Origin: Hippea sp. KM1
GTDB lineage: Bacteria > Campylobacterota_A > Desulfurellia > Desulfurellales > Hippeaceae
Direction: 5' to 3'
Assembly (NCBI RefSeq): GCF_000526195.1
Contig: NZ_JAFP01000001.1
Coordinates: 186,001-250,000 of the forward strand
Length of the DNA: 64,000 nucleotides
Part shown: piece after piece, positions 1 through 64,000 of the stretch
How positions within the stretch are numbered: the first letter of the stretch is position 1
Layout of the letters: every line of letters begins with the position of its first letter
The notes under the pieces: model-generated
Database searches by the model: none
What the model was told of the DNA's origin: nothing
Seen by the model: the letters and a program-made list of their open reading frames with translations, nothing else
Program-made: the position numbers and the translations under genes

Positions 1-701
1 AGGGCATCCTCATCCGATACGGCAACCACCCTGTCTATCAGGTTTACATCCAGCACAGAGGGCGCAAAACCGGCCCCGAGCCCCTGAATCTTGTGTATGC
101 CGCTTTTTCCCTGGCTTAGAAAGGGGCTGCCTGAGGGCTCGACAGCAACGGCTATCATGTTTGGATTGGACTGTTTAAGCCTTTTTGCTATCCCTGTAAA
201 TGTGCCGCCTGTGCCTATGCCACATACCAATATATCCGTTTTTATCTGTCTTTCAATCTCTATGGCCGTTGTATTGTAATGGATCATCGGGTTTGCGTTG
301 TTTGAGAATTGATCCAGGAAGGTATAACCTTCCTTTGCAAGCTCTATGGCCTTTTTGATGCTTTCCTTCATGCCCCCTTTTGCGGCTGTCAATATTACAT
401 TCGCCCCGAAGCTTTCCATCATTTTGATTCTCTGTCTGCTCATGTTTTCGGGCATTACTATTGTTGTGGGTATACCAAGATATGCACCCAAAAAGGCAAG
501 CGATATGCCTGTATTGCCGCTTGTTGGCTCAATAATGCCCTTTTTTCTGTCTATTATTTTCTTATCAAGGGCGTCCTTCAACATGCCCCAGGTCGTTCTG
601 TCCTTAATAGAGCCTGTGGGGTTAAAAAACTCAAGCTTTGCGTATATACCGCTTTTTAGCCTAACTATAGGCGTTGAGCCGATAGCGTCTATTATGTTCA
701 T
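1..701 (-). CDS. cysK: Cysteine synthase (O-acetylserine sulfhydrylase), C-terminus cut by window edge
   Basis: PLP enzyme that makes cysteine from O-acetylserine and sulfide in the cytoplasm. About 233 residues are readable from the ATG at 701 before the window edge removes the C-terminal part. IGSTPIVRL at the N-terminus, PTGSIKDR with the PLP lysine, the PTSGNTGI substrate loop and the glycine-rich GIGTGGTFTG phosphate cup are all visible. The ATG overlaps the nadB TGA (ATGA), so the two genes are very probably translationally coupled. CysM-type substrate preference cannot be excluded from sequence alone. Confidence 0.93.
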   Translation of the reverse strand, partial: MNIIDAIGSTPIVRLKSGIYAKLEFFNPTGSIKDRTTWGMLKDALDKKIIDRKKGIIEPTSGNTGISLAFLGAYLGIPTTIVMPENMSRQRIKMMESFGANVILTAAKGGMKESIKKAIELAKEGYTFLDQFSNNANPMIHYNTTAIEIERQIKTDILVCGIGTGGTFTGIAKRLKQSNPNMIAVAVEPSGSPFLSQGKSGIHKIQGLGAGFAPSVLDVNLIDRVVAVSDEDA

Positions 702-2254
702 AGGTTTTCCTCTAAGCTATTGATGTTGAACGATATATGCTTTTTGTTATCGTATGAATGCGGTGTGTCTATGCAGTAATGAGCCCCCACGCTGCCCTTT
801 CTTGATATGCCTGCATACGCTATAGCCGAAGCAAGGAGCGCCATATTGCGCAGCATGAGGCCTTCTTTGCACGCATAGGGAAGGTTGTGCTTCAAAAACA
901 GGGCCCAGCTGCAGTTTAATATCTCCTCCATCTCTTTCATTCGCCTCACAACACCCAATTTATTCCAGATTGTCTCTTTCAAGTCCTCGATTCTCCTTTT
1001 TAGTGCCAATTTGTTGCAGTTTACGGCTTGGGGTTTTTGAAATGTTGTGTTTATCGGTTGGTGTGATTTTAAAAACTCCATTGCGCTTTCTGCAGCCCTT
1101 TTGCCAAAGACCAATCCCTCTAACATGGAGTTGCTTGCAAGCCTGTTTGCTCCGTGAACCCCGTTGCATGCCACCTCACCCGCCGCAAATAGACCCTTTA
1201 TTGATGTCTTCGATTCTATGTCCGTTTTCACCCCACCCATCGTGTAATGGGCAGCCGGGGATACAGGGATAGCCTCCTTAGATATGTCAAGTCCGTATTT
1301 TAAGCACTCGTTGTATATGGTGGGAAAGCGCTTCTTCACAAAATCCGCCCCCATTCTTGTTGCATCTAAATATACCTTGTCGATTCCTCTATCCTTCATC
1401 TCGAATATTATGGATCTGGCCACCACATCACGGGGTGCAAGCTCGCCCAGTCGGTGGTATTTCTTCATGAACTCCTCGCCCCTGTCGTTTATCAATACGG
1501 CTCCTTCGCCCCTCATGGACTCACTTATCAAAAATTGCGGGGCATTGTATCTTTTTAATGCCGTTGGATGAAACTGAACAAACTCCATATCCTCCAATAC
1601 GGCTCCGGCCAATAGGGCTGCAGCTATGCCGTCGCCTGTGGTAATCTGGGGGTTTGTTGTGTTCTTGTATATGGCTGCATACCCGCCGCTTGACAGTATT
1701 ACCGCATCGACCTTGTATGTTTCATATTCGTCTGTTTTTAGATTAAGAAACTCCACCCCATAGACCTGGTTGTTTTCCGTTAATATATGTGAAAGCATGC
1801 GATTCTCGAATACCTCAACGCCATTTAGGGACTTAAGCTTTTTAATAAGCGTCTGCTCTATCTCATGACCTGTGGCATCCCCCAGGGCGTGTAGTATTCT
1901 GTTTACAGAGTGTGCCGCCTCGCGGGTGAAGTCCAGCTCGCCCCTGTCGTTTTTGTCAAAACTGGCACCCCAGCTTATCAGCTCTTTTACCCTATCCGGT
2001 CCTTCTTTGACCAAAACCTCCACGGCCTCTTTCCTGCATAGCCCCGCACCGGCCTTAAGTGTGTCTTCTATGTGTTTGTCAAAACTATCCATGGGATTCA
2101 GGACAACGGCTATTCCGCCTTGGGCTTTGTCGGTATTGCAATAGCTCAGCTTGTCTTTGGAGAATAGCATGACATTGTATCCGTTTGTAAGCAATTCTAT
2201 GGCTGCCCTTAAGCCGGCAACGCCGCTGCCTATTACGGCTATAGTCCCTTCCAT
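698..2254 (-). CDS. nadB: L-aspartate oxidase
   Basis: FAD enzyme for the first step of NAD synthesis, L-aspartate to iminoaspartate; anaerobes use fumarate as electron acceptor. 518 residues, the usual length. The N-terminus has the dinucleotide fold VIGSGVAGLRAA, followed by AQGGIAV, the QFHPTAL substrate segment, RGEGAVLIN, the active-site stretch ELAPRDVVARSI and PAAHYTMGGV. The C-terminal helical domain typical of the succinate dehydrogenase/NadB family is present. It lies between a small lipoprotein gene upstream (11 bases away) and cysK downstream (overlap). nadA and nadC are not in this window. Confidence 0.95.
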   Translation of the reverse strand: MEGTIAVIGSGVAGLRAAIELLTNGYNVMLFSKDKLSYCNTDKAQGGIAVVLNPMDSFDKHIEDTLKAGAGLCRKEAVEVLVKEGPDRVKELISWGASFDKNDRGELDFTREAAHSVNRILHALGDATGHEIEQTLIKKLKSLNGVEVFENRMLSHILTENNQVYGVEFLNLKTDEYETYKVDAVILSSGGYAAIYKNTTNPQITTGDGIAAALLAGAVLEDMEFVQFHPTALKRYNAPQFLISESMRGEGAVLINDRGEEFMKKYHRLGELAPRDVVARSIIFEMKDRGIDKVYLDATRMGADFVKKRFPTIYNECLKYGLDISKEAIPVSPAAHYTMGGVKTDIESKTSIKGLFAAGEVACNGVHGANRLASNSMLEGLVFGKRAAESAMEFLKSHQPINTTFQKPQAVNCNKLALKRRIEDLKETIWNKLGVVRRMKEMEEILNCSWALFLKHNLPYACKEGLMLRNMALLASAIAYAGISRKGSVGAHYCIDTPHSYDNKKHISFNINSLEENL

Positions 2255-2264
2255 TTATGACTCC

Positions 2265-2378
2265 TCAAAATGTTATGTGGGTTTTGGCATCTGGCGGCAC
2301 TATATCTGTCTTATGCCCGCAGCTTGAAAGGGCAAGGACCGTCAGACACATCACAATAAAGATAGCCAACCTTTTCAT
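2265..2378 (-). CDS. Small lipoprotein, 37 residues (LptM-like)
   Basis: A short gene just upstream of nadB. ATG at 2378 is preceded by AGGA at a normal distance. The product has a charged start MKR, a hydrophobic stretch to residue 17 and a good lipobox LSSC with the lipidated cysteine at residue 20. The mature part is only 18 residues, beginning CGHKTDIVPP. The CG-x-K...PP pattern resembles the tiny lipoproteins of the LptM/YifL group found beside biosynthetic genes in many Gram-negative bacteria; that link is by pattern only. It would lead the nadB-cysK operon. Confidence 0.7.
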   Translation of the reverse strand: MKRLAIFIVMCLTVLALSSCGHKTDIVPPDAKTHITF

Positions 2379-2440
2379 GGCTCAATCCTATAAAAAAGAC
2401 GAACTAAAATCAAGGTTTCGCCATTATTTTGGGTTTTTGC

Positions 2441-2469
2441 TTGACAGGGACGGGGATTTTTTGTAAAAA
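2441..2469 (+). promoter_or_regulatory. Promoter of the histidine-utilisation operon
   Basis: TTGACA at 2441-2446 and TAAAAA at 2464-2469 are separated by 17 bases. The -35 hexamer is perfect, the -10 has four of six consensus bases. It faces the marR-hut genes, with the ATG 30 bases further on. Confidence 0.6.
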
Positions 2470-2472
2470 AGT

Positions 2473-2496
2473 TTAAGAACTTAATTAAGGGCTTAA
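2473..2496 (+). promoter_or_regulatory. Two tandem palindromes, likely operator of the MarR-type regulator
   Basis: TTAAGAACTTAA (2473-2484) is followed at once by TTAAGGGCTTAA (2485-2496). Each is a perfect TTAAG-N2-CTTAA inverted repeat, so the half-site appears four times with 12-base spacing. The pair sits between the -10 box and the ATG at 2499, where bound repressor would block transcription. MarR proteins bind such palindromes as dimers; that this one does so is inference. Confidence 0.6.
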
Positions 2497-2498
2497 GT

Positions 2499-3410
2499 AT
2501 GTCGGTTTACCTTCAGGCCAAAGAGCTTATATTGGGCAGCAGGTTTAAAAGGCTCAGTGATAGGTTCTTTAACGAGGTTGCCCTGATCTATAAATCGCAG
2601 AACATACCCTTTGAGCCGTCCTGGTTTGCCATATTCTATATTTTGGATAGGCACGGCAAGACCACCATAAGCCAGATAGCCCAGCAGCTGGATTTAACCC
2701 AATCCGCCATAAGCCAGACCATATCCACCCTTGAAGGCAAGGGGCTTGTTAGGGTGGGCTCCCAGAAGGGGGATAAGAGGATCAAGGTGGTTGAGCTTAC
2801 CGAGGAGGCCTTTAAGCTTCTATCTGAGGTTAAGCCCTTGTGGAAGCTTATAAGGGCCAAGATGAGGGAGATACTCAATGAGGGAGACAACAGCAGGTAT
2901 ATGCTTGAGGCTTTGGAGGAGTTTGAGCTGGCCTGTCAGAAAAAGAGCTTAAGCCAGAGGGTTTTGGAGGAGTTGAATAACACCGATTATAGCGTCGTTT
3001 GGGGTTATAGAGGCGAGTTTTATCTTCAGCTTAAGAGGCTGTTTTTTGATTGGATGTTTAACTTCGGCTGCATTGAGGAGAGCTTTGTCAACGATTTTAA
3101 GGGCATATTAAAGGGCGCTAAGTTGTTGTTTGCCTTAAAGGATAGAGAGGTTGTTGCCTGTGTTTTAGGGCTGACCAATAAGGATAAAAACTTAGTTTTT
3201 GTATGCGATAGAGACGATGTGGATAACAGGATTGCTGCTGAGTTGTTTTTGCGTTTTGTTGAGCAGTACGAACTGAATAAGGCCAGGGTTTATTTTGATG
3301 CAGATAAGCCGCTGATAATAAACATTCTAAAGCAGAACGGCTTTTTGAGGGTTTCTATACAGGAAAGACCCGATGTCAACAGAAGGCTGGCCATTTTTGA
3401 GAGGGGTTGA
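2499..3410 (+). CDS. MarR-family regulator with C-terminal GNAT-like acetyltransferase domain
   Basis: 303 residues, about twice the length of a plain MarR protein. Residues about 1-150 are a MarR winged helix: the IAQQLDLTQSAISQTISTLE helix-turn-helix is followed by the wing GLVRVGSQKGDKRIKVVELT. Residues about 155-303 look like a GNAT fold, with a strand ending YFDADKPLIINILKQNGFLRVS like the acetyl-CoA-binding end of that family. MarR-GNAT fusions are known. As first gene of the hut operon, with tandem palindromes in front, it is the obvious regulator of histidine breakdown. hutH begins 2 bases after its stop. Confidence 0.85.
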   Translation: MSVYLQAKELILGSRFKRLSDRFFNEVALIYKSQNIPFEPSWFAIFYILDRHGKTTISQIAQQLDLTQSAISQTISTLEGKGLVRVGSQKGDKRIKVVELTEEAFKLLSEVKPLWKLIRAKMREILNEGDNSRYMLEALEEFELACQKKSLSQRVLEELNNTDYSVVWGYRGEFYLQLKRLFFDWMFNFGCIEESFVNDFKGILKGAKLLFALKDREVVACVLGLTNKDKNLVFVCDRDDVDNRIAAELFLRFVEQYELNKARVYFDADKPLIINILKQNGFLRVSIQERPDVNRRLAIFERG

Positions 3411-3412
3411 GC

Positions 3413-4963
3413 ATGGATGTCTTTGCTTACGGTATAGATAGGCTTACTATAGGCATTGCTGTCGATATAGCAAAAGGGAGGATAAAGGGCAGTCTAAATG
3501 AAAAGGCCAAAGCCAATATCATCAAGGGGTTTAATGCGATAGGTGAGATCCTAAAGAGGGATGAGGCGGTTTATGGTATAAACACAGGCTTCGGTGTTCT
3601 CTGCAGAACGGTTATCTCAAAGGAGGATACAACCAGGCTTCAATATAACCTCCTAAAGAGCCATGCATGCGGCATAGGCAGCCCCGTTGAACCCATAATT
3701 GCAAAGCTCATGATGATTATAAAGGTTCATTCGCTGGCTTTGGGTTATTCTGGTGTTTCTTTAGATACCGTTGAGCGGATTATCTGGCATATTGAAAACG
3801 ATGTGATACCGGTTGTGCCTGAGAAGGGCTCTGTTGGTGCAAGCGGTGATTTAGCACCCCTTGCCCATCTGTTTTTGCCCTTGATTGGCCTGGGTGAGGT
3901 TTTCTATAGGGGTAAAAAAAGGCAGGCTTTAGATGTTTTAAAGGAGTATGGGTTGAAGCCGTTGAAGCTTCATCCCAAGGAGGGGCTTGCACTCATTAAC
4001 GGCACGCAGTTTATTTCTGCCTTTGCCACCTTTGGCGCCTATAGGTTTGCAAGATACTTAGATGCTGCCGATATTATCTCGGCCGTTTCCATTGAGGCAA
4101 CCAAATCATCAATAAAGCCGTTTGATTATAGATTGCACGATTTAAGGCCTTATGATGGGTGCAGGTATGTTGCAGATAGGGTTAGGCTCTTGCTTGAGGA
4201 TTCTGAGATCGTGAGATCCCATGCAAATTGTAATAAGGTTCAGGATCCCTATTCCTTTAGGTGTATCCCCCAGGTGCACGGTGCAGCAAGGGAGGCCTTC
4301 CTGCAGCTTAAAAGGACGCTTGATGTTGAGTTGAACTCCGTTACCGACAATCCGGTTATTATCGATAGGGATACCGTCATAAGCGGGGGTAATTTTCACG
4401 GTGAACCTGTTGCCCTGCCCCTTGATTATGCCACTTTAGCCGCAAGTGAGATGGGTAATATATCAGACAGAAGGGTCTATCTTCTGCTTTCTGGCGATGA
4501 TGATGTGCCTAAGATGTTGCTAAAGGATGTCGGCATAAATTCGGGTTTCATGATAACTCAATACTTGACTGCCGCATTGGCAAGCGAGAATAAGGGCCTG
4601 TCGTTTCCTGCAAGTGCAGATAGCATTCCCACATCGTTGGGCCAGGAAGACCATGTGAGCATGGGCTCGATTGCAGCAAGGAAGTTTAATGCCGTTTTGG
4701 ATAATTTGGGTTATATATTGGCCGTTGAGCTGTTGCTTGCATCCCAGGCGCTTGAATTTAGAAGACCGCTAAAGTCGACCCCGCTTGTTGAGTATGTGCA
4801 TGATGTTGTAAGGGAGAGGGTTAGCTTTGCCAAAGAGGATAGGGTTTTCTCAATGGATATAAACCAGGTGCACAGGCTTATAGAAGAGGGCGATTTTATA
4901 GAAAAGGTAAACAGCAATCTAAGGCTAAACAGCCTTTTGAGGGATGAGTTTTCTATCTATTGA
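3413..4963 (+). CDS. hutH: Histidine ammonia-lyase
   Basis: Releases ammonia from L-histidine to give urocanate, first step of the hut pathway. The Ala143-Ser144-Gly145 triad in GASGDLAPLAH forms the MIO electrophile. INTGFG near the N-terminus and VTDNPVI and QEDHVSMGS further on are the other family signatures. 516 residues, normal length. The ATG at 3413 is preferred over an in-frame TTG six bases earlier because GAGGGG (3401-3406) is correctly spaced for the ATG only. It is followed by hutG after 8 bases. Confidence 0.97.
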   Translation: MDVFAYGIDRLTIGIAVDIAKGRIKGSLNEKAKANIIKGFNAIGEILKRDEAVYGINTGFGVLCRTVISKEDTTRLQYNLLKSHACGIGSPVEPIIAKLMMIIKVHSLALGYSGVSLDTVERIIWHIENDVIPVVPEKGSVGASGDLAPLAHLFLPLIGLGEVFYRGKKRQALDVLKEYGLKPLKLHPKEGLALINGTQFISAFATFGAYRFARYLDAADIISAVSIEATKSSIKPFDYRLHDLRPYDGCRYVADRVRLLLEDSEIVRSHANCNKVQDPYSFRCIPQVHGAAREAFLQLKRTLDVELNSVTDNPVIIDRDTVISGGNFHGEPVALPLDYATLAASEMGNISDRRVYLLLSGDDDVPKMLLKDVGINSGFMITQYLTAALASENKGLSFPASADSIPTSLGQEDHVSMGSIAARKFNAVLDNLGYILAVELLLASQALEFRRPLKSTPLVEYVHDVVRERVSFAKEDRVFSMDINQVHRLIEEGDFIEKVNSNLRLNSLLRDEFSIY

Positions 4964-4971
4964 GGTGGGCT

Positions 4972-5913
4972 ATGAGCAGTTGGACCGGAAGGGTTGATGG
5001 TCAAAAGAGGGAGCAGTTGAGGTGGCATCAGGTTGTAAGGGTTGTGGATGATATAGAACAGATAAGCAGAGGCAGGGGTTTTTGCATCGTTGGTTTTGCA
5101 AGCGATGAGGGCGTAAGGAGGAACAAGGGCAGGGTTGGGGCAAAAGAGGGGCCTTCTGCCATAAGGGGTCAGTTATCCTCGCTTGCATGGCATTTCGGCA
5201 ATGTTGCCCTGTATGATGTTGGTGATATTGAGGTAGAGGGTAATTTGGAAGATGCACAAGAAAGGCTCTCATCTGCTATAGCAGAGATAGTAAAAAAAGG
5301 ACTATTTCCTATAGTTTTGGGTGGTGGCCATGAGGTTGCCTTTGGCAGTGTTAAGGGGGTCTATGACGGTTTGGGTGAGCCTGTGGCTGTTGTGAACTTT
5401 GATGCCCATTTTGATTTAAGGGAAGAGAATGTGGCAACAAGCGGAACACCGTTTAGGCAGCTTGAGAGGCTCTATAGCAGGGATGGGTTTAGGTTTGACT
5501 ATATGTGTGTGGGCATACAGAGGGCTGCAAATACCATAGAGCTATTTGAGAGGGCAAAGGCCTTGGGGGTTAGCTGGATCGATATAGACATGATAAGGTT
5601 CAACTCGAAGGCGGCTATTAAGCAGTTGAGCGATTTTTTGAAGGATAAAAAGCATGTCCATTTGACCATCTGCAGCGATGTCTTTGCGCAGAGTATAGCA
5701 CCAGGCGTCAGTGCGCCAACGCCCTTTGGTTTGTTTGTTGATGAGTTTCTGTCCCTGTTCTATGTTGTTTTAAAAAGCGGTAAGGTCGTTAGCTTCGATA
5801 TAGCTGAGGTTTCGCCCGTTTTAGATAGGGATAATGCAACATCAAAGCTTGCAGCATACATAGTGTTCAGGTTGGTGGATGGGGTTGTCTCTAACGATTT
5901 TTTTAAGGTTTAG
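4972..5913 (+). CDS. hutG: Formimidoylglutamase (arginase/ureohydrolase family)
   Basis: Last step of the short hut route: formiminoglutamate to glutamate plus formamide. 313 residues from the ATG at 4972, preceded by GAGGTGGG. The ureohydrolase metal motifs GGGHEVAFG and NFDAHFDLRE are intact. The third motif reads TICSDVF...APGVSAP, where arginases have D-x-D: the first aspartate is a cysteine and only the second remains. APGVSAP is characteristic of HutG. The position between hutH and the other hut genes supports the assignment. An agmatinase-like activity is less likely. Confidence 0.9.
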   Translation: MSSWTGRVDGQKREQLRWHQVVRVVDDIEQISRGRGFCIVGFASDEGVRRNKGRVGAKEGPSAIRGQLSSLAWHFGNVALYDVGDIEVEGNLEDAQERLSSAIAEIVKKGLFPIVLGGGHEVAFGSVKGVYDGLGEPVAVVNFDAHFDLREENVATSGTPFRQLERLYSRDGFRFDYMCVGIQRAANTIELFERAKALGVSWIDIDMIRFNSKAAIKQLSDFLKDKKHVHLTICSDVFAQSIAPGVSAPTPFGLFVDEFLSLFYVVLKSGKVVSFDIAEVSPVLDRDNATSKLAAYIVFRLVDGVVSNDFFKV

Positions 5914-5922
5914 GAGGTGGCC

Positions 5923-7065
5923 ATGAGGCTGAAGGGGTTTGTTTTGGGGGTTGTTTTGGTATTTTTAACATCTGCCGTTTCTTTTGCGGGGGGCGTTATA
6001 AAGATAGGCTTCTTTGCGCCTTTGACGGGATTTGCTGCAGCTGATGGAGCTTCAGCCAAACACGGGGCTATGCTTGCAGTTCAGAAGATCAACTCAAACG
6101 GCGGTATCTTGGGCAAGAAGGTCAAATTGGTTGTTTACGATGATGGTGTGAGCTCCCAGCAAGCTGTGGCTATAGCAAGAAAGCTCATACAGCAGGATAG
6201 GGTTGTGGGTGTGGTTAGCGGTTCATACTCCACCCCAACAAGGGCTGCAGCGCCGATCTATCAGCGCTTCAGGATTCCCTTTGTCGTTGCTTATGCCACC
6301 CATCCAGACATAACAAAGGCCGGCAACTATGTCTTCAGGGTGGGTTTTTTGGCCAAAGTGGAAGGCAGAGCTGGCGGTTATGTGGCAACGACGATGTTGC
6401 ATGCCAAAAGGATTGCCGTTTTGACAATGGATAACGATTTCGGCAAGGCCCTTTCTGAGGGTTTTGTCAATGAGGCAAAGAAAAACGGAGCCAAGATCGT
6501 TGCAAACTTGAGCTTTGCCTTGGGCGAGAAGGATATGACGCCTTATTTGACAAAGATCAAAGAACTAAACCCAGACCTTATATACTGCACGGGTTATTAC
6601 TCCGAAGGCGCTTTAACCGTTAAGCAGGCAAAGCAGTTGGGTATTAAAGCACAGCTCTTTGGTCAGGAGGGATTTGACTCGCCGATGTTCTTAAAGATCG
6701 CAGGAAGCTCAGCAGATGGAACAATCATTACAACAGACCTAAACAGGGATTCGAAAAGGCCTATCGTAAAATGGTTTATAAGCCAGTATAGAAAGCAGTT
6801 TAAAATGGAGCCGGATATGGTTGGTGCATCGAGCTTTGATGCTGTCTATATCCTTGCTGAGGCTATAAAGAGGGCAGGCAGCACAGACTCGGCCAAAATC
6901 AGGAAGGCTCTTGCCTCGATAAAGGACTTCAACGGCGTTACGGGCAACATACACGGTTTTACAGCCAAGGGTGAGGTCATAAAGCCCGTTGTTCTGCAGA
7001 AGGTTGAAAATGGCAAGTTTACCTATTTCGGTGTTGTCGATAAAGAAGATGTAATAACACCTTAA
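5923..7065 (+). CDS. ABC transporter periplasmic binding protein, LivJ type, probably for histidine
   Basis: 380 residues with a Sec signal peptide (MRLKGFVLGVVLVFLTS, cleavage expected after SFA near residue 24). The mature part starts with IKIGFFAPLTG and continues as a two-lobed type I binding protein of the branched-chain amino acid family. ATG at 5923 follows AGGAGG (5912-5917); the in-frame GTG at 5917 lies inside that site. Membrane and ATPase partners livHMGF lie downstream after hutU and hutI. Placement inside a complete hut operon suggests histidine or urocanate as ligand; the sequence does not show this directly. Confidence 0.88.
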   Translation: MRLKGFVLGVVLVFLTSAVSFAGGVIKIGFFAPLTGFAAADGASAKHGAMLAVQKINSNGGILGKKVKLVVYDDGVSSQQAVAIARKLIQQDRVVGVVSGSYSTPTRAAAPIYQRFRIPFVVAYATHPDITKAGNYVFRVGFLAKVEGRAGGYVATTMLHAKRIAVLTMDNDFGKALSEGFVNEAKKNGAKIVANLSFALGEKDMTPYLTKIKELNPDLIYCTGYYSEGALTVKQAKQLGIKAQLFGQEGFDSPMFLKIAGSSADGTIITTDLNRDSKRPIVKWFISQYRKQFKMEPDMVGASSFDAVYILAEAIKRAGSTDSAKIRKALASIKDFNGVTGNIHGFTAKGEVIKPVVLQKVENGKFTYFGVVDKEDVITP

Positions 7066-7068
7066 AGC

Positions 7069-7090
7069 GAGGGGGGCTTGCCCCCTCTTT
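7069..7090 (+). terminator. Hairpin between the binding-protein gene and hutU
   Basis: GAGGGGG at 7069-7075 pairs with CCCCCTC at 7081-7087 around a 5-base loop, 3 bases after the stop codon and followed by only TTT. The short U stretch suggests a leaky terminator or an mRNA 3' end protector rather than a full stop, which would give more binding protein than downstream products. Confidence 0.55.
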
Positions 7091-7112
7091 GAAAGTAAAA
7101 GAGGAGGATGCG

Positions 7113-9113
7113 ATGGAGATTTTCAAGGTTTCACTGCCCGATGAATTACCGGAATACCCTGAGTTTGTTGAGGGCATAAGGAGGGCACCTGCAAGGCTTT
7201 ACAATCTGAACGAGTATCAGACAAAGCTGGCCTTAAAAAACGCATTGAGGTATATACCGAAGCATCTGCACGATAAGATAGCAGGTGAGTTTTTGGATGA
7301 GTTGATAACAAGAGGGAGGATTTACGGATACAGATACAGGCCTTACGGCAGGATTTGGGGAAAGCCCATTGATGAATATGAAGGCAATACACTGGAAGGC
7401 AAGGCTTTTCAGGTTATGATAGATAACAATCTTGATTTTGATATTGCGCTGTATCCTTATGAGCTTGTCACCTATGGCGAGACCGGTCAGGTGTTTCAAA
7501 ACTGGATGCAGTATAATCTGGTTAAGAAATACCTACAGGTTATGAGGGACGATCAGACGCTTGTTGTGATGAGCGGCCATCCGTTGGGTCTTTTTCCCTC
7601 TCACAAGGAAGCGCCAAGGGTGATAAACACAAACTCCATGATGGTCGGTATGTTCGACAACCCCGATGGTTGGCATATAGCCGCACAGCTTGGTGTTGCA
7701 AATTACGGTCAGATGACAGCAGGAGGCTGGATGTATATAGGCCCTCAGGGCATAGTTCACGGCACATACATTACGATTTTGAACGCCGCGAGGCTGTTTT
7801 TGGGTGTTCCATGGGATCAGGACTTGAGGGGGCATCTGTTTGTAAGCTCAGGTCTTGGCGGTATGAGTGGCGCACAGGCCAAGGCGATAGAGATTGCAGG
7901 CGGCGTTGGAATAATAGCCGAGGTGGACTATTCAAGGATAGAGACCAGAAAAAACCAGGGATGGGTGAGCAAGGTTACGGATAGCTTGAAAGATGCTTTT
8001 GATATAGCGGGTGAGTATTTAGAGGCCAAAAAACCCGTCTCGATTGCCTATCACGGCAATGTGGTGGATCTGCTTGAGTACATGGTTGAAAACAACATAA
8101 AGCCCGAGCTTATAAGCGATCAGACATCATGCCATGTGCCATACGATGGTGGATACATTCCTCAGGGTTTGAGCCTGGATGAGGCACGCAGGATGATTAA
8201 GGAGAACCACGAACTGTTTGTTGAGTATGTGAACAAGTCCTTAAGGAAGCACTTTGAACTGATAAAGATACTCCACGCTAGGGGTGGCTACTTCTGGGAT
8301 TACGGCAATAGCTTCCTAAAGGCCGTCTACGATGCGGGGGTTAAAGAGGTGGCTAAAAACGGTGAAACAACCGATGAGGGCTTCATCTTCCCATCGTATG
8401 TTGAGGACATCATGGGGCCGCTTTACTTTGACTACGGTTATGGGCCTTTCAGGTGGGTTTGCCTATCCCACAGGCATGAGGACTTGATAAAGACCGACAA
8501 GGCAGCAGCAGAGATCATAGACCCGACAAGGAGGATGCAGGATAGAGACAATCACCATTGGATTGTCAATGCCGAGCAGAACAAGCTCGTTGTGGGGACT
8601 GAGGCAAGGATTCTCTATGCCGATGCACCGACCCGTGTAAAGATAGCGCTTAAATTCAACGAGATGATAAGGAAGGGCGAGATAGGCCCTGTGATGCTTG
8701 GAAGGGATCACCACGACACAGGCGGCACCGATTCTCCGTTCAGGGAGACGGCAAACATCAAGGATGGCAGCAACATCATGGCCGATATGGCTGTTCACTG
8801 CTTTGCAGGCAATGCTGCGCGTGGTATGAGCATGGTGGTGCTTTCAAACGGTGGCGGTGTGGGTATAGGCAAGGCTATAAACGGCGGCTTTGGGCTTGTT
8901 TTGGACGGTTCTGAGCGTGTGGATAGGATTATAGAAAGGGCTCTTGACTGGGATGTCATGGTCGGTGTCTCAAGGAGGGCCTGGGCAAGGAATCCCCATG
9001 CGATAGAGGTGTCGGCTGAGTGGAATGCAACAAAGAACGGCGCCATAACATTGCCACAGGAGGCCGACGATGAACTTATAAACGATATAGTAAAAGAGAG
9101 GTTGAAAAGGTAA
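7113..9113 (+). CDS. hutU: Urocanate hydratase, long form
   Basis: Converts urocanate to imidazolonepropionate with tightly bound NAD+. 666 residues, the longer urocanase type seen in animals and some bacteria, against about 555 in Pseudomonas or Bacillus. The NAD-binding stretch GLGGMSGAQAKAIEIAG, GRDHHDTGGTDSPFRET and HCFAGNAARGMSM are clear family signatures. ATG at 7113 sits 5 bases after AGGAGG (7102-7107). hutI starts 1 base after the stop. Confidence 0.96.
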   Translation: MEIFKVSLPDELPEYPEFVEGIRRAPARLYNLNEYQTKLALKNALRYIPKHLHDKIAGEFLDELITRGRIYGYRYRPYGRIWGKPIDEYEGNTLEGKAFQVMIDNNLDFDIALYPYELVTYGETGQVFQNWMQYNLVKKYLQVMRDDQTLVVMSGHPLGLFPSHKEAPRVINTNSMMVGMFDNPDGWHIAAQLGVANYGQMTAGGWMYIGPQGIVHGTYITILNAARLFLGVPWDQDLRGHLFVSSGLGGMSGAQAKAIEIAGGVGIIAEVDYSRIETRKNQGWVSKVTDSLKDAFDIAGEYLEAKKPVSIAYHGNVVDLLEYMVENNIKPELISDQTSCHVPYDGGYIPQGLSLDEARRMIKENHELFVEYVNKSLRKHFELIKILHARGGYFWDYGNSFLKAVYDAGVKEVAKNGETTDEGFIFPSYVEDIMGPLYFDYGYGPFRWVCLSHRHEDLIKTDKAAAEIIDPTRRMQDRDNHHWIVNAEQNKLVVGTEARILYADAPTRVKIALKFNEMIRKGEIGPVMLGRDHHDTGGTDSPFRETANIKDGSNIMADMAVHCFAGNAARGMSMVVLSNGGGVGIGKAINGGFGLVLDGSERVDRIIERALDWDVMVGVSRRAWARNPHAIEVSAEWNATKNGAITLPQEADDELINDIVKERLKR

Positions 9114-9114
9114 A

Positions 9115-10365
9115 ATGGTTGACCTTCTGCTTATAAGGGGGAATATCTTTACTCCCATAGATGATGGTAAACCAAAGACCTTAAAGAGGATGGATGAGCT
9201 TGCCCATATCGAGGACGGCGCCATAGCCGTTAAAGATGGAATTATTGTTGATATGGGCAAAACGGATGATTTATTGAAAAAGCACAGGGATGCAAAAAGC
9301 ATAGTGGATGCAAGCTTTAAGGCAGTATTGCCCGGTTTTGTTGACCCCCACACCCATGCTCTGTTTGTTGGAACAAGGGAAAAAGAGTTTGACATGAGGC
9401 TGTCTGGCAAAAGCTATATGGAGATACTAAAGGCTGGGGGTGGAATACTAAATACCGTAAAGAGACTCAGGTCTGCAACTGTTGAGCAGCTTAAAGATGA
9501 GCTGAAAAAGAGGATTAGAACATTCTTTGAGTATGGGACGACGACGCTTGAGGTAAAAAGCGGCTATGGTCTGGATTTTGAGAACGAGATAAAGATGCTA
9601 AAGGCCATAGAGCTTGCAAAGAGGGAGACCCCTATGGATATAGTTGCAACATTCATTGGGGCTCATGCAATACCGCAGGAGTTTAAGGATAAGAAAGATG
9701 AGTATGTGGAGCTTGTGATTAACAAGATGATACCTTTTGTTGCAGAGCATAAACTGGCTGAGTTTGTCGATGTCTTCTGTGAGGAGGGGGTTTATTCACC
9801 CGAAGAGACCTTAAGGATAATTGAGGCGGGCTTAAAACACTCGCTTAAGGCCAAAATACATGCCGATGAGATAGCATCAATCGGATGCAGCGAGCTTTCG
9901 TTAAAAACAAAACTCTCCTCATGCGACCACCTGCTAAAGATAACAGAAAGCGGTATAGAGGCCTTAAGACGGTCTGGCACGATGGCAACGCTTCTGCCCA
10001 TAACGGCCTTTAGCTTAAAAGAAGGGTTTGCTGATGCAAGAAGGCTTATCGATAGCGGCGTCGGTGTGGCTTTAGCCACCGATTTTAACCCGGGCAGTTC
10101 TTATTCTGAGTCCATGCCCTTTGCTATTGGTCTGGCCGTGCTTGGCATGGGTCTTACGCCGAGGGAGGCTATAGTCGCATCAACCCTGAATAGCGCTTAT
10201 GTGCTTGGAAGGGAGAAACAGGTTGGCTCGCTTGAGGTAGGCAAACAGGCCGATTTTGTGTTGTTGAAGGAGAATAGCTATCTTTTCATACCGTATCATG
10301 TGGGCGTGAATCCCGTTCATTCGGTTTATAAGAGGGGAGAGCGTGTTTTTTCAGCAGATTGTTAA
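9115..10365 (+). CDS. hutI: Imidazolonepropionase
   Basis: Metal-dependent amidohydrolase that opens imidazolonepropionate to formiminoglutamate. 416 residues. DPHTHALF holds the first metal ligands (H-x-H); KIHADE and ATDFNPGSS supply the remaining histidine and aspartate; KSGYGL is also typical. The last 23 bases overlap livH, so transport and catabolic genes are locked in one transcript. Confidence 0.96.
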   Translation: MVDLLLIRGNIFTPIDDGKPKTLKRMDELAHIEDGAIAVKDGIIVDMGKTDDLLKKHRDAKSIVDASFKAVLPGFVDPHTHALFVGTREKEFDMRLSGKSYMEILKAGGGILNTVKRLRSATVEQLKDELKKRIRTFFEYGTTTLEVKSGYGLDFENEIKMLKAIELAKRETPMDIVATFIGAHAIPQEFKDKKDEYVELVINKMIPFVAEHKLAEFVDVFCEEGVYSPEETLRIIEAGLKHSLKAKIHADEIASIGCSELSLKTKLSSCDHLLKITESGIEALRRSGTMATLLPITAFSLKEGFADARRLIDSGVGVALATDFNPGSSYSESMPFAIGLAVLGMGLTPREAIVASTLNSAYVLGREKQVGSLEVGKQADFVLLKENSYLFIPYHVGVNPVHSVYKRGERVFSADC

Positions 10366-11206
10366 CGGGCTTACCATAGGCGGCGTGTATGCCTTAATAG
10401 CCATAGGGCTTGCCCTTGTGTATGGCATCTTGCGCATTATCCATGTGGCGCACGCAGGTGTTTATGTGGTTGGTGCCTATGCGGGGCTTTATGTGTTTAT
10501 GCTTACCCATAGCTTTATGATTGCTGCTTTGGCTTCTATGGCAACAGGGGCGGTTGTGGGTGTCTTGATAGAGGAGCTTGTCTATACACCGCTGCTTAAC
10601 CATTCTCCGATTATATCCCTGATAGCAAGTATAGGTGTGTTTATCAGCATAGAGGAGGGGATTAGGCTGATCTTTGGACCGTATATAAAGTCCTTCCCCT
10701 CTGCTATGTTTTCTGGTGAGCATCATTTAGGCGGCCTGGTTGTGAGCAATTCTCAGGCCGTTGTGCTTTTGGTTAGTGTGGCGTCTATACTCTTTATATG
10801 GTTTATGACCGAAAAAACCCGTCTTGGTTTGGCATTAAAAGCCGTTTCTGAGGATATAGAGATGGCAGAGAGCGTTTCTATAGACTCAAGGTGGATGATA
10901 ATGCTTGCCTTTGCCTTCTCTTCTGCCTTTGCAGGCCTTGCCGGTTTGCTTGTTGGTGCTTACTTTAACTCCGTCTATCCATCGATGGGCGATGTGCCGG
11001 CATACAAATCGCTCGCCATTATTGTTGTGGGTGGTATGAGCAATATCTGGGGTGCTTTCTTTGCCGCGCTGATTATAGGGTTGTTAGAGACCATCTCTAT
11101 CGGTGTTTTTAATGTGCCCCTGCCGAGGGATTCGCTGGCTTTTATCTTTATGGTGGTTATGCTTCTCATAAAGCCTTCTGGAATAGTGGGGATTTTTAAA
11201 AGATGA
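10343..11206 (+). CDS. livH: Branched-chain-type amino acid ABC permease, LivH family
   Basis: 287 residues, almost entirely hydrophobic, with about eight membrane helices. The N-terminus FQQIVNGLTIGGVYALIAIG is the LivH signature. It forms the inner-membrane channel with LivM. Start is GTG at 10343 with AGAGGGGAG just before it, inside the hutI reading frame; the stop overlaps livM as ATGA. The substrate is likely histidine given the operon. Confidence 0.9.
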   Translation: MFFQQIVNGLTIGGVYALIAIGLALVYGILRIIHVAHAGVYVVGAYAGLYVFMLTHSFMIAALASMATGAVVGVLIEELVYTPLLNHSPIISLIASIGVFISIEEGIRLIFGPYIKSFPSAMFSGEHHLGGLVVSNSQAVVLLVSVASILFIWFMTEKTRLGLALKAVSEDIEMAESVSIDSRWMIMLAFAFSSAFAGLAGLLVGAYFNSVYPSMGDVPAYKSLAIIVVGGMSNIWGAFFAALIIGLLETISIGVFNVPLPRDSLAFIFMVVMLLIKPSGIVGIFKR

Positions 11207-12078
11207 GTGGTTATCTGATAACGCTTGCTATAACGGTTGGCATATACATGATTCTTGCCTTGAGTTTGAACATCATTGTGGGTTATGCAGGTCAGATATC
11301 GCTGGGACATGCGGCTTTCTGGGCAATAGGGGCATACAGCTTTGCTATATTGACAACCAAATACGGTCTTGGCTTTGCAGGAAGCGCTGTTCTTGCCGTT
11401 GTCATAACCACGCTTGTGGGTGTGTTTTTGGGGCTTCCCAGCTTGAGGGTTAGTGAGGATTTCCTTGCCATTACCACAATAGGCATAAACTTCATAGTTC
11501 AGGGTATATTCAATAGCTTTGACTATTTCGGCGGTGCTATGGGCATAGGTGGAATACCGTTTCCCACATTTAGGGGAGAGATGATCTCGAATTTCGCCTT
11601 TATGTCGATAGTGTATGGCTTTGTTGCTATTACCATAGCCATCAGTTACGGGTTTAAGCGTTCATGGGCTGGGCTTGCAAGCTTTGCCATCAAGGATGAT
11701 GAACTTGCAGCAAGCGTAAGCTCCGTGTCGCCGATTAGGTTTAAGCTTCTATCCTTTGCCATTGGTTCTGCTATAGCCGGTGTTAGCGGCGTTTTGTATG
11801 CGAGTTTTATGAGCTTTATATCGGCTGCCGATTTTTCTTTCCCTGTATCTGTGACAATACTTGCCATGGTTATGGTTGGCGGTGAGGCGACGATCATAGG
11901 GCCTATATTCGGTTCGATTTTGTTGGTTATACTGCCTGAGGTTTTCAGATTTATTCATGATTACAGAATGCTGCTTTACGGCTTGTTGCTTGTGTTTATG
12001 ATGAGGTTTCAGCCGGATGGCTTTTTCGGCAAGAGGGGAATTGTATGGGGGATTATAAGGAGATTCTCAAAGGCCTAA
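11203..12078 (+). CDS. livM: Branched-chain-type amino acid ABC permease, LivM family
   Basis: 291 residues with repeated hydrophobic segments. SLNIIVGYAGQISLGHAAFW near the N-terminus is the LivM hallmark. Second half of the membrane channel with LivH. Its ATG overlaps the livH stop, and its last 34 bases overlap livG, continuing the chain of overlaps. Confidence 0.9.
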   Translation: MSGYLITLAITVGIYMILALSLNIIVGYAGQISLGHAAFWAIGAYSFAILTTKYGLGFAGSAVLAVVITTLVGVFLGLPSLRVSEDFLAITTIGINFIVQGIFNSFDYFGGAMGIGGIPFPTFRGEMISNFAFMSIVYGFVAITIAISYGFKRSWAGLASFAIKDDELAASVSSVSPIRFKLLSFAIGSAIAGVSGVLYASFMSFISAADFSFPVSVTILAMVMVGGEATIIGPIFGSILLVILPEVFRFIHDYRMLLYGLLLVFMMRFQPDGFFGKRGIVWGIIRRFSKA

Positions 12079-12806
12079 ACATAACCAAACAATTCGGCGG
12101 CCTAAGGGCGCTGGACGGTATAGACTTTTCGGTAAGAGAGGGTGAGATATTCGGTATAGTTGGGCCCAACGGTGCCGGCAAGACCACGCTATTTAACATA
12201 ATCAGCGGGGTTTTGAAACCCTCCGAAGGGAGGATCTTTTTCAAAGGGAATGACATAACCTCTTTTAGTCCCCACAGGCTTGCAAGGTTAGGCATCGGAA
12301 GGACTTTTCAGGTTGTAAGACCCTTTAGGAGCTTAACGGTTCTTGAGAATGTGGCTGTGGCATGCGGTGTTAAATTTTATGACAATGCGCTTTTGATGTT
12401 TCAGGGGTGGAGAAAGAGGCGCAATATAGAAAGGGTTGATGAAATCCTTTCAAGAACCGGACTGATTGAGTTTAGGGATAGGCCTGCCTCTCAACTTCCG
12501 TTGGGATTTCAAAGGAGACTTGAGATAGCAAGGGCATTGGCCTTAAATCCATCGGTTATCCTGCTTGATGAGTCGTTTTCGGGGTTGAGTTTTTCAGAGA
12601 TAGATGAGCTTAAAGGGTTGGTTGTGGATTTAAATAGGGATGGTTTGAGCATCATTATAATAGAGCACAATATGCCCATAGTTATGGAGCTGTGTAAAAG
12701 GGTTATGGTGATTAACCACGGCAAGAAGATTGCCGAGGGTTCTCCTGTTGATGTTGTTAATAACAAAGAGGTGATAGAGGCATACCTTGGAAGGAAGTAT
12801 TCTTAG
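12045..12806 (+). CDS. livG: ABC transporter ATPase, LivG family
   Basis: 253 residues. Walker A is GPNGAGKTT, the Q-loop is in GIGRTFQ and Walker B in VILLDE. The ABC signature is the unusual LPLGFQRR where LivG normally has LS-x-G-x-QRR, and the residue after Walker B is serine (LDES) rather than the common proline. Both variants sit in otherwise normal surroundings, so the protein is probably active. Partner of LivF on the LivHM channel. Confidence 0.9.
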   Translation: MGDYKEILKGLNITKQFGGLRALDGIDFSVREGEIFGIVGPNGAGKTTLFNIISGVLKPSEGRIFFKGNDITSFSPHRLARLGIGRTFQVVRPFRSLTVLENVAVACGVKFYDNALLMFQGWRKRRNIERVDEILSRTGLIEFRDRPASQLPLGFQRRLEIARALALNPSVILLDESFSGLSFSEIDELKGLVVDLNRDGLSIIIIEHNMPIVMELCKRVMVINHGKKIAEGSPVDVVNNKEVIEAYLGRKYS

Positions 12807-13503
12807 CATAAGGGATCTTTGTGTTAGTTATGGCAAGATAAAGGCGTTAGATGGCGTTTCCATCGAGGTTAAAAAGGGGGAATGTGTGGCTATAGTCGGC
12901 GCAAATGGTGCAGGCAAAAGCACGCTTCTTAAGTCCATCATGGGCTTTGTAAAAAGACAGGAAGGCGAGATTGTGTTTTTGGGCAACAGGATAGACGGCC
13001 TTGCCACGCATGCAATAGCAAGGATGGGTATATCCTTTGTTCCAGAGGGTGCGAGGGTTTTTCCCTCGATTAGTGTTTATGGCAACCTTTTGCTTGGTGC
13101 TTATAAGGAGAAGGATAAGAATTTGATAAAGCAGAGGCTAAAGAGGGTTTATGAGATATTCCCCAGGCTTAAAGAGAGGCTGAATCAGGCCGCAGGCACC
13201 CTTTCTGGTGGGGAAAGGCAGATGCTTGCAATGGCAAGGGCCTTGATGGGCGAGCCTAAGTTGCTTATGGTGGATGAGGTTTCTTTGGGTTTGATGCCCA
13301 AGCTTGTTGATATAGTTTTTGATGTTATAGATAGATTGCATAAAGAAGGGTTAACCATTTTGCTTTCTGAGCAGAATGCCCATAAGGCCTCGGAGGTTGC
13401 AGATAGGGTTTACATATTGGAGCTTGGGAGTATTTTGAAGGAGACAGACAGAGACGGTATTCTAAACGACCCGCTCATAAAGAAGGCCTATTTAGGCATG
13501 TAA
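12787..13503 (+). CDS. livF: ABC transporter ATPase, LivF family
   Basis: 238 residues. Walker A GANGAGKST, signature LSGGERQ and Walker B LLMVDE are all standard, with the short C-terminus of LivF. The start is taken as TTG at 12787, because AGAGG at 12776-12780 is well spaced for it and no ATG or GTG lies near; this overlaps livG by 20 bases. Last gene of the hut-liv run; 74 non-coding bases follow. Confidence 0.9.
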   Translation: MEGSILSIRDLCVSYGKIKALDGVSIEVKKGECVAIVGANGAGKSTLLKSIMGFVKRQEGEIVFLGNRIDGLATHAIARMGISFVPEGARVFPSISVYGNLLLGAYKEKDKNLIKQRLKRVYEIFPRLKERLNQAAGTLSGGERQMLAMARALMGEPKLLMVDEVSLGLMPKLVDIVFDVIDRLHKEGLTILLSEQNAHKASEVADRVYILELGSILKETDRDGILNDPLIKKAYLGM

Positions 13504-13577
13504 AGATTATCCTGTAAAATTTACTATAAATTTGGTATTGCTAATAGTGGCGGAATTGATCTTTGGGAGGGTTTTTT

Positions 13578-13931
13578 ATGAAGAGCATAAAGGAATTGCC
13601 AGAAACAAAGGGAAAATATGTGTTGATGTTTGTTAGCAACCACTGCCCGTATTGCAGACAGATGGAAAAGCTAATGAAGCAAGTTGAGAAGGATTATTCA
13701 GATAAGGGAATAGAGTTTTATGTTTTAAATGTCTCCTCAAATCCTGAGATTGCCACAAGATATAACATAATGTCAACACCCTTGACCTATTTTATGAACG
13801 GCAAAGAGGTTGTGGGCAAGGAGACGGGCGCAGTATCAAAGAGAGCTATTGAGCTTGAACTTGAGGAACTCCTAAAGGCAGGGGAGTTTATAAGAAAGAT
13901 AAAAAGGATGTTGGGTATAGCCAAGGAATAG
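13578..13931 (+). CDS. Thioredoxin/glutaredoxin-like protein with CPYC active site
   Basis: 117 residues, no signal peptide, so cytoplasmic. The CPYC redox motif is at residues 23-26 after strand YVLMFVSNH, and the cis-proline motif STPLTYF occurs later, as in thioredoxin folds. The C-terminus is an extended charged helix rather than the usual final strand and helix. ATG at 13578 follows GGGAGG. It is separated from livF by 74 bases and from the methyltransferase by 43, so it probably has its own promoter. The partner is unknown; a general thiol reductase is the simplest reading. Confidence 0.75.
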   Translation: MKSIKELPETKGKYVLMFVSNHCPYCRQMEKLMKQVEKDYSDKGIEFYVLNVSSNPEIATRYNIMSTPLTYFMNGKEVVGKETGAVSKRAIELELEELLKAGEFIRKIKRMLGIAKE

Positions 13932-13974
13932 GTGGGTGGTTGATTTGTTGGATGGAATGGTATACAAATAGATA

Positions 13975-15255
13975 ATGGACATGAGAAATTGGGTCAAGAT
14001 AATAATAGGCGATAGTCGCAGAATGATAGAGATAGAGGATCAATCCGTAAATTTAATAATTACATCACCGCCTTATTGGTCAATAAAGGATTACGGTGTT
14101 AACAATCAGATTGGATATGGACAGACCCTTCATGAGTACCTTAAAGATCTGTATAGGGTCTGGATAGAATCATACAGGGTGTTGGAGCCAGGCAGGCGAT
14201 TGATTGTCAATATAGGAGATCAATTTGCAAGATCCATAGTTTACGGAAGATATAAAATTATACCCCTCCATGCAGAGATAATTGCCCAGTGCGAAGACAT
14301 TGGGTTTGATTATATGGGTTCTATCATGTGGCAGAAGAAAACCACTATGAATACGACAGGCGGGGCGAATGTTATGGGTTCATATCCCTATCCTCCCAAC
14401 GGTATGATAGAGATAGATTATGAACATATACTTGTGTTTAAGAAGCCCGGGAAAAGTAAAAAGGTCTCAAAAGAGATTAAAGAGGACTCTAAGCTTAGCA
14501 AAGAGGAGTGGAAGGAGTATTTTTCTGGACATTGGTATTTTGGAGGGGCAAGACAGGTAGGTCATCAAGCAATGTTTCCAGATGAGTTGCCTAAACGGTT
14601 GATAAAAATGTTTAGTTTTGTTGGCGAAACGGTTCTTGATCCTTTTTTGGGAAGCGGAACAACGGCAAGGGTGGCGTTAGAATTAGGCAGGAATGCCATA
14701 GGCTATGAGATAAATAAGGATTTTTTAAAGACTATAGAAAAAAAATTAAGAGTGAAGGATGCATCTATATTTGAGAAGAGGATTGAAGTTATCAAAAGGG
14801 GTAATCCAATAATTCTAAAAGATGTAGATTATAGGCCGAGGATAAAAGATGCAAAACCCGTAATTGAGCCGGGTAAATTAAAGTTTGGTAAAGATAAATT
14901 GTATCAAGTAATCGATGTTTTAAAAGATGGAAGATTGAAATTGGATACAGGGCTTGTTGTAAAACTAAGGGGGGTTATAATAGTAAATTTGGATGAGGCT
15001 TTAAGTTATTTAAGACAGTATGTATTGAAAAAAAAGGTGTATCTTAAGTTCGATGAGGGGTATATAGCTGAAGGTGATCTTGTAAGCGCTTATGTGTATC
15101 TCAAGAATAAGATATTTATTAATGCTCATCTGATCAAGGCAGGGTTAGCTGCTATAGATAGAGATTTAGACTTTGATTTGAAGGAGAGATTTTTGAAATT
15201 AGAAAGCAACCGTGATATGGGTGTTTCCTTTGGGGAGACAGGGGTTGCACGGTAG
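13975..15255 (+). CDS. Type II DNA methyltransferase (probable N4-cytosine) with C-terminal nuclease-like domain
   Basis: 426 residues. The catalytic motif SPPYW is at residues 31-35, typical of N4-cytosine enzymes. The AdoMet motif LDPFLGSGTT lies far downstream near residue 220, the beta-class order. Residues about 305-415 resemble a staphylococcal-nuclease fold (YQVIDVLKDGRLKLD...LVSAYVYLKNK...NAHLIKAGLA), but the Glu and second Arg expected for catalysis are not evident, so it is probably a binding module. It modifies the site cut by the enzyme encoded 9 bases downstream. The upstream TATACA lies very close to the ATG and no clear ribosome site is seen, so a very short leader is possible. 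Confidence 0.88.
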   Translation: MDMRNWVKIIIGDSRRMIEIEDQSVNLIITSPPYWSIKDYGVNNQIGYGQTLHEYLKDLYRVWIESYRVLEPGRRLIVNIGDQFARSIVYGRYKIIPLHAEIIAQCEDIGFDYMGSIMWQKKTTMNTTGGANVMGSYPYPPNGMIEIDYEHILVFKKPGKSKKVSKEIKEDSKLSKEEWKEYFSGHWYFGGARQVGHQAMFPDELPKRLIKMFSFVGETVLDPFLGSGTTARVALELGRNAIGYEINKDFLKTIEKKLRVKDASIFEKRIEVIKRGNPIILKDVDYRPRIKDAKPVIEPGKLKFGKDKLYQVIDVLKDGRLKLDTGLVVKLRGVIIVNLDEALSYLRQYVLKKKVYLKFDEGYIAEGDLVSAYVYLKNKIFINAHLIKAGLAAIDRDLDFDLKERFLKLESNRDMGVSFGETGVAR

Positions 15256-15264
15256 AGAGCAGTC

Positions 15265-15873
15265 ATGGAGCTTAAGATAGAGATTGAGGAAATACGCAGG
15301 TTGTTGGAGATAGAGGACATAGAATTTCCCAAGTATGCGACCCAGATACTTAATTTGGCCAACCAGAATGCTCAAGCAACAAGGCCCAAAGTCGTTGGGC
15401 AGGTGAGTGAGCTTATAAAAGAATTCCCAGGAAAAACGCTTCAGGAATGGGAAGAATGGTATTTAGAGAGATATCCGGATTCCATAAACGAAGCGACAAA
15501 GAAAATTTTGAAGATGCTCGATAGTTTTAAGGAAACAATTGATCGGATTGATGAAGATATGATCAAAAAATGGGTTAAAGATTTAGTAGTTGTTAAAACC
15601 TTTATAGGGCTGAGGTTTCAGGAGGCTGTATTAAAGAGGGTTGCCAGGGAGTTTGGTTTGAATTATAGGCCTTCAATGCCCAAAGATGAGAAAAAGGGCA
15701 TTGATGGTTATATCGGGAATGTTCCTGTAAGCTTAAAGCCTATCACATACAAACACAAAGAGATGCTGGCAGAAAAAATAGATATAGATATCATCTATTA
15801 CGAAAAACAGAAAAACGGCTTAAAAGTCTCAATCCCAGCTGAATTGGAAGGCAAGCTGCTCAAAACCCCCTGA
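15265..15873 (+). CDS. MjaI-like type II restriction endonuclease (expected site CTAG)
   Basis: 202 residues. The N-terminal block FPKYATQILNLANQNAQATR followed by PKVVGQVSELI matches what I recall of the MjaI restriction enzyme family, whose founder cuts CTAG. A plausible PD-(D/E)xK core is GIDGYIGNVPVSLK near residues 149-162, with D and K as catalytic residues. It follows the methyltransferase by 9 bases, the normal arrangement of a type II pair. The near absence of CTAG in the window supports the specificity. Recognition was by memory of the family, not by search. Confidence 0.75.
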   Translation: MELKIEIEEIRRLLEIEDIEFPKYATQILNLANQNAQATRPKVVGQVSELIKEFPGKTLQEWEEWYLERYPDSINEATKKILKMLDSFKETIDRIDEDMIKKWVKDLVVVKTFIGLRFQEAVLKRVAREFGLNYRPSMPKDEKKGIDGYIGNVPVSLKPITYKHKEMLAEKIDIDIIYYEKQKNGLKVSIPAELEGKLLKTP

Positions 15874-15990
15874 GTGAATTGTTTGGTTAGAATAAAGTTT
15901 TTTGCTGAAGGTTATTTTTACCTAACTTTTCAGTTCATTTTTAAAATAAGCTTCCCTTAATAAGCATCTGGTCTTCTGCATAAAAATCAC

Positions 15991-16019
15991 TTGACAAATC
16001 AGATAAAATATTGTTCATT
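15991..16019 (+). promoter_or_regulatory. Possible promoter of the DksA-type gene
   Basis: A perfect TTGACA at 15991-15996 lies in the 175-base gap before the DksA-type gene. No good -10 hexamer is found at 17 bases (TTCATT), though TAAAATATTG is AT-rich. The rest of 15874-16048 contains only a weak AGGT/ACCT hairpin and no gene. Confidence 0.35.
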
Positions 16020-16048
16020 CTCTTACAGTTTTTTAGTGGAGGAAAGAT

Positions 16049-16393
16049 ATGGATAAGGCAACAATGGAGGAATTGAAAGACAGACTGTTGAGCCTGAAAA
16101 AGGAGATAAGCTCAAGAATCAAAGAGAACCTTGAAAGGGTCAACTCTATTCAACTAAAGGGCGATGAGGGGGATTTTTCTTCTGCTGTTTACTCCCGCCA
16201 GGTTATCTATGATCTGATAGAGAAGGATAGAAAGCATCTCATTGAGATAGAAGAATCTTTGTATGATATAGAGAAGGGCACATACGGCATCTGCAAAAGG
16301 TGCGGCAAGGAGATAGAAATAGAGAGAATGAAGGCCAAGCCCACGGCCAAGTATTGCATTGCTTGCAGGAAGATTATCGAGTCTGGTAAATAG
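16049..16393 (+). CDS. DksA/TraR-family zinc-finger protein
   Basis: 114 residues: a coiled coil (about 5-75) followed by a four-cysteine zinc finger, CKRCGKEI...YCIACR. Members bind in the RNA polymerase secondary channel and adjust transcription, often with ppGpp. The coiled-coil tip carries DEGD in place of the D-x-x-D-x-A tip of E. coli DksA, so it may be a DksA-like relative rather than a full DksA. ATG at 16049 follows GGAGG. The 3' end overlaps comF by 35 bases. Confidence 0.85.
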   Translation: MDKATMEELKDRLLSLKKEISSRIKENLERVNSIQLKGDEGDFSSAVYSRQVIYDLIEKDRKHLIEIEESLYDIEKGTYGICKRCGKEIEIERMKAKPTAKYCIACRKIIESGK

Positions 16394-17084
16394 CTGTCTG
16401 GACATTGTATTTGCCCCTAAATGCCTGTTGTGCGGGGCAAGAACGACCGGTTTGGTTTGCAATGACTGTCTATGCAGCCTAAGAAGCGATTTTAACAGGT
16501 GTAAGGTCTGTTCACGCCCCATAGGTGCAAAGGGGGCGGTCTGTTCTGTTTGCCTATCCAAGAAGCGGTTTTTTGTTAGGGGTTTTTCCCTTTTTAACTA
16601 TAAAGATGAGAATGTAAAGAGGGTTATAGAACTTCTAAAATTTAAGGGGTATTACCGTCTGGCGGAGTTGCTTTATCATTTCAAAAAAGAGATTATCCAA
16701 AGCGGCATATTTGATGGTGTTGATTGCTTGCTTGCTGTGCCTATGCACAGAAGGGATATCCTCAAGAGGGGTTTTAACCAAGCCGTATTTATCGCCAGGG
16801 CGCTCTCTGATATCACAGGCATAAAGGTTGATTATTACCTTTTGAGGAAGCTTAAAAGAACCAAGCATCAGGTCGGTTTGTCGGCCAAAGAGAGGGAGGT
16901 TAACCTTAAAGGGGCATTCGGTTTAACAAAAACGCCCTCATATAGGCGTGTGGTTATAGTGGATGATGTCTTTACCACGGGGTCAACGATCAACGAGATA
17001 GCCAGGCTGTTGTTATCCTGTAATGTTAAAAGCAATTTCTTTTGTTTATCGTCAACACCCGGTTTAAAAGATGTTGATTTTTAG
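16359..17084 (+). CDS. comF: ComF-family phosphoribosyltransferase-like protein
   Basis: 241 residues. An N-terminal double zinc-finger region (CLLCG, CNDC, CKVC, CSVC) precedes a phosphoribosyltransferase fold whose PRPP loop is VVIVDDVFTTGST near the C-terminus. ComF proteins are needed for DNA uptake in competent bacteria; their reaction is unknown. The only possible start ahead of the first zinc finger is TTG at 16359, inside the preceding gene, and its ribosome site is poor, so expression probably depends on coupling. Confidence 0.85.
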   Translation: MLAGRLSSLVNSCLDIVFAPKCLLCGARTTGLVCNDCLCSLRSDFNRCKVCSRPIGAKGAVCSVCLSKKRFFVRGFSLFNYKDENVKRVIELLKFKGYYRLAELLYHFKKEIIQSGIFDGVDCLLAVPMHRRDILKRGFNQAVFIARALSDITGIKVDYYLLRKLKRTKHQVGLSAKEREVNLKGAFGLTKTPSYRRVVIVDDVFTTGSTINEIARLLLSCNVKSNFFCLSSTPGLKDVDF

Positions 17085-17166
17085 CTGTTTTTGTATATCA
17101 TAACAAGGCTATATCCTTGCTTTCTGCTTTTTAGCAGGAGGCCAAAAGTCCAAAAGGAGGTTGTGG

Positions 17167-17502
17167 ATGAGGTATTACGAGTTGCTTTACATCGTTCGGC
17201 CCACGATGGGTGAGGATGAGTTGAAGGCCTTTATTAACGGTGTTAAGGAGAGGATCGAGGCCGAGGGCGGAGAGATTCTGAAGAACGAGGTGTGGCAGAA
17301 GAGGAATTTGGCCTATCCCATCAAGAAGTTCAAGCAGGGTTATTACATCCTGGTTCATTACAGATCAGAGGCCGAGGTTCCCAAAAAGATCGAGGAGTAT
17401 TTAAGGATCAAAGAGGATGTCTTGAGGTTTTTAACGACTTACATGTTAAAGAAGGATATCAAGGCATATCAGAAGAAGGAAGACGATGGCAAATCTGAAT
17501 AA
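17167..17502 (+). CDS. rpsF: 30S ribosomal protein S6
   Basis: 111 residues with the S6 pattern: RYYELLYIVRP at the start, WQKRNLAYPIKKFKQGYYIL in the middle and EDVLRFLTTYML. ATG at 17167 follows AGGAGG (17155-17160). It opens the widely conserved rpsF-ssb-rpsR-rplI-dnaB order and overlaps ssb by 17 bases. The 82 bases upstream hold a small CTGC-loop-GCAG hairpin; I could not identify a clear S6:S18 autoregulatory motif there. Confidence 0.96.
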   Translation: MRYYELLYIVRPTMGEDELKAFINGVKERIEAEGGEILKNEVWQKRNLAYPIKKFKQGYYILVHYRSEAEVPKKIEEYLRIKEDVLRFLTTYMLKKDIKAYQKKEDDGKSE

Positions 17503-17887
17503 AATAATGCTCATAGGCAATCTGACCAGGGATCCTGAATTGAGATATACGCCTGCAGGTTTGGGGGTTGCAAGCTTCGGCATTGCCGTAAATACGCCGA
17601 TAGGTAAGGATGAGCAGGGCAACAGGAAAACAGAGACCCTTTTTGTGGATGTGGTGGCCTTTGGCAGGCAAGCAGAGACAATAGCAGAATACCTTAAAAA
17701 AGGGTCGCTGGTTTATATTGAGGGGAGATTGCGTTATAGAACCTGGGAAGACCCAAACGGCAACAAGAGGTCAAAACACGAAGTAGTTCTTAATAATTTT
17801 CAATTTTTGTCCTTTAAGGATAGAGCAGATAGCTCCCAGCAGGTTCCTGTTGATATGCCTGCTGAGGATGAGGATATACCATTTTAA
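17486..17887 (+). CDS. ssb: Single-stranded DNA-binding protein
   Basis: 133 residues. The OB-fold begins NKIMLIGNLTRDPELRYTP, and the tail ends in the acidic DEDIPF that recruits repair and replication partners. The linker between OB-fold and tail is short. It binds single-stranded DNA as a tetramer at replication forks. Lies between the S6 and S18 genes as in most bacteria. Confidence 0.97.
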   Translation: MANLNKIMLIGNLTRDPELRYTPAGLGVASFGIAVNTPIGKDEQGNRKTETLFVDVVAFGRQAETIAEYLKKGSLVYIEGRLRYRTWEDPNGNKRSKHEVVLNNFQFLSFKDRADSSQQVPVDMPAEDEDIPF

Positions 17888-17908
17888 TGTTGATTGGAGG
17901 TTTTTAAG

Positions 17909-18169
17909 ATGACGGATAACAAGAAGAAAAAGAGATACTTCAGATACCCAAAAAAGAAGGTTTGCCATTTCTGCTCTAACAAGATAGAGGAGATCGATTA
18001 CAAGGATGTGGATACGCTATCGAGGTATGTGACGGAGAGGTATAAAATCATAGGAAGAAAGACCACGGCAACATGCGCCAAGCACCAGAGGATGTTGACC
18101 AAGGCCATCAAGAGGGCAAGGGTTATGGCTTTGATGCCGTTTACTATTAGCAGAAAACTCAAAGGCTAA
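17909..18169 (+). CDS. rpsR: 30S ribosomal protein S18
   Basis: 86 residues. The VCHFC pair near the N-terminus and the later CAKHQR suggest the zinc-binding C+ form of S18. [21 protein letters not shown] and MALMPF are family signatures. ATG at 17909 is placed by GGAGG at 17896-17900; the earlier in-frame TTG overlaps that site and is rejected. Confidence 0.96.
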
Positions 18170-18180
18170 AGGGGGATGCA

Positions 18181-18636
18181 ATGAAGATAGTGCTCCTTGA
18201 AGATGTGGATAAATTGGGCTATGCAGGCGATATAAAGACCGTAAAAGACGGTTATGCCAAGAATTACCTAATACCCAAGGGTCTGGCTTTGGCTGCAACC
18301 AAAAGCAATCTAAAGCTTGTTGAGGAGAAAAGAAGGGCTATCCTTAGAAAGATTGAAAAGAAGATCGAGCAGGCAAACAGGGTGAAAGAAGCGCTGGATG
18401 GTCTTGAGATAGAGGTTGCAGCAAGGGCAGGAGAGAAGGGCAAGCTCTTTGGTTCTGTTACGGCCAATGAGATATACGAGCAGCTGAAGGATAAGGCTGA
18501 GTTTGATAAAAAGAGCATAAGGTTGCCCAAGGATGGCATAAAGGAAGTGGGGACGCACCAGGTTGAGATAGCCATCTATAGGGATATTAAGGCGACCGTT
18601 AAGGTCAAAGTCGTTCCTCTAAATGAAGAGCAGTAA
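18181..18636 (+). CDS. rplI: 50S ribosomal protein L9
   Basis: 151 residues, normal length. The N-terminal domain MKIVLLEDVDKLGYAGDIKT followed by VKDGYAKNYLIPKGLA is diagnostic; a long connecting helix leads to the C-terminal domain with GKLFGSVT. The ATG follows GGGGGA. The last 14 bases overlap dnaB. Confidence 0.97.
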   Translation: MKIVLLEDVDKLGYAGDIKTVKDGYAKNYLIPKGLALAATKSNLKLVEEKRRAILRKIEKKIEQANRVKEALDGLEIEVAARAGEKGKLFGSVTANEIYEQLKDKAEFDKKSIRLPKDGIKEVGTHQVEIAIYRDIKATVKVKVVPLNEEQ

Positions 18637-20023
18637 TGCCGTAAGAGCCTACCCTCAATCCATAGAGGCAGAGAGGGCACTGCTGTGCTCTCTCTTTCTG
18701 GATAATTCCAAATTTACCGATGTAATAGAGATAATAAGTGAAGACGATTTCTTTGATGGGAAGAATTCTATAATTTTCAGGGTTTTAAAGGAGCTTTACG
18801 CAAACGGCGTCCCCTTCGACTTTGTTACGGTTTCCAATGCCATAAAGGAAAAGGGGCTTTTAGATAAGGTTGGCCCATCCTATATAACCAGCATTACGGA
18901 GTTTCTTCCTGCTCCTGCGAATACGGAATACTATGCCAATATTATCAAGAAGAAGTCGGTTTTGAGGCAGTTGATCTCCATGTCCACAGAGATTGCAACG
19001 ATGTGCTATGAAGAGCCTGAGGATATTGAGGATGTATTGAATATAGCAGAAAAGAGGCTGTTTGAGGTGGTAAGCAACCGCTCCACCAAGTATAAGTCCA
19101 GCGAAGAGGCATCCGAGGATATGCTTGAGTTCCTTTCAAGGCTAAAGGAAAGGAAGAGCATTATAACGGGTATCCCCAGCGGTTTTATAGATTTAGATAA
19201 AATGACAAACGGCTTTCAAGAGGGCGATTTGATAATCGTTGCAGGACGCCCCGGCATGGGTAAGACATCGTTTGCTTTGAGCATAGCCCTCAATGCTGCA
19301 TTGGATTACCAAAAAAGCGTCGGCATCTTTTCGTTGGAAATGTCCGTCAGACAGCTCCTTTTGAGGATGATCTCGTCCATGTCCAGGGTTGAGATGGGTA
19401 AACTAAGAACGGGTTTCTTTGAGAATGACGAGTGGGATAGGGTCGTAAAGACGCTTGATAGGCTAAAGTATGCAAGGATTTACATGGATGATTCGTCCCT
19501 TTTAAGCTCTATAGACATACGCACCAAGGCCAGGAAGATGAAGATGGAGAAGAATATAGACCTGCTTATTGTGGACTATCTTCAGCTTATAGAGGGTCAG
19601 AGCCAGATCACCAACAGGACGCAGCAGATTTCTGAGATCTCGAGGTCTTTAAAGATTTTGGCCAAGGAGCTTGAGATACCCGTTATAGCGCTCTCCCAGC
19701 TCAACAGGGCTGTTGAAAGCAGGGAGGATAAAAGGCCGACGCCTGCAGATTTGAGGGAGTCGGGTTCTATTGAGCAGGATGCCGATCTTGTTATATTCAT
19801 CTATAGGGATGAGGTTTACAATAAAAACTCGCCCGACAAGGGCAAAGCCGAGATAATAATAGCAAAGCACAGAAACGGACCACAGGGAACGATTAAGCTG
19901 CAATTTGAAGGCAAGTTGGCCGCCTTTAGAAATCTGCAGGATAATGAGGATTATTACGCCTCCGATTCATACAGCGAAAAAGCAGAGGAAGATTTAGACT
20001 TCGAAGAACACTCCGAACTCTAA
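18623..20023 (+). CDS. dnaB: Replicative DNA helicase
   Basis: 466 residues. The N-terminal primase-interacting domain starts PQSIEAERALLCSLF. The RecA-like motor has Walker A AGRPGMGKTSFAL near residues 210-223, LLIVDYLQLIEG as Walker B and an arginine-finger region REDKRPTPADLRESGSIEQD. Hexameric helicase that drives the fork. No intein is present. Overlaps rplI and is followed by uvrA after 1 base. Confidence 0.97.
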   Translation: MKSSNAVRAYPQSIEAERALLCSLFLDNSKFTDVIEIISEDDFFDGKNSIIFRVLKELYANGVPFDFVTVSNAIKEKGLLDKVGPSYITSITEFLPAPANTEYYANIIKKKSVLRQLISMSTEIATMCYEEPEDIEDVLNIAEKRLFEVVSNRSTKYKSSEEASEDMLEFLSRLKERKSIITGIPSGFIDLDKMTNGFQEGDLIIVAGRPGMGKTSFALSIALNAALDYQKSVGIFSLEMSVRQLLLRMISSMSRVEMGKLRTGFFENDEWDRVVKTLDRLKYARIYMDDSSLLSSIDIRTKARKMKMEKNIDLLIVDYLQLIEGQSQITNRTQQISEISRSLKILAKELEIPVIALSQLNRAVESREDKRPTPADLRESGSIEQDADLVIFIYRDEVYNKNSPDKGKAEIIIAKHRNGPQGTIKLQFEGKLAAFRNLQDNEDYYASDSYSEKAEEDLDFEEHSEL

Positions 20024-20024
20024 A

Positions 20025-22826
20025 ATGAAATTTATCAAGATACGCAAAGCCAGGGTTCATAACCTTAAGGGTATAGATGTCGATATACCGAAATCCAAAA
20101 TAACCGTCATAACAGGCCCCTCAGGCAGCGGCAAATCCACACTGGCCTTCGATGTTTTATATGCGGAGAGTCAGCGGAGGTATTTGGAATCCTTAAGCGC
20201 CTATGCGAGGCAGTTCTTAGAAAAGATAGAAAAACCCGATGTTGAAAGCATAGAGGGCTTATCGCCAGCCATAAGCATAGACCAGAAGAGTATCTCTGTT
20301 AATCCTCGCTCCACCGTCGGAACGATAACAGAGATTTACGACTATATGAGGTTGCTGTTTGCCCATGTGGGTGAGGCCTATTGCTATTCGTGCGGCAGAA
20401 GAATTACAAAGCAAGACCTACAAACGATAGTCGATGAGATAGCCTCAAAAATCGGCAAGAAGCTTTTGATCCTTGCCCCTGTTGCCATTAATAAAAAGGG
20501 GACTTTTAAGGCCGAGTTTGAGCGATTCAGAAAAGACGGTTTTGTTAGGGTTTTAGTTGATGGGGTTGAGAGACTGCTTGAGGAGGATATAGAGCTTGAT
20601 AAAAACAAAAAACACGACATCTATCTTGTCGTTGACAGGATAAAGGTGAGGGAAGGCTCAAGGGGCAGGATAGCAGAGGCTGTGGAGCTTGCCCTAAAGA
20701 TAGGGGGTGGTATCCTTACCGTTAAGGATATAGAAACAGAAGATGTTGAGTTGTTTTCTGAGCATTTCTCCTGCCCTTATTGTGGCATAAATTACAAGCC
20801 CATAACACCCCAGAGCTTTTCCTTTAACTCCCCCTTGGGTGCATGCCCTGAATGCTATGGTTTGGGTGTGAAGCATCAGCTTGATCTGGATAAAGTTATG
20901 CCGGATAAATCGCTCTCTATCAGGGAGGGTGTGGTTAAGCTGTGGAGGAGGCCTAAGTATTACTTCTATCAGAGGTTTCTTATAGAGGCCTGCAGGCAGT
21001 TTGGCATAGACATATACACACCCTTTGAGGAGCTGCCCAGGCAACATCAGGATATCGTGCTGTTCGGTAAATCCAACGAGGTTGTGGAGTTTGAGATTGC
21101 ATCGGGCAAGACCGTAAGGAGGGAGTTTAGAGGGGTTATAAATCTATTGCTTGAGCAGTTTAACCAGACCGAAAGCTCAAAGGTAAAAAGCGAGATAACA
21201 TCCCTGATGCAGGAGGTTGTATGCCCTGTCTGCAAGGGGGATAGGCTTAATAAAGAGAGTCTGTCTGTTAGGATTATGGGCAAGAACATTATGGATGTTA
21301 GCAGGCTTAAGGTCTCCGAGGCATATAGCTTCTTTGTTGGGCTAAGAGAGCATCTGACACCCATGCAGCTTGAAATATCAAAAAGGGTTCTATCTGAGAT
21401 AGAGGTTAGATTGAGGTTTTTGATGGATGTCGGTTTGGATTATCTTTCTTTGAATAGGGCTGCCTCCACGCTTTCTGGCGGTGAAGCACAACGCATCCGA
21501 CTCGCCACACAGGCCGGCAGCAGCTTAAGCGGGATTACCTATGTGCTGGATGAGCCTTCAATAGGTTTACACCCAAGGGATACATTTAGACTCATAGAGA
21601 CGCTTAAGCACCTGAAGGATAACGACAATACGGTCGTGGTGGTTGAGCATGACCCTGCTATTATTGAATCTGCCGACTATGTGATCGATATGGGGCCTGC
21701 AAGCGGCAGGCTCGGGGGCGAGGTTGTTGCATCTGGCAGTGTGGATGAGATAAAGCAGAACGAGAAATCCCTGACGGGTAAATATTTAAGCGGAAAACTA
21801 ACCATAGAGCCCAGAAAGAACTATAAAAAACCGCTCCATTTTTTAAGGATAAAGGGGGCGAATATACACAACCTAAAGGGTATCGATGTTGATCTGCCGC
21901 TTGGTGTATTTGTGTGTGTCAGCGGTGTTTCGGGCTCTGGTAAGAGCTCGCTTATCTTTGACTGTTTCTATGAATACGCCTCAAGGGCGAAGATGGGGCT
22001 AAAGAGCGATGTTTGCAGGGGTATAGATGGGCTTGAGCGCATCGATAAGATAATAAAGATCGACCAATCACCCATAGGCAGAACGCCACGGAGTAATCCT
22101 GCCACATATACATCGGTGTTTACCGATATAAGGGAGCTATTTGCCCAGACGGAGGATGCCAGGATTCAGGGTTTTACAGCCTCAAGGTTCAGTTTCAATA
22201 TCAAGGGTGGAAGGTGCGAAAAATGCAAGGGTGAGGGGTATATAAGGATAGAGATGCAGTTTTTGCCCGATGTCTATGTCAAGTGCGATGTGTGTGGAGA
22301 GAGGCGTTATAACGAGGCGACCCTCAATGTGAAATATAAGGGCAGAAGCATTTACGATGTGCTGGAGATGACAATAAATCAGGCGTATGAGTTCTTCGAG
22401 AATGTCCCCAAAATAAAAAGAAAACTCTCGATCTTAAGGGATGTGGGCCTGGGTTATCTTCAGCTTGGTCAGCCGGCCACAACGCTTTCTGGCGGTGAGG
22501 CCCAAAGGATAAAGATAGCCAAGAATTTAATCATACCACCGACGGGACATACGCTGTATCTGTTGGATGAACCATCAATTGGTTTGCATATGGACGATGT
22601 CAAAAAACTCATAGAGGTCTTAAGGAGATTGGTCGATGAGGGCAACAGTGTCGTTGTTATAGAGCATAACATCGACATCTTGAAAAGTGCAGACTATATC
22701 CTCGATGTAGGTCCGGATAGTGCCGATAAAGGCGGCAGAATAGTCGCCTGGGGCAGTCCTGTTGAGGTTGCCAAAAACTTTAATACCTATACGGCCTATT
22801 ATCTGAAAAAAGCCTTAGGAATCTGA
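20025..22826 (+). CDS. uvrA: Excinuclease ABC subunit A
   Basis: 933 residues, the full class I UvrA length. There are two ABC modules: the first with GPSGSGKST and LSGGEAQRIRL, the second with GVSGSGKSS and LSGGEAQRIKI. Zinc-finger cysteines are seen at CYSCG, CPYC...CPEC and CEKC...CDVC. It recognises bulky DNA lesions and loads UvrB. Its last 12 coding bases overlap the opposite-strand fur-family gene. uvrB and uvrC are not in this window. Confidence 0.97.
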   Translation: MKFIKIRKARVHNLKGIDVDIPKSKITVITGPSGSGKSTLAFDVLYAESQRRYLESLSAYARQFLEKIEKPDVESIEGLSPAISIDQKSISVNPRSTVGTITEIYDYMRLLFAHVGEAYCYSCGRRITKQDLQTIVDEIASKIGKKLLILAPVAINKKGTFKAEFERFRKDGFVRVLVDGVERLLEEDIELDKNKKHDIYLVVDRIKVREGSRGRIAEAVELALKIGGGILTVKDIETEDVELFSEHFSCPYCGINYKPITPQSFSFNSPLGACPECYGLGVKHQLDLDKVMPDKSLSIREGVVKLWRRPKYYFYQRFLIEACRQFGIDIYTPFEELPRQHQDIVLFGKSNEVVEFEIASGKTVRREFRGVINLLLEQFNQTESSKVKSEITSLMQEVVCPVCKGDRLNKESLSVRIMGKNIMDVSRLKVSEAYSFFVGLREHLTPMQLEISKRVLSEIEVRLRFLMDVGLDYLSLNRAASTLSGGEAQRIRLATQAGSSLSGITYVLDEPSIGLHPRDTFRLIETLKHLKDNDNTVVVVEHDPAIIESADYVIDMGPASGRLGGEVVASGSVDEIKQNEKSLTGKYLSGKLTIEPRKNYKKPLHFLRIKGANIHNLKGIDVDLPLGVFVCVSGVSGSGKSSLIFDCFYEYASRAKMGLKSDVCRGIDGLERIDKIIKIDQSPIGRTPRSNPATYTSVFTDIRELFAQTEDARIQGFTASRFSFNIKGGRCEKCKGEGYIRIEMQFLPDVYVKCDVCGERRYNEATLNVKYKGRSIYDVLEMTINQAYEFFENVPKIKRKLSILRDVGLGYLQLGQPATTLSGGEAQRIKIAKNLIIPPTGHTLYLLDEPSIGLHMDDVKKLIEVLRRLVDEGNSVVVIEHNIDILKSADYILDVGPDSADKGGRIVAWGSPVEVAKNFNTYTAYYLKKALGI

Positions 22827-23234
22827 CTTGTTTTTACACTTGCTACATACGCCGTAGCAGTATATATCGCAATTCGATATCTCAAAATCCTTTAAATCCT
22901 TTAGCTGGTCTTTTAGAAAGCTCGTATCGATCTCCACATCTATCACCTCTCCGCAGACCTTGCATATGAGGTGGTGGTGCGGTTTCTGGGCGGCTATCTC
23001 GTATTTTGGTTTGGCTCCCTTGATGGCCAATTCCTTTATTATGCCCTTATCCCGCAATGTGTGTATGTTTTTATAAACCGTTGCTAAAGAAACAGAGGGG
23101 AATCTCTCACTGATATTTCTGTAAATGGTTTCTAAATCGATATGGCCTGCCTTGTGGATCTCCTCCAAGATTGCCAGCCTTTGGGGTGTTGCCTTTAAAT
23201 CCGTATTATTTAACAAGTCTCTAACATTAATCAT
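22815..23234 (-). CDS. Fur-family metalloregulator (Fur/PerR type)
   Basis: 139 residues from the ATG at 23234, which follows AAGGGGGG; longer in-frame starts upstream lack a ribosome site. The N-terminal winged helix contains TPQRLAIL and SLATVYKNIHTLRDKGII. The dimer domain has the metal-binding HHHLICKVCGEVIDVEID and a second CxxC (CSKC) near the C-terminus, giving a structural zinc site. Iron versus peroxide sensing cannot be decided from the sequence. It is convergent with uvrA and overlaps it by 12 bases. Confidence 0.9.
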   Translation of the reverse strand: MINVRDLLNNTDLKATPQRLAILEEIHKAGHIDLETIYRNISERFPSVSLATVYKNIHTLRDKGIIKELAIKGAKPKYEIAAQKPHHHLICKVCGEVIDVEIDTSFLKDQLKDLKDFEISNCDIYCYGVCSKCKNKSDS

Positions 23235-23310
23235 CACTATAACCCCCCTTATTTTATTCAAAATGCATAATAGCACTTTTCAGGCGATTGTCAAGTAATA
23301 TTTTTTATTC

Positions 23311-23338
23311 TTGACTGGTAATGCCATTTTTATATAAT
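23311..23338 (+). promoter_or_regulatory. Promoter of the branched-chain aminotransferase gene
   Basis: TTGACT (23311-23316) and a perfect TATAAT (23333-23338) with a 16-base spacer. The ilvE start is 145 bases downstream, which leaves a long leader. Confidence 0.7.
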
Positions 23339-23379
23339 AGAGCTGCAATCCAATGTCTCACATTTGCCCACCTTCGGTG

Positions 23380-23425
23380 CCCCTTGGGATTTTACCTTCC
23401 CACATCCCAAGGGGTACTTTCTTTA
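23380..23425 (+). terminator. Terminator-like hairpin in the ilvE leader
   Basis: CCCCTTGGGA (23380-23389) and TCCCAAGGGG (23405-23414) form a perfect 10-base stem around a 15-base loop, followed by a U-rich stretch. It lies between promoter and gene, so it may act as an attenuator. No leader peptide rich in Leu, Ile or Val codons is seen; one 30-codon frame from 23353 has only moderate content. Confidence 0.55.
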
Positions 23426-23482
23426 TTTTGACTTTTTCCACATAAATCCTATTATAGGAGAAATTTGTAATGGAGGTGGAGG

Positions 23483-24571
23483 ATGGAGATAGATTATCAA
23501 TTGAAACCAAAAAGCCAACGGAGAACAGAGGAGTTTGTGCCAGATAAGCCCCTGCCGTTTGGCCTTCTAAGGACAGACCACATGTTTGTGATGGACTATG
23601 AGGATGGTGAGTGGAAAAATCCCAGGATAGTGCCGTATGGCCCTGTAGAGCTGCCACCCGGTGCAATTGTTTTGCACTATGGACAGGCCATATTTGAGGG
23701 GGCAAAGGCCTTTCAGCATGAGGATGGCGAGATATACACCTTTAGAATAGATAAAAACGCCAGGCGCATGAATAGATCGGCCGAGATACTCTGCATACCG
23801 AAGATAGATGAGGATATACAGATAGAGGCCATAGAGGCCTTGATAGATGTGGATAGGTTGTGGTTTCCAAAGCAGGAGGGTGCATCCCTCTATATAAGGC
23901 CTTTTATCTTTGCCACACAGGATTCCTTGGGTGTTCATCCTTCGGTAAGCTATAAGTTCATGGTTATGCTCTCACCAAGCGGACCGTATTATCCTCAGGG
24001 CTTTACAAAACCCATAAAACTTTTGATAACAAAGAGATTCCACAGGGCCGCCCCCGGGGGCACAGGCTCTGCTAAGGCTGCTGGCAACTATGCCGCAAGC
24101 CTTCAGGCGGGTGAGTTTGCAAAGAGGTTTGGTGCAAGTCAGGTGCTGTATTTGGATGTAAACAACGAGTATATAGAAGAAGCGGGTGCCATGAACCATT
24201 TCCACATAACATCAGACGGCACGGTCGTTATACCCGAGTTTACCGACACGATCTTGCGCTCCATAACCTCTGAGAGCGTTATGGAACTCTCTGGCAGAAT
24301 GGGCATAGATGTGAAGCAGGAAAGGGTTAGAATAGATGAGTTTGTTGAGGGTGTAAAGAGCGGTGCTATAGTTGAGGCGGGCGGATTTGGAACGGCGGCT
24401 GTTGTTTCGCCTGTTGGTGAGTATGTATTTGAGGATGGCACATCGATAATCGTGGGCAATAACGAGGTTGGTAACTACACAAAGAGGATATACGAATACT
24501 ATACAGGTATCCAAACCGGCAAGATAGAAGCCCCGCAAGGATGGCTTAAGAAGGTTCCAAGAAGGGTATGA
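23483..24571 (+). CDS. ilvE: Branched-chain amino acid aminotransferase, group II type
   Basis: PLP aminotransferase for leucine, isoleucine and valine. 362 residues, the longer (mitochondrial-like) form rather than the 300-residue E. coli type. The PLP lysine is in GTGSAKAAGNYAAS near residue 200, and EEAGAMNHF is the group II version of the active-site loop. The N-terminus FGLLRTDHMFVMDY and the HYGQAIFEGAKAF segment also fit. ATG at 23483 follows GGAGGTGGAGG. The stop overlaps mqnA as ATGA. Confidence 0.93.
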   Translation: MEIDYQLKPKSQRRTEEFVPDKPLPFGLLRTDHMFVMDYEDGEWKNPRIVPYGPVELPPGAIVLHYGQAIFEGAKAFQHEDGEIYTFRIDKNARRMNRSAEILCIPKIDEDIQIEAIEALIDVDRLWFPKQEGASLYIRPFIFATQDSLGVHPSVSYKFMVMLSPSGPYYPQGFTKPIKLLITKRFHRAAPGGTGSAKAAGNYAASLQAGEFAKRFGASQVLYLDVNNEYIEEAGAMNHFHITSDGTVVIPEFTDTILRSITSESVMELSGRMGIDVKQERVRIDEFVEGVKSGAIVEAGGFGTAAVVSPVGEYVFEDGTSIIVGNNEVGNYTKRIYEYYTGIQTGKIEAPQGWLKKVPRRV

Positions 24572-25320
24572 AGGTAGCCTTAGTTGAATTCCTAAACGCC
24601 GTTCCCCTCTATTATGCCCTAAAGAAGGGTATCATAGAAAACGATTTTGAATTTATATCTGCGGTGCCGAGCCAGTGCGCTCGGCTTCTGTTTAGTGGAG
24701 CCGTCGATATAAGCAATGTGTCTGTTGTGGAATATGTAAACTCCGAAAAATATAGAATACTATCCGATGGCTGTATATCGACAGATAAACGGGTCAAAAG
24801 CGTTGTTATGTTTTTAAAGAAACCGATAAACCGGATAAGGCGTGTTAAGCTTGATAGAAACTCCAAAACCTCAGTCGCTCTAATAAAGGTGCTTTTTAGG
24901 TTTAAATACAACCTAAGCGTGGATTATGTCTATGACGGTGATGCCGACTGTGAGTTGGTGATCGGTGATAGGGCATTAGAAAGGTTAAAAAACACCCAGG
25001 AGGGTGTTTTGGATCTGGCTGTGGAATGGTTTGATTTTACCCAGTTGCCGTTTGTCTTTGCCGTGTGGATCACAAACAAAGAGTTAGATGATAAAATCAA
25101 GGAAAAGTTCTATCTGTCCAAGGAGGTGGGCAAAAAGCTAACAAAAACCATCTGCTCTGAGTTTTCTCACCTCATTGATGAGAAGGGATGCTTTGAATAC
25201 CTAACATCAAACCTATCCTATGATTTGACACAGGAGAAGAGGAAAGCCATAGAGGTTTTTTTTGATTATGCCTATCGCTGCGGGGCTATATCAAACAACC
25301 GCCCCCTTGAGTTTATTTAG
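24568..25320 (+). CDS. mqnA: Chorismate dehydratase of the futalosine menaquinone pathway
   Basis: 250 residues of the MqnA/MqnD fold: VALVEFLNAVPLYYALKKGI at the N-terminus and VPSQCARLLFSGAVDISNVS are the substrate-site segments, and DLAVEWFDFTQLPFVFAVW is a strong MqnA signature. It converts chorismate to 3-enolpyruvylbenzoate, committing it to menaquinone. This implies menaquinone-based respiration, fitting the reductase and cytochrome b genes further right. Other mqn genes are not here. Convergent with mlaD, overlapping by 8 bases. Confidence 0.9.
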   Translation: MKVALVEFLNAVPLYYALKKGIIENDFEFISAVPSQCARLLFSGAVDISNVSVVEYVNSEKYRILSDGCISTDKRVKSVVMFLKKPINRIRRVKLDRNSKTSVALIKVLFRFKYNLSVDYVYDGDADCELVIGDRALERLKNTQEGVLDLAVEWFDFTQLPFVFAVWITNKELDDKIKEKFYLSKEVGKKLTKTICSEFSHLIDEKGCFEYLTSNLSYDLTQEKRKAIEVFFDYAYRCGAISNNRPLEFI

Positions 25321-26731
25321 GCGATATGGATGGTGCCTTCGATATGAGGTATTTGGCATCGTCGCTTGAAAACTCAACGCCGATACCCGCAAAGGCCGAA
25401 CGGGTTTTGGAGTTGAGTATCTCATCAACCCCTCCAAATAGGTCAAAGTGCCTTAAGAGCCTGTATGTTAGCTGGAGTTTCAGATGGGCCCTTTTGTCCC
25501 TTATGTCGTTTGTATGGTTGAAGTCAAAGACATCTAAGCTTGCCTTGAGCTGATCGTTTAACATGTAGTAATCCGCCCCAAATCCGAAGGTGGATTCCAT
25601 TATGCCGCCCCTTAAAACGATGTTGTAATAGCGCTTTCCGATCATTGCGATAAATCTGGCTTTTGTGTCGTCGTGGGATGGGTCTGTTGTGTTTTTGTAA
25701 TCCTTCTCAGACACGACACCCACCCTGTAAAACTTATCCGGCATTGTGTATATGTCTGCATACACATAACCCTTGCTGTATGAATCCCTGAAATTTGCCT
25801 CGTTGGCTGCGTATATATTCAGGGCTATCTGGTCGCCCCTTGTTAGGTATGTCTTTATGCTTTTGAGTGTGTCGTTGAGGTTATTGTAAACATCCTCATC
25901 GTTTACGAGTTTGCCCAGGGTGCCCTTGCCGCTGTCTATCTTTTTGGTGATGCTTTCTATGTATCGTGAGGCGTTGTCTATGTTGTTATATAGGTCATCA
26001 TCCACAAGTAGCTTGCCCAAACTGCCCTTGCCCTGCCTTAGGTTGGCGCTTAAGAGGTAAACATTCTCAAGCGTCTCGTTGAGCTTGTTCATCGCCTGTT
26101 TTGCATTCTCTATAGCCAGCCTTACATCCTGCCTGTTTTCCTTCAATATCTGGGCTAAGGTCTCCATCGATGTGTTGAAGTTATCTATGGCCGATTTTAT
26201 GGCGTTTCTATTCTCATCGACCAATTCGTTTAGATGCTGTGATAAGACCCTGATTTCTTTTAATGCTTCGGCGATGTTTTGCCTGTTCTGGTTGTTGAAT
26301 ACCTTGTTTATGTTTGTAATGAGCGTCCCTAAATCTGTTGGTGATACAGTGCTTGCTATGTAATCGCCGTTTGATAGGTATTGACTGGAGTTTCCGAATT
26401 TTATCTGCAGGTATTTCTCACCCAATAGACTCTTGCTCTTTATTATGGCTATTGAGTCTTTGGGTATTTTGTATTGCTTGTAAATACTTAAGACCACGAC
26501 GGCCTTGCCGTCCTTTAGCCCTATGTTTTTTATGTATCCGACATCAACGCCCGCCACCTTGACCTTGGTGTTTAGATCCAGACCCGATACATCCCTGAAG
26601 GTTGCATAGATGGTGTATGTGGGTTTCTTGTTTAGGTTTAGTTTGCCCATCTGTGTTGTAAGCCAAGTCAGAACACCCAAAACCAACAATATAAACAGAC
26701 CAACAATAACCTCTGCTTTTCTATTACCCAT
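25313..26731 (-). CDS. mlaD: MCE/MlaD-family lipid transport protein with long C-terminal beta-rich extension
   Basis: 472 residues, against 183 in E. coli MlaD. One membrane helix (residues about 8-25) anchors it in the inner membrane, then comes an MCE domain (about 38-115, with VSGLDLNTKVKVAGVDVG and SLLGEKYLQIKFG). A long helical region (about 140-300) carries two repeats of GKGSLGKLLVDDDLYNN / GKGTLGKLVNDEDVYNN. The last 150 residues alternate polar and hydrophobic positions with many Tyr, Phe and Gly, like outer-membrane beta strands. It overlaps mlaF by 8 bases. Role: substrate-handling part of a phospholipid transporter. Confidence 0.85.
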   Translation of the reverse strand: MGNRKAEVIVGLFILLVLGVLTWLTTQMGKLNLNKKPTYTIYATFRDVSGLDLNTKVKVAGVDVGYIKNIGLKDGKAVVVLSIYKQYKIPKDSIAIIKSKSLLGEKYLQIKFGNSSQYLSNGDYIASTVSPTDLGTLITNINKVFNNQNRQNIAEALKEIRVLSQHLNELVDENRNAIKSAIDNFNTSMETLAQILKENRQDVRLAIENAKQAMNKLNETLENVYLLSANLRQGKGSLGKLLVDDDLYNNIDNASRYIESITKKIDSGKGTLGKLVNDEDVYNNLNDTLKSIKTYLTRGDQIALNIYAANEANFRDSYSKGYVYADIYTMPDKFYRVGVVSEKDYKNTTDPSHDDTKARFIAMIGKRYYNIVLRGGIMESTFGFGADYYMLNDQLKASLDVFDFNHTNDIRDKRAHLKLQLTYRLLRHFDLFGGVDEILNSKTRSAFAGIGVEFSSDDAKYLISKAPSISPK

Positions 26732-27470
26732 CTTCTTCTCCTGTGAAATAACTTTCCAGAAATTCCCTTACCACGGGGTTTTTTGAGTTTATGATCGTTT
26801 GTTTGTCTCCAAATTCCATAATTTTACCCTCATGCAGAAAGCCTATCCTGTCGGCTATCTTGAATGTTAAAGAGAGGTCGTGGCTGATTATAAAACAGGT
26901 GGTCGATAGTTTCTGCTGCATCTGCTTTATCAGTTTTGCTATCGCCATGGATGTGATGGGGTCCAGGCCTGTTGTGGGCTCATCGAAGAATATGACCTTG
27001 GGTTTGGTTATGATAGCCCTTGCAAGCCCCACCCTCTTTCTCATACCTCCAGATAGTTCAGATGGTATCTTATGCTCTATGTTTTCTAAATTTACCAGCC
27101 TCAATGTCTCCTTTACAGCCTCTTTTAACTGCTTCTTTCCCCTTATAAGTTTATGCTCAATAACGGGAAAAGCAACATTTTCAAAAACATTTAAGGAATC
27201 AAACAGTGCCGCATCCTGAAACAGGACACCGAAATTCAACCTGACAGCCTTTAATTCCCTTTCGGATAGTTTTGTTATATCTTTATCCTCAAACATGATT
27301 TTGCCTTCATCGGGCCTTAAAAGCCCTATCAGGTGTTTTAAAAGCACGCTTTTGCCTGCTCCGCTTTTGCCTATGATAACCGTTATCTTGCCCCTCTCTA
27401 TGGTCAGGTTTAGGCCATCAAGCACCCGTTGGGTGCCAAAGCTCTTTGTCAGATTCTCAGCCCTTATCAT
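26724..27470 (-). CDS. mlaF: Lipid ABC transporter ATPase, MlaF family
   Basis: 248 residues. Walker A is GKSGAGKSVLLKHLIGL, the signature LSGGMRKRVGLARAI with its SGGM-x-KR form is typical of MlaF/Mkl ATPases, and Walker B is IFFDEPTTGLDP. It powers the MlaE permease. The start lies 2 bases after mlaE and the end overlaps mlaD. Confidence 0.93.
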   Translation of the reverse strand: MIRAENLTKSFGTQRVLDGLNLTIERGKITVIIGKSGAGKSVLLKHLIGLLRPDEGKIMFEDKDITKLSERELKAVRLNFGVLFQDAALFDSLNVFENVAFPVIEHKLIRGKKQLKEAVKETLRLVNLENIEHKIPSELSGGMRKRVGLARAIITKPKVIFFDEPTTGLDPITSMAIAKLIKQMQQKLSTTCFIISHDLSLTFKIADRIGFLHEGKIMEFGDKQTIINSKNPVVREFLESYFTGEEDG

Positions 27471-27472
27471 AA

Positions 27473-28237
27473 CTAAAACAGGAACGCCGTTAAGAAGTAA
27501 TCGGCCACAAGGACAGAAATACTTGCTGCCACCACGGCCTTTGTTGTCGATATACCCACACCCTTTGAGCCGCCCCTGGTCTCAAGCCCCATATAACAAC
27601 CGATGAGCGATATAATTAGACCGAACACGGCGGCCTTAATCAATCCGTATGTTAGATCCGTTGTTTCTATGTAAATTTGTATGTTCTTTGTGTATGTTGT
27701 GGGGTTTAGCCCCAATATGTTAATGCCCACTATGTATCCGCCTATGTTTCCTATGGCGTTTGATAGGCTTACCAGGGCTGGCAGCATAACCGTTGTTGCT
27801 ATAACCCTCGGCGCCACAAGGAAGTTTATGGGGTTTACAGCCATGACCTCTAAGGCGTCTATCTGCTGTGTCACCCTCATGGTGCCAAGCTCTGCTGCCA
27901 TAGCCGACACATTCCTTGCAACGATCATCAATGCCGTTAAAACGGGTGATAGCTCCCTGCCCAGCGAGACGGCAACGGTGTATCCTATCATGCTCTCTGC
28001 CCCGAATTTGTGGAATCCGTGATAGATCTGCAAAACCTCGACCATGCCGACAAACATCGAGGTTAGTGCCACAATGAGGGTGGATTTTACGCCTATAAAA
28101 TACATCTGCTCTGCTGTTAAATGGAGTCTCGGTTTCTCAAATAGCGATTTTATGGTGGATACAAAGAGGATGAACACACCGCCCATCTCCCGTATGAGGT
28201 CTATGGTAAACCTGCCAATAGCGGCAATCATCTCCAT
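27473..28237 (-). CDS. mlaE: Lipid ABC transporter permease, MlaE family
   Basis: About 254 residues with five or more membrane segments. Family landmarks are VSLGRELSPVLTALMIVARNVSA read in parts, MRVTQQIDALEVMAVNP and the conserved ELGTM. ATG at 28237 overlaps the alr stop as TGATG; a GTG just before it is an alternative. With mlaF and mlaD it forms an inner-membrane lipid transporter. No mlaC or mlaB gene follows here. Confidence 0.92.
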   Translation of the reverse strand: MEMIAAIGRFTIDLIREMGGVFILFVSTIKSLFEKPRLHLTAEQMYFIGVKSTLIVALTSMFVGMVEVLQIYHGFHKFGAESMIGYTVAVSLGRELSPVLTALMIVARNVSAMAAELGTMRVTQQIDALEVMAVNPINFLVAPRVIATTVMLPALVSLSNAIGNIGGYIVGINILGLNPTTYTKNIQIYIETTDLTYGLIKAAVFGLIISLIGCYMGLETRGGSKGVGISTTKAVVAASISVLVADYFLTAFLF

Positions 28238-29358
28238 CACTGTTTATAGACCCTCTTTACCCTTATGCTTTTGCCAATATTTGTCAATATCTCATACGCT
28301 ATGGTGCCTGCCTTTTTAGCAAGCTCGTCTGCCGTTATGCTGAGCCCGTTCTGCTGGCCCAATATTACCACATCGTCTGAGACCTTAGCGTCTATATCGC
28401 TTAAATCACACATAAACATATCCATACAAATAGTCCCTATGGATCTTGAAAACTGCCCATTTACCAGGCATCTAAACCTATTGGATATAGTGCGGGGGAG
28501 TCCGTCTGCATAGCCAAACGCCACCACGCCCACCCTCATATCCTTTTCTGCCACAAAGGTTCTCGAATAGCTTATCCCTTCACCCTTCTTAAGAATGTGT
28601 ATGTTAATCAGTTGTGATTGTATCTCTAAAACAGGCTTTAGGTCAATAATTTTTTTCAACGGCTCCGATGGTGCATACCCATACATGGCAAGACCCGGCC
28701 TTACGCAGTTTAGATGTGTCTCCTTTGATGATAGTATAGCCCCTGAGTTGGCTATGTGGGTGAGTCTTGGATATATGCCATAATCGTTGAATAGCGATAC
28801 TATGTCTTTGAACCTTTTTAGCTGGAGCCTTGTCCAGTCTGCGTCTGATTCTGAGTCGCTGAAGTGCGACATCAATCCGTCTATCTTTAGGTATTTTGAG
28901 TTTTTCCTGCACAGCTCTATGGCCTTTTGAACCTCCTCCTCCCTTATGCCAAGCCTGGCCATACCCGTATCAAACTTCAGATGGAGTTTTATGGTTATGG
29001 AGTTGTTTTTTGCATGCTCTATGAGCCTTTCTAAGAGGAAGATGTTGTGGGCCACGGGCGTTATGTTGAACTCAAGCATCGTGTTTATATCGAAGGAATC
29101 CAGACAGCTCATGGCTAATATGGGTTTCTTTATGCCCCTCTTTCTTAGCATAGCGCCTTCTTTTATGTGGGCTATGCCTAAATAGGCCACATTGGGATAG
29201 ATCGATAGCTCCTTTGCTATCCTGATGATGCCGTGTCCGTAAGCATCAGCCTTTATCACGGGTATTATGCTTGTGTTTTTGCCCACAAATTCGCTTATCT
29301 TTTGAAAGTTGTGGTGAAGGTTATCTAAATGGACAATTGATCTGCTGTGAAAGTTCAT
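28237..29358 (-). CDS. alr: Alanine racemase
   Basis: PLP enzyme making D-alanine for peptidoglycan. 373 residues. The PLP lysine is in VIKADAYGHG near residue 37. MCMDMFMCDLSDI carries the second catalytic region, and FGYADGLPR and NSGAILSS are also typical. First gene of the minus-strand alr-mlaEFD unit, divergent from the glycosylase gene with a 70-base gap. Confidence 0.95.
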   Translation of the reverse strand: MNFHSRSIVHLDNLHHNFQKISEFVGKNTSIIPVIKADAYGHGIIRIAKELSIYPNVAYLGIAHIKEGAMLRKRGIKKPILAMSCLDSFDINTMLEFNITPVAHNIFLLERLIEHAKNNSITIKLHLKFDTGMARLGIREEEVQKAIELCRKNSKYLKIDGLMSHFSDSESDADWTRLQLKRFKDIVSLFNDYGIYPRLTHIANSGAILSSKETHLNCVRPGLAMYGYAPSEPLKKIIDLKPVLEIQSQLINIHILKKGEGISYSRTFVAEKDMRVGVVAFGYADGLPRTISNRFRCLVNGQFSRSIGTICMDMFMCDLSDIDAKVSDDVVILGQQNGLSITADELAKKAGTIAYEILTNIGKSIRVKRVYKQ

Positions 29359-29392
29359 CTTTATACCCCGTATGCAGTATACACAAAAAGGC

Positions 29393-29421
29393 CTTTAAGG
29401 TATAGAGGTTTTTTGTATAAT
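29393..29421 (+). promoter_or_regulatory. Promoter of the glycosylase-coaE pair
   Basis: A perfect TATAAT at 29416-29421 with CTTTAA 17 bases upstream as a weak -35. The coding region starts about 8 bases after the -10, so the leader is very short or the true start is the TTG at 29441. Confidence 0.5.
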
Positions 29422-29428
29422 TGGGGTT

Positions 29429-30058
29429 GTGAGGGGTGTGTTGATTGATATTTTTCATAGGCTCTTGGATAGGTATTCGAATCAGAACTGGTGGCCTGCA
29501 GATACCAAGGATGAGATCGTTATAGGTGCCGTTTTGACCCAGAATACCGCATGGCGTAATGTTGAAAGGGCCATAGAAAACCTAAAAAGGTCTAATCTCT
29601 GCTCGTTGGATGGTATAAACAGTGCAGACATTGATGTGTTGAAGGAGAACATAAAGCCTGCGGGTTTCTTCAACCAGAAGGCCTCCTATCTGAAAAACAT
29701 AGCCGCCTTCTTTTGTCAGCACGGTGGTTTTGATGGACTAAATAGGCTTGATACGGCCAGGCTTAGAAAGATGCTTTTGTCGGTTAAGGGTATCGGCAAG
29801 GAGACGGCCGACTCTATACTGCTTTATGTCTTTGATAGGCCTATATTTGTGGTTGATGCCTATACAAAGAGGTTGCTAAAAAGACACGGCATTGCCCATG
29901 AGGCAGAATATGACCAGATACAGAGGATCTTTATGGAGAATTTGCCTTGCGATGTTGGGCTGTTTAAGGAGTATCACGCATTGATTGTGCGCAACGCCAA
30001 GGAGTTCTGCAAAACCAGACCAGACTGCAGCGGTTGTCCGTTGGAGGGGTTGTTGTGA
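29429..30058 (+). CDS. Endonuclease III-like DNA glycosylase, probably MagIII type
   Basis: 209 residues, HhH-GPD fold. The helix-hairpin-helix is SVKGIGKETADSI (K120 to I129) and the catalytic aspartate is Asp143 in VVDAYTKR. The lysine that gives endonuclease III its strand-cutting activity is a glutamate here (GKET instead of GRKT), so a monofunctional glycosylase such as a 3-methyladenine glycosylase is expected. The C-terminal cluster has only three cysteines (CKTRPDCSGC). The GTG at 29429 is used; GTG 29438 or TTG 29441 are alternatives. Overlaps coaE. Confidence 0.8.
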   Translation: MRGVLIDIFHRLLDRYSNQNWWPADTKDEIVIGAVLTQNTAWRNVERAIENLKRSNLCSLDGINSADIDVLKENIKPAGFFNQKASYLKNIAAFFCQHGGFDGLNRLDTARLRKMLLSVKGIGKETADSILLYVFDRPIFVVDAYTKRLLKRHGIAHEAEYDQIQRIFMENLPCDVGLFKEYHALIVRNAKEFCKTRPDCSGCPLEGLL

Positions 30059-30663
30059 AGTTTATAGGGTTAACGGGCTCTATTGCCACGGGTAAATCCT
30101 TTGTAGGTGCTATGTTTGGTCAGCTTGGTTGTTATGTAATTGATGCCGATGAGCTTGCCCATGGTGTTTATGCCAAGGGCGAGAAGGCCTATTTTGAAAT
30201 AATCAAGGCATTTGGCGATGGCGTGCTGGATGAGGAGGGTAATATAGACAGAAAAAAACTTGGCCGAATTGTTCTTAAGGATAGAGAAAAACTAAGACTC
30301 CTTGAGGGCATTGTTCATCCCCAGATTGAAAAGAAGAGAAAGGAATTACTCGATGAGATAGAAAAAAGGGATAAAAATGCCATAGTTATATATGATGTGC
30401 CGCTGTTGTTTGAGAAAAACTTGGCCTCGCTGTTTGATTGTGTGATCGTTGTCTGGGCTGATGAGGATACCCAGCTTAAGCGCCTCATGCAGCGCAACGG
30501 CTTATCCAAGGAAGAGGCCCTAAAGAGGATAAGGCTTCAGATGCCTGTGGATGAGAAGAAGAGATTGGCAGATATTGTTATAGACAACTCAGACGGCATA
30601 GAAAGGACAAAGGCTCAGGTTTTGGCTGTTTTTGAGAAGATAAAAAACGGCCATATCTGCTAA
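30055..30663 (+). CDS. coaE: Dephospho-CoA kinase
   Basis: Last step of coenzyme A synthesis. 202 residues. The P-loop is GLTGSIATGKS, with DADELAH as the CoA-site aspartate and YDVPLLFE as the LID-side motif. GTG at 30055 overlaps the previous stop (GTGA) and is 5 bases after GGAGGGG (30043-30049), which decides the start. Confidence 0.95.
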   Translation: MKFIGLTGSIATGKSFVGAMFGQLGCYVIDADELAHGVYAKGEKAYFEIIKAFGDGVLDEEGNIDRKKLGRIVLKDREKLRLLEGIVHPQIEKKRKELLDEIEKRDKNAIVIYDVPLLFEKNLASLFDCVIVVWADEDTQLKRLMQRNGLSKEEALKRIRLQMPVDEKKRLADIVIDNSDGIERTKAQVLAVFEKIKNGHIC

Positions 30664-30666
30664 TAA

Positions 30667-30696
30667 GTTGCAATTGCAACTAAATCTTTGTATAAT
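30667..30696 (+). promoter_or_regulatory. Promoter with a 14-base palindrome over the -35 box
   Basis: GTTGCAATTGCAAC (30667-30680) is a perfect palindrome that contains the -35 TTGCAA (30668-30673). TATAAT is at 30691-30696 with a 17-base spacer. The gene start is 30 bases further. Overlap of operator and -35 suggests a repressor site. Confidence 0.65.
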
Positions 30697-30726
30697 CCAA
30701 CCTAAGCAATAGTTAAAGGACTAAGG

Positions 30727-31611
30727 ATGAGTTTTGTTGCTCTAAGTTTTGTTATATTCTCAGCCCTTATGCACGCCTCATACAACTTCCTCTATAAACG
30801 CAGCAAACTTAAAATTATATACCTCTGGAGCATGTTTGCCTTCTCCATAATCGTAATGTCTGCATATTCATTGTTGTTTGGTGGGGGTGCAATCTTTCAT
30901 AATTTAAGCTCAAAAACGCTTATACTTGCAGCCCTGGCCGCCATTTTCTTTACGCTCTATCAGGTATATACGGGTAAGGCCTATGCTATGGCAGAGGGCG
31001 ATCTTTCTGTTGTTTATCCGCTGAGTATTACCGCCCCTTTGTATATACCGTTTCTTGCATATGTCTTGATAGGCGAAAAGATTACTGTGATTACATTTAC
31101 AGGGATAGCCTTAGCCTTGGTTGGGACATACCTGTTGCAGTTGAATGTGCCTTTGAGCCAGTTGAGGTTTAAAAAGATCGATCTAAAGAAGAAACACATT
31201 CGCTATGCCGCCTTTGCCGGGTTTATATATTCATTCGGCGCTGTTGTGGATAAGATCGGTGTGGGCAAAAAGGAGTTTTTTATCTATACATACTGGGTTG
31301 TGGTGTTTATGTTTATCTATATGAGCCTAAACATACTCCGTAATCGGATTTTAAGAAAAGAGGTGTTTTACTGCGTATCCAGATCAATGGGTTTGGTTAT
31401 TGCAGGCGGTGTGTTTTTGACCCTATCGTTTTTAAGCTATAGGTATGCTATGCAGCTTGCCTGTGTATCTGCAACGGCTGGCGCAAGACAGATAAGTTCA
31501 CTATTTGGGGTCTTGATGGGTATATTCATACTCAAGGAGCCCTATGGCTCTTTGAGGTTCTTTGCCACGCTTTTGGTTGTCTTGGGCGTTATATTGATCA
31601 AGATCGGTTGA
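30727..31611 (+). CDS. EamA/DMT-family transporter
   Basis: 294 residues, hydrophobic, with about ten membrane helices in two halves. The first half ends AYAMAEGDLSVVYPLSITAP followed by a helix with YVLIGEKIT; the second ends ISSLFGVLMGIFILKEPYGS. These paired patterns define the EamA family of drug/metabolite exporters and importers. The substrate is unknown. It has its own promoter with a palindrome and is followed by an independent gene. Confidence 0.85.
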   Translation: MSFVALSFVIFSALMHASYNFLYKRSKLKIIYLWSMFAFSIIVMSAYSLLFGGGAIFHNLSSKTLILAALAAIFFTLYQVYTGKAYAMAEGDLSVVYPLSITAPLYIPFLAYVLIGEKITVITFTGIALALVGTYLLQLNVPLSQLRFKKIDLKKKHIRYAAFAGFIYSFGAVVDKIGVGKKEFFIYTYWVVVFMFIYMSLNILRNRILRKEVFYCVSRSMGLVIAGGVFLTLSFLSYRYAMQLACVSATAGARQISSLFGVLMGIFILKEPYGSLRFFATLLVVLGVILIKIG

Positions 31612-31618
31612 TTTCTGT

Positions 31619-31646
31619 TTGAAGAAATTCTATTGCTTTGTATAAT
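31619..31646 (+). promoter_or_regulatory. Promoter of the Crp/Fnr-family regulator
   Basis: TTGAAG (31619-31624), a 16-base spacer and a perfect TATAAT (31641-31646), 20 bases before the ATG. Confidence 0.65.
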
Positions 31647-31665
31647 TACACCCTAAGGGGGTAAG

Positions 31666-32334
31666 ATGGGTGAAATAGGAGCTTTTTTAAAAGAGATAGA
31701 TATATTCAACAATTTTAAGCAGATAGAAGATATAGAGAAGCGGGTTAGAATAAAACATTACTCAAAGAACGAGATAGTTTATCTTGAAGGCGATATTGTT
31801 GATAGGTTTATGATACTAAAGAGCGGCAAGATAGAGGTTTACAGGGATGATGAAAGCGGCAAGAAGTTGACCTTGTGGTATATAAGACCAAAGGAGCCGT
31901 TCTGCCTTGCCGCATATGTCTTGGGAAGGGCCGTTTCTAACATCAAGTCGGTGGACAGATCGACGGTGTATTACATAAACCGCAGGGATATGGAGTCGAT
32001 TTTAAAGAAATATCCCGAACTATACCCCAGGATACTCCACCATGTATCCGAGAGGCTTTCTGCAAAGGCCAACATACTCCACAGGGTCGCCCTGGGTAAT
32101 GCAAAGAAGAGGATCTATGAGGTTTTGATGGATGAGAATTACATCCTCAGCGATAAGGACGGCAATATCATACCGTTAACCCAGAATGAGATTGCATCCC
32201 TAAGCGGCGTGTGCAGGGAGACGGTCTGCAGGGTGCTCTCAGAGCTCAGAAAAAACGGTATATTGGATATACACCAAAGGCAGATAGTTTTAAAGGATTT
32301 GAAGAAGTTGGAGTACTATTGCGACTCCAACTGA
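31666..32334 (+). CDS. Crp/Fnr-family transcriptional regulator
   Basis: 222 residues: cyclic-nucleotide-type sensor barrel (about 20-110), long dimer helix, then winged helix (about 150-215). The recognition helix reads RETVCR near residues 184-189, keeping the Arg-Glu-xx-xx-Arg that lets E. coli CRP read TGTGA. The sensor lacks the usual cAMP-binding glycine-glutamate-arginine pattern and has no Fnr-type N-terminal cysteine cluster, so the signal is unknown. A perfect CRP-type site lies just after its stop, in front of the rhodanese-reductase operon, which it probably activates. Confidence 0.9.
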   Translation: MGEIGAFLKEIDIFNNFKQIEDIEKRVRIKHYSKNEIVYLEGDIVDRFMILKSGKIEVYRDDESGKKLTLWYIRPKEPFCLAAYVLGRAVSNIKSVDRSTVYYINRRDMESILKKYPELYPRILHHVSERLSAKANILHRVALGNAKKRIYEVLMDENYILSDKDGNIIPLTQNEIASLSGVCRETVCRVLSELRKNGILDIHQRQIVLKDLKKLEYYCDSN

Positions 32335-32340
32335 CCCTCC

Positions 32341-32356
32341 TGTGATGTAAATCACA
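32341..32356 (+). promoter_or_regulatory. Perfect CRP-type operator before the sulfur reductase operon
   Basis: TGTGATGTAAATCACA is a perfect TGTGA-N6-TCACA palindrome. A TATAAA at 32376-32381 would set the transcription start near 32388, putting the operator centre about 40 bases upstream, the class II activator position. The ribosome site AAGGAGGTGG and ATG follow at 32419. Confidence 0.8.
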
Positions 32357-32418
32357 TACAAAACCATAGTTTAGATATAAAATCACCCTGAAAACTAAAC
32401 CTGTAAGGAGGTGGTGTT

Positions 32419-32868
32419 ATGAAAAAGTTTTATGCTTCCGTGGCAATGGCGGTGGTTATAGCTTTTGGTGGCTATAACGCTCAAGCTGGAACCCCTGTTT
32501 CAAAGAGGAAGATGGAGATTGCCAAGCAGCATATCCAGCAGGTCAGCGTTCAAGAGGCAGCCAACATGAAAGGTGCTATCTTTGTTGATGTCAGGAGCCT
32601 GCCAGAGTATAAGGCGGGGCATGTTCCTGGAGCTGTTTGGGCACCCAGGGGATTGTTGGATTTTAAGGCCTTGAAGTGGTTCCCCGACAAGACAAAGACA
32701 TACATAGTTTACTGCAAGACCGGTGGAAGGGGCTCAATCTCCACATACGACATGGTTCAGCTGGGATACAAGGCCTATAACCTGAAGGGTGGATTCTTGG
32801 CCTGGAAGAAGGCCGGTGAGCCTATAGAGAAGGGTGCACCAAAAGGTATGGGCAAGGGTGTAAAGTAA
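32419..32868 (+). CDS. Periplasmic single-domain rhodanese, Sud-like sulfur carrier
   Basis: 149 residues. The Sec signal peptide ends at AQA (residue 23). One rhodanese domain follows, with the active cysteine Cys99 in YCKTGGRGS. In Wolinella, the periplasmic rhodanese Sud binds polysulfide sulfur and hands it to polysulfide reductase. Being first gene of a Psr-like operon with a strong ribosome site suggests the same role here; this is inference from context. A terminator-like hairpin follows its stop, which would allow higher expression than the rest. Confidence 0.87.
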   Translation: MKKFYASVAMAVVIAFGGYNAQAGTPVSKRKMEIAKQHIQQVSVQEAANMKGAIFVDVRSLPEYKAGHVPGAVWAPRGLLDFKALKWFPDKTKTYIVYCKTGGRGSISTYDMVQLGYKAYNLKGGFLAWKKAGEPIEKGAPKGMGKGVK

Positions 32869-32874
32869 GCGGGT

Positions 32875-33477
32875 ATGGATAGACCGAACACAAGCCCTTC
32901 TTTCTTGGCTGGAAGAAGGGCTTTTTCTTTAGATGTAAAAGGGCTATCGGTGGCGTTGGGCCTGTGTGCCGATCTGCTTTTTTATCCTGATGAGGATATC
33001 AGGCAGGATTTGAAGAATCTGTTTGGGTTGGTGAACATTTCCACAGAAGAGGTGGAAGGGTTGTTGGAAGGTTTGAGTTTGGAGGATCTGCAGGCCCATT
33101 ACATAGCCCTGTTTGATGTAAACAGGGAGAGTATCCAGTGTGTCCCTTATGAATCTTGGTGGCAAAAGGGGCGCCTGATGGGTGATGTTGCGATTGAGCT
33201 GAAGGATTTTTATAGATCATGCGGCTTTGATTTTAATGAAGATGAGTTCAAGATGCCTGCAGACCATGTTTCATTGCAGATCGCCTTTATCTGTCGGCTT
33301 TTGGATGAAGGTATGGTTGATGAGGCCTGCTTTATGATTAACAAGCATACCGACTGGATAGGCAGGCTTTATAGCTGCGTTGAGCAAAGGAGCAAGATTT
33401 ATGGTAAACTGCTTCGTATCACCCTTGATCTTATAAACGATATAAAAGAGGGGGAACTATGTCGGAGGGAATCTTAA
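32875..33477 (+). CDS. TorD-family chaperone for the molybdoenzyme
   Basis: 200 residues from ATG 32875. All-helical TorD/DmsD family: LCADLLFYPDEDIRQDL at the first helix and the hallmark MPADHVSLQIAFICRLL. Such proteins bind the Tat signal and help insert the molybdenum cofactor. A perfect terminator hairpin lies inside the first 20 codons, so translation may really start at GTG 32950, which has AAAAGGG (32937-32943) before it and would shorten the protein to 175 residues; TTG 32905 is a third option. Overlaps the next gene by 19 bases. Confidence 0.82.
   Translation: MDRPNTSPSFLAGRRAFSLDVKGLSVALGLCADLLFYPDEDIRQDLKNLFGLVNISTEEVEGLLEGLSLEDLQAHYIALFDVNRESIQCVPYESWWQKGRLMGDVAIELKDFYRSCGFDFNEDEFKMPADHVSLQIAFICRLLDEGMVDEACFMINKHTDWIGRLYSCVEQRSKIYGKLLRITLDLINDIKEGELCRRES
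32892..32930 (+). terminator. Intrinsic terminator hairpin at the rhodanese-torD junction
   Basis: AAGCCCTTCTT (32892-32902) and AAGAAGGGCTT (32913-32923) pair perfectly over 11 bases around a 10-base loop, and TTTCTTT follows directly. It lies 24 bases after the rhodanese stop. It would cut transcription after the rhodanese gene in a fraction of transcripts. Confidence 0.75.
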
Positions 33478-34619
33478 AAAAAGAGGGTTTTCATTTGGGT
33501 AAGTGGCCCATATTCTATGCCGTGCTTTTTGCCATAGGTTTCATTGGGATGGCCAGTGTCTATTTTAAGGGTCAGGAGGCCAGCTATGGCGTAAGCAGGG
33601 AGATCTCGTGGGGTCTTCTGATAATAGGCTATTCATTCTTTGTGGGTATAACCACAGGATTGAGCCTTTTGGCGGCTTTTGGTCATCTATTTAAGTTTGA
33701 GAGGTTTCATGTTCTATCCAGAAAGATTATGTGGACAGCCTTAAGCTCACTAATCGCCGGTTTCTTCATCATATTTTGGGATCTGGGTGGCCCATACAGG
33801 CTGCAGATCTTGAGATTCGTTGTCAACATAGTGCCGTTTCACTGGACATCTCCTATATGGTGGATGTCTGTTTTGTATGCAATGGAGCTGCCCATATTGA
33901 TAATAGAGGTGCTTCTGCTTATTGCCAATAAGGAGAAATACACATTCATAGCAAGCATTTTAGGGTTTATCGTGGGTATAAGCGCCTATAGCAATATGGG
34001 TTTTGTTTTTTCTGCCAACATTGCAAGGCCGTTCTGGCATGGGCCTTTCATACCGCTGTTCTTTATACTGTCGGCCATTGGATTGGGTGCAGCGGTGGGT
34101 TTGATTATCCTGTTTGTAAACAGAGGTGATTTATCTGATGAGAAATATCAGCAGACGCTTGAGGTTTTTTCAAAGACGCTATTTATAGTGATACTGGCCA
34201 TAGCGTTTGCAAAGGTCTGGAGAACGGTGGGCCTCCTCTATGGAAGACAGCCCATGACCTATGAGGCGGCAAGGGAGCTGGTTGCAGGGTCGCTGGCCTT
34301 TAACTTCTGGTTCTTTGAGGTTATTATGGGTATTTTGATACCATTTATCCTGCTTCTGTTTAGCCGCTTCAGATCAACCGTTCTATCGCTTATTAGTGCG
34401 TTTTCTGCCATAGTGGGCATATTCTTTATGAGGTATGACTCCATAATCGCCGGGCAGGTTGTGCCTGTGAATGGCGTCTATTTCCCCAAGCCTGAGATAC
34501 TCCACTATGCACCGTCGATTTCGGAGATAAGCCTCTTTATATGTTCTATAGGGGTTTTAGGTTTAATGTATACACTTGGAAGTCGTATTCTCCGCTTAGA
34601 GGAGGAAGAACATGGCTAA
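33459..34619 (+). CDS. NrfD/PsrC-family membrane subunit of a molybdoenzyme complex
   Basis: 386 residues with about nine to ten membrane helices. YGVSREISWGLLIIGYSFFV and FWDLGGPYRLQ are family patterns; no heme histidine pairs are evident, as expected for NrfD. It should exchange electrons and protons with menaquinone and pass electrons to the iron-sulfur subunit. The ATG lies within the torD frame, and the 3' end overlaps the catalytic subunit gene by 8 bases. Confidence 0.88.
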   Translation: MSEGILKKEGFHLGKWPIFYAVLFAIGFIGMASVYFKGQEASYGVSREISWGLLIIGYSFFVGITTGLSLLAAFGHLFKFERFHVLSRKIMWTALSSLIAGFFIIFWDLGGPYRLQILRFVVNIVPFHWTSPIWWMSVLYAMELPILIIEVLLLIANKEKYTFIASILGFIVGISAYSNMGFVFSANIARPFWHGPFIPLFFILSAIGLGAAVGLIILFVNRGDLSDEKYQQTLEVFSKTLFIVILAIAFAKVWRTVGLLYGRQPMTYEAARELVAGSLAFNFWFFEVIMGILIPFILLLFSRFRSTVLSLISAFSAIVGIFFMRYDSIIAGQVVPVNGVYFPKPEILHYAPSISEISLFICSIGVLGLMYTLGSRILRLEEEEHG

Positions 34620-36918
34620 AAATATATCAAGAAGGGCTTTTATAAAGACATCACTGACAACCGCAGCTGTAGCTGCGACCATAGGCGGTATGCCCAAAGG
34701 CTCGAAGGCCAACTCCAAGATCGATGCATACAACAAGAAGATGCTCAAATACGACAAGGGTAAGACGAGCTTTACCTTCTGCGAGATGTGCTTTTGGAAC
34801 TGCGGCGTGATAGCTCACACTCGAAACGGCGTTGTTCATAAGTTAGAGGGTAATCCTTATAACCCCAACAACAGGGGGCATCTGTGCGCAAAGGGCAATT
34901 CGGGTATCTTTTCTTTGTATGACCCGAACAGGCTGAAATATCCCTTAATCAGAACGGGAAAGAGGGGAGAAGGGAAGTTTAAAAAGGCCTCGTGGGATGA
35001 GGCTTTTGATTACATAGCAGAGAAGCTAAAGACCATAAAGGAGAAATACGGACCCCAAAGCCTGGTTAGCTTCTTGCACGGCACGGGTGAGGAGCCGTTC
35101 ATTATCCTATCTCACGCCTTGGGCACGCCCAATGTCGTAATACCCGCCTACTCCCAATGCATGGGCTCAAGGGAGGTTGGCTGGGTTTTGACATACGGCA
35201 CGGGTGTATCGGGTCATTCCACATTTGACCTTAAGAACTCAAAATACATCATCTCTTTTGGAAGAAACCTTTTAGGCTCCCTTCAGGTAAGGGAGGCTGA
35301 GGATGCCACAGAGGCCATAGCACGGGGGGCAAAGCTTGTTTATGTGGATCCACGCTTCTCTGAGACGGCATCCAAGGCCTATAGATGGTTGCCCCTAAAA
35401 CCCGGAACGGATCTTGCCTTGATATTGGGTATAATCCATGTGTTGATCAGGGATAATCTGGTGAATTTAGATTTTGTTGAGAAGTATTGCTATGGCTTTG
35501 GTCAGCTGTCTGAATTCATAAAGCAGTATACACCTGAGTGGGCATCCTCTGAGACCGGAATAGATGCAAAAACCATCCAGGCTATTGCCTGGGAATATGC
35601 CGAGAATATGCCCCATGTATTGGCAGTGCCGCCAAGGAGATTCTCAAGATACGGAAACGATACCCAGACCTCAAGGGGAATAGCCATACTCAACGCTTTG
35701 GCTGGTAATTGGGGTGTGCCTGGTGGAATCTGGGAAAGGAGCAAGTACAAATACATAATAGCCAATTACAACAGGAGTGACTGCGATATAAGGGAGGTTG
35801 AATTCAGGCCTCCAAAGGAGGATGAACCGCCAAGACCAACGGTTGAAAGGGCAGACGGTGCTGGAAGCCTCTTTCCGCTTGCTCCCAAGTCGTTGGGCAG
35901 GGAAAACGGCATAATAGAGGCCACATTAAGCGGTAAGCCATACCCCATCAAGGCGTGGTTGTTGTATGGCACAAACCCCATAGGCTCAACGGCCATAGGC
36001 ATGAATAGGTTGGTTGATGAGGTTTTGCCAAAGCTGGATCTAATCGTTGATATAGACATAATACCCAACGATATAAGCATGTTTGCCGATGTTGTGCTCC
36101 CAGAATCCACATATCTGGAAAGATACGATCTGCCCCACATACAAAAAGATGCCTATCCGTTTATAGCAATAAGGGAGCCTGCAGTTAAGCCTCTGTTTGA
36201 TACAAAAGGGGCTTGGGAGATTGCAAAGGGTATAGCAGAGAGGATGGGATGCGGTGAGTACTTCAAGGAGAGTTTAGAGGAAAGGATAGAGAAGGTTATT
36301 TCCCAGCTGCCTAAGGATAAGCAAAAAGAGCTTAAAGAGAAGGGCGTAGTTGTATATGAGGGCGTCGAACCGTTCCCGCAGGCAGCAGGCAAGCCGTTGA
36401 GGTTTAAAACGCCAACGGGTAAGATCGAGCTTTACTCCACAAAGCTCGATAGGTTTTATAAGGAGAAAGGTGATTCGTATTATCCTCTTCCCAAATACAC
36501 ACCGCCTCCGACATCTGAGCAGCCTGGCACCTATAGGCTGCTGTTTGGAAGGGTTCCTATGCATACCCATGCAAGAACGCAAAATAACGGCATGCTTGCT
36601 GAGATATACCCCGAGAACGAGGTGTGGATCAACGAGGAGGAGGCAAGGCGCTTGGGCTTGAGTGAGCATGATGAGGTTATGCTTTACAATGTCAAGACCA
36701 AGGTCGAGGTTGGGCCGGTTAAGGTAAAACCCACAAAGAGGATAAGGCGTGATTGCCTGTTTATAGCCCACGGTTTTGGTCATATATCTAAATTTCTTGA
36801 GGTGGCTTACAAGAAGGGTGTCTCCGATTCTATGCTGTGCAGCGACGGTGTTGACCCGATCAGCGGTTCTGCTGCGTTAAATAACGGTTTCGTCAAGATA
36901 AAGAGGGTCAGGGGGTAA
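34612..36918 (+). CDS. Molybdopterin oxidoreductase catalytic subunit, polysulfide/thiosulfate reductase-like
   Basis: 768 residues. The Tat signal SRRAFIK is at residues 5-11, so the enzyme is exported folded. A [4Fe-4S] cluster is bound by Cys57, Cys60, Cys64 (CEMCFWNC) and Cys92. Cys183 in YSQCMGSR is the probable molybdenum ligand, as in PsrA, PhsA and ArrA. RYGNDTQTSRGIAILNALAG and the C-terminal cofactor domain from TYRLLFGR match the PsrA/PhsA group. With the NrfD and four-cluster subunits and a Sud-like rhodanese, sulfur or polysulfide is the likeliest substrate; thiosulfate or arsenate cannot be excluded. Confidence 0.88.
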   Translation: MAKNISRRAFIKTSLTTAAVAATIGGMPKGSKANSKIDAYNKKMLKYDKGKTSFTFCEMCFWNCGVIAHTRNGVVHKLEGNPYNPNNRGHLCAKGNSGIFSLYDPNRLKYPLIRTGKRGEGKFKKASWDEAFDYIAEKLKTIKEKYGPQSLVSFLHGTGEEPFIILSHALGTPNVVIPAYSQCMGSREVGWVLTYGTGVSGHSTFDLKNSKYIISFGRNLLGSLQVREAEDATEAIARGAKLVYVDPRFSETASKAYRWLPLKPGTDLALILGIIHVLIRDNLVNLDFVEKYCYGFGQLSEFIKQYTPEWASSETGIDAKTIQAIAWEYAENMPHVLAVPPRRFSRYGNDTQTSRGIAILNALAGNWGVPGGIWERSKYKYIIANYNRSDCDIREVEFRPPKEDEPPRPTVERADGAGSLFPLAPKSLGRENGIIEATLSGKPYPIKAWLLYGTNPIGSTAIGMNRLVDEVLPKLDLIVDIDIIPNDISMFADVVLPESTYLERYDLPHIQKDAYPFIAIREPAVKPLFDTKGAWEIAKGIAERMGCGEYFKESLEERIEKVISQLPKDKQKELKEKGVVVYEGVEPFPQAAGKPLRFKTPTGKIELYSTKLDRFYKEKGDSYYPLPKYTPPPTSEQPGTYRLLFGRVPMHTHARTQNNGMLAEIYPENEVWINEEEARRLGLSEHDEVMLYNVKTKVEVGPVKVKPTKRIRRDCLFIAHGFGHISKFLEVAYKKGVSDSMLCSDGVDPISGSAALNNGFVKIKRVRG

Positions 36919-36921
36919 TTT

Positions 36922-37503
36922 ATGGAAAAGACAAAGAGGAAACATAGATATGCAATGGTTATTGTTCAGGATAGATGTATAGGGTGTATGGCCTGCTATA
37001 GCGCCTGCAAGGCCGAGTGGAATGTGCCCTTAAACAGGGAGATGTTCAGGACTGAGGTTTTGGAGATTGAGTCTGAGAAGGAGGACGGCACCCCCAAGGT
37101 GGTTTTTATGCCGATACTCTGCAACCACTGCGAGAATGCTCCCTGTGTTGAGGTTTGCCCAACAGGTGCGAGTTATAAAAGGGAAGAGGACGGCATAGTT
37201 CTTGTGGAGCCCTCCATGTGTATAGGGTGCAAGGCCTGCATGGAGGCCTGCCCCTATAACGCAAGGTATTATAACGAGGAGCTAACGGCTGTTGATAAAT
37301 GCACATTCTGCCTGCCACGAATCAGCAATGGTCTTGAACCGGCTTGTGTGGCAACCTGCGTTGGAGAGGCTCGAAATTTTGGCGACTTGAACGATAAGGA
37401 TAGCAAGGTTTCCAAATTGTTGAGGGATGCAAAGAAGGTTTGGAAGCTCCAGGAGGATAAGGGCACCCAACCCAATGTGTATTATGTTAGCTTGAACTAT
37501 TAA
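36922..37503 (+). CDS. Four-cluster iron-sulfur subunit of the molybdoenzyme
   Basis: 193 residues with the PsrB/DmsB pattern of four [4Fe-4S] clusters: CIGCMACYSAC, CNHCENAPCVEVC, CIGCKACMEAC and CTFC with a later CVATC. It carries electrons between the NrfD subunit and the catalytic subunit. No signal peptide is present; it is expected to travel with the Tat-exported subunit. It starts 3 bases after the catalytic subunit. Confidence 0.92.
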   Translation: MEKTKRKHRYAMVIVQDRCIGCMACYSACKAEWNVPLNREMFRTEVLEIESEKEDGTPKVVFMPILCNHCENAPCVEVCPTGASYKREEDGIVLVEPSMCIGCKACMEACPYNARYYNEELTAVDKCTFCLPRISNGLEPACVATCVGEARNFGDLNDKDSKVSKLLRDAKKVWKLQEDKGTQPNVYYVSLNY

Positions 37504-37517
37504 ATGGAGGTGGAGGA

Positions 37518-37880
37518 ATGAAGGTTAAAGGCATTATTATAGCTATAATCGTTTCCCTGATTGTTGGCGGTTTCATGGTAAAAACAAAGGCTTCACAGTC
37601 TGAGCACTATAACATGAATCAGGCTTTGTGCCAGAAATACATAGAGATGTCAACCCAGGCTTACAACAAGGATGATCTGTACAGCGCCAAGCTTTATGCC
37701 CAGAAGGCGGTTCAGGAGAATCCGTGGTGCAAGGCCGCCTGGGATAATTACAATAGGATATTGATTAATATCACCGGAGGGGATATAAATAGGATACCTG
37801 AACCAAAGAAGGAGGAGGCAGCACCAGCTGCTGAGGCACCGACTGCCGGAGGCGAAGAGGAAGAGATAGAGGGCTGCTAA
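37518..37880 (+). CDS. Small membrane-anchored helical (TPR-like) protein ending in Cys
   Basis: 120 residues, not recognised as a named family. One N-terminal hydrophobic segment (about 4-22) is either an anchor or an uncleaved signal. Residues about 35-85 form a helix pair resembling one TPR unit (AYNKDDLYSAKLYAQKAVQE). The tail is Pro/Ala/Glu-rich and acidic and ends in GC. It stands between the iron-sulfur subunit and the Rieske protein, with GGAGGTGGAGG in front, so it probably is a small subunit or assembly factor of the Rieske-cytochrome b complex. Confidence 0.7.
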   Translation: MKVKGIIIAIIVSLIVGGFMVKTKASQSEHYNMNQALCQKYIEMSTQAYNKDDLYSAKLYAQKAVQENPWCKAAWDNYNRILINITGGDINRIPEPKKEEAAPAAEAPTAGGEEEEIEGC

Positions 37881-37886
37881 GGGTGT

Positions 37887-38282
37887 ATGGCTAAAACACG
37901 AAGGGAATTTCTGGGGAAAGCCTTGAGCTTCACAGCCGCAGCGGGGCTTGCGAGTTTGGCTTTCCCCTTTTATCGTTTTGTTGCATCTAAGTCGTCGGAT
38001 AGAACCATTAGTATACCGCTAAGCAGCATCGATAGGGATGTTGTTTTTATAGATAACCCGCCGTTGTTTGTTGTAAAGACCAAAAAAGGTTATAAGGCGT
38101 ATGATGCCCATTGCACCCATATGGGTTGCATAGTAAATTACAACCCCACATCCAATCGCTTTGAGTGTCCCTGCCACGGCAGCGTATTTGATATTAAGGG
38201 TGAGAGGGTTAAGGGTCCTGCCAGAAAGCCTCTTAAGGTATTGACTTGCAGGGTCGTTCATAATAACCTCGTTATAGGATGA
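37887..38282 (+). CDS. Rieske [2Fe-2S] protein
   Basis: 131 residues. The N-terminus MAKTRREFLGK followed by a hydrophobic stretch is a Tat-type anchor. The cluster is held by Cys76 and His78 (CTHMGC) and Cys94 and His97 (CPCHGS); Cys81 and Cys96 form the usual disulfide. Compact, like Rieske proteins of cytochrome b6f-type complexes. It overlaps the cytochrome b gene by 4 bases, so the two are the quinol-oxidising core. Confidence 0.93.
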   Translation: MAKTRREFLGKALSFTAAAGLASLAFPFYRFVASKSSDRTISIPLSSIDRDVVFIDNPPLFVVKTKKGYKAYDAHCTHMGCIVNYNPTSNRFECPCHGSVFDIKGERVKGPARKPLKVLTCRVVHNNLVIG

Positions 38283-39088
38283 AGATTGACTATTTTATAG
38301 CCTGGTTAGCACAGGGTTTTCTCATAATAGCCCTTGTTAGTGGTATACCCATTGCATTTGAGTATTACCCGGCAAAGGCCTTCGATAGCCTGCAGAGGAT
38401 TACCCATATTTTGCCTTACGGTGGATTTTTAAGGTCCCTTCATTACTTCTCCTCTCAATTGTTGCTTTTGTTTATTGTTCTGCATGTTGTCGTTGAGCTG
38501 TACATGTATCCAAAAAAGAGCTGCAGGGATGTCGATTTTTCCTTTGGTGCTATAGCGGCCGTGGTTGTTGTTTTTCTTTTGTTTAGCGGCTATGTTCTGA
38601 AGGCTGACCAAAACGGCCAATCTGCGGCGTTGGTTTCTCAAAATATGCTGGCAGATAGTCGTATATTCAAATGGGCTGTTGTGTTTTTTAAGGATGGGGC
38701 TGTTTTTTACTGGAGGTTTTTTTTGTGGCATGCGATTATCCTGCCCCTGTTTTTGGTTTATCCGTTGTTTTTGCACTCAAAGAGGATTACGGCCAGAATG
38801 GAGTTTGTGGTTGTGTCGCTGGCGTTGAGCCTGCTTGCTGTGTTTGTATTTAAAATGCCTTACGATGTGCCGTTTGGTATGGCTGTTGGGCATTTGAGCG
38901 GCCCGTGGTTCTTTGAGGGTGTTGAGAATATGCTCAAGCTTAATGTTGATGTGGATCTGGCTATGTTTGCGGGCTTTTTCCCTTTTGTTGTGCTGTTTTT
39001 GTATAAGAGGCTATGCAGGTTTAGGTTTTGGTTAAATCTTCTGCTTTTTATCTGGATGGTTGCCTATGCTGCGATTAGCCTGGTTTAG
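38279..39088 (+). CDS. Short diheme cytochrome b of a Rieske/b complex
   Basis: 269 residues, about seven membrane helices. Two heme-ligand pairs are visible: H in LRSLHYFSS with H in IVLHVVVEL, and H in FLWHAIIL with H in PLFLHSK. After helix 4 a short part corresponds to subunit IV, and the quinol-site PEWY motif is represented only by GPWFFEG. It is much shorter than a full cytochrome b (about 400 residues) and longer than b6 (about 215). Its 3' end overlaps the first multiheme cytochrome gene by 23 bases. Confidence 0.85.
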   Translation: MKIDYFIAWLAQGFLIIALVSGIPIAFEYYPAKAFDSLQRITHILPYGGFLRSLHYFSSQLLLLFIVLHVVVELYMYPKKSCRDVDFSFGAIAAVVVVFLLFSGYVLKADQNGQSAALVSQNMLADSRIFKWAVVFFKDGAVFYWRFFLWHAIILPLFLVYPLFLHSKRITARMEFVVVSLALSLLAVFVFKMPYDVPFGMAVGHLSGPWFFEGVENMLKLNVDVDLAMFAGFFPFVVLFLYKRLCRFRFWLNLLLFIWMVAYAAISLV

Positions 39089-40826
39089 GGTTTTTGTTTT
39101 CATAAGTGCCTTGTTTATAATTGGTGTTGTTGCTTTTGAGTATAGGAGAAACACCAATAGGCCAGCACCGAAGGTTGACTCATGCCTGAATTGCCACAGC
39201 GACATTAAGGATGTGGGCAGATCCCATCCCATCTCTGTTTTTGGTTGTGCCAAATGCCACGGGGGCAACAAATATGCCACCACAAAAGATGAGGCGCACA
39301 GGGGCATGGTGTTGAATCCGGCCAGCCTTAAGAATGCAAAGAAGTACTGTCTTGACTGCCATGCCGATATTATAGATAGGGTTAGCCACTCAATTATGGA
39401 GACGAACAGGGGAATAATAGGCGTTTTGAACAGGAAATACGAAGGTATTGAGAGTTATCCATCCATATCGCAAATAAAGAGCAGCGACAATAGAACATTT
39501 GAGATAGATTACTTCAGAAAAATGTGTGCGGCATGCCACATAGACCAGAAGCAGTCCATATTCCCCAAAAACAGAATAAGGGGCGGTGGGTGTATAGATT
39601 GCCACGGCGTTAAAAATAAGAATACCCCCCATACCATCTTAACCGTTAAGATACCCTCACGGAATTGCTTAAAGTGCCACAACAGGTCGAATAGGATAGG
39701 CCTTGCATATTTTGGGCAGTTTCAATCTGCAGGATATGGAACGCCTTATAAGAACGGGGGGTTCTCCCATCAGATTATAGGCGGTGGGAGGTATTATTTG
39801 AAGCTCAAAGGGGATGTGCATTACAGAAAGGCCGGTCTTGATTGTATAGATTGCCATACAGAGGCCGGCATCATGGGTGATGGCTATGACCATAAGAGGT
39901 TTAAGCAGCAGGTGGTTATACAGTGTGAGGATTGCCACAAGCCCCAGTTTGGCAAACCCAACGATCTGGCCTTTAAGCTTGCCGACACCAACGGGTCGGT
40001 TCCGCTATCAAAGGACATCCAGATAGCCTACACGAGAAAGGACTTCAGGCCCATATACAACCTGCAGAAAACCAAAGACGGCAGGGTGTTTTTTTACAGA
40101 AAGAGGGACGGCAAGAGGTTTGAATTAACGCTAATGAGCAATAAGCCATACCACACATTGAAGATCCATAAAAAGCTTTCTTGTCAGGCCTGCCACTCTC
40201 AATGGATGCCCGCCTGTTATGGTTGCCATGTTGCGGCATTCAAGAATAAAAGACAGTTTGATTGGTTATCCCATAAGCCTGAGATGGGCGCCTATAGGGA
40301 GTTTAGCTCGTTTAACCGATTTGCCCATCCGACATTAGGGTGGAACGAAAATGGCAAGGTTGCCCTTTTTGCACCGGGGTGCCAGTCATTTGTTACCGTT
40401 TACGGTGGCGGCATTAAACCTATAAGGAGGTTTCATAGATTGTTTTATGCCTCCTGGGATCCCCATACAACGCAGCTTAAGGCCAGGGGATGTGCGGATT
40501 GCCATTTCAATGCGACCACCCTGGGTCTTGGCAGGGGAAACATGGATATAAAGGGTAAAAGCATCGTTTTTAAACCGTTCTTTGATTCAAAGTCATCATC
40601 CCTTCCCATAGACCATCCGCTGGATAGCTTTGTGGATAGCAAAGGCAAACAGCTTCAGGGTGTTTCTTTTAAAAAACAGCATGCTTTCAGCGGGTCTGAT
40701 TTGAAAAGGATCGTCTCGGCTTACGGTTGTATATTGTGCCATAGGCATTATTCGGATAAAATCTATTTGAACTTTGATGTTTCGAAGAGATTGTTTATGG
40801 AAGGCAGAACACCGTGTTCAAGATAG
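39066..40826 (+). CDS. Multiheme cytochrome c with 12 CxxCH motifs
   Basis: 586 residues. A single hydrophobic segment near the N-terminus (VFVFISALFIIGVVAF) exports and anchors it. Twelve CxxCH heme sites are counted: SCLNCH, GCAKCH, YCLDCH, MCAACH, GCIDCH, NCLKCH, DCIDCH, QCEDCH, SCQACH, ACYGCH, GCADCH and GCILCH. It should be a periplasmic electron wire for the Rieske/b complex. Its middle is clearly related to the next gene. ATG at 39066 lies inside the cytochrome b gene; an in-frame TTG six bases earlier is less likely. I do not recognise a named family. Confidence 0.9.
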   Translation: MLRLAWFRVFVFISALFIIGVVAFEYRRNTNRPAPKVDSCLNCHSDIKDVGRSHPISVFGCAKCHGGNKYATTKDEAHRGMVLNPASLKNAKKYCLDCHADIIDRVSHSIMETNRGIIGVLNRKYEGIESYPSISQIKSSDNRTFEIDYFRKMCAACHIDQKQSIFPKNRIRGGGCIDCHGVKNKNTPHTILTVKIPSRNCLKCHNRSNRIGLAYFGQFQSAGYGTPYKNGGFSHQIIGGGRYYLKLKGDVHYRKAGLDCIDCHTEAGIMGDGYDHKRFKQQVVIQCEDCHKPQFGKPNDLAFKLADTNGSVPLSKDIQIAYTRKDFRPIYNLQKTKDGRVFFYRKRDGKRFELTLMSNKPYHTLKIHKKLSCQACHSQWMPACYGCHVAAFKNKRQFDWLSHKPEMGAYREFSSFNRFAHPTLGWNENGKVALFAPGCQSFVTVYGGGIKPIRRFHRLFYASWDPHTTQLKARGCADCHFNATTLGLGRGNMDIKGKSIVFKPFFDSKSSSLPIDHPLDSFVDSKGKQLQGVSFKKQHAFSGSDLKRIVSAYGCILCHRHYSDKIYLNFDVSKRLFMEGRTPCSR

Positions 40827-42475
40827 TTGTGCTTTTTTTATTTCTATTTGTAAGCTATGCATACTCCATAGACTATTCCCACTGCACATCCTGTCATAGG
40901 ATAGAGAAGATAGACGATGTGCATAATTTCAGCTGCACCGTTTGTCATCTGCCAAAGAATACAAAGATGCCTTTGAAGTCTCACAAACCCATAATAAAAA
41001 ATCCCTCATCGATGGAGTTTGTCGATGCCCAATGCGGCTCATGTCACCGTGCGGATATAGATAGGCTGAAACACTCACTCCATTACACGCTTTCATCTGC
41101 CATTAATATAACACGGTTTGTCTGGCATGCACAGGATACAGTGAACCCGATCTATGGTGTTTTTGCACAGAGTGGGCTAAAGCAGATACCTAAACCAAAG
41201 TCCATAATAAAAAAACCGCAAGACCTTGTGGATGACCTGCTTAGGCGTAAATGTCTAAGGTGTCATCTGCAGAATAACAGCTATACGACCGCAGGCACGC
41301 ACAGGGCAAAGGGGTGTGCTGCATGCCATATGGAGTATTCGCTTTCTGGCAGATACCAGGGAAGCGACAGGCTTTTGAGGGGCAAATTCGGCTTTTCTAA
41401 AATACACAGGTTTAATGCCCACCCTAAGGATTCAAACTGCCTTGCCTGTCATAATAACGAGTTTGTGGGGAGCGATTATTTTGGTATGTTTCCTCAGGAT
41501 TACCATAGTTCCTTCCGTTCACCTATCATGCCCAACGGTTATTTCAAAAGGAGGATATTCGGTATAGGCCAGCACCATCTCTTAAAAGATGTGCATGCCC
41601 GGGCAGGCCTGATGTGTGTGGATTGTCATAAAAAAAGCGATGTTATGGGAGATGGCAGGCTGTATATAAGACAGCTGGATGCCGTAAAGGTTAGCTGTTC
41701 GGATTGCCACGGTGGATACAGTAAAAAACCGAATCCATCGTATGTAAGAAAGACCCCTTTGGGTTATATGATGAGGCTTGTAAATGGCCGTGTTGTTGAT
41801 GTTGTTCAATTTAACCCCAACACACAGGCCCATAAATACCATAAAAACCTCCACTGTTCTGCATGTCATGCCGCCTGGCAGTCTGAGCATTTTCAGCTCA
41901 ATCTCTATTTGGATAAGACAAAGAACTATTCCATGTGGAAGGATTTGATATATCAGGAGGATCCCTACCTTGAGCGTTTCTTAAGGAGGGCCTTAAGGGA
42001 CGGTTCGCTTCTGCCTCTTATGCCTGATTATATAAGCGGTAAGTTGGAAGAGGGTATCTGGTATAGCGGCTGGCTTGCAAGGAGATGGTCGTATTTTGTG
42101 CTTCTTAAAGACAAAAACGGCAAATACTACATAGGGAGACCGCTGTTTCAGTATAGGTTGACATATAAGGACAAAAACGGCAAGCTTGTTTTTGACGATG
42201 TGGACAACATGTCTGCTATAATGCCGTTTGTTCCGCATACAATAAGCAAATGCCCAAAGGGGTGCGCTCAATGCCATGAAAACCCCTATATGAGGTATAA
42301 GGACTGGCAAAGCGGCACAGCGGCGGCTGAGTTTTTTAAGGGTGAGACGTTGTTTGGCTATAGACCAAAGCCCAACTGGATGGATAGCAAGCTATACAGA
42401 AGGGTTATGTTTGAAAGGATGAGGGGTTTTATAAAACAGACATACAAGGAGGAGTTAAAGGGTGAATCTAACTGA
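40814..42475 (+). CDS. Multiheme cytochrome c with 10 CxxCH motifs
   Basis: 553 residues starting with GTG at 40814, inside the end of the previous gene. A signal peptide ends near YAYS (residue 18). Ten CxxCH sites are counted: HCTSCH, SCTVCH, QCGSCH, KCLRCH, GCAACH, NCLACH, MCVDCH, SCSDCH, HCSACH and GCAQCH. The blocks [14 protein letters not shown]...VMGDG and [15 protein letters not shown] align with the preceding cytochrome. A heme-free stretch of about 150 residues lies before the last site. Probably soluble or loosely bound partner of the same complex. Overlaps hisIE by 14 bases. Confidence 0.9.
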
Positions 42476-43169
42476 TATACTAAAGTTTGATAAGAAGGGG
42501 TTGATTCCGGTTATAACGGTGGATTTTTACAACAACCAGGTGCTTATGCTTGCCTATGCCAATAAAGAGGCTATCGAGATGAGCCTAAAAAGCGGATATG
42601 CCCATTACTTCTCCCGCTCAAGGGGCAAGCTCTGGATGAAGGGTGAAACAAGCGGCCATACGCAGAAGATAAAACAAATCCTCTTTGATTGCGATGAGGA
42701 TACGCTGCTTTATAGGGTTGAGCAGAAGGGTGCGGCATGCCACACAAACCACCGCAGCTGTTTTTACAGGGAGTTTTACAGGGGTGAGGTGAGGGAGATA
42801 GAGCCCGTAATTGAGGATTTCGACGGTATAATTTACAGGATAGAGGAGAACGATGACATATTAAGCAAGCTTTATGACCTTCTTAAAAAGAGGAAGGAGG
42901 AGCTTCCTGAGGGTTCATATACGGCCAATCTCTTTAGGGGCGGGACGGATAAGATAGCCAAAAAGATTGGTGAGGAGGCAAGCGAGGTGATTATTGCTCT
43001 TAAGAACGACTCCCAGAGTGAGCTTGTCTATGAGGCTGCAGACCTTATCTTTCACCTGCTTGTGGGGCTTGCCGAAAAGGATGTGCCGCCTGAGGCTGTG
43101 CTTGGTGAGCTAAAGAGGCGGTTTGGCATATCGGGCGAAAGGGAGAAAGAAACAAGGGGCAAGGCATGA
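42462..43169 (+). CDS. hisIE: Bifunctional phosphoribosyl-AMP cyclohydrolase / phosphoribosyl-ATP pyrophosphatase
   Basis: Steps 2 and 3 of histidine synthesis in one chain. 235 residues. HisI part (about 1-115): [32 protein letters not shown], and zinc cysteines in [11 protein letters not shown] and [11 protein letters not shown]. HisE part (about 135-225): [17 protein letters not shown] and [14 protein letters not shown] at 42462 has AAAGG in front and lies inside the preceding cytochrome gene. No other his genes are here, an odd neighbour for cytochromes. Confidence 0.95.
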
Positions 43170-44191
43170 GGATAGCGTTTATTCTGGATGAGGTGTGGGA
43201 TAGCGCCTTAACGAATTACGCCTTAAACATAGAACATCTTGCAAGGGAATTCCACGATACGGTTGTTTTATCGCTTAAGGATAGCTATGTCTATAAAAGC
43301 CTAAAGAATGTTGTGCCGATTAAGCCCCTAAGAAACAAAAACCCTTTGAGCAGCCTCGGTGGTTTTTTCTATTTGAGTAAGGTTTTAAAGCAGATTAACC
43401 CCGATGTTGTTTTGACCATAAGGGGCGATGCCTCTTTTTTTGCCTGTTTACTAAAAAAATCGCTAAACTTTAGGCTTTTTAGGGTGTTTGGGGAGGACAA
43501 GCAACTAAGAACACCGCCAAACTGCATAGATACTCTTATTCTGCCTTGTGAGTTTTTAAAGGAAGACATACCGCCCAAAAGGGCTGAAAAGGTAATCATA
43601 CACAAAAGCTTCGTCGATAGGGAGCGCTTTGCCTTCTCTTTGGATGGGCGCAGAAGGGTTAGAAGGGAGTTGGGGATAGATGATAAATTCGTATTCGGTG
43701 CGGTGGGCAGATTGGACAGGGTTAAGGGATTTGATCTGCTCATAGAGGGATTTGCCCTTGCGGGTATCGATGATGCCGTTTTGGTTATAGTGGGGCAGGA
43801 GAAGGGTCTAAAGAAAAACGAACTGCTTGGGCTTGCTGAGGAGTTGAATGTTGGGGATAGGCTGATTTTGATTGATCAGAGGCGCAGCGATATAGTGGAT
43901 ATTATGAGCAGTTTCGATGTGGGTGTTGTATCGAGCGTGGGCAGCGAGGTTATACCGAGGGTATTCTTCGAGTTTATGAGTGTGGGTCTGCCCATCATAA
44001 CAACCGATGTTGGCTGTCTTGGCGAGGTTGCTAAAGAGGGTTTTTCTATCCTGGCTGAGCCCACGACCTATAGCATAAAGAAGGCCATTCAGAGGGCAAG
44101 GGATGCCGACCTTGTGCGATTGTCATCGGCATCCTTAAAAGAGGCCGAAAAGTATGCACTTAGATTGCCCGCAAACTTCTTTAGCCCCTAA
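43166..44191 (+). CDS. Glycosyltransferase family 4 protein
   Basis: 341 residues, GT-B fold. The C-terminal nucleotide-sugar domain has [27 protein letters not shown], and [20 protein letters not shown], the E-x7-E type region of GT4 enzymes. Acceptor and sugar are unknown. Its ATG overlaps the hisIE stop and its end overlaps the opposite trpA gene by 11 bases. It stands far from the polysaccharide locus, so lipid A/LPS core work is possible but unsupported. Confidence 0.85.
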
Positions 44192-44882
44192 GGGACAAAA
44201 GAAAGGTCTCAAAATCTCCCCTCATCGCCTCAACAGCGGCTGTTCCTATAACAACCCCATCTGCGTATCTGCAGGCATTTTCTATGTCTTGTTTGTTTCT
44301 TATCCCAAAACCCAGAATGACCTTATGCTTTGCCCCTTTGAGAAACTCTATCTTTCTTTTTGTCTCATCATCCAATCTGAACTCACCCCCCGTTGTTCCC
44401 CTTATTGAGACAAAGTATATAAAGTCGTTTGCGTCCCTTTTTAATCTTTCCAATTCTTCTTGCCTGCTTTCTGGCGTTGCAAAATACACAAAGCCTATGC
44501 CCTTTTTTGATAAGGGTTTTTTGAATCTGTTTGATTCCCTGTAAGGCACATCGGCCAGTATCAATCCATCGATGAAGCCAAAATCACCTGCAAATCGGTC
44601 TATGCCGTATGAAAAGACTATGTTTGCATAGGTCATGATGTAAAGCCTGCCGTTAAATATCCGCCTTGCCTGTTTTGTCGAGTCTAAAAAATCCGCCATC
44701 CTGTATCTTTTTAAAACCTCCATTGACGCTTTCTCGATTACATCGCCATCGGCCGTTGGGTCTGAAAAGGGCAGGCCTATCTCTAAAAAATCAACCCCGT
44801 ATCTGTTGCACAGCTCAACGGCCCTTAAGAACCCCTCCCTGTCTGGATAATTACACACCAGATATATCCCTAACCTACACAT
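44181..44882 (-). CDS. trpA: Tryptophan synthase alpha chain
   Basis: Cleaves indoleglycerol phosphate to indole for TrpB. 233 residues, shorter than the usual 260-270, trimmed mainly at the ends and in loops. [17 protein letters not shown] holds the catalytic Glu and Asp. [12 protein letters not shown] and [10 protein letters not shown] form the phosphate site. Last gene of the trp operon; overlaps trpB by 8 bases and the opposite GT gene by 11. Confidence 0.95.
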
Positions 44883-46035
44883 AGATCCCCTCCAGGATAG
44901 GTAAATCCTTATCGCCCCTGCCGGAAAGATTCACTATGACGGTTTTTCTTGCAAAGTCTTCCTTGTTTTTTATTAGATACCCTAAGGCATGAGAGCTTTC
45001 AAGCGCCGGTATGATGCCCTCAAGCTGGCTCAACATTTTAAACGCCTCAAGAGCCTCATCATCGAAACATACACCGTATTTGACCCTGCCTGAATCCTTC
45101 AAAAAGCTGTGAACAGGCCCAACGCCCGGATAATCAAGGCCTGCTGAAATGGAATGAACTAAAGAAACCTGCCCATCATCATCCTGCAGAAGATAGCTTA
45201 ATGCCCCATGCATTATGCCTGGTCTTCCTTTGGTTAGGGCTGCTGAGTGCTTGCCTAACTCCAAGCCCTCTCCGCCTGCCTCAACGCCGTATAGCTTTAC
45301 GGTTTTATCCTTCAAAAAGCCGCTGAATATGCCAATTGCATTGCTCCCACCGCCAACGCAGGCTATAACGGCATCGGGTAAGGATTTTTGTTTTGAGAGT
45401 ATCTGTTTTCTTGCCTCCCTGCCTATGACCGATTGAAAATAGGCCACAATCTGGGGAAACGGATAAGGCCCAACAACGCTGCCTATTAAATAGTGGGTTG
45501 TTCTTATGTTTTTAACCCAATCCCTTAATGCCTCATTGATGGCGCTTTTTAGGGTTCTGCTGCCTTTTTTTACTATCCTTACCTCAGCCCCCAATAGCTT
45601 CATCCTTAATAGGTTTGGCCTTTGCCTTTCAGCATCCTTTTCTCCCATATAAATCACACATTCTAAACCCATCAGGGCTGCTGCTGTGGCCGTTGCAACG
45701 CCGTGCTGGCCGGCTCCTGTTTCTGCTATGATCCTCTTTTTACCCATGAACTTTGCCAGTATTATCTGGCCCAAGGTGTTGTTTATCTTGTGTGCCCCTG
45801 AATGGAGCAGGTCTTCCCTTTTTAGATAGATGTTGATGTTCAGCTGGTTGCTTAGGTTTTTTGCAAGATAGAGTGGTGTTGGCCTTCCTGCATAATCCTT
45901 TAGGTATCGGTTTAGTTCCTCTTTTGCCGCTTTGTTTTTTTTGAAGGCCTTAAAGGCCTCTTCAAGCTCATCCAATGCGGGTATGAGCGTTTCGGCCACA
46001 AATTGACCGCCGTATTGACCGTAATATCCTTTCAT
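44875..46035 (-). CDS. trpB: Tryptophan synthase beta chain
   Basis: PLP enzyme joining indole and serine. 386 residues. The PLP lysine is in [13 protein letters not shown], the phosphate loop is GGGSNAIG, and [10 protein letters not shown] is the substrate loop. A TrpB1 type, meant to pair with TrpA. It overlaps trpF by 4 bases. Confidence 0.97.
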
Positions 46036-46604
46036 CTTTTGCTCCTTACGATCTCTAAAAATTCCCTCATTTTCGATATGTCCTTTTTGCCCGGATAGGC
46101 TTCCACACCGCTTACCAGGTCAACGCCAAATACACCCAAGCTTTTTATCCTTGAAACATTCTCCGCATTTATGCCGCCTGCCACAAACAGCCTGTCTTTG
46201 TATTTGAAGTTTTTGAGTATCTCCCAGTTGAAGCTTTTGGCCGCCCCTCCTATCTGTTCTGTGTATGCATCGAACAATAAAAGTCCCTCTTGTTTGACCT
46301 CTGGCAGGCTGTCTTTTATCCTGTAAACCCTGATGGTGTTTTTTAGCCCTATATCTGCATACACCTGGGTATAGTCAAGCCCAACAAACTCAACGGCCTC
46401 CTTGATTTGAGCTTCATTTTGGTTGACGAATATGCCGACGGTTTTTACCTTGTCTTTAATTCTTTTTACTATTTGTCTTGCACTCTCAAAATCTATAAAT
46501 CGCTTGCTTTTTGGATAGAACACAAACCCGACAAAATCCACGCCAAGCTCTATGGAGGCCTTTACATCCTCATAATTGGTCATGCCGCAGAACTTAACCT
46601 TCAT
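46032..46604 (-). CDS. trpF: Phosphoribosylanthranilate isomerase
   Basis: 190 residues, TIM barrel. [20 protein letters not shown] carries the catalytic Cys; the general-acid Asp lies in [23 protein letters not shown] and GVDLVSGVE form the phosphate site. Overlaps trpC by 4 bases at its start and trpB at its end. Confidence 0.95.
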
Positions 46605-47335
46605 AGCAGCTCCTCAAAGGCTTTGTCTATGTTTTTAGCCTTAAGCAGGGTCTCACCGATTAAAAAACCGTCGCAATACCCCTCAAAGAACTCTATGTCT
46701 GCTCTAATTTTTATGCCGCTTTCTGCAATCCTGATTGCATCAAAGTCTATCTGCGATAGAATCTTTTTTGCCCTGAATAGGTCTATTTTGAGGTTGTCTA
46801 AATCCCGTGAGTTTACGCCCACGATGTTGGGCTTTAGGCTTCTTATCCTGTTTAGCTCTTCTTCTGCGTGAACCTCAATTAGGCATTCCAGGCCCAATGA
46901 ATGGGCATAGTTGTACAGCTCTTCTAATTTTTCATCATCCAAAATCCTTGCGATTAGAAGAACAAGGTCTGCCCCGTTTATGTATGCTGCCTCTATCTGT
47001 CTTTTGTCTATTATAAAATCCTTGCAAAGAACAGGCATATCCAGAGAGCTTGCCACCTTTTTTAAAAGCTCAAAACCGCCTCCAAAGAACGCCTCATCGG
47101 TCAGAACGCTTACGGCCTTTGCGTATTTGGAATAGGATGCGGTTATCTCATTTAGGTCTATTGTTCTTATCTTACCGGCAGAGGGTGAGGAGGATTTTAT
47201 CTCGGCTATGATGTTGGTCTGGCCCTTTTTGAAAAAATCGTTTAATCTAAAGATGGGCCTTTCCCTTTTGCCTGAGGGTTTGAGCTTTTCTATTTCCCTT
47301 TTCTTTTTGCTTAGTATATCCTCAAGAATACCCAT
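46601..47335 (-). CDS. trpC: Indole-3-glycerol phosphate synthase
   Basis: About 244 residues, TIM barrel. IIAEIKSSSPSAG with the catalytic Lys, VLTDEAFFGGGFE, VLCKDFIID and VGVNSRDLDNLKID are all canonical. ATG at 47335 overlaps the trpD stop as TGATG; a GTG one codon earlier is the alternative. Confidence 0.96.
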   Translation of the reverse strand: MGILEDILSKKKREIEKLKPSGKRERPIFRLNDFFKKGQTNIIAEIKSSSPSAGKIRTIDLNEITASYSKYAKAVSVLTDEAFFGGGFELLKKVASSLDMPVLCKDFIIDKRQIEAAYINGADLVLLIARILDDEKLEELYNYAHSLGLECLIEVHAEEELNRIRSLKPNIVGVNSRDLDNLKIDLFRAKKILSQIDFDAIRIAESGIKIRADIEFFEGYCDGFLIGETLLKAKNIDKAFEELL

Positions 47336-48327
47336 CACTTACTCCTTAAGGAGTCCAGTTTTTCTTTGGCCTTGCCGTTTTTTATGCTTTCTTTTGCAAG
47401 CTTAAAGCCATCCTCGATGGAATCTGCAACATCGGCAATGTATAAGGAAAACCCCGCATTCAAGGCTATGGCATCCGAAAGCTTATCGTGTTTGCCCTCA
47501 AACACCTCTATCAATAGATTGGCGTTTGTTTTTGCATCAAAGCCCTTGATGTCGTCTAAACCTACCTCTATGTTTAGCTCTTTCGGGTCGAATATAAACA
47601 TCTCCTCTATGCCGTTTTTTCTTATGAAGCATTTGGTTTTGGATGAGCCGCTTACCTCATCAAGCCCATCAAACGATGAGACAAAGGCGACATTGTCCAT
47701 GTTTAGGATTCTTGAAGCATCGAACATAACACCCAAGAAGGCCCTTGAGAAGACGCCAATCAGTTGGGCATATGTGTCAGATGGGTTGGAAAGCGGGCCT
47801 ATCAGGTTGAAGATCGTGCGTTTTGAAAGTTTTCTTCTTATGTTTGCTACATGTTTCATAGCCGGGTGGAAGTTGGGTGCAAACAAGAAGACGAAGTTGT
47901 GTCTATCTAAAAAAACCTCTGCCTCTTTTTTGCCTAAATCGGCTGCTACGCCGAGCTCTTTGAGTATGTCGTATGAGCCGGATTTTGAGCTTATGGCCCT
48001 GTTGCCGTGCTTGGCCACAGGCACAAACAGGCTGCATACGATTGCCGCTGCGGTTGATATGTTGAATGTGTTTTTGCCATCGCCTCCCGTTCCACAGGTG
48101 TCTAAGGTCTTTTTAAGGCTTTCCAGTTTTACAGCATGCTGCTTTAAAGACATAACAGCCCCTGCAATCTCCTCTGCCGACTCACCCTTGTCGGATAAGA
48201 GCATCAAGAACTCCTTAACCCCATCCTCGTTTAGCTTTCCGTTTAGCATTCCATCAAAAACCGCCTTTGATAGTTCTAATCCTATATCCTCCCCCTTTTT
48301 CAATCTGCCGATTGCCTCAGTCAACAT
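47335..48327 (-). CDS. trpD: Anthranilate phosphoribosyltransferase
   Basis: 330 residues. The PRPP-binding GTGGDGKNTFNIST and KHGNRAISSKSGSYD are diagnostic, as is NLIGPLSNP. ATG at 48327 follows AAGGGGG and overlaps the trpG end by 11 bases; an in-frame upstream ATG at 48345 has no ribosome site. It is a stand-alone TrpD, not fused to TrpG. Confidence 0.96.
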   Translation of the reverse strand: MLTEAIGRLKKGEDIGLELSKAVFDGMLNGKLNEDGVKEFLMLLSDKGESAEEIAGAVMSLKQHAVKLESLKKTLDTCGTGGDGKNTFNISTAAAIVCSLFVPVAKHGNRAISSKSGSYDILKELGVAADLGKKEAEVFLDRHNFVFLFAPNFHPAMKHVANIRRKLSKRTIFNLIGPLSNPSDTYAQLIGVFSRAFLGVMFDASRILNMDNVAFVSSFDGLDEVSGSSKTKCFIRKNGIEEMFIFDPKELNIEVGLDDIKGFDAKTNANLLIEVFEGKHDKLSDAIALNAGFSLYIADVADSIEDGFKLAKESIKNGKAKEKLDSLRSK

Positions 48328-48889
48328 GGCAAACCCCCTTAACAAAGTTCTTTACTATCTGCAGGCCGAACTGACTTAAGTATGACTCAGGGTGAAATTG
48401 AACACCGTAAATCCTCAAGGCCTTGTTTTCTATGGCCATTACCTCGTTATCGGTTGCAGATGTTGCTACTGTCTCAAACCCATCAACCTTCCCTCTTACG
48501 ACCAAGGAGTGATACCTTACGCCTGTAAACTCCCTCTTGATTGTTTTGAATATCTCTGAATCGGAATGTATAATCGTATCGGTTTTTCCGTGCATGATTC
48601 TTTTTGCCTTTTCTATGGAAAAACCGAAATAGAGGCCTATTGCCTGCATACCCAAACAGACACCGAAGATGGGCAGCTTCCCCTTGAAGGCATCGATTGC
48701 ATCAAGGCTCAAAAGGGAGTTTTTGGGATGCGATGGGCCTGGCGATATGGCTATGCCTTTTAGGTCTTTCAGTCTTTTGATTCTATCAATCCCTTCTGTG
48801 TTTCTTATAACCGCAACATCATCAAACAGGCCTATGTAATGGGCTAAGTTATAGGTGAAGGAATCGTAATTATCTATCAAAGCTATCAT
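48317..48889 (-). CDS. trpG: Anthranilate synthase glutamine amidotransferase component
   Basis: 190 residues, class I glutaminase. The oxyanion strand is GISISPGPSHP-like (GIAISPGPSHP), the nucleophile is in GVCLGMQAIG, and the His/Glu pair is in GVQFHPESYLS. It supplies ammonia to TrpE and could also serve PabB. It overlaps trpE by 20 bases. Confidence 0.95.
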   Translation of the reverse strand: MIALIDNYDSFTYNLAHYIGLFDDVAVIRNTEGIDRIKRLKDLKGIAISPGPSHPKNSLLSLDAIDAFKGKLPIFGVCLGMQAIGLYFGFSIEKAKRIMHGKTDTIIHSDSEIFKTIKREFTGVRYHSLVVRGKVDGFETVATSATDNEVMAIENKALRIYGVQFHPESYLSQFGLQIVKNFVKGVCHVD

Positions 48890-50249
48890 CTAAACCTCCC
48901 GCCTTTAGAAGTGCTTTGAGCTTGTTTATTGTTTCGAAGTATTCGCTTTCTGGGTTGCTGTCATAGACTATGCCCGCACCCGCCTGCAGCCTGCAAACAT
49001 CGCCATTGAAAATGGCCGTTCTTATGGTTATGGCCATGTCTAAGTTGCCATCAAAGCCCACATAGCCGACACATCCGCCGTATGCACCCCTTGGGTGCCT
49101 TTCAAACTCATCGATTATCTCAATAGCCCTTACCTTTGGTGCTCCGCTCAGTGTGCCTGCAGGGAAGGTGTTTGCTATAACATCGTATGGTGTAATGGAT
49201 TCATCTAAGTCCGCCTCGACATTGGAGGTCAAATGAACGACATGGGAATAGACCTCCGGTCTGGCAAATGATGTTACCGTTACAGCGGGCGGCTTTGAGA
49301 TTCTGGCCAGATCGTTTCGTGCCAAATCCACAAGCATTAGATGCTCTGCCATCTCCTTCTCATCGCCTAAAAGCTCCTCCTTTATTCGCTTTAAGTCTTC
49401 TGTTTTGGGTTTTGTTCCTGCAATTGGCCTGATGGTTGCCTTTCTATCCCTCAAGCGCACATGGATTTCTGGCGATGAACCGCTTAGGCAGAGCTCTTTG
49501 GATTTGAAAAAGAACATATAGGGGGATGGGTTTATCCTGCGTAAGTTTCTGTAGAATTCAAACGGTTCTATGCCTTCGACGAGGAAGAAGTTGCTTAAGA
49601 CAACCTGTATGGCCTCACCGTCTTCTATAAGCCCTTTGGTTTTTTTGACGATGTTTATAAATTCATCTTTTGAAAACATGCTCAAGATAACCTTGGATTT
49701 TTGCGGCCTCTTGGGGTTTTGCGGTTTTTTGGATAGTATGAAATCCTTAAAGCTTCTCAGTCTGTCTTTTGCTATTGTTAGGTTGTCCTTTGCCGTCAGG
49801 CTTCTGTTAAAGTTATAGGATAGTGCCACATACAGCCTGTTTGTATAGTTGTCATAGACCAAGAATTCATCGACTAAGAAGAATCTGCCAAATTCAGCGG
49901 GCTTTTTCTTTAGGGGTTTTCTTAGGATGTCAAAAAGCTCTGTGGCCTCAAAGGCCAAATAGCCCACATAGCCGCCCTTGAAATCGCCAAAGTTGCCAAC
50001 AGGGAAGACCTTTTTCTGCTCAAAATTTAGGTCTGAGGCCTTTGTTATCTTGAATACATCCTTCGCTATACCGATAAAGGAAAAGCGGCTGTAGGTTTTA
50101 TCCTCTTTAGCCGACTCAAGGAGAAAGACATTCTCCTCATCTAACAGCTTGTTTAGGATGGATACGGGCGTGTCCATGTCGCCCTCTATCTCCTCATACA
50201 GAACAATTACATCAAAACCCTCATCAAACGCCTTCAAAAACGCCTCCAT
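48870..50249 (-). CDS. trpE: Anthranilate synthase component I
   Basis: 459 residues from ATG 50249, which follows GGAGG; the frame is open further upstream but runs through the terminator. [19 protein letters not shown] contains the LLES tryptophan-feedback site, so the enzyme should be inhibited by Trp. [33 protein letters not shown] and [13 protein letters not shown] make the chorismate site. First structural gene behind an attenuator. Confidence 0.96.
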
Positions 50250-50261
50250 AGAAACCTCCAC

Positions 50262-50311
50262 AAAATAAAAAAGGCCGCAAACCTTAAAGCTTCTTGCTAA
50301 GGTTTGCGGCC
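50262..50311 (-). terminator. trp attenuator, second terminator (T2)
   Basis: On the minus strand GGCCGCAAACCTTA (complement of 50298-50311) pairs with TAAGGTTTGCGGCC (complement of 50273-50286), a perfect 14-base stem with an 11-base loop, followed by TTTTTTATTTT. It ends 12 bases before the trpE ATG. Confidence 0.9.
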
Positions 50312-50383
50312 AAATAAAAAAGCCGCTTACCCTTAGCAAGCCTCCTGGCTACCCTGCCAGCAAGCCCGCCAAGAATAAGCGGC
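50312..50383 (-). terminator. trp attenuator, first terminator (T1)
   Basis: GCCGCTTA (complement of 50376-50383) and TAAGCGGC (complement of 50322-50329) form the base stem, with an inner CTGGC/GCCAG hairpin, and TTTTTTATTT follows. Part of it (complement of 50348-50357) can instead pair with the segment at 50400-50409, the expected antiterminator. Confidence 0.85.
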
Positions 50384-50399
50384 TAACCGTTAACGATCA

Positions 50400-50424
50400 G
50401 CAGGGCAGCTACATATCGCTACCC
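50400..50424 (-). promoter_or_regulatory. trp attenuator control hairpin (segments 1 and 2)
   Basis: GGGTAGC (complement of 50418-50424), beginning in the last Trp codon, pairs with GCTGCCC (complement of 50403-50409) at the leader stop codon. A ribosome stalled on the Trp codons would cover segment 1 and free GCTGCCCTGC (complement of 50400-50409) to pair with GCAGGGTAGC (complement of 50348-50357). Confidence 0.75.
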
Positions 50425-50486
50425 CACCACCAGTTATTTAGCTGCTTGCTTATCTTGGTCTCAAAAAACAAACCATCACAACTCAT
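50409..50486 (-). CDS. trpL: trp operon leader peptide with three consecutive Trp codons
   Basis: 25 codons from ATG 50486 to TAG 50409. The sequence ends NNWWWGSDM; the three Trp codons lie at 50424-50432 (TGGTGGTGG read on the minus strand), directly before the hairpin that competes with the terminator. AAGGA precedes the ATG but overlaps the predicted -10 box, so the mRNA may start at or within a few bases of the ATG, as known for leaderless trpL of Sinorhizobium. The peptide itself has no other expected function. Confidence 0.9.
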   Translation of the reverse strand: MSCDGLFFETKISKQLNNWWWGSDM

Positions 50487-50495
50487 AGCACTATC

Positions 50496-50524
50496 CTTCT
50501 ACCAAAATCTATAGGTTTTGTCAA
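50496..50524 (-). promoter_or_regulatory. trp operon promoter
   Basis: On the minus strand TTGACA (complement of 50519-50524), 17 bases, then TAGAAG (complement of 50496-50501). The expected start point near 50489 lies 3 bases before the trpL ATG. Confidence 0.65.
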
Positions 50525-50569
50525 ATGTTGTGTTTGGGATTTGTGTTATGGATGGCTTAGATAAAAAGA

Positions 50570-50598
50570 TTGACAGATGAAAATTCAGGTCTATTATA
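50570..50598 (+). promoter_or_regulatory. Promoter facing the polysaccharide locus (P1)
   Basis: TTGACA (50570-50575), 17-base spacer and TATTAT (50593-50598), five of six bases of the -10 consensus. It would first transcribe a 30-codon frame at 50621. Confidence 0.65.
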
Positions 50599-50620
50599 AA
50601 TTAGATGTGAGGGGACAAAA

Positions 50621-50713
50621 TGAATGAATTTGTTAGCTTTTTAGGTGACTTCTCCTCAGGTTTGATGAGAGTTAGTATAAGACGTCTTTTGAGTTGTATG
50701 GGTGTATGTTAGA
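50621..50713 (+). CDS. Short open frame of 30 residues, unknown
   Basis: ATG at 50621 is preceded by AGGGG at 50611-50615 and by promoter P1. The product starts MNEFVSFLGDFSSGLMRVS and ends in a mildly hydrophobic LLSCMGVC. It could be a small protein, a leader peptide of the polysaccharide locus or the remnant of a longer gene. No similarity recognised. The rest of 50714-50844 holds promoter P2 and AT-rich DNA with no gene. Confidence 0.35.
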
Positions 50714-50735
50714 AACAAAAGAAGAGTGATAGGAA

Positions 50736-50764
50736 TTGACTTGACAAGTGGGTCGGTATATATC
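50736..50764 (+). promoter_or_regulatory. Promoter of the polysaccharide locus (P2)
   Basis: TTGACT (50736-50741), 17 bases, TATATC (50759-50764); an overlapping TTGACA at 50741 with CTTTAT at 50764 is an alternative. rmlA starts 80 bases downstream. Confidence 0.5.
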
Positions 50765-50844
50765 TTTATAGTGGTAAAGAATTGAAAATAAAAATAATTT
50801 GATATATTATCAAAGATATGTTGCGATGTAGGTGTGTAGTTTAA

Positions 50845-51714
50845 ATGAAAGGAATTATCTTAGCAGGAGGTTCGGGAACAAGATTATATCCCGTAACAGA
50901 AATTGTAAGTAAGCAGTTGTTACCTATATATGACAAGCCTATGGTTTATTACCCTTTATCGGTTTTGATGTTAGCGGGTATTAGGGATATTTTAATTATA
51001 ACTACATCAAGGGATTTACCTTTGTTTAAGAGATTACTTAAGGATGGAAGTGATTGGGGTGTAAAAATAAGTTATGAAGAGCAACTTAGACCAAATGGTA
51101 TAGCGGAGGCATTTATAATCGGAGAAGAATTTATTGGAGATGATAGTGTTTGTTTAATCTTGGGGGATAACATATTTTTTGGACAGGGACTTACCCAAAT
51201 CTTGCAAGATTCTACTAAATTAAAAAACGGAGCCATTATTTTTGGCTATAAGGTTCACGATCCTGAGAGATTCGGAGTAGTAGAATTTGATGAAGAAATG
51301 AATGTAGTATCCCTGGAGGAGAAACCAAAAAATCCAAAATCAAATTATGCTGTCGTTGGACTCTATTTTTACGATAATGAAGTGATTGAAATAGCGAAAA
51401 ATATAAAGCCATCGGATAGGGGGGAGTTAGAAATAACTTCGGTAAATTTGGAATATTTAAAAAGAAATAAACTAAGGGTAAAACTATTAGGGAGAGGTTT
51501 TGCGTGGTTTGATGCGGGGACTCATGATAGCCTCTTAAATGCGAGTCATTTTGTTGCAACAATAGAAAAAAGGCAGGGTTATAAAATAGCCTGTTTGGAA
51601 GAGATTGCGCTGAGAAATAAATGGATATCTAAGGAAAAACTTAGAGTAAAGATTCAACATTTAAGCAATTCTGTTTATGGGAAGTATTTGGAAGAAATAT
51701 TAGAGGAGCTATAG
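50845..51714 (+). CDS. rmlA: Glucose-1-phosphate thymidylyltransferase
   Basis: Makes dTDP-glucose, entry to dTDP-deoxysugars. 289 residues. [11 protein letters not shown] is the nucleotide loop; [25 protein letters not shown] and [13 protein letters not shown] are canonical RmlA motifs. It opens the polysaccharide locus, and the next gene starts within its stop codon (TAGTG). Confidence 0.96.
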
Positions 51715-52775
51715 TGAAAACCATATTAGTTACCGGTGGTGCGGGATTTATAGGAAGCAACTTTATTCCATATTTTTTAGAAAAATATCCAGAATATAAT
51801 ATAATGAATTTGGATACTTTGACCTATGCTGGTAATTTAGAAAATTTAAGGGAAGTGGAAAATCATCCAAGATACAAATTTATAAAAGGGAATATATGTA
51901 ATCGAGAATTGGTAGAATATGTTTTCAAAGAATACAATATAATGGGTGTAATTCATTTTGCGGCAGAAAGCCATGTTGATAACTCTATAGCTAATCCGGG
52001 TGTATTTATAGAGACTAATGTTTATGGAACATATACATTGATAGATGTGGCAAGGAATTTTTGGATGGAATCGCCTTTTAGATATAAAAACGATTATGAA
52101 GGATGCAGATTCCATCATATATCCACAGATGAAGTATATGGTAGTTTGGGGGAAACAGGCTTTTTTACTGAAAATACACCTTATGCACCCAATTCTCCCT
52201 ACTCGGCAAGTAAGGCGAGTGCGGATATGATAGTTAGAAGTTATTTTAAGACGTATGGATTGAATACAGTAATTACAAACTGTTCGAACAATTATGGGCC
52301 AAAGCAACACAATGAAAAGCTGATTCCTACGATTATAAGGAGCGCTTTAAACGAAGATCCGATACCGATATATGGGGACGGTAGGAATATTAGAGACTGG
52401 CTTTATGTTTTAGATCACTGCAGGGGGATTGATTTGGTGTTCCATAAAGGAAAACCAGGTGAGGTGTACAATATTGGCGGAAGAAATGAAAAGACTAATA
52501 TAGAAATTGCCAACAAAATTTGTGAAGTTTTGGATAAATTAAAGCCAAGAAGAAATGGAAGAAGCTATAAAGAGTTGATTACTTTTGTTGATGATAGACC
52601 TGGACATGACAGAAGATACGCAATAGATGCAAGCAAGATAAAATCTGAATTGGGATGGAAGGCAAAGGAAAATTTTGAAAGTGGCATTGTTAAAACTGTT
52701 AAGTGGTATCTAAAAAAGATAATAAAGGAAGATAATGGAAATATCTCAAATACAACACATATAAATGCCAAATAA
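51714..52775 (+). CDS. rmlB: dTDP-glucose 4,6-dehydratase
   Basis: 353 residues, short-chain dehydrogenase fold. NAD site GGAGFIGSNFI, the STDEVYG catalytic triad part with Asp-Glu, and YSASKAS with Tyr and Lys. Product is dTDP-4-keto-6-deoxyglucose. No rmlC or rmlD follows, so the pathway turns to an amino sugar rather than rhamnose. GTG start overlapping rmlA; the end overlaps the next gene by 11 bases. Confidence 0.96.
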   Translation: MKTILVTGGAGFIGSNFIPYFLEKYPEYNIMNLDTLTYAGNLENLREVENHPRYKFIKGNICNRELVEYVFKEYNIMGVIHFAAESHVDNSIANPGVFIETNVYGTYTLIDVARNFWMESPFRYKNDYEGCRFHHISTDEVYGSLGETGFFTENTPYAPNSPYSASKASADMIVRSYFKTYGLNTVITNCSNNYGPKQHNEKLIPTIIRSALNEDPIPIYGDGRNIRDWLYVLDHCRGIDLVFHKGKPGEVYNIGGRNEKTNIEIANKICEVLDKLKPRRNGRSYKELITFVDDRPGHDRRYAIDASKIKSELGWKAKENFESGIVKTVKWYLKKIIKEDNGNISNTTHINAK

Positions 52776-53586
52776 AATAGATAGATCTCTGACTATAATT
52801 GCAGGAATTTGGGTAAAAGACGATTTTAGTTGCATGTTGGATTTGGTAAAAAGAATAAAAAAATGTAATGCCCATATAATTGCGATAAGATTTCCTAAAT
52901 ATTATGAGTGTATTTTGGATTCTCGGAAGGATGTATTTGGAAGATTAAAGGAAATTAAGAAAGTTTTAGAGGAAACAGGGCTTTCTTTGATGGTAGAGGT
53001 ATCGGATACTAGAGATGTATTTATAGTTTCTAAATATGCTGATATTCTGTTGATAGATACAGAGAGTTCTCAAAACTTACCTCTTTTAAGAGAGGTGAGT
53101 AAGGCAAATAAACCTGTGCTTTTAAAGAGGGGATTATCTATGACATTGAGCGAACTTCTAAAGAGCGCAAAATACATAGAAAAAGGAGGAAATTCAAATA
53201 TAATACTTTGTGAGGGAGGGATAAGGACATTTTCTTCTGTAAATTCGATTGCTACTTTGGATATTTCAGCTATTCCTGTTTTAAAAGAAATGGTTAACTT
53301 ACTAATCTTTGTGGATCCAATTTATGGATCTGATGGAAAAGAGAGTGTTTTATCCTTGTCAAAAGCAGCTGTGGCAGCTGGGGCTGATGGTTTAATATTG
53401 GATGTTAAATGTGGAGAAAATAAACTTTACAATGATTATTTGAATAAATTAAATATAAAAGAGTTTTGTTATATTGTAGAGGAAGTTAAAAAAATTGCAA
53501 AGGTTTTAGGTAAGAAAATTGAAAATAGTTTAGAGGTAAAAGCAAATGAAGATCAGATTTATAGAACTCGACATAAATGGAGATGA
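52765..53586 (+). CDS. Divergent DAHP-synthase-like protein, catalytic residues altered
   Basis: 273 residues related to the short AroF-type DAHP synthases (aroAG-beta group): KPVLLKRGLSMTLSELLKSA, NIILCEGGIRTF, TLDISAIPVLKE and AAVAAGADGLILDV align well from memory of the family. The KPRTSPYSFQG phosphate/metal region is missing, QIGARNMQNF reads LIDTESSQNL, and the metal-binding His of VDPSHATG is replaced (VDPIYGSDG). DAHP synthesis is therefore unlikely. A role in a modified sugar is suggested only by its neighbours. Overlaps fdtA-like gene by 41 bases. Confidence 0.7.
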   Translation: MPNKIDRSLTIIAGIWVKDDFSCMLDLVKRIKKCNAHIIAIRFPKYYECILDSRKDVFGRLKEIKKVLEETGLSLMVEVSDTRDVFIVSKYADILLIDTESSQNLPLLREVSKANKPVLLKRGLSMTLSELLKSAKYIEKGGNSNIILCEGGIRTFSSVNSIATLDISAIPVLKEMVNLLIFVDPIYGSDGKESVLSLSKAAVAAGADGLILDVKCGENKLYNDYLNKLNIKEFCYIVEEVKKIAKVLGKKIENSLEVKANEDQIYRTRHKWR

Positions 53587-53947
53587 AAGGGGTAATTTGA
53601 TAGCTATTGAGGGATTAAAAGATATTCCGTTTGAGATAAAAAGGATTTACTATATTTTTAATCTAAAAAGAAATGCTCCGAGAGGTTTTCACGTACACAA
53701 GAAATTGCAGCAGGTTGCTATTTGTATAAAAGGCAGTTGTAAGTTTTTGCTTGATAATGGAAAAGAAAAGGTTAGGGATATTATTTTAGATAGACCAAAT
53801 AAAGGTTTATTCATTGATAAAATGATATGGCGAGAGATGTATGATTTTAGTGAAGATTGTATATTACTGGTTCTAGCAAATGATTATTATGATGAAAATG
53901 ATTACATAAGAGATTATGGGGAGTTTTTAAAAACAATAAAAGTATGA
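53546..53947 (+). CDS. dTDP-4-keto-6-deoxyglucose 3,4-ketoisomerase-like cupin (FdtA/QdtA type)
   Basis: 133 residues, one cupin domain. RGFHVHKKLQQVAICIKGSC matches the FdtA/QdtA/WxcM family RGxHAHK signature, with Val for Ala; catalytic His residues are kept. It moves the keto group from C4 to C3 so that an aminotransferase can make a 3-amino-3,6-dideoxyhexose (Fuc3N or Qui3N type). The aminotransferase is the DegT gene at 57266. Product stereochemistry cannot be told. Confidence 0.82.
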   Translation: MKIRFIELDINGDERGNLIAIEGLKDIPFEIKRIYYIFNLKRNAPRGFHVHKKLQQVAICIKGSCKFLLDNGKEKVRDIILDRPNKGLFIDKMIWREMYDFSEDCILLVLANDYYDENDYIRDYGEFLKTIKV

Positions 53948-55095
53948 AGAAAAAGATTTTAGTTGTTGGCAGTAGCTATGGTAGCTTGCCTATATTGGAA
54001 TATTTAAGAAGAGAAGGTAGTAATGAAATTGCAGTTGTAGGAAAATACGAGAATGATCCAGGGCATTTATTTTCAGATAAAAGCTACTTTGTTGATTATT
54101 CCAATGAAAAGGAGTTGTTAAATATATGCTTAGATTACGAACCTGATTTTATAGTGCCTACATGCAATGATTACTCTTATAATAGCTCTTCTTATGTAAA
54201 TGAAAAATTAGGGAGAGTATTTAATGGGTTTGATGACTATGACACAACAATGTTATTGCACACTAAGCATTTATTCAGAGAATTTTTAGTCAAAAACAAC
54301 ATATCTTCTCCTAAATATTATGAAAAAGAAGATATTAATGAAGAATTTGAAAATTATCCCATACTTATTAAACCATCTAGAAAATTCAGTGGTATAGGAA
54401 TAAAAAGAATTTGCAATTATGAAGAATTTAAAAAAGAAATACGCAAGAAAGAAACTAAAGGTGATCATGTAGTTATAGAGGAGTTTGTGGAAGGAAGTCT
54501 TTATAGTTATTCTGTCTTTATAGAAAAGCATAAAGTAAAAAAAGGGTTTTTTGTTAGAGAATTTTGCCTAACATATCCGTATCAAGTAGATTTTTCCTAC
54601 GTCGATAACCGTTTGCCGCACAGCATAAAGAAAAAAATAAATGAGTATATAGAGAAAATCATCGATATTTTAGGACTTAGTAGAGGTCTTTTTCATGTAC
54701 AATTGGTGATAAACAATAATGATTTTTTCATAATTGAAGCGATGAGAAGATGTCCTGGGGATTTGTACAATCTCTTAATAGAAAAGACTACAGGATTCAG
54801 ATATATTGAAAATTATGTTAATGCTTTTCTTGGAAAAGAATTTTGTTGCGAGGAAAAATTTAGAAAGAATATTATTAGACATACTATAACGGTAAATAAA
54901 GTGTCGACATTAAAATCTCTAACTTTTAAAGAAAGAAATATAGAGTTTTTTCCTTTAAAAGAAAGCGGATATACTATAAAAAAGGCTCCTTTTGATAAAA
55001 TTGGGATAATCTTTAAAGAAACATCTAATACCAGCATAGAAAACACAATAAAAGATATAGTAAATATTGATTATTATGAAGGAGTAAAGCCATGA
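53944..55095 (+). CDS. ATP-grasp family ligase
   Basis: 383 residues. An N-terminal pre-ATP-grasp domain (KILVVGSSYGSLPILEYLRR) is followed by the ATP-grasp region YPILIKPSRKFSGIGIKRI, VVIEEFVEGSLYS and FFIIEAMRRCPGDLYN, where Glu, Arg and Asn bind Mg-ATP. These enzymes join a carboxylate to an amine or similar. In this locus it may attach an amino acid or acid group to the amino sugar. Coding is AT-rich compared with the genes left of 50 kb. Confidence 0.82.
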   Translation: MKKKILVVGSSYGSLPILEYLRREGSNEIAVVGKYENDPGHLFSDKSYFVDYSNEKELLNICLDYEPDFIVPTCNDYSYNSSSYVNEKLGRVFNGFDDYDTTMLLHTKHLFREFLVKNNISSPKYYEKEDINEEFENYPILIKPSRKFSGIGIKRICNYEEFKKEIRKKETKGDHVVIEEFVEGSLYSYSVFIEKHKVKKGFFVREFCLTYPYQVDFSYVDNRLPHSIKKKINEYIEKIIDILGLSRGLFHVQLVINNNDFFIIEAMRRCPGDLYNLLIEKTTGFRYIENYVNAFLGKEFCCEEKFRKNIIRHTITVNKVSTLKSLTFKERNIEFFPLKESGYTIKKAPFDKIGIIFKETSNTSIENTIKDIVNIDYYEGVKP

Positions 55096-56174
55096 AGTAT
55101 AAAGTTGGATTTGTAGGTGGAGGCATAAATTCTGTGGTTGGTAGAGTGCATAAGATAGCAATAGAAATGGACGACAGGTTTGAGGTTGTTGCTGGTGTTT
55201 TCAGTAGATTTAAGGAAAGCAATAAAAAAAGTGCTGAAATTTATAATGTAAGGAAATTTTATCCTACTATAAAAGATATGATTAGAAACGAAAGATTGGA
55301 TGTTGTATGTATTTTAACACCTACGAATAGACATGTATATGATATAGAGGAATGCTTAAATTTAAATGAAGAAATAGTTATAGTATCAGAGAAGACAATA
55401 GCAACATCTTTAAGTGAAATTAAAACTTTAAAAGGATACATAAAGAGAAATTTGTTTGTAACATACAATTACACGGGGTATCCTATGCTTAGGGAATTAA
55501 GAGAGTGGGTTTTAAATGATAAGATTGGAAAAGTGCTTAATATTAACTTATTTATGCCTCAGGAAGGTTTTTTAAAAAAGGCAAACAATAAAAAGTTAGC
55601 GCCTCAAGACTGGAGAAGAAAAGATTATGAGATTCCTACTATTTATTTAGATCTTGGTATTCACTTGTATAGTATATTAAGTTTTATATTGAATTCTGAT
55701 GTAAAAATAAAAAGCGTTAAAAGTCTTAATAAGAGTTTCAGTCAATGGGGGGTTATAGATAGTGTTAGCTCTATTTTGCTTTTGAAAGATGATATAGTAG
55801 TTAATATATGGTTTAGTAAAGTTGCCCTTGGGCACACTAATGGTTTAGAAGTAGAGGTTTACGGAGAAAAAGGAAGCTTGAGATGGCATCAACTTGAGCC
55901 TGAGTATCTTTATTACTGTGACGATAGTGGCAATAAGTTAAAACTTGATCGAGGAAGTGATTTTGTAATAGAGGCAAGAAAAGAAAGATATAATAGATTT
56001 AAAGTTGGACATCCAGATGGATATATAGAGGCATTTGCAAATTATTATTACGATATAGCGGAAATTTTAAAGAACAGAGAAAGTTTTTCTTCTGTCTTTG
56101 TATTTGATTTTGCTGACTGCGAAAAAGGGATGGAATTTTTAACAATGATCAAAGAGGGAGAAATATGTTGTTAA
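55092..56174 (+). CDS. Gfo/Idh/MocA-family oxidoreductase
   Basis: 360 residues. The N-terminal Rossmann domain starts KVGFVGGGINSVVGRVHKIA and has VVCILTPTNRHV and VSEKTIA, the EKP-type lysine motif. The C-terminal part contains DLGIHLYSI with the usual His. NAD(P)-dependent sugar oxidoreductase, possibly at C3 of a nucleotide sugar. Overlaps both neighbours. Confidence 0.85.
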   Translation: MKYKVGFVGGGINSVVGRVHKIAIEMDDRFEVVAGVFSRFKESNKKSAEIYNVRKFYPTIKDMIRNERLDVVCILTPTNRHVYDIEECLNLNEEIVIVSEKTIATSLSEIKTLKGYIKRNLFVTYNYTGYPMLRELREWVLNDKIGKVLNINLFMPQEGFLKKANNKKLAPQDWRRKDYEIPTIYLDLGIHLYSILSFILNSDVKIKSVKSLNKSFSQWGVIDSVSSILLLKDDIVVNIWFSKVALGHTNGLEVEVYGEKGSLRWHQLEPEYLYYCDDSGNKLKLDRGSDFVIEARKERYNRFKVGHPDGYIEAFANYYYDIAEILKNRESFSSVFVFDFADCEKGMEFLTMIKEGEICC

Positions 56175-57247
56175 TAAAACCGACCATAGATAATAAAGGT
56201 TATTTGAATAAGATGATTCTAGTAGATGAAATTACAGAAAAAAATGGTAAGTTTTATATTTTTGGTATTAATATCCTAACTGATGCACTTATAAAACTGT
56301 TTAAGTCAAAAATAAAAGGAATTATAGATGAATTTACAAGTGAGAAATTTTACAAAAATATACCTATATTTAATTTAAACCAAATAGAAAGAAATTCTGT
56401 AATATTAGTGGCTTCATCTGGGAAAATTCTAACATCTTTAAGTAAGTTGCGAAAAAAAGGTTTTGAGCATGTGTTGCATTATGTAGATTTTCTAAGGTAT
56501 GGTACGGCAAAATTAACCGATCTTCCTTTTAATGAAAATTTTCCTCAAGAATATGATAAAAACCATGAAAGATTTGAGGAAGTGTACGGTATGTTAAAAG
56601 ATGAAAGGTCTAAAATTATTTATAAAAAGCTAATAAATTTTAGATATTTTTATGATTTAAGTTTTCTGGAAGGATTTAAAAGTTGTGAATATAAGCAATA
56701 TTTTGAAGATTTTTTAAGTTTAAACAAAGAAATTTTTGTTGATGGGGGTGGATTTGATGGGCTAACAACTAAATTGTTTATAGAAAAATGTCCCAGCTAT
56801 AAAAAGGTATATTTTTTTGAACCAGATAAGGGCAATTTGGAAAAAGCTATGCTCTTGCTGAAAAATTATAAAAACATCAATTTTTATGGTGTTGGTTTAT
56901 ATAGTAAAAAGATGAAATTAAAGTTTAAAAAAGAAGGGTCATCATCTCATGTGAGTGAAGAGGGAGGTGAAATAATAGATGTGGACAAGTTTGATAGCAT
57001 CATTAATGATAAAGTTACATACATAAAATTAGATATAGAGGGAAGCGAAGAAGAGGCATTAGATGGAATGCATTATACTATAAAAAAATACTATCCTAAA
57101 TTAGCTGTTTCTGTTTATCATTCTCCTAATAGTTTCTGGAGAATTCCACAAATAGTTTTGAATACCAGAGATGATTATAATATATATTTAAGACATTATA
57201 CAGAAAGTATCTATGAGACTATTATGTATTTTATTCCAAAAAAATAA
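56165..57247 (+). CDS. FkbM-family methyltransferase with N-terminal extension
   Basis: 360 residues. The AdoMet domain begins near residue 190: FVDGGGFDGLTTKLFIEK, VYFFEPDKGN, and YIKLDIEGSEEEALDGM, the FkbM hallmark. The first 120 residues look like a separate nucleotide-binding fold (FYIFGINILTDALIKLF). Probably O-methylates a sugar of the surface polymer. Confidence 0.85.
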   Translation: MLLIKPTIDNKGYLNKMILVDEITEKNGKFYIFGINILTDALIKLFKSKIKGIIDEFTSEKFYKNIPIFNLNQIERNSVILVASSGKILTSLSKLRKKGFEHVLHYVDFLRYGTAKLTDLPFNENFPQEYDKNHERFEEVYGMLKDERSKIIYKKLINFRYFYDLSFLEGFKSCEYKQYFEDFLSLNKEIFVDGGGFDGLTTKLFIEKCPSYKKVYFFEPDKGNLEKAMLLLKNYKNINFYGVGLYSKKMKLKFKKEGSSSHVSEEGGEIIDVDKFDSIINDKVTYIKLDIEGSEEEALDGMHYTIKKYYPKLAVSVYHSPNSFWRIPQIVLNTRDDYNIYLRHYTESIYETIMYFIPKK

Positions 57248-57265
57248 AGAAAGTGATTGTATTGT

Positions 57266-58354
57266 ATGTTGTTTTTGGATTTAAAAAAAGTTAATATGCA
57301 ATACAAAAATGCTATTCTCAAAGTCGTTGAGAAAGTTATAGATAAAGGTTGGTATATTTTAGGAGAAGAAGTAGGAAAATTTGAAGAAGAATTTGCTAAA
57401 TATTGTGATACAAAATATGCAATAGGTGTAGGAAGTGGACTTGATGCTTTAAAACTTATTATAAGAGGATATAAAGAGTTAGGAGTTTTTAAAGAAGGGG
57501 ATGATATAATAGTTCCTGCAAATACTTATATTGCTTCTATTTTAGCAATAAGTGAAGAAGGGTTAAATCCTCTTTTAATAGAGCCAAGGATTGATACATA
57601 TTTAATAGATCCTGATAAAATAGAAGAGAAAATAACTCCGAAAACAAAAGCTATAATGGCAGTGCATTTGTATGGTCAAGTGTGTGAAATGGGTAAAATT
57701 CACAAAATTGCAAAAAAATATAATTTAAAAATTATTGAAGATTCAGCACAAGCTCATGGAGCGTATTATAAAAATAAAAAAGTAGGTAATTTAGGAGATG
57801 CAAGTGGATTTAGTTTTTATCCAGCTAAAAACCTTGGAGCGTTAGGAGATGGTGGAGCAGTTACTACAAATGATGAAAGACTGGCCGAAGTTATAAAAGC
57901 GTTAAGAAATTATGGAAGTGATAAAAAATATCATTATATTTATAAAGGCTATAATAGTAGACTTGATGAAATACAAGCAGCAATGCTTAGAGTAAAATTA
58001 AAGTATTTGGATAAAGAAAATAAAAAAAGAAAAGAGATAGCAAAATATTATTTAGAAAACATAAAAAATGAAAAAATTGTATTACCAAAAATAGTTACAG
58101 ATAGTGTTTGGCATTTGTTTGTTATAAGAACGAAAGAAAGAGGTAAATTACAAAAATATTTAGCCGAAAATAATATTCAAGCGCTTATTCACTATCCAAT
58201 ACCACCACATAAACAAAAAGCCTATAAAGAATGGAACAGTTTAAGTTTTCCTATTACTGAAAAGTTATCAAATGAAATTTTGAGTTTGCCTATAAGTGGG
58301 ATTATGAGTTTAGAAGAAGCAAAAAGAATAACTGATTTAATAAATAAGGTTTAA
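57266..58354 (+). CDS. DegT/DnrJ/EryC1-family sugar aminotransferase
   Basis: 362 residues. PLP lysine in [26 protein letters not shown] and [11 protein letters not shown] are the other signatures of 3-keto sugar aminotransferases such as FdtB/QdtB. It should aminate the product of the FdtA-like enzyme. ATG at 57266 chosen over TTG 57257. From here to about 61.1 kb codons end almost always in A or T. Confidence 0.9.
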
Positions 58355-58356
58355 TA

Positions 58357-59286
58357 ATGCAAAAAGATTTGTGTGTTGTATTGATGACAAGTTATAATCA
58401 CGAAAAATATATAAGAGAGTCAATTGAATCTGTCATTAATCAAACTTATAAAAATTTAAAATTAGTTATAGTTGATGACTTTTCAACAGATGATAGTAGA
58501 AAAATTATTAAAGAATATGCGGCTAAATATCCCAATAAAATCTTTTATATTTTTAATGAAATAAATATGCATGTAAATAGAAGTTTTAATAGAGGTTTGG
58601 AGTTTATAAAAGAAAAGTTTGATCCTGAATTTTTTGCTTGTATAGCAAGTGATGATATATTTGAAAAAGATAAAATTGAAAAACAAATTGATTTTTTAAA
58701 AAAATATGATTTAGATGGAGTTAGTAGTAAAGGTAAATATATAAATGAAAAAAGTAAAATTTTAGCCCCCATTGAGATGGATAATTTGTTTAATAAAAAT
58801 TTATATGCAATAGAAGATATAGAAAAAATTAAAAATTTTTATTATATGGATATTGTAGGTGGTCCTTTAATTCAGTCTATGGTTTTTAAGTTTCCTGTTA
58901 TTTATAGGTTAAAAATGGATCTAACTTCTATAAGTGATGATTATAGTTTAATGCTTAGATTTTTTAATAATGGCTATAAATTAGGGTATCTTAATGAATT
59001 TTTATGGAGATATAGGAGGCATGATACTAATGTTTCAAAAAATTATGATTATATTTTTGTAGTTTTAGATGTTATATATAAATATATTCCTAAAAAATAT
59101 AGAAATGTTGCTATTTTTAAACAGTTTTTTATTACGGGAATTTACAAGATTTTTATTCATGATCAAAAAGCAGATGGAATAAGGTTTATATGGATGAGTT
59201 TAGCTTATTTAAATTTAGATGGGATTAAATTTATTGGTAAAAAATTTTTTGGTGGAATAAAATTTATTTTAAGAAGTAAAAAATGA
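58357..59286 (+). CDS. Glycosyltransferase family 2
   Basis: 309 residues, GT-A fold. VLMTSYNHEKYIRESIESV at the N-terminus, VIVDDFSTDDS with the first Asp pair, and a DXD-like SDD (IASDDIFEKDKIE). WRYRRHDTNVS lies near the acceptor site. Very AT-rich coding. The sugar transferred is unknown. Overlaps the next gene as ATGA. Confidence 0.87.
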   Translation: MQKDLCVVLMTSYNHEKYIRESIESVINQTYKNLKLVIVDDFSTDDSRKIIKEYAAKYPNKIFYIFNEINMHVNRSFNRGLEFIKEKFDPEFFACIASDDIFEKDKIEKQIDFLKKYDLDGVSSKGKYINEKSKILAPIEMDNLFNKNLYAIEDIEKIKNFYYMDIVGGPLIQSMVFKFPVIYRLKMDLTSISDDYSLMLRFFNNGYKLGYLNEFLWRYRRHDTNVSKNYDYIFVVLDVIYKYIPKKYRNVAIFKQFFITGIYKIFIHDQKADGIRFIWMSLAYLNLDGIKFIGKKFFGGIKFILRSKK

Positions 59287-60191
59287 TTTTTAGTGTTTAT
59301 ACAATTTGTTACAATTGCTCAAAATTTATAAATAGGCCTTTTGAAGCTTTAATGAATCAAACTTTTTCTCATAATAAATTTGAGTGGATTATTATTGATG
59401 ATTGTTCGAGTGATAATAGTAAAGAGTTAGTTAAGAATCTAATAAAAAAAGCAGATTTTAAAATAAGATATTATAGAAATGAAAAAAATCAAATGTTAAT
59501 TAAAAACATAAGAAAAGCTATTGAATTAGCTTGTGGTGAATTTATTTATGGAATAGGACATGATGATTCAAGTGAAAAAATTTTATTGGAAAAAGTTTAT
59601 GATATTTTTATAAACAATAAAGAATGTGTAAGTGTTAATTTTTTATGTAAAAATCAGTTTGGAGAAGATGTTGGGAAAGAGTTTCCAAAAGAAGGATGTG
59701 TTTTTCATAAAGAAGCTTTTAGATGGGATTATTCAAAAATAGGAGAAGTTAGAGGTGTTTGGAAAAGTGATATATTAAAAAAACATTATGTAGTTCCTTC
59801 TGTTATTGATGAAATAAGATATATTCCAGAGGGTTTTTTTTGGAATAAAATAGGATTAGAATTATTTGGCTTGAAATCATATTTTTTAAATGAAAGATTG
59901 GGGATTTATTATATTATAGAAAATTCTTTAAGCAAAAATATTCGTTCTAAATATTCAAAAGGATTTGAATATGAAAGTTTGTTTTTTATTAATAATTATG
60001 TAACTAAACAATTACTTTATAATCCTAAATTTTATTTTAAACACTTAATAAAATATATAATATTTTCAAGTTATAATAATTCAAAAGGTTTTAAAAGTAT
60101 CGAAAATCTTTTTAGTAAAATGATGTATTTTCTTTTTTATATCCCCGCAATTTTGTATAAAGATAAATATTTTTCTAATTCTTTAAGATAA
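59283..60191 (+). CDS. Glycosyltransferase family 2
   Basis: 302 residues. FSVYTICYNCSKFINRPFEA followed by IIIDDCSSDNS mark the GT2 fold; GHDDSSEKI takes the place of the DXD motif. The C-terminus ends in a hydrophobic, aromatic-rich helix (MMYFLFYIPAILY). Codon use is extremely AT-rich. Substrate unknown. Confidence 0.82.
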   Translation: MIFSVYTICYNCSKFINRPFEALMNQTFSHNKFEWIIIDDCSSDNSKELVKNLIKKADFKIRYYRNEKNQMLIKNIRKAIELACGEFIYGIGHDDSSEKILLEKVYDIFINNKECVSVNFLCKNQFGEDVGKEFPKEGCVFHKEAFRWDYSKIGEVRGVWKSDILKKHYVVPSVIDEIRYIPEGFFWNKIGLELFGLKSYFLNERLGIYYIIENSLSKNIRSKYSKGFEYESLFFINNYVTKQLLYNPKFYFKHLIKYIIFSSYNNSKGFKSIENLFSKMMYFLFYIPAILYKDKYFSNSLR

Positions 60192-60200
60192 AGGCAATTG

Positions 60201-61139
60201 ATGAGACCATTAGTTAGTGTTTCTTCTGCTTGTTATAATCATAAAGAATTTTTAGATGAATATTTTGATAGTGTATTGTCTCAAACATACAAAAATATTG
60301 AAATTGTAATAGGAGATGATGCTTCAATAGATGGTTCTCAAGAAATTTTACTTAAATATAAAAAAAAATATCCTAACAAAATTAAACTTATTTTAAATGA
60401 AAAAAATTTAGGGATCACTCAAAATTCAATTAATGTATTGAAAGCATGTAGAGGTAAATATATAGCATTAGTAGCAACAGATGATTTGATGCTTCCTGCA
60501 AAAATAGAAAAACAGGTAGAAGTGTTAGAGAAAAATCCGAATATAAATATTTGTTATCATGATTTAGAAGTAATTTTTGAAAATAGCAATAAAAAGATGC
60601 TTTTTAGCGAAATTAACCAGTATACTCCTAAAAGAGGAGCAGTTAAAGAATTAATAAAGTATGGAACTTTTGTGGGAGCTTGTTCTGTTATGATAAGAAG
60701 AGAAAATATTCCTTCTTATTTTTTTGATGATAGAATTAAAATAGCTTCTGATTGGAAATTTTTGATTGATGTTATTAGAGAAGGAGAATTTTATTATATA
60801 AATGAAGTGTTGGGCAAATATAGGAGGCACTCAAATAATATAACCTTACTTAGAACAATTGAAACATTAGATGATCATATTTTAACTTGTGGTATTCTAA
60901 TACAAGAATATCCTGAATACGTGAATGAAATTAAATATAGATTAGCTAATATCTTGTTTGAAAAAAGTATGCAATATTTTAGAATGGAGAAATATTTAGA
61001 AGCTAAAAAAAATTTAGAGGCAAGTATTAAAATAAAAAAAATTCCAAAAAATGTACTCTTTTATTTTCTAAATAAATGTATGGATTTTTCTACTTTAGAA
61101 AAACTAAAAAGAAAATTTAAAAAGTCATTAAATGTGTAA
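60201..61139 (+). CDS. Glycosyltransferase family 2
   Basis: 312 residues. VSSACYNHKEFLDEYFDSVL, VIGDDASIDGSQEI and VATDDLMLPAKIEKQ give a full GT2 domain; YRRHSNN is the same acceptor-side motif as in the GT2 at 58357. The C-terminal part is helical. ATG 60201 is used, with TTG three bases earlier rejected. Overlaps asnB by 8 bases. Confidence 0.87.
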   Translation: MRPLVSVSSACYNHKEFLDEYFDSVLSQTYKNIEIVIGDDASIDGSQEILLKYKKKYPNKIKLILNEKNLGITQNSINVLKACRGKYIALVATDDLMLPAKIEKQVEVLEKNPNINICYHDLEVIFENSNKKMLFSEINQYTPKRGAVKELIKYGTFVGACSVMIRRENIPSYFFDDRIKIASDWKFLIDVIREGEFYYINEVLGKYRRHSNNITLLRTIETLDDHILTCGILIQEYPEYVNEIKYRLANILFEKSMQYFRMEKYLEAKKNLEASIKIKKIPKNVLFYFLNKCMDFSTLEKLKRKFKKSLNV

Positions 61140-62919
61140 TATACTTGGCTATTTTAATACAAAACTTTCTTTAAACGAGATTGAAAAATACAATAAAAGA
61201 TTATCCCACAGAGGTCCTGATGCAAGTTGTGTTAAAGAGTATGATTTTAAAAATAAAAAACTTTTTTTAGCTCATAATCGTCTTGCCATTCAAGACCTTA
61301 ATCCCAATGCCAATCAACCAATGGAAAATGAGAGGTTTGTAATTGTTTTTAATGGGGAGATTTATAATCATTTTGAGATAAGATGGGAACTTAGCTTTAG
61401 AGGTTTTCGGACACATTCAGACACAGAGACGCTCCTATGGGCTTTTACCGAATGGGGTGTAGAAAAAGCTATCAGCAAACTCAATGGCATGTTTGCTATA
61501 GCCCTTTTTGATAAACAAGAGCAAATGCTTTACCTTATAAGGGATAGGGTTGGAATAAAGCCCTTATACTGGACTTTTCAACATGGGGAATTTGTTTTTA
61601 GTAGCGAGCTGAAGGGTATTAGAGATGAGCTGAAAACACCTGACATAGATAGTTTGGTTAAATTTGTCAGCTTGGGTTACACACCCAACGACAAGAGCTA
61701 TTATAAAAACATCTATAAGCTAAAACCAGCTCATTATTTAATTTTTGATGGAGAAAATATAAAGATAAAAAGATATTGGAATTTACCAAAAGGGAAAATT
61801 GATATTGGCTTTGACGAGGCGGTTGAAGAAGTCGAGCATTTATTAAAAGATAGTGTAAAAAAGAGGCTTTTAGCAGATGTGGAAGTTGGCTCCTTTTTAA
61901 GCGGGGGCATTGATAGTTCTTTGGTAAGTGCCATTATGGCCGAAGTTAGCAATAAACAGATTAAAACCTTTACTATAGGATTTAAAGAAGAGGGATACAA
62001 TGAGGCGGAGTATGCAAAAAAAATAGCTCAAATTATAGGAAGCGAACATTATGAATATTTTTTTGATGCAAAAGATGTGTTAGATTTAATGGATGATTTG
62101 GATTATTATTATAATGAGCCCTTTGGAGATGCCTCTGCTCTTCCAATGTTGCTTCTTAGTAGGACAACCAAGAAGAGGGTCACAGTTGCTTTAAGTGGTG
62201 ATGGTGGAGATGAATTGTTTTTGGGATACGATAGGTACTTTTTTACAAAGAAGTATTATCTTCTGTTGAGACATATGCCTTTTAAGACGCTTATATCAAG
62301 GATTTTTTCTATTTTACCAAATGACAAATTAGAAAAAATGGCATTGCCTGTAAAAAACCCCACATACGAAAACCTATATTCTGTTCTCTATTTTGCTATA
62401 AAACCGTGGCAGTTAGACATGGTTTTTAATAAGGATATGTTAAATGGCCTTGATATTTCTTTTAAAGGCATATTGGAGTATAGTAACAATTTGAAAACAA
62501 TTGATGATTTAAGCAGATTGGATTTTTATAGGTATTTACCCGATGATATACTCGTTAAGGTTGATAGGGCAACGATGGCCTATTCACTTGAGGCAAGGGT
62601 GCCAATTCTTGATCATAGGATTGTAGAGATAGCGTATAAATTGCCTGAGCAGGTCAAGCTAACCAAAGGAAGAAAATCTATTTTAAGAAAAATTCTATAT
62701 AAATACATCCCAAAGGATATTGTAGATAGACCCAAGCACGGATTTAGTGTTCCCCTTAAGATATGGTTTAGAAATGAACTTAAAGAGCTTTTGTTTGAAA
62801 AAATAAAGTCTTTGGATGGCTCTATATTCAACAAAAAGAGCTTATTGAACTTATTTGAAAAACACCAAAGAGGATATAATTATGAATATCTATTCTGGAA
62901 TTTGATGAGGGTTAAATGA
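61132..62919 (+). CDS. asnB: Asparagine synthase (glutamine-hydrolysing)
   Basis: 595 residues. Cys2 is the glutaminase nucleophile (MCNILGYF); SHRGPD, NGEIYNH and DTETLLW complete the N-terminal domain. The synthetase domain has the PP-loop SFLSGGIDSSL and ALSGDGGDELFLGYDRY. Paralogues in O-antigen loci often amidate sugar acids instead of aspartate; that option fits this setting. Base composition is less AT-rich in the second half. Confidence 0.92.
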   Translation: MCNILGYFNTKLSLNEIEKYNKRLSHRGPDASCVKEYDFKNKKLFLAHNRLAIQDLNPNANQPMENERFVIVFNGEIYNHFEIRWELSFRGFRTHSDTETLLWAFTEWGVEKAISKLNGMFAIALFDKQEQMLYLIRDRVGIKPLYWTFQHGEFVFSSELKGIRDELKTPDIDSLVKFVSLGYTPNDKSYYKNIYKLKPAHYLIFDGENIKIKRYWNLPKGKIDIGFDEAVEEVEHLLKDSVKKRLLADVEVGSFLSGGIDSSLVSAIMAEVSNKQIKTFTIGFKEEGYNEAEYAKKIAQIIGSEHYEYFFDAKDVLDLMDDLDYYYNEPFGDASALPMLLLSRTTKKRVTVALSGDGGDELFLGYDRYFFTKKYYLLLRHMPFKTLISRIFSILPNDKLEKMALPVKNPTYENLYSVLYFAIKPWQLDMVFNKDMLNGLDISFKGILEYSNNLKTIDDLSRLDFYRYLPDDILVKVDRATMAYSLEARVPILDHRIVEIAYKLPEQVKLTKGRKSILRKILYKYIPKDIVDRPKHGFSVPLKIWFRNELKELLFEKIKSLDGSIFNKKSLLNLFEKHQRGYNYEYLFWNLMRVK

Positions 62920-64000
62920 GAAGGAGAATCTCCCTGTTTATATATTCTCTTTCGAGTGGTGGCGCTGAGCGTGTTGTGTCTATGCTGTTAAGGCATCTAA
63001 AAAATAAATATGACATAACTCTGGTCTTGATGAATAGTACTATATTCTATGAAATACCTAAGGATGTAAATATATTCTATTTGGAAGATTCCGATCCAAA
63101 TGAAAGTGGATTTAAAAAATTCATAAAACTGCCTTTTCTGGCATGGAAATACAGAAATTTTTTAAGAAAGAATAAGATCAAAATATCTTTGAGTTTTCTC
63201 TCAAGGCCTAATTACATAAATGCAATGGCGAAGTTGTTTGGAGGTAGAGCAAAAACGATAATTACCGAGAGGGCAACGCCCTCTTTACAATATGGATATG
63301 GAGACCTTTTGTCTGTTGTAAATAAGTTGCTTTTAAGATTGTATAACCTTGCTGATATGATAATATCAAATTCCAAGGGCAACGCTTATGATCTTAAAGA
63401 TATTTTTAATATAAAGGCAAACATAAAGACCATATATAATTTCATTGACAGCAAGGCCTTAAAAAGGGAATGCAACAAGTCAAAAAGTTCAAGTAAAGGG
63501 TTTATTTTTATAACGGTTGGTAGACTTGACAAAGGTAAAAACCATATCCTTCTGCTGAAGGCAATTGAGGGTTTAAATGCCAAGTTGTGGATAATTGGCG
63601 ATGGTGAACTTAAAGAGTTTCTAAATGATCAAATTAGTAAAATAGGCTTAGAAGAGAAGGTAAAACTCTTGGGAAGGCAAAAAAATCCGTTTGAGTTTTT
63701 AAAACAGGCCGACTGTTTTGTTTTTTCCTCAAATCATGAGGGCTTCCCCAACGCAATTTTAGAGGCCTTGGCTTGTGGTCTTCCTGTGATTTCAACAGAC
63801 TGCAGAAGTGGTCCCAGGGAAATACTTGCTCCTAACACAGATTTTAAGATGCAAGCAAAAGATGTGGAGTTAGCAGAATACGGAATACTTGTTCCTGTAA
63901 ATAATGCAGATAGAATGCAAAAGGCAATGGAGCTAATCATGAAGAACCATGATATAAGAGAAAAATACGCTCAAAAAGCAAAAAAAAGGGCGATGGATTT
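62916..64000 (+). CDS. Glycosyltransferase family 4 protein, cut by window edge
   Basis: ATG at 62916 overlaps the asnB stop (ATGA), and the frame stays open to the window end, about 361 residues. LSSGGAERVVSMLL is the N-terminal acceptor loop; FITVGRLDKGKNHILLLKAI, LWIIGDGEL, FVFSSNHEGFPNAILEALAC and GLPVIST make the GT4 donor domain. Similar to WaaG/PglA-type enzymes of O-antigen or capsule assembly. Only the last residues are missing. Confidence 0.9.
   Translation, partial: MRRRISLFIYSLSSGGAERVVSMLLRHLKNKYDITLVLMNSTIFYEIPKDVNIFYLEDSDPNESGFKKFIKLPFLAWKYRNFLRKNKIKISLSFLSRPNYINAMAKLFGGRAKTIITERATPSLQYGYGDLLSVVNKLLLRLYNLADMIISNSKGNAYDLKDIFNIKANIKTIYNFIDSKALKRECNKSKSSSKGFIFITVGRLDKGKNHILLLKAIEGLNAKLWIIGDGELKEFLNDQISKIGLEEKVKLLGRQKNPFEFLKQADCFVFSSNHEGFPNAILEALACGLPVISTDCRSGPREILAPNTDFKMQAKDVELAEYGILVPVNNADRMQKAMELIMKNHDIREKYAQKAKKRAMD

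Follow-up and report, generated by a model that had tools for sequence, protein, structure and literature searches.

A probable trp attenuator with a near-leaderless leader peptide gene and two serially coupled terminators in Hippea sp. KM1

In textbooks, attenuation of the trp operon is the model case of gene control through RNA folding, and is drawn as four RNA segments with one terminator. Two serial intrinsic terminators behind a single leader peptide are said to have been described by Kwak and co-workers in 1991, in the ermK leader of Bacillus licheniformis; that leader differs from the Hippea leader reported here in being antibiotic-stalled and leadered, in serving a resistance gene, and in its Firmicutes origin and unrelated sequence. 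The E. coli-type trpL (general knowledge; PMC7298713) shares with the Hippea leader a leader peptide with tandem Trp codons, the opposition of 1:2/3:4 to 2:3 pairing and a terminator before trpE, but the Hippea leader has a near-zero 5′ UTR and two terminators joined by a fourth switch helix, 4:5. Leaderless trpL genes are also known: the RNA starts at the AUG in trpLE(G) of Sinorhizobium meliloti (PMC7298713) and in trpL1 of Streptomyces lividans, which likewise encodes WWW (PMC8079986). Both have Trp codons and an attenuator, as here, in other phyla; neither account describes a 4:5 relay (PMC7298713, PMC8079986), and for S. lividans trpL1 two hairpins and one U-rich stretch are reported, with no mention of a linked second terminator (PMC8079986). 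The Campylobacter jejuni trp leader peptide likewise has translation evidence, and this trpL is reported from the C. jejuni group only, being absent from other Epsilonproteobacteria (PMC3847290, PMC11955535).

Paired attenuators also occur in leaders of other kinds. Some rimP leaders of Gammaproteobacteria resemble the Hippea leader in having tandem terminators and a potential antiterminator, but no amino-acid leader peptide is described in the passage concerned (PMC2965389). Salmonella mgtCBR has two attenuators in one leader, as here, but uses two leader ORFs, two signals and no intrinsic terminators, whereas a single ORF would serve both in Hippea (PMC3641672). Our search, which covered open-access literature, turned up no description of a trp leader in which a second terminator is coupled to the first. 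The second terminator, linked to the first, is the most unusual part of the Hippea leader; leaderless trpL itself is already known elsewhere.

The DNA analysed (hereafter the window, 64,000 nt) comes from the single 1,742,311 bp contig of this genome and carries, on its minus strand, a trp operon in the order trpE-G-D-C-F-B-A. The trpE gene, for anthranilate synthase component I, lies at 50249-48870, with a GGAGG Shine-Dalgarno sequence at 50259-50255, and the remaining genes (trpG, trpD, trpC, trpF, trpB and trpA, in overlapping order) occupy 44181-48889. Comparison of the operon proteins with NCBIfam profiles supports the names trpE to trpB, the best match of TrpE being TIGR00564 (trpE_most) with a score below the family cut-off; trpA (44181-44882) is named from its own sequence and position only. 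The rfbA (rmlA) gene, first of a sugar/surface-polysaccharide cluster, diverges on the plus strand from 50845, and a promoter match TTGACA-16-TATTAT (window 50570-50597, plus strand) faces it.

Directly upstream of these trp genes lies a short ORF, trpL (50486-50409, minus strand), which encodes the 25-residue peptide MSCDGLFFETKISKQLNNWWWGSDM and ends in TAG. Its three consecutive UGG codons (TGGTGGTGG, 50432-50424; W19-W20-W21) are the predicted stall site, four codons before the stop, and are followed by GSDM. The preliminary description had proposed just such a 25-codon trp leader frame between a TTGACA promoter and an attenuator, in a span (50409-50524) that does run from the -35 hexamer to the stop codon, and had named conservation of the Trp codons in relatives as one point on which the proposal would turn. 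We collected the DNA upstream of trpE throughout the phylum sample (25 genomes), wherever a usable trpE was present. The Trp codons are conserved: a WWW leader peptide is present in all 18 full-length trpE leaders of families f1-f3, and one genome of family f4 (G024), the nineteenth leader of the phylum, has WW. Because the DNA flanking the leader is unrelated among relatives (the nearest congener, G007, has a tRNA gene upstream) while the leader is conserved, we consider the leader to be kept by selection; as judged from these comparisons, the WWW frame at this locus is not there by chance.

The RNA that follows is consistent with this. From trpL to the end of the second terminator its folding energy is 8.8 s.d. 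below that of dinucleotide shuffles. In 12/12 representatives, segments 1:2 and 2:3 pair better than shuffles do, and for both helices pairing is better within than between species (p=1e-4 for 1:2; p=4e-4 for 2:3), so that the trp leader peptide reading is borne out by coevolving RNA as well as by codons. We preferred these energy tests to an alignment of the 1:2 hairpin, because MAFFT misplaces two leaders (G008, G009) in it and the covariation counts are weak, with two pairs showing two-sided change. The predicted structures and their coevolution thus provide the mutually exclusive 1:2/3:4 and 2:3 pairings and the intrinsic terminator expected of a trpL-type leader, and we are highly confident that this trp operon is controlled by ribosome-mediated attenuation. 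What the preliminary description had missed is that its single attenuator contains two terminators in tandem.

The first terminator, T1 (3:4; 50383-50322, minus strand, as are all the RNA features below), is a 62-nt hairpin of -48.2 kcal/mol followed by TTTTTTATTT; the second, T2 (5:6; 50311-50273), has -25.7 kcal/mol and is followed by TTTTTTATTTT. Two strong U-tailed hairpins, predicted to be intrinsic terminators behind one leader peptide, lie between trpL and trpE in 18/19 leaders of the phylum. G024 has one, which implies either a loss of the second terminator in f4 or its acquisition in f1-f3.

Six segments can be laid out along this RNA. Segment 1 (GGTGGGGTAGC, 50428-50418) overlaps the last Trp codons and pairs with segment 2 (GCTGCCCTGCTG, 50409-50398), whose first base is the final base of the TAG codon and which can pair with either 1 or 3. 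Segment 3 (TGGCAGGGTAGC, 50359-50348) is the apical part of T1, and its pairing with 2 gives an antiterminator of -25 kcal/mol. Segment 4 (CTTGCTAAGGGTAAGCGGC, 50340-50322), the 3′ arm of T1, can form 15 pairs (-26.2 kcal/mol) with segment 5 (GCCGCAAACCTTAGCAAG, 50310-50293), which covers the 5′ arm of T2 and its loop side; against random T2 hairpins this match has p=0.001. Segment 4, when freed by the pairing of 2 with 3, can also fold alone, at 50341-50325, into GCTTGCTAAGGGTAAGC before a T-run; this hairpin may be a weak third terminator that competes with 4:5.

We propose that these parts probably make up a ribosome-mediated trp attenuator in which one sensor commands two serially coupled intrinsic terminators, and, with somewhat less assurance, that the coupling is a six-segment relay passing the stall signal from T1 to T2. 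Transcription would begin some 0-4 nt upstream of the trpL AUG, and ribosomes would load on an essentially leaderless message. When Trp is plentiful, the ribosome would pass UGG-UGG-UGG to the stop codon and cover segment 2 (or leave 1:2 paired after its release); with segment 2 occupied, T1 would form and RNA polymerase would stop, and any polymerase escaping T1 would then meet T2. When Trp is scarce, the ribosome would stall on the UGG codons and mask segment 1, leaving 2 to pair with 3 and so block T1. Segment 4, thus freed, would pair with 5 as it emerges, before 6 exists, so that T2 would be delayed and polymerase could reach trpE.

Staged folding is compatible with this order of events. 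With the ribosome placed as stalled at the first UGG, 2:3 forms before 4 is made and then 4:5 before 6, in 18/18 leaders; in the window, with segment 1 masked and segment 4 still to be made, 2:3 is present in the minimum free energy (MFE) structure. After the emergence of segment 6, the MFE structure has 5:6 in preference to 4:5 in 18/18. As 5:6 is the more stable when 6 emerges, 4:5 must act kinetically, which is how antiterminators in attenuators generally act.

The explanation that competes best with such a relay, and that we consider possible but unlikely, is a classical single-switch attenuator with a passive T2, in which only 1:2/2:3/3:4 respond to Trp, T2 is a leaky back-up that lowers basal read-through, and the 4:5 match is a by-product, either of the origin of T2 from T1 by duplication or of a GC clamp common to both. 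The final MFE preference for 5:6 suits it. Part of the 4:5 match is indeed a GCCG/CGGC clamp common to the arms of both hairpins, but against random T2 hairpins (the same base pairs reshuffled, so that the own stem is equal) the 4:5 complementarity is superior in 18/18 leaders (p 0.001-0.027), and with the outer clamp held fixed it is still significant in 18/18 (p<=0.045). In G014, G016-G018 and G010, segments 4 and 6 resemble each other, a likeness that duplication would leave; in G004, G005 and G021, however, they are no more alike than shuffles and 4:5 is nevertheless strong, which partly counters duplication as the whole cause. Also against this explanation, 4:5 in G008 has 20 pairs, the last four reaching into the T2 loop. 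Mean 4:5 energy is -22.7 kcal/mol within species versus -15.6 across species (p=5e-5). We also compared 201 unrelated terminator-like hairpins from about 464 kb of this genome: not one matches segment 4 or 5 equally well (-25.3 at best, versus -26.2 for 4:5), and these 464 kb contain no further tandem hairpin pair with strong complementarity. A shuffle of the loop only gave p<0.05 for 4:5 in only 2/18 leaders, and we therefore do not rely on it. There is also a functional objection to a passive T2: a strong T2 working freely would block trpE, and hold the operon off at low Trp, even with T1 released, and some opener of T2 is therefore to be expected under such conditions. These considerations lead us to favour the relay, in which 4:5 would be that opener.

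The near-leaderless start was predicted from the promoter. The -35 hexamer TTGACA (50524-50519) is followed, after a 17-nt spacer, by a -10-like hexamer TAGAAG (50501-50496) that ends 9 nt before the ATG. TTGAC(A/T) stands in the same place in 19/19 leaders of the phylum, with -10 boxes in the same register (TAAACT, TAGTAT, TATTAT, TATACT and others); when 90 nt upstream were scored, the best promoter in 19/19 was this one, with its -10 ending 6-10 nt before the ATG, and in G045, from another phylum, the -10 ends 5 nt before it. As transcription usually starts 5-9 nt after the -10, the 5′ UTR should be about 0-4 nt. In the window, the -10 hexamer is a weak one (4/6 match), and single-genome promoter scores are only modestly above shuffles (p 0.005-0.18); because of these modest scores, our argument is built on the repeated register. 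In addition, no conserved Shine-Dalgarno sequence precedes trpL in the 19 leaders, whereas GGAGG stands before trpE in most of these operons; the best anti-Shine-Dalgarno energies range from -7.8 to +2.4 for trpL and are about -10 for trpE in most operons, and the stronger trpL matches overlap the promoter region. The trpL mRNA is thus very probably near-leaderless, with a predicted start about 0-4 nt before the AUG. This agrees with the preliminary description, which had suggested a nearly leaderless message and held that a start far upstream would speak against it; the conserved predicted register argues against such a start. Its remark that trp attenuation by leader peptide is best known in proteobacteria understates the range, as leaderless trpL has been reported both for S. 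meliloti (PMC7298713) and for S. lividans (PMC8079986).

Translation of trpL from a normal leadered mRNA, with an upstream promoter, a 5′ UTR of about 100 nt and AAGGA as Shine-Dalgarno sequence, seems improbable to us. The window does offer an AAGGA ideally spaced (7 nt) from the ATG and, at 50598-50593, a TATAAT that matches the consensus perfectly. The AAGGA, however, shares bases with the -10 box, and neither G007 nor most of the relatives have it, so that it is probably unused; the upstream DNA is not conserved, having a tRNA gene in G007; and the TTGAC -35, the spacing and the distance to the ATG are conserved in 19/19. Neither AAGGA as a Shine-Dalgarno sequence nor TATAAT as the true -10 is conserved in relatives, and both candidates were dropped.

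Some other leader mechanism (T-box, TRAP or riboswitch) with an incidental WWW frame is very improbable: we found nothing in its favour, no match in the window attains an Rfam gathering score, and WWW is conserved together with the coevolving helices 1:2 and 2:3. The T-box covariance model gave no match at the gathering score in the window and none listed for the leader, and Rfam RF00513 (Trp_leader) scores 14.9 bits in the leader against a cut-off of 41; by sequence, the leader is not a member of that family.

Outside the phylum, most of 94 sampled trpE upstream regions are without a WWW frame; only five WW/WWW frames among them were judged real (G270, G257, G140, G127 and G308), three of these with two terminators. 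In a Deferribacterota-like phylum (51 genomes), WWW leaders stand close behind promoter-like sequence and have paired hairpins of the GGCCGUG...CACGGCC type, and the same layout is found in the phylum of G045 (9 genomes) and in G257. The design, as predicted from such features, thus turns up again in three further phyla, one of them Deferribacterota-like. For promoter spacing, systematic scoring covered the window's phylum and G045; elsewhere it was judged by eye. An automated count outside the phylum gave two terminators in at least 22/30 WWW leaders, a lower bound because automated calling misses interrupted U tracts (as in G403), and significant 4:5 in at least 20. On balance, we lean slightly towards a conserved 1:2 | 2:3 | 3:4 | 4:5 | 5:6 relay behind a near-leaderless trpL that is common to at least three phyla.

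If the relay operates as proposed, one stall signal would be handed on, segment by segment, to a second terminator, and the operon could be shut off more tightly with no repressor. A near-leaderless start would let ribosomes load immediately on the RNA as it is made. As it recurs in distant phyla, one can ask, as a testable question, whether leaderless starts are favoured in attenuators that need reading by the first ribosome.

Further leaders were noticed in the wider sample. In the phylum of G270, nearly all genomes with strong trpE matches (leaders L216-L236) have a near-leaderless-looking WWW trpL and tandem GGCCGUG...CACGGCC terminators, and on these the relay could be tested independently. 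Two more leaders with a WWW trpL (MNKKAF..CWWWR), about 170 nt upstream of trpE, come from a Verrucomicrobia MAG and from an uncultured bacterium (L014, L066); their trpL follows a TATAAT/TATACT box at a distance of about 10 nt and has one terminator after it. Near-leaderless trpL may be widespread among phyla. In G127, which belongs to the same phylum as G257 with its near-leaderless tandem form, the WWW leader just upstream of trpE (L122) has a clear AGGAG Shine-Dalgarno sequence and one terminator, and a second WW leader at this locus precedes another ORF.
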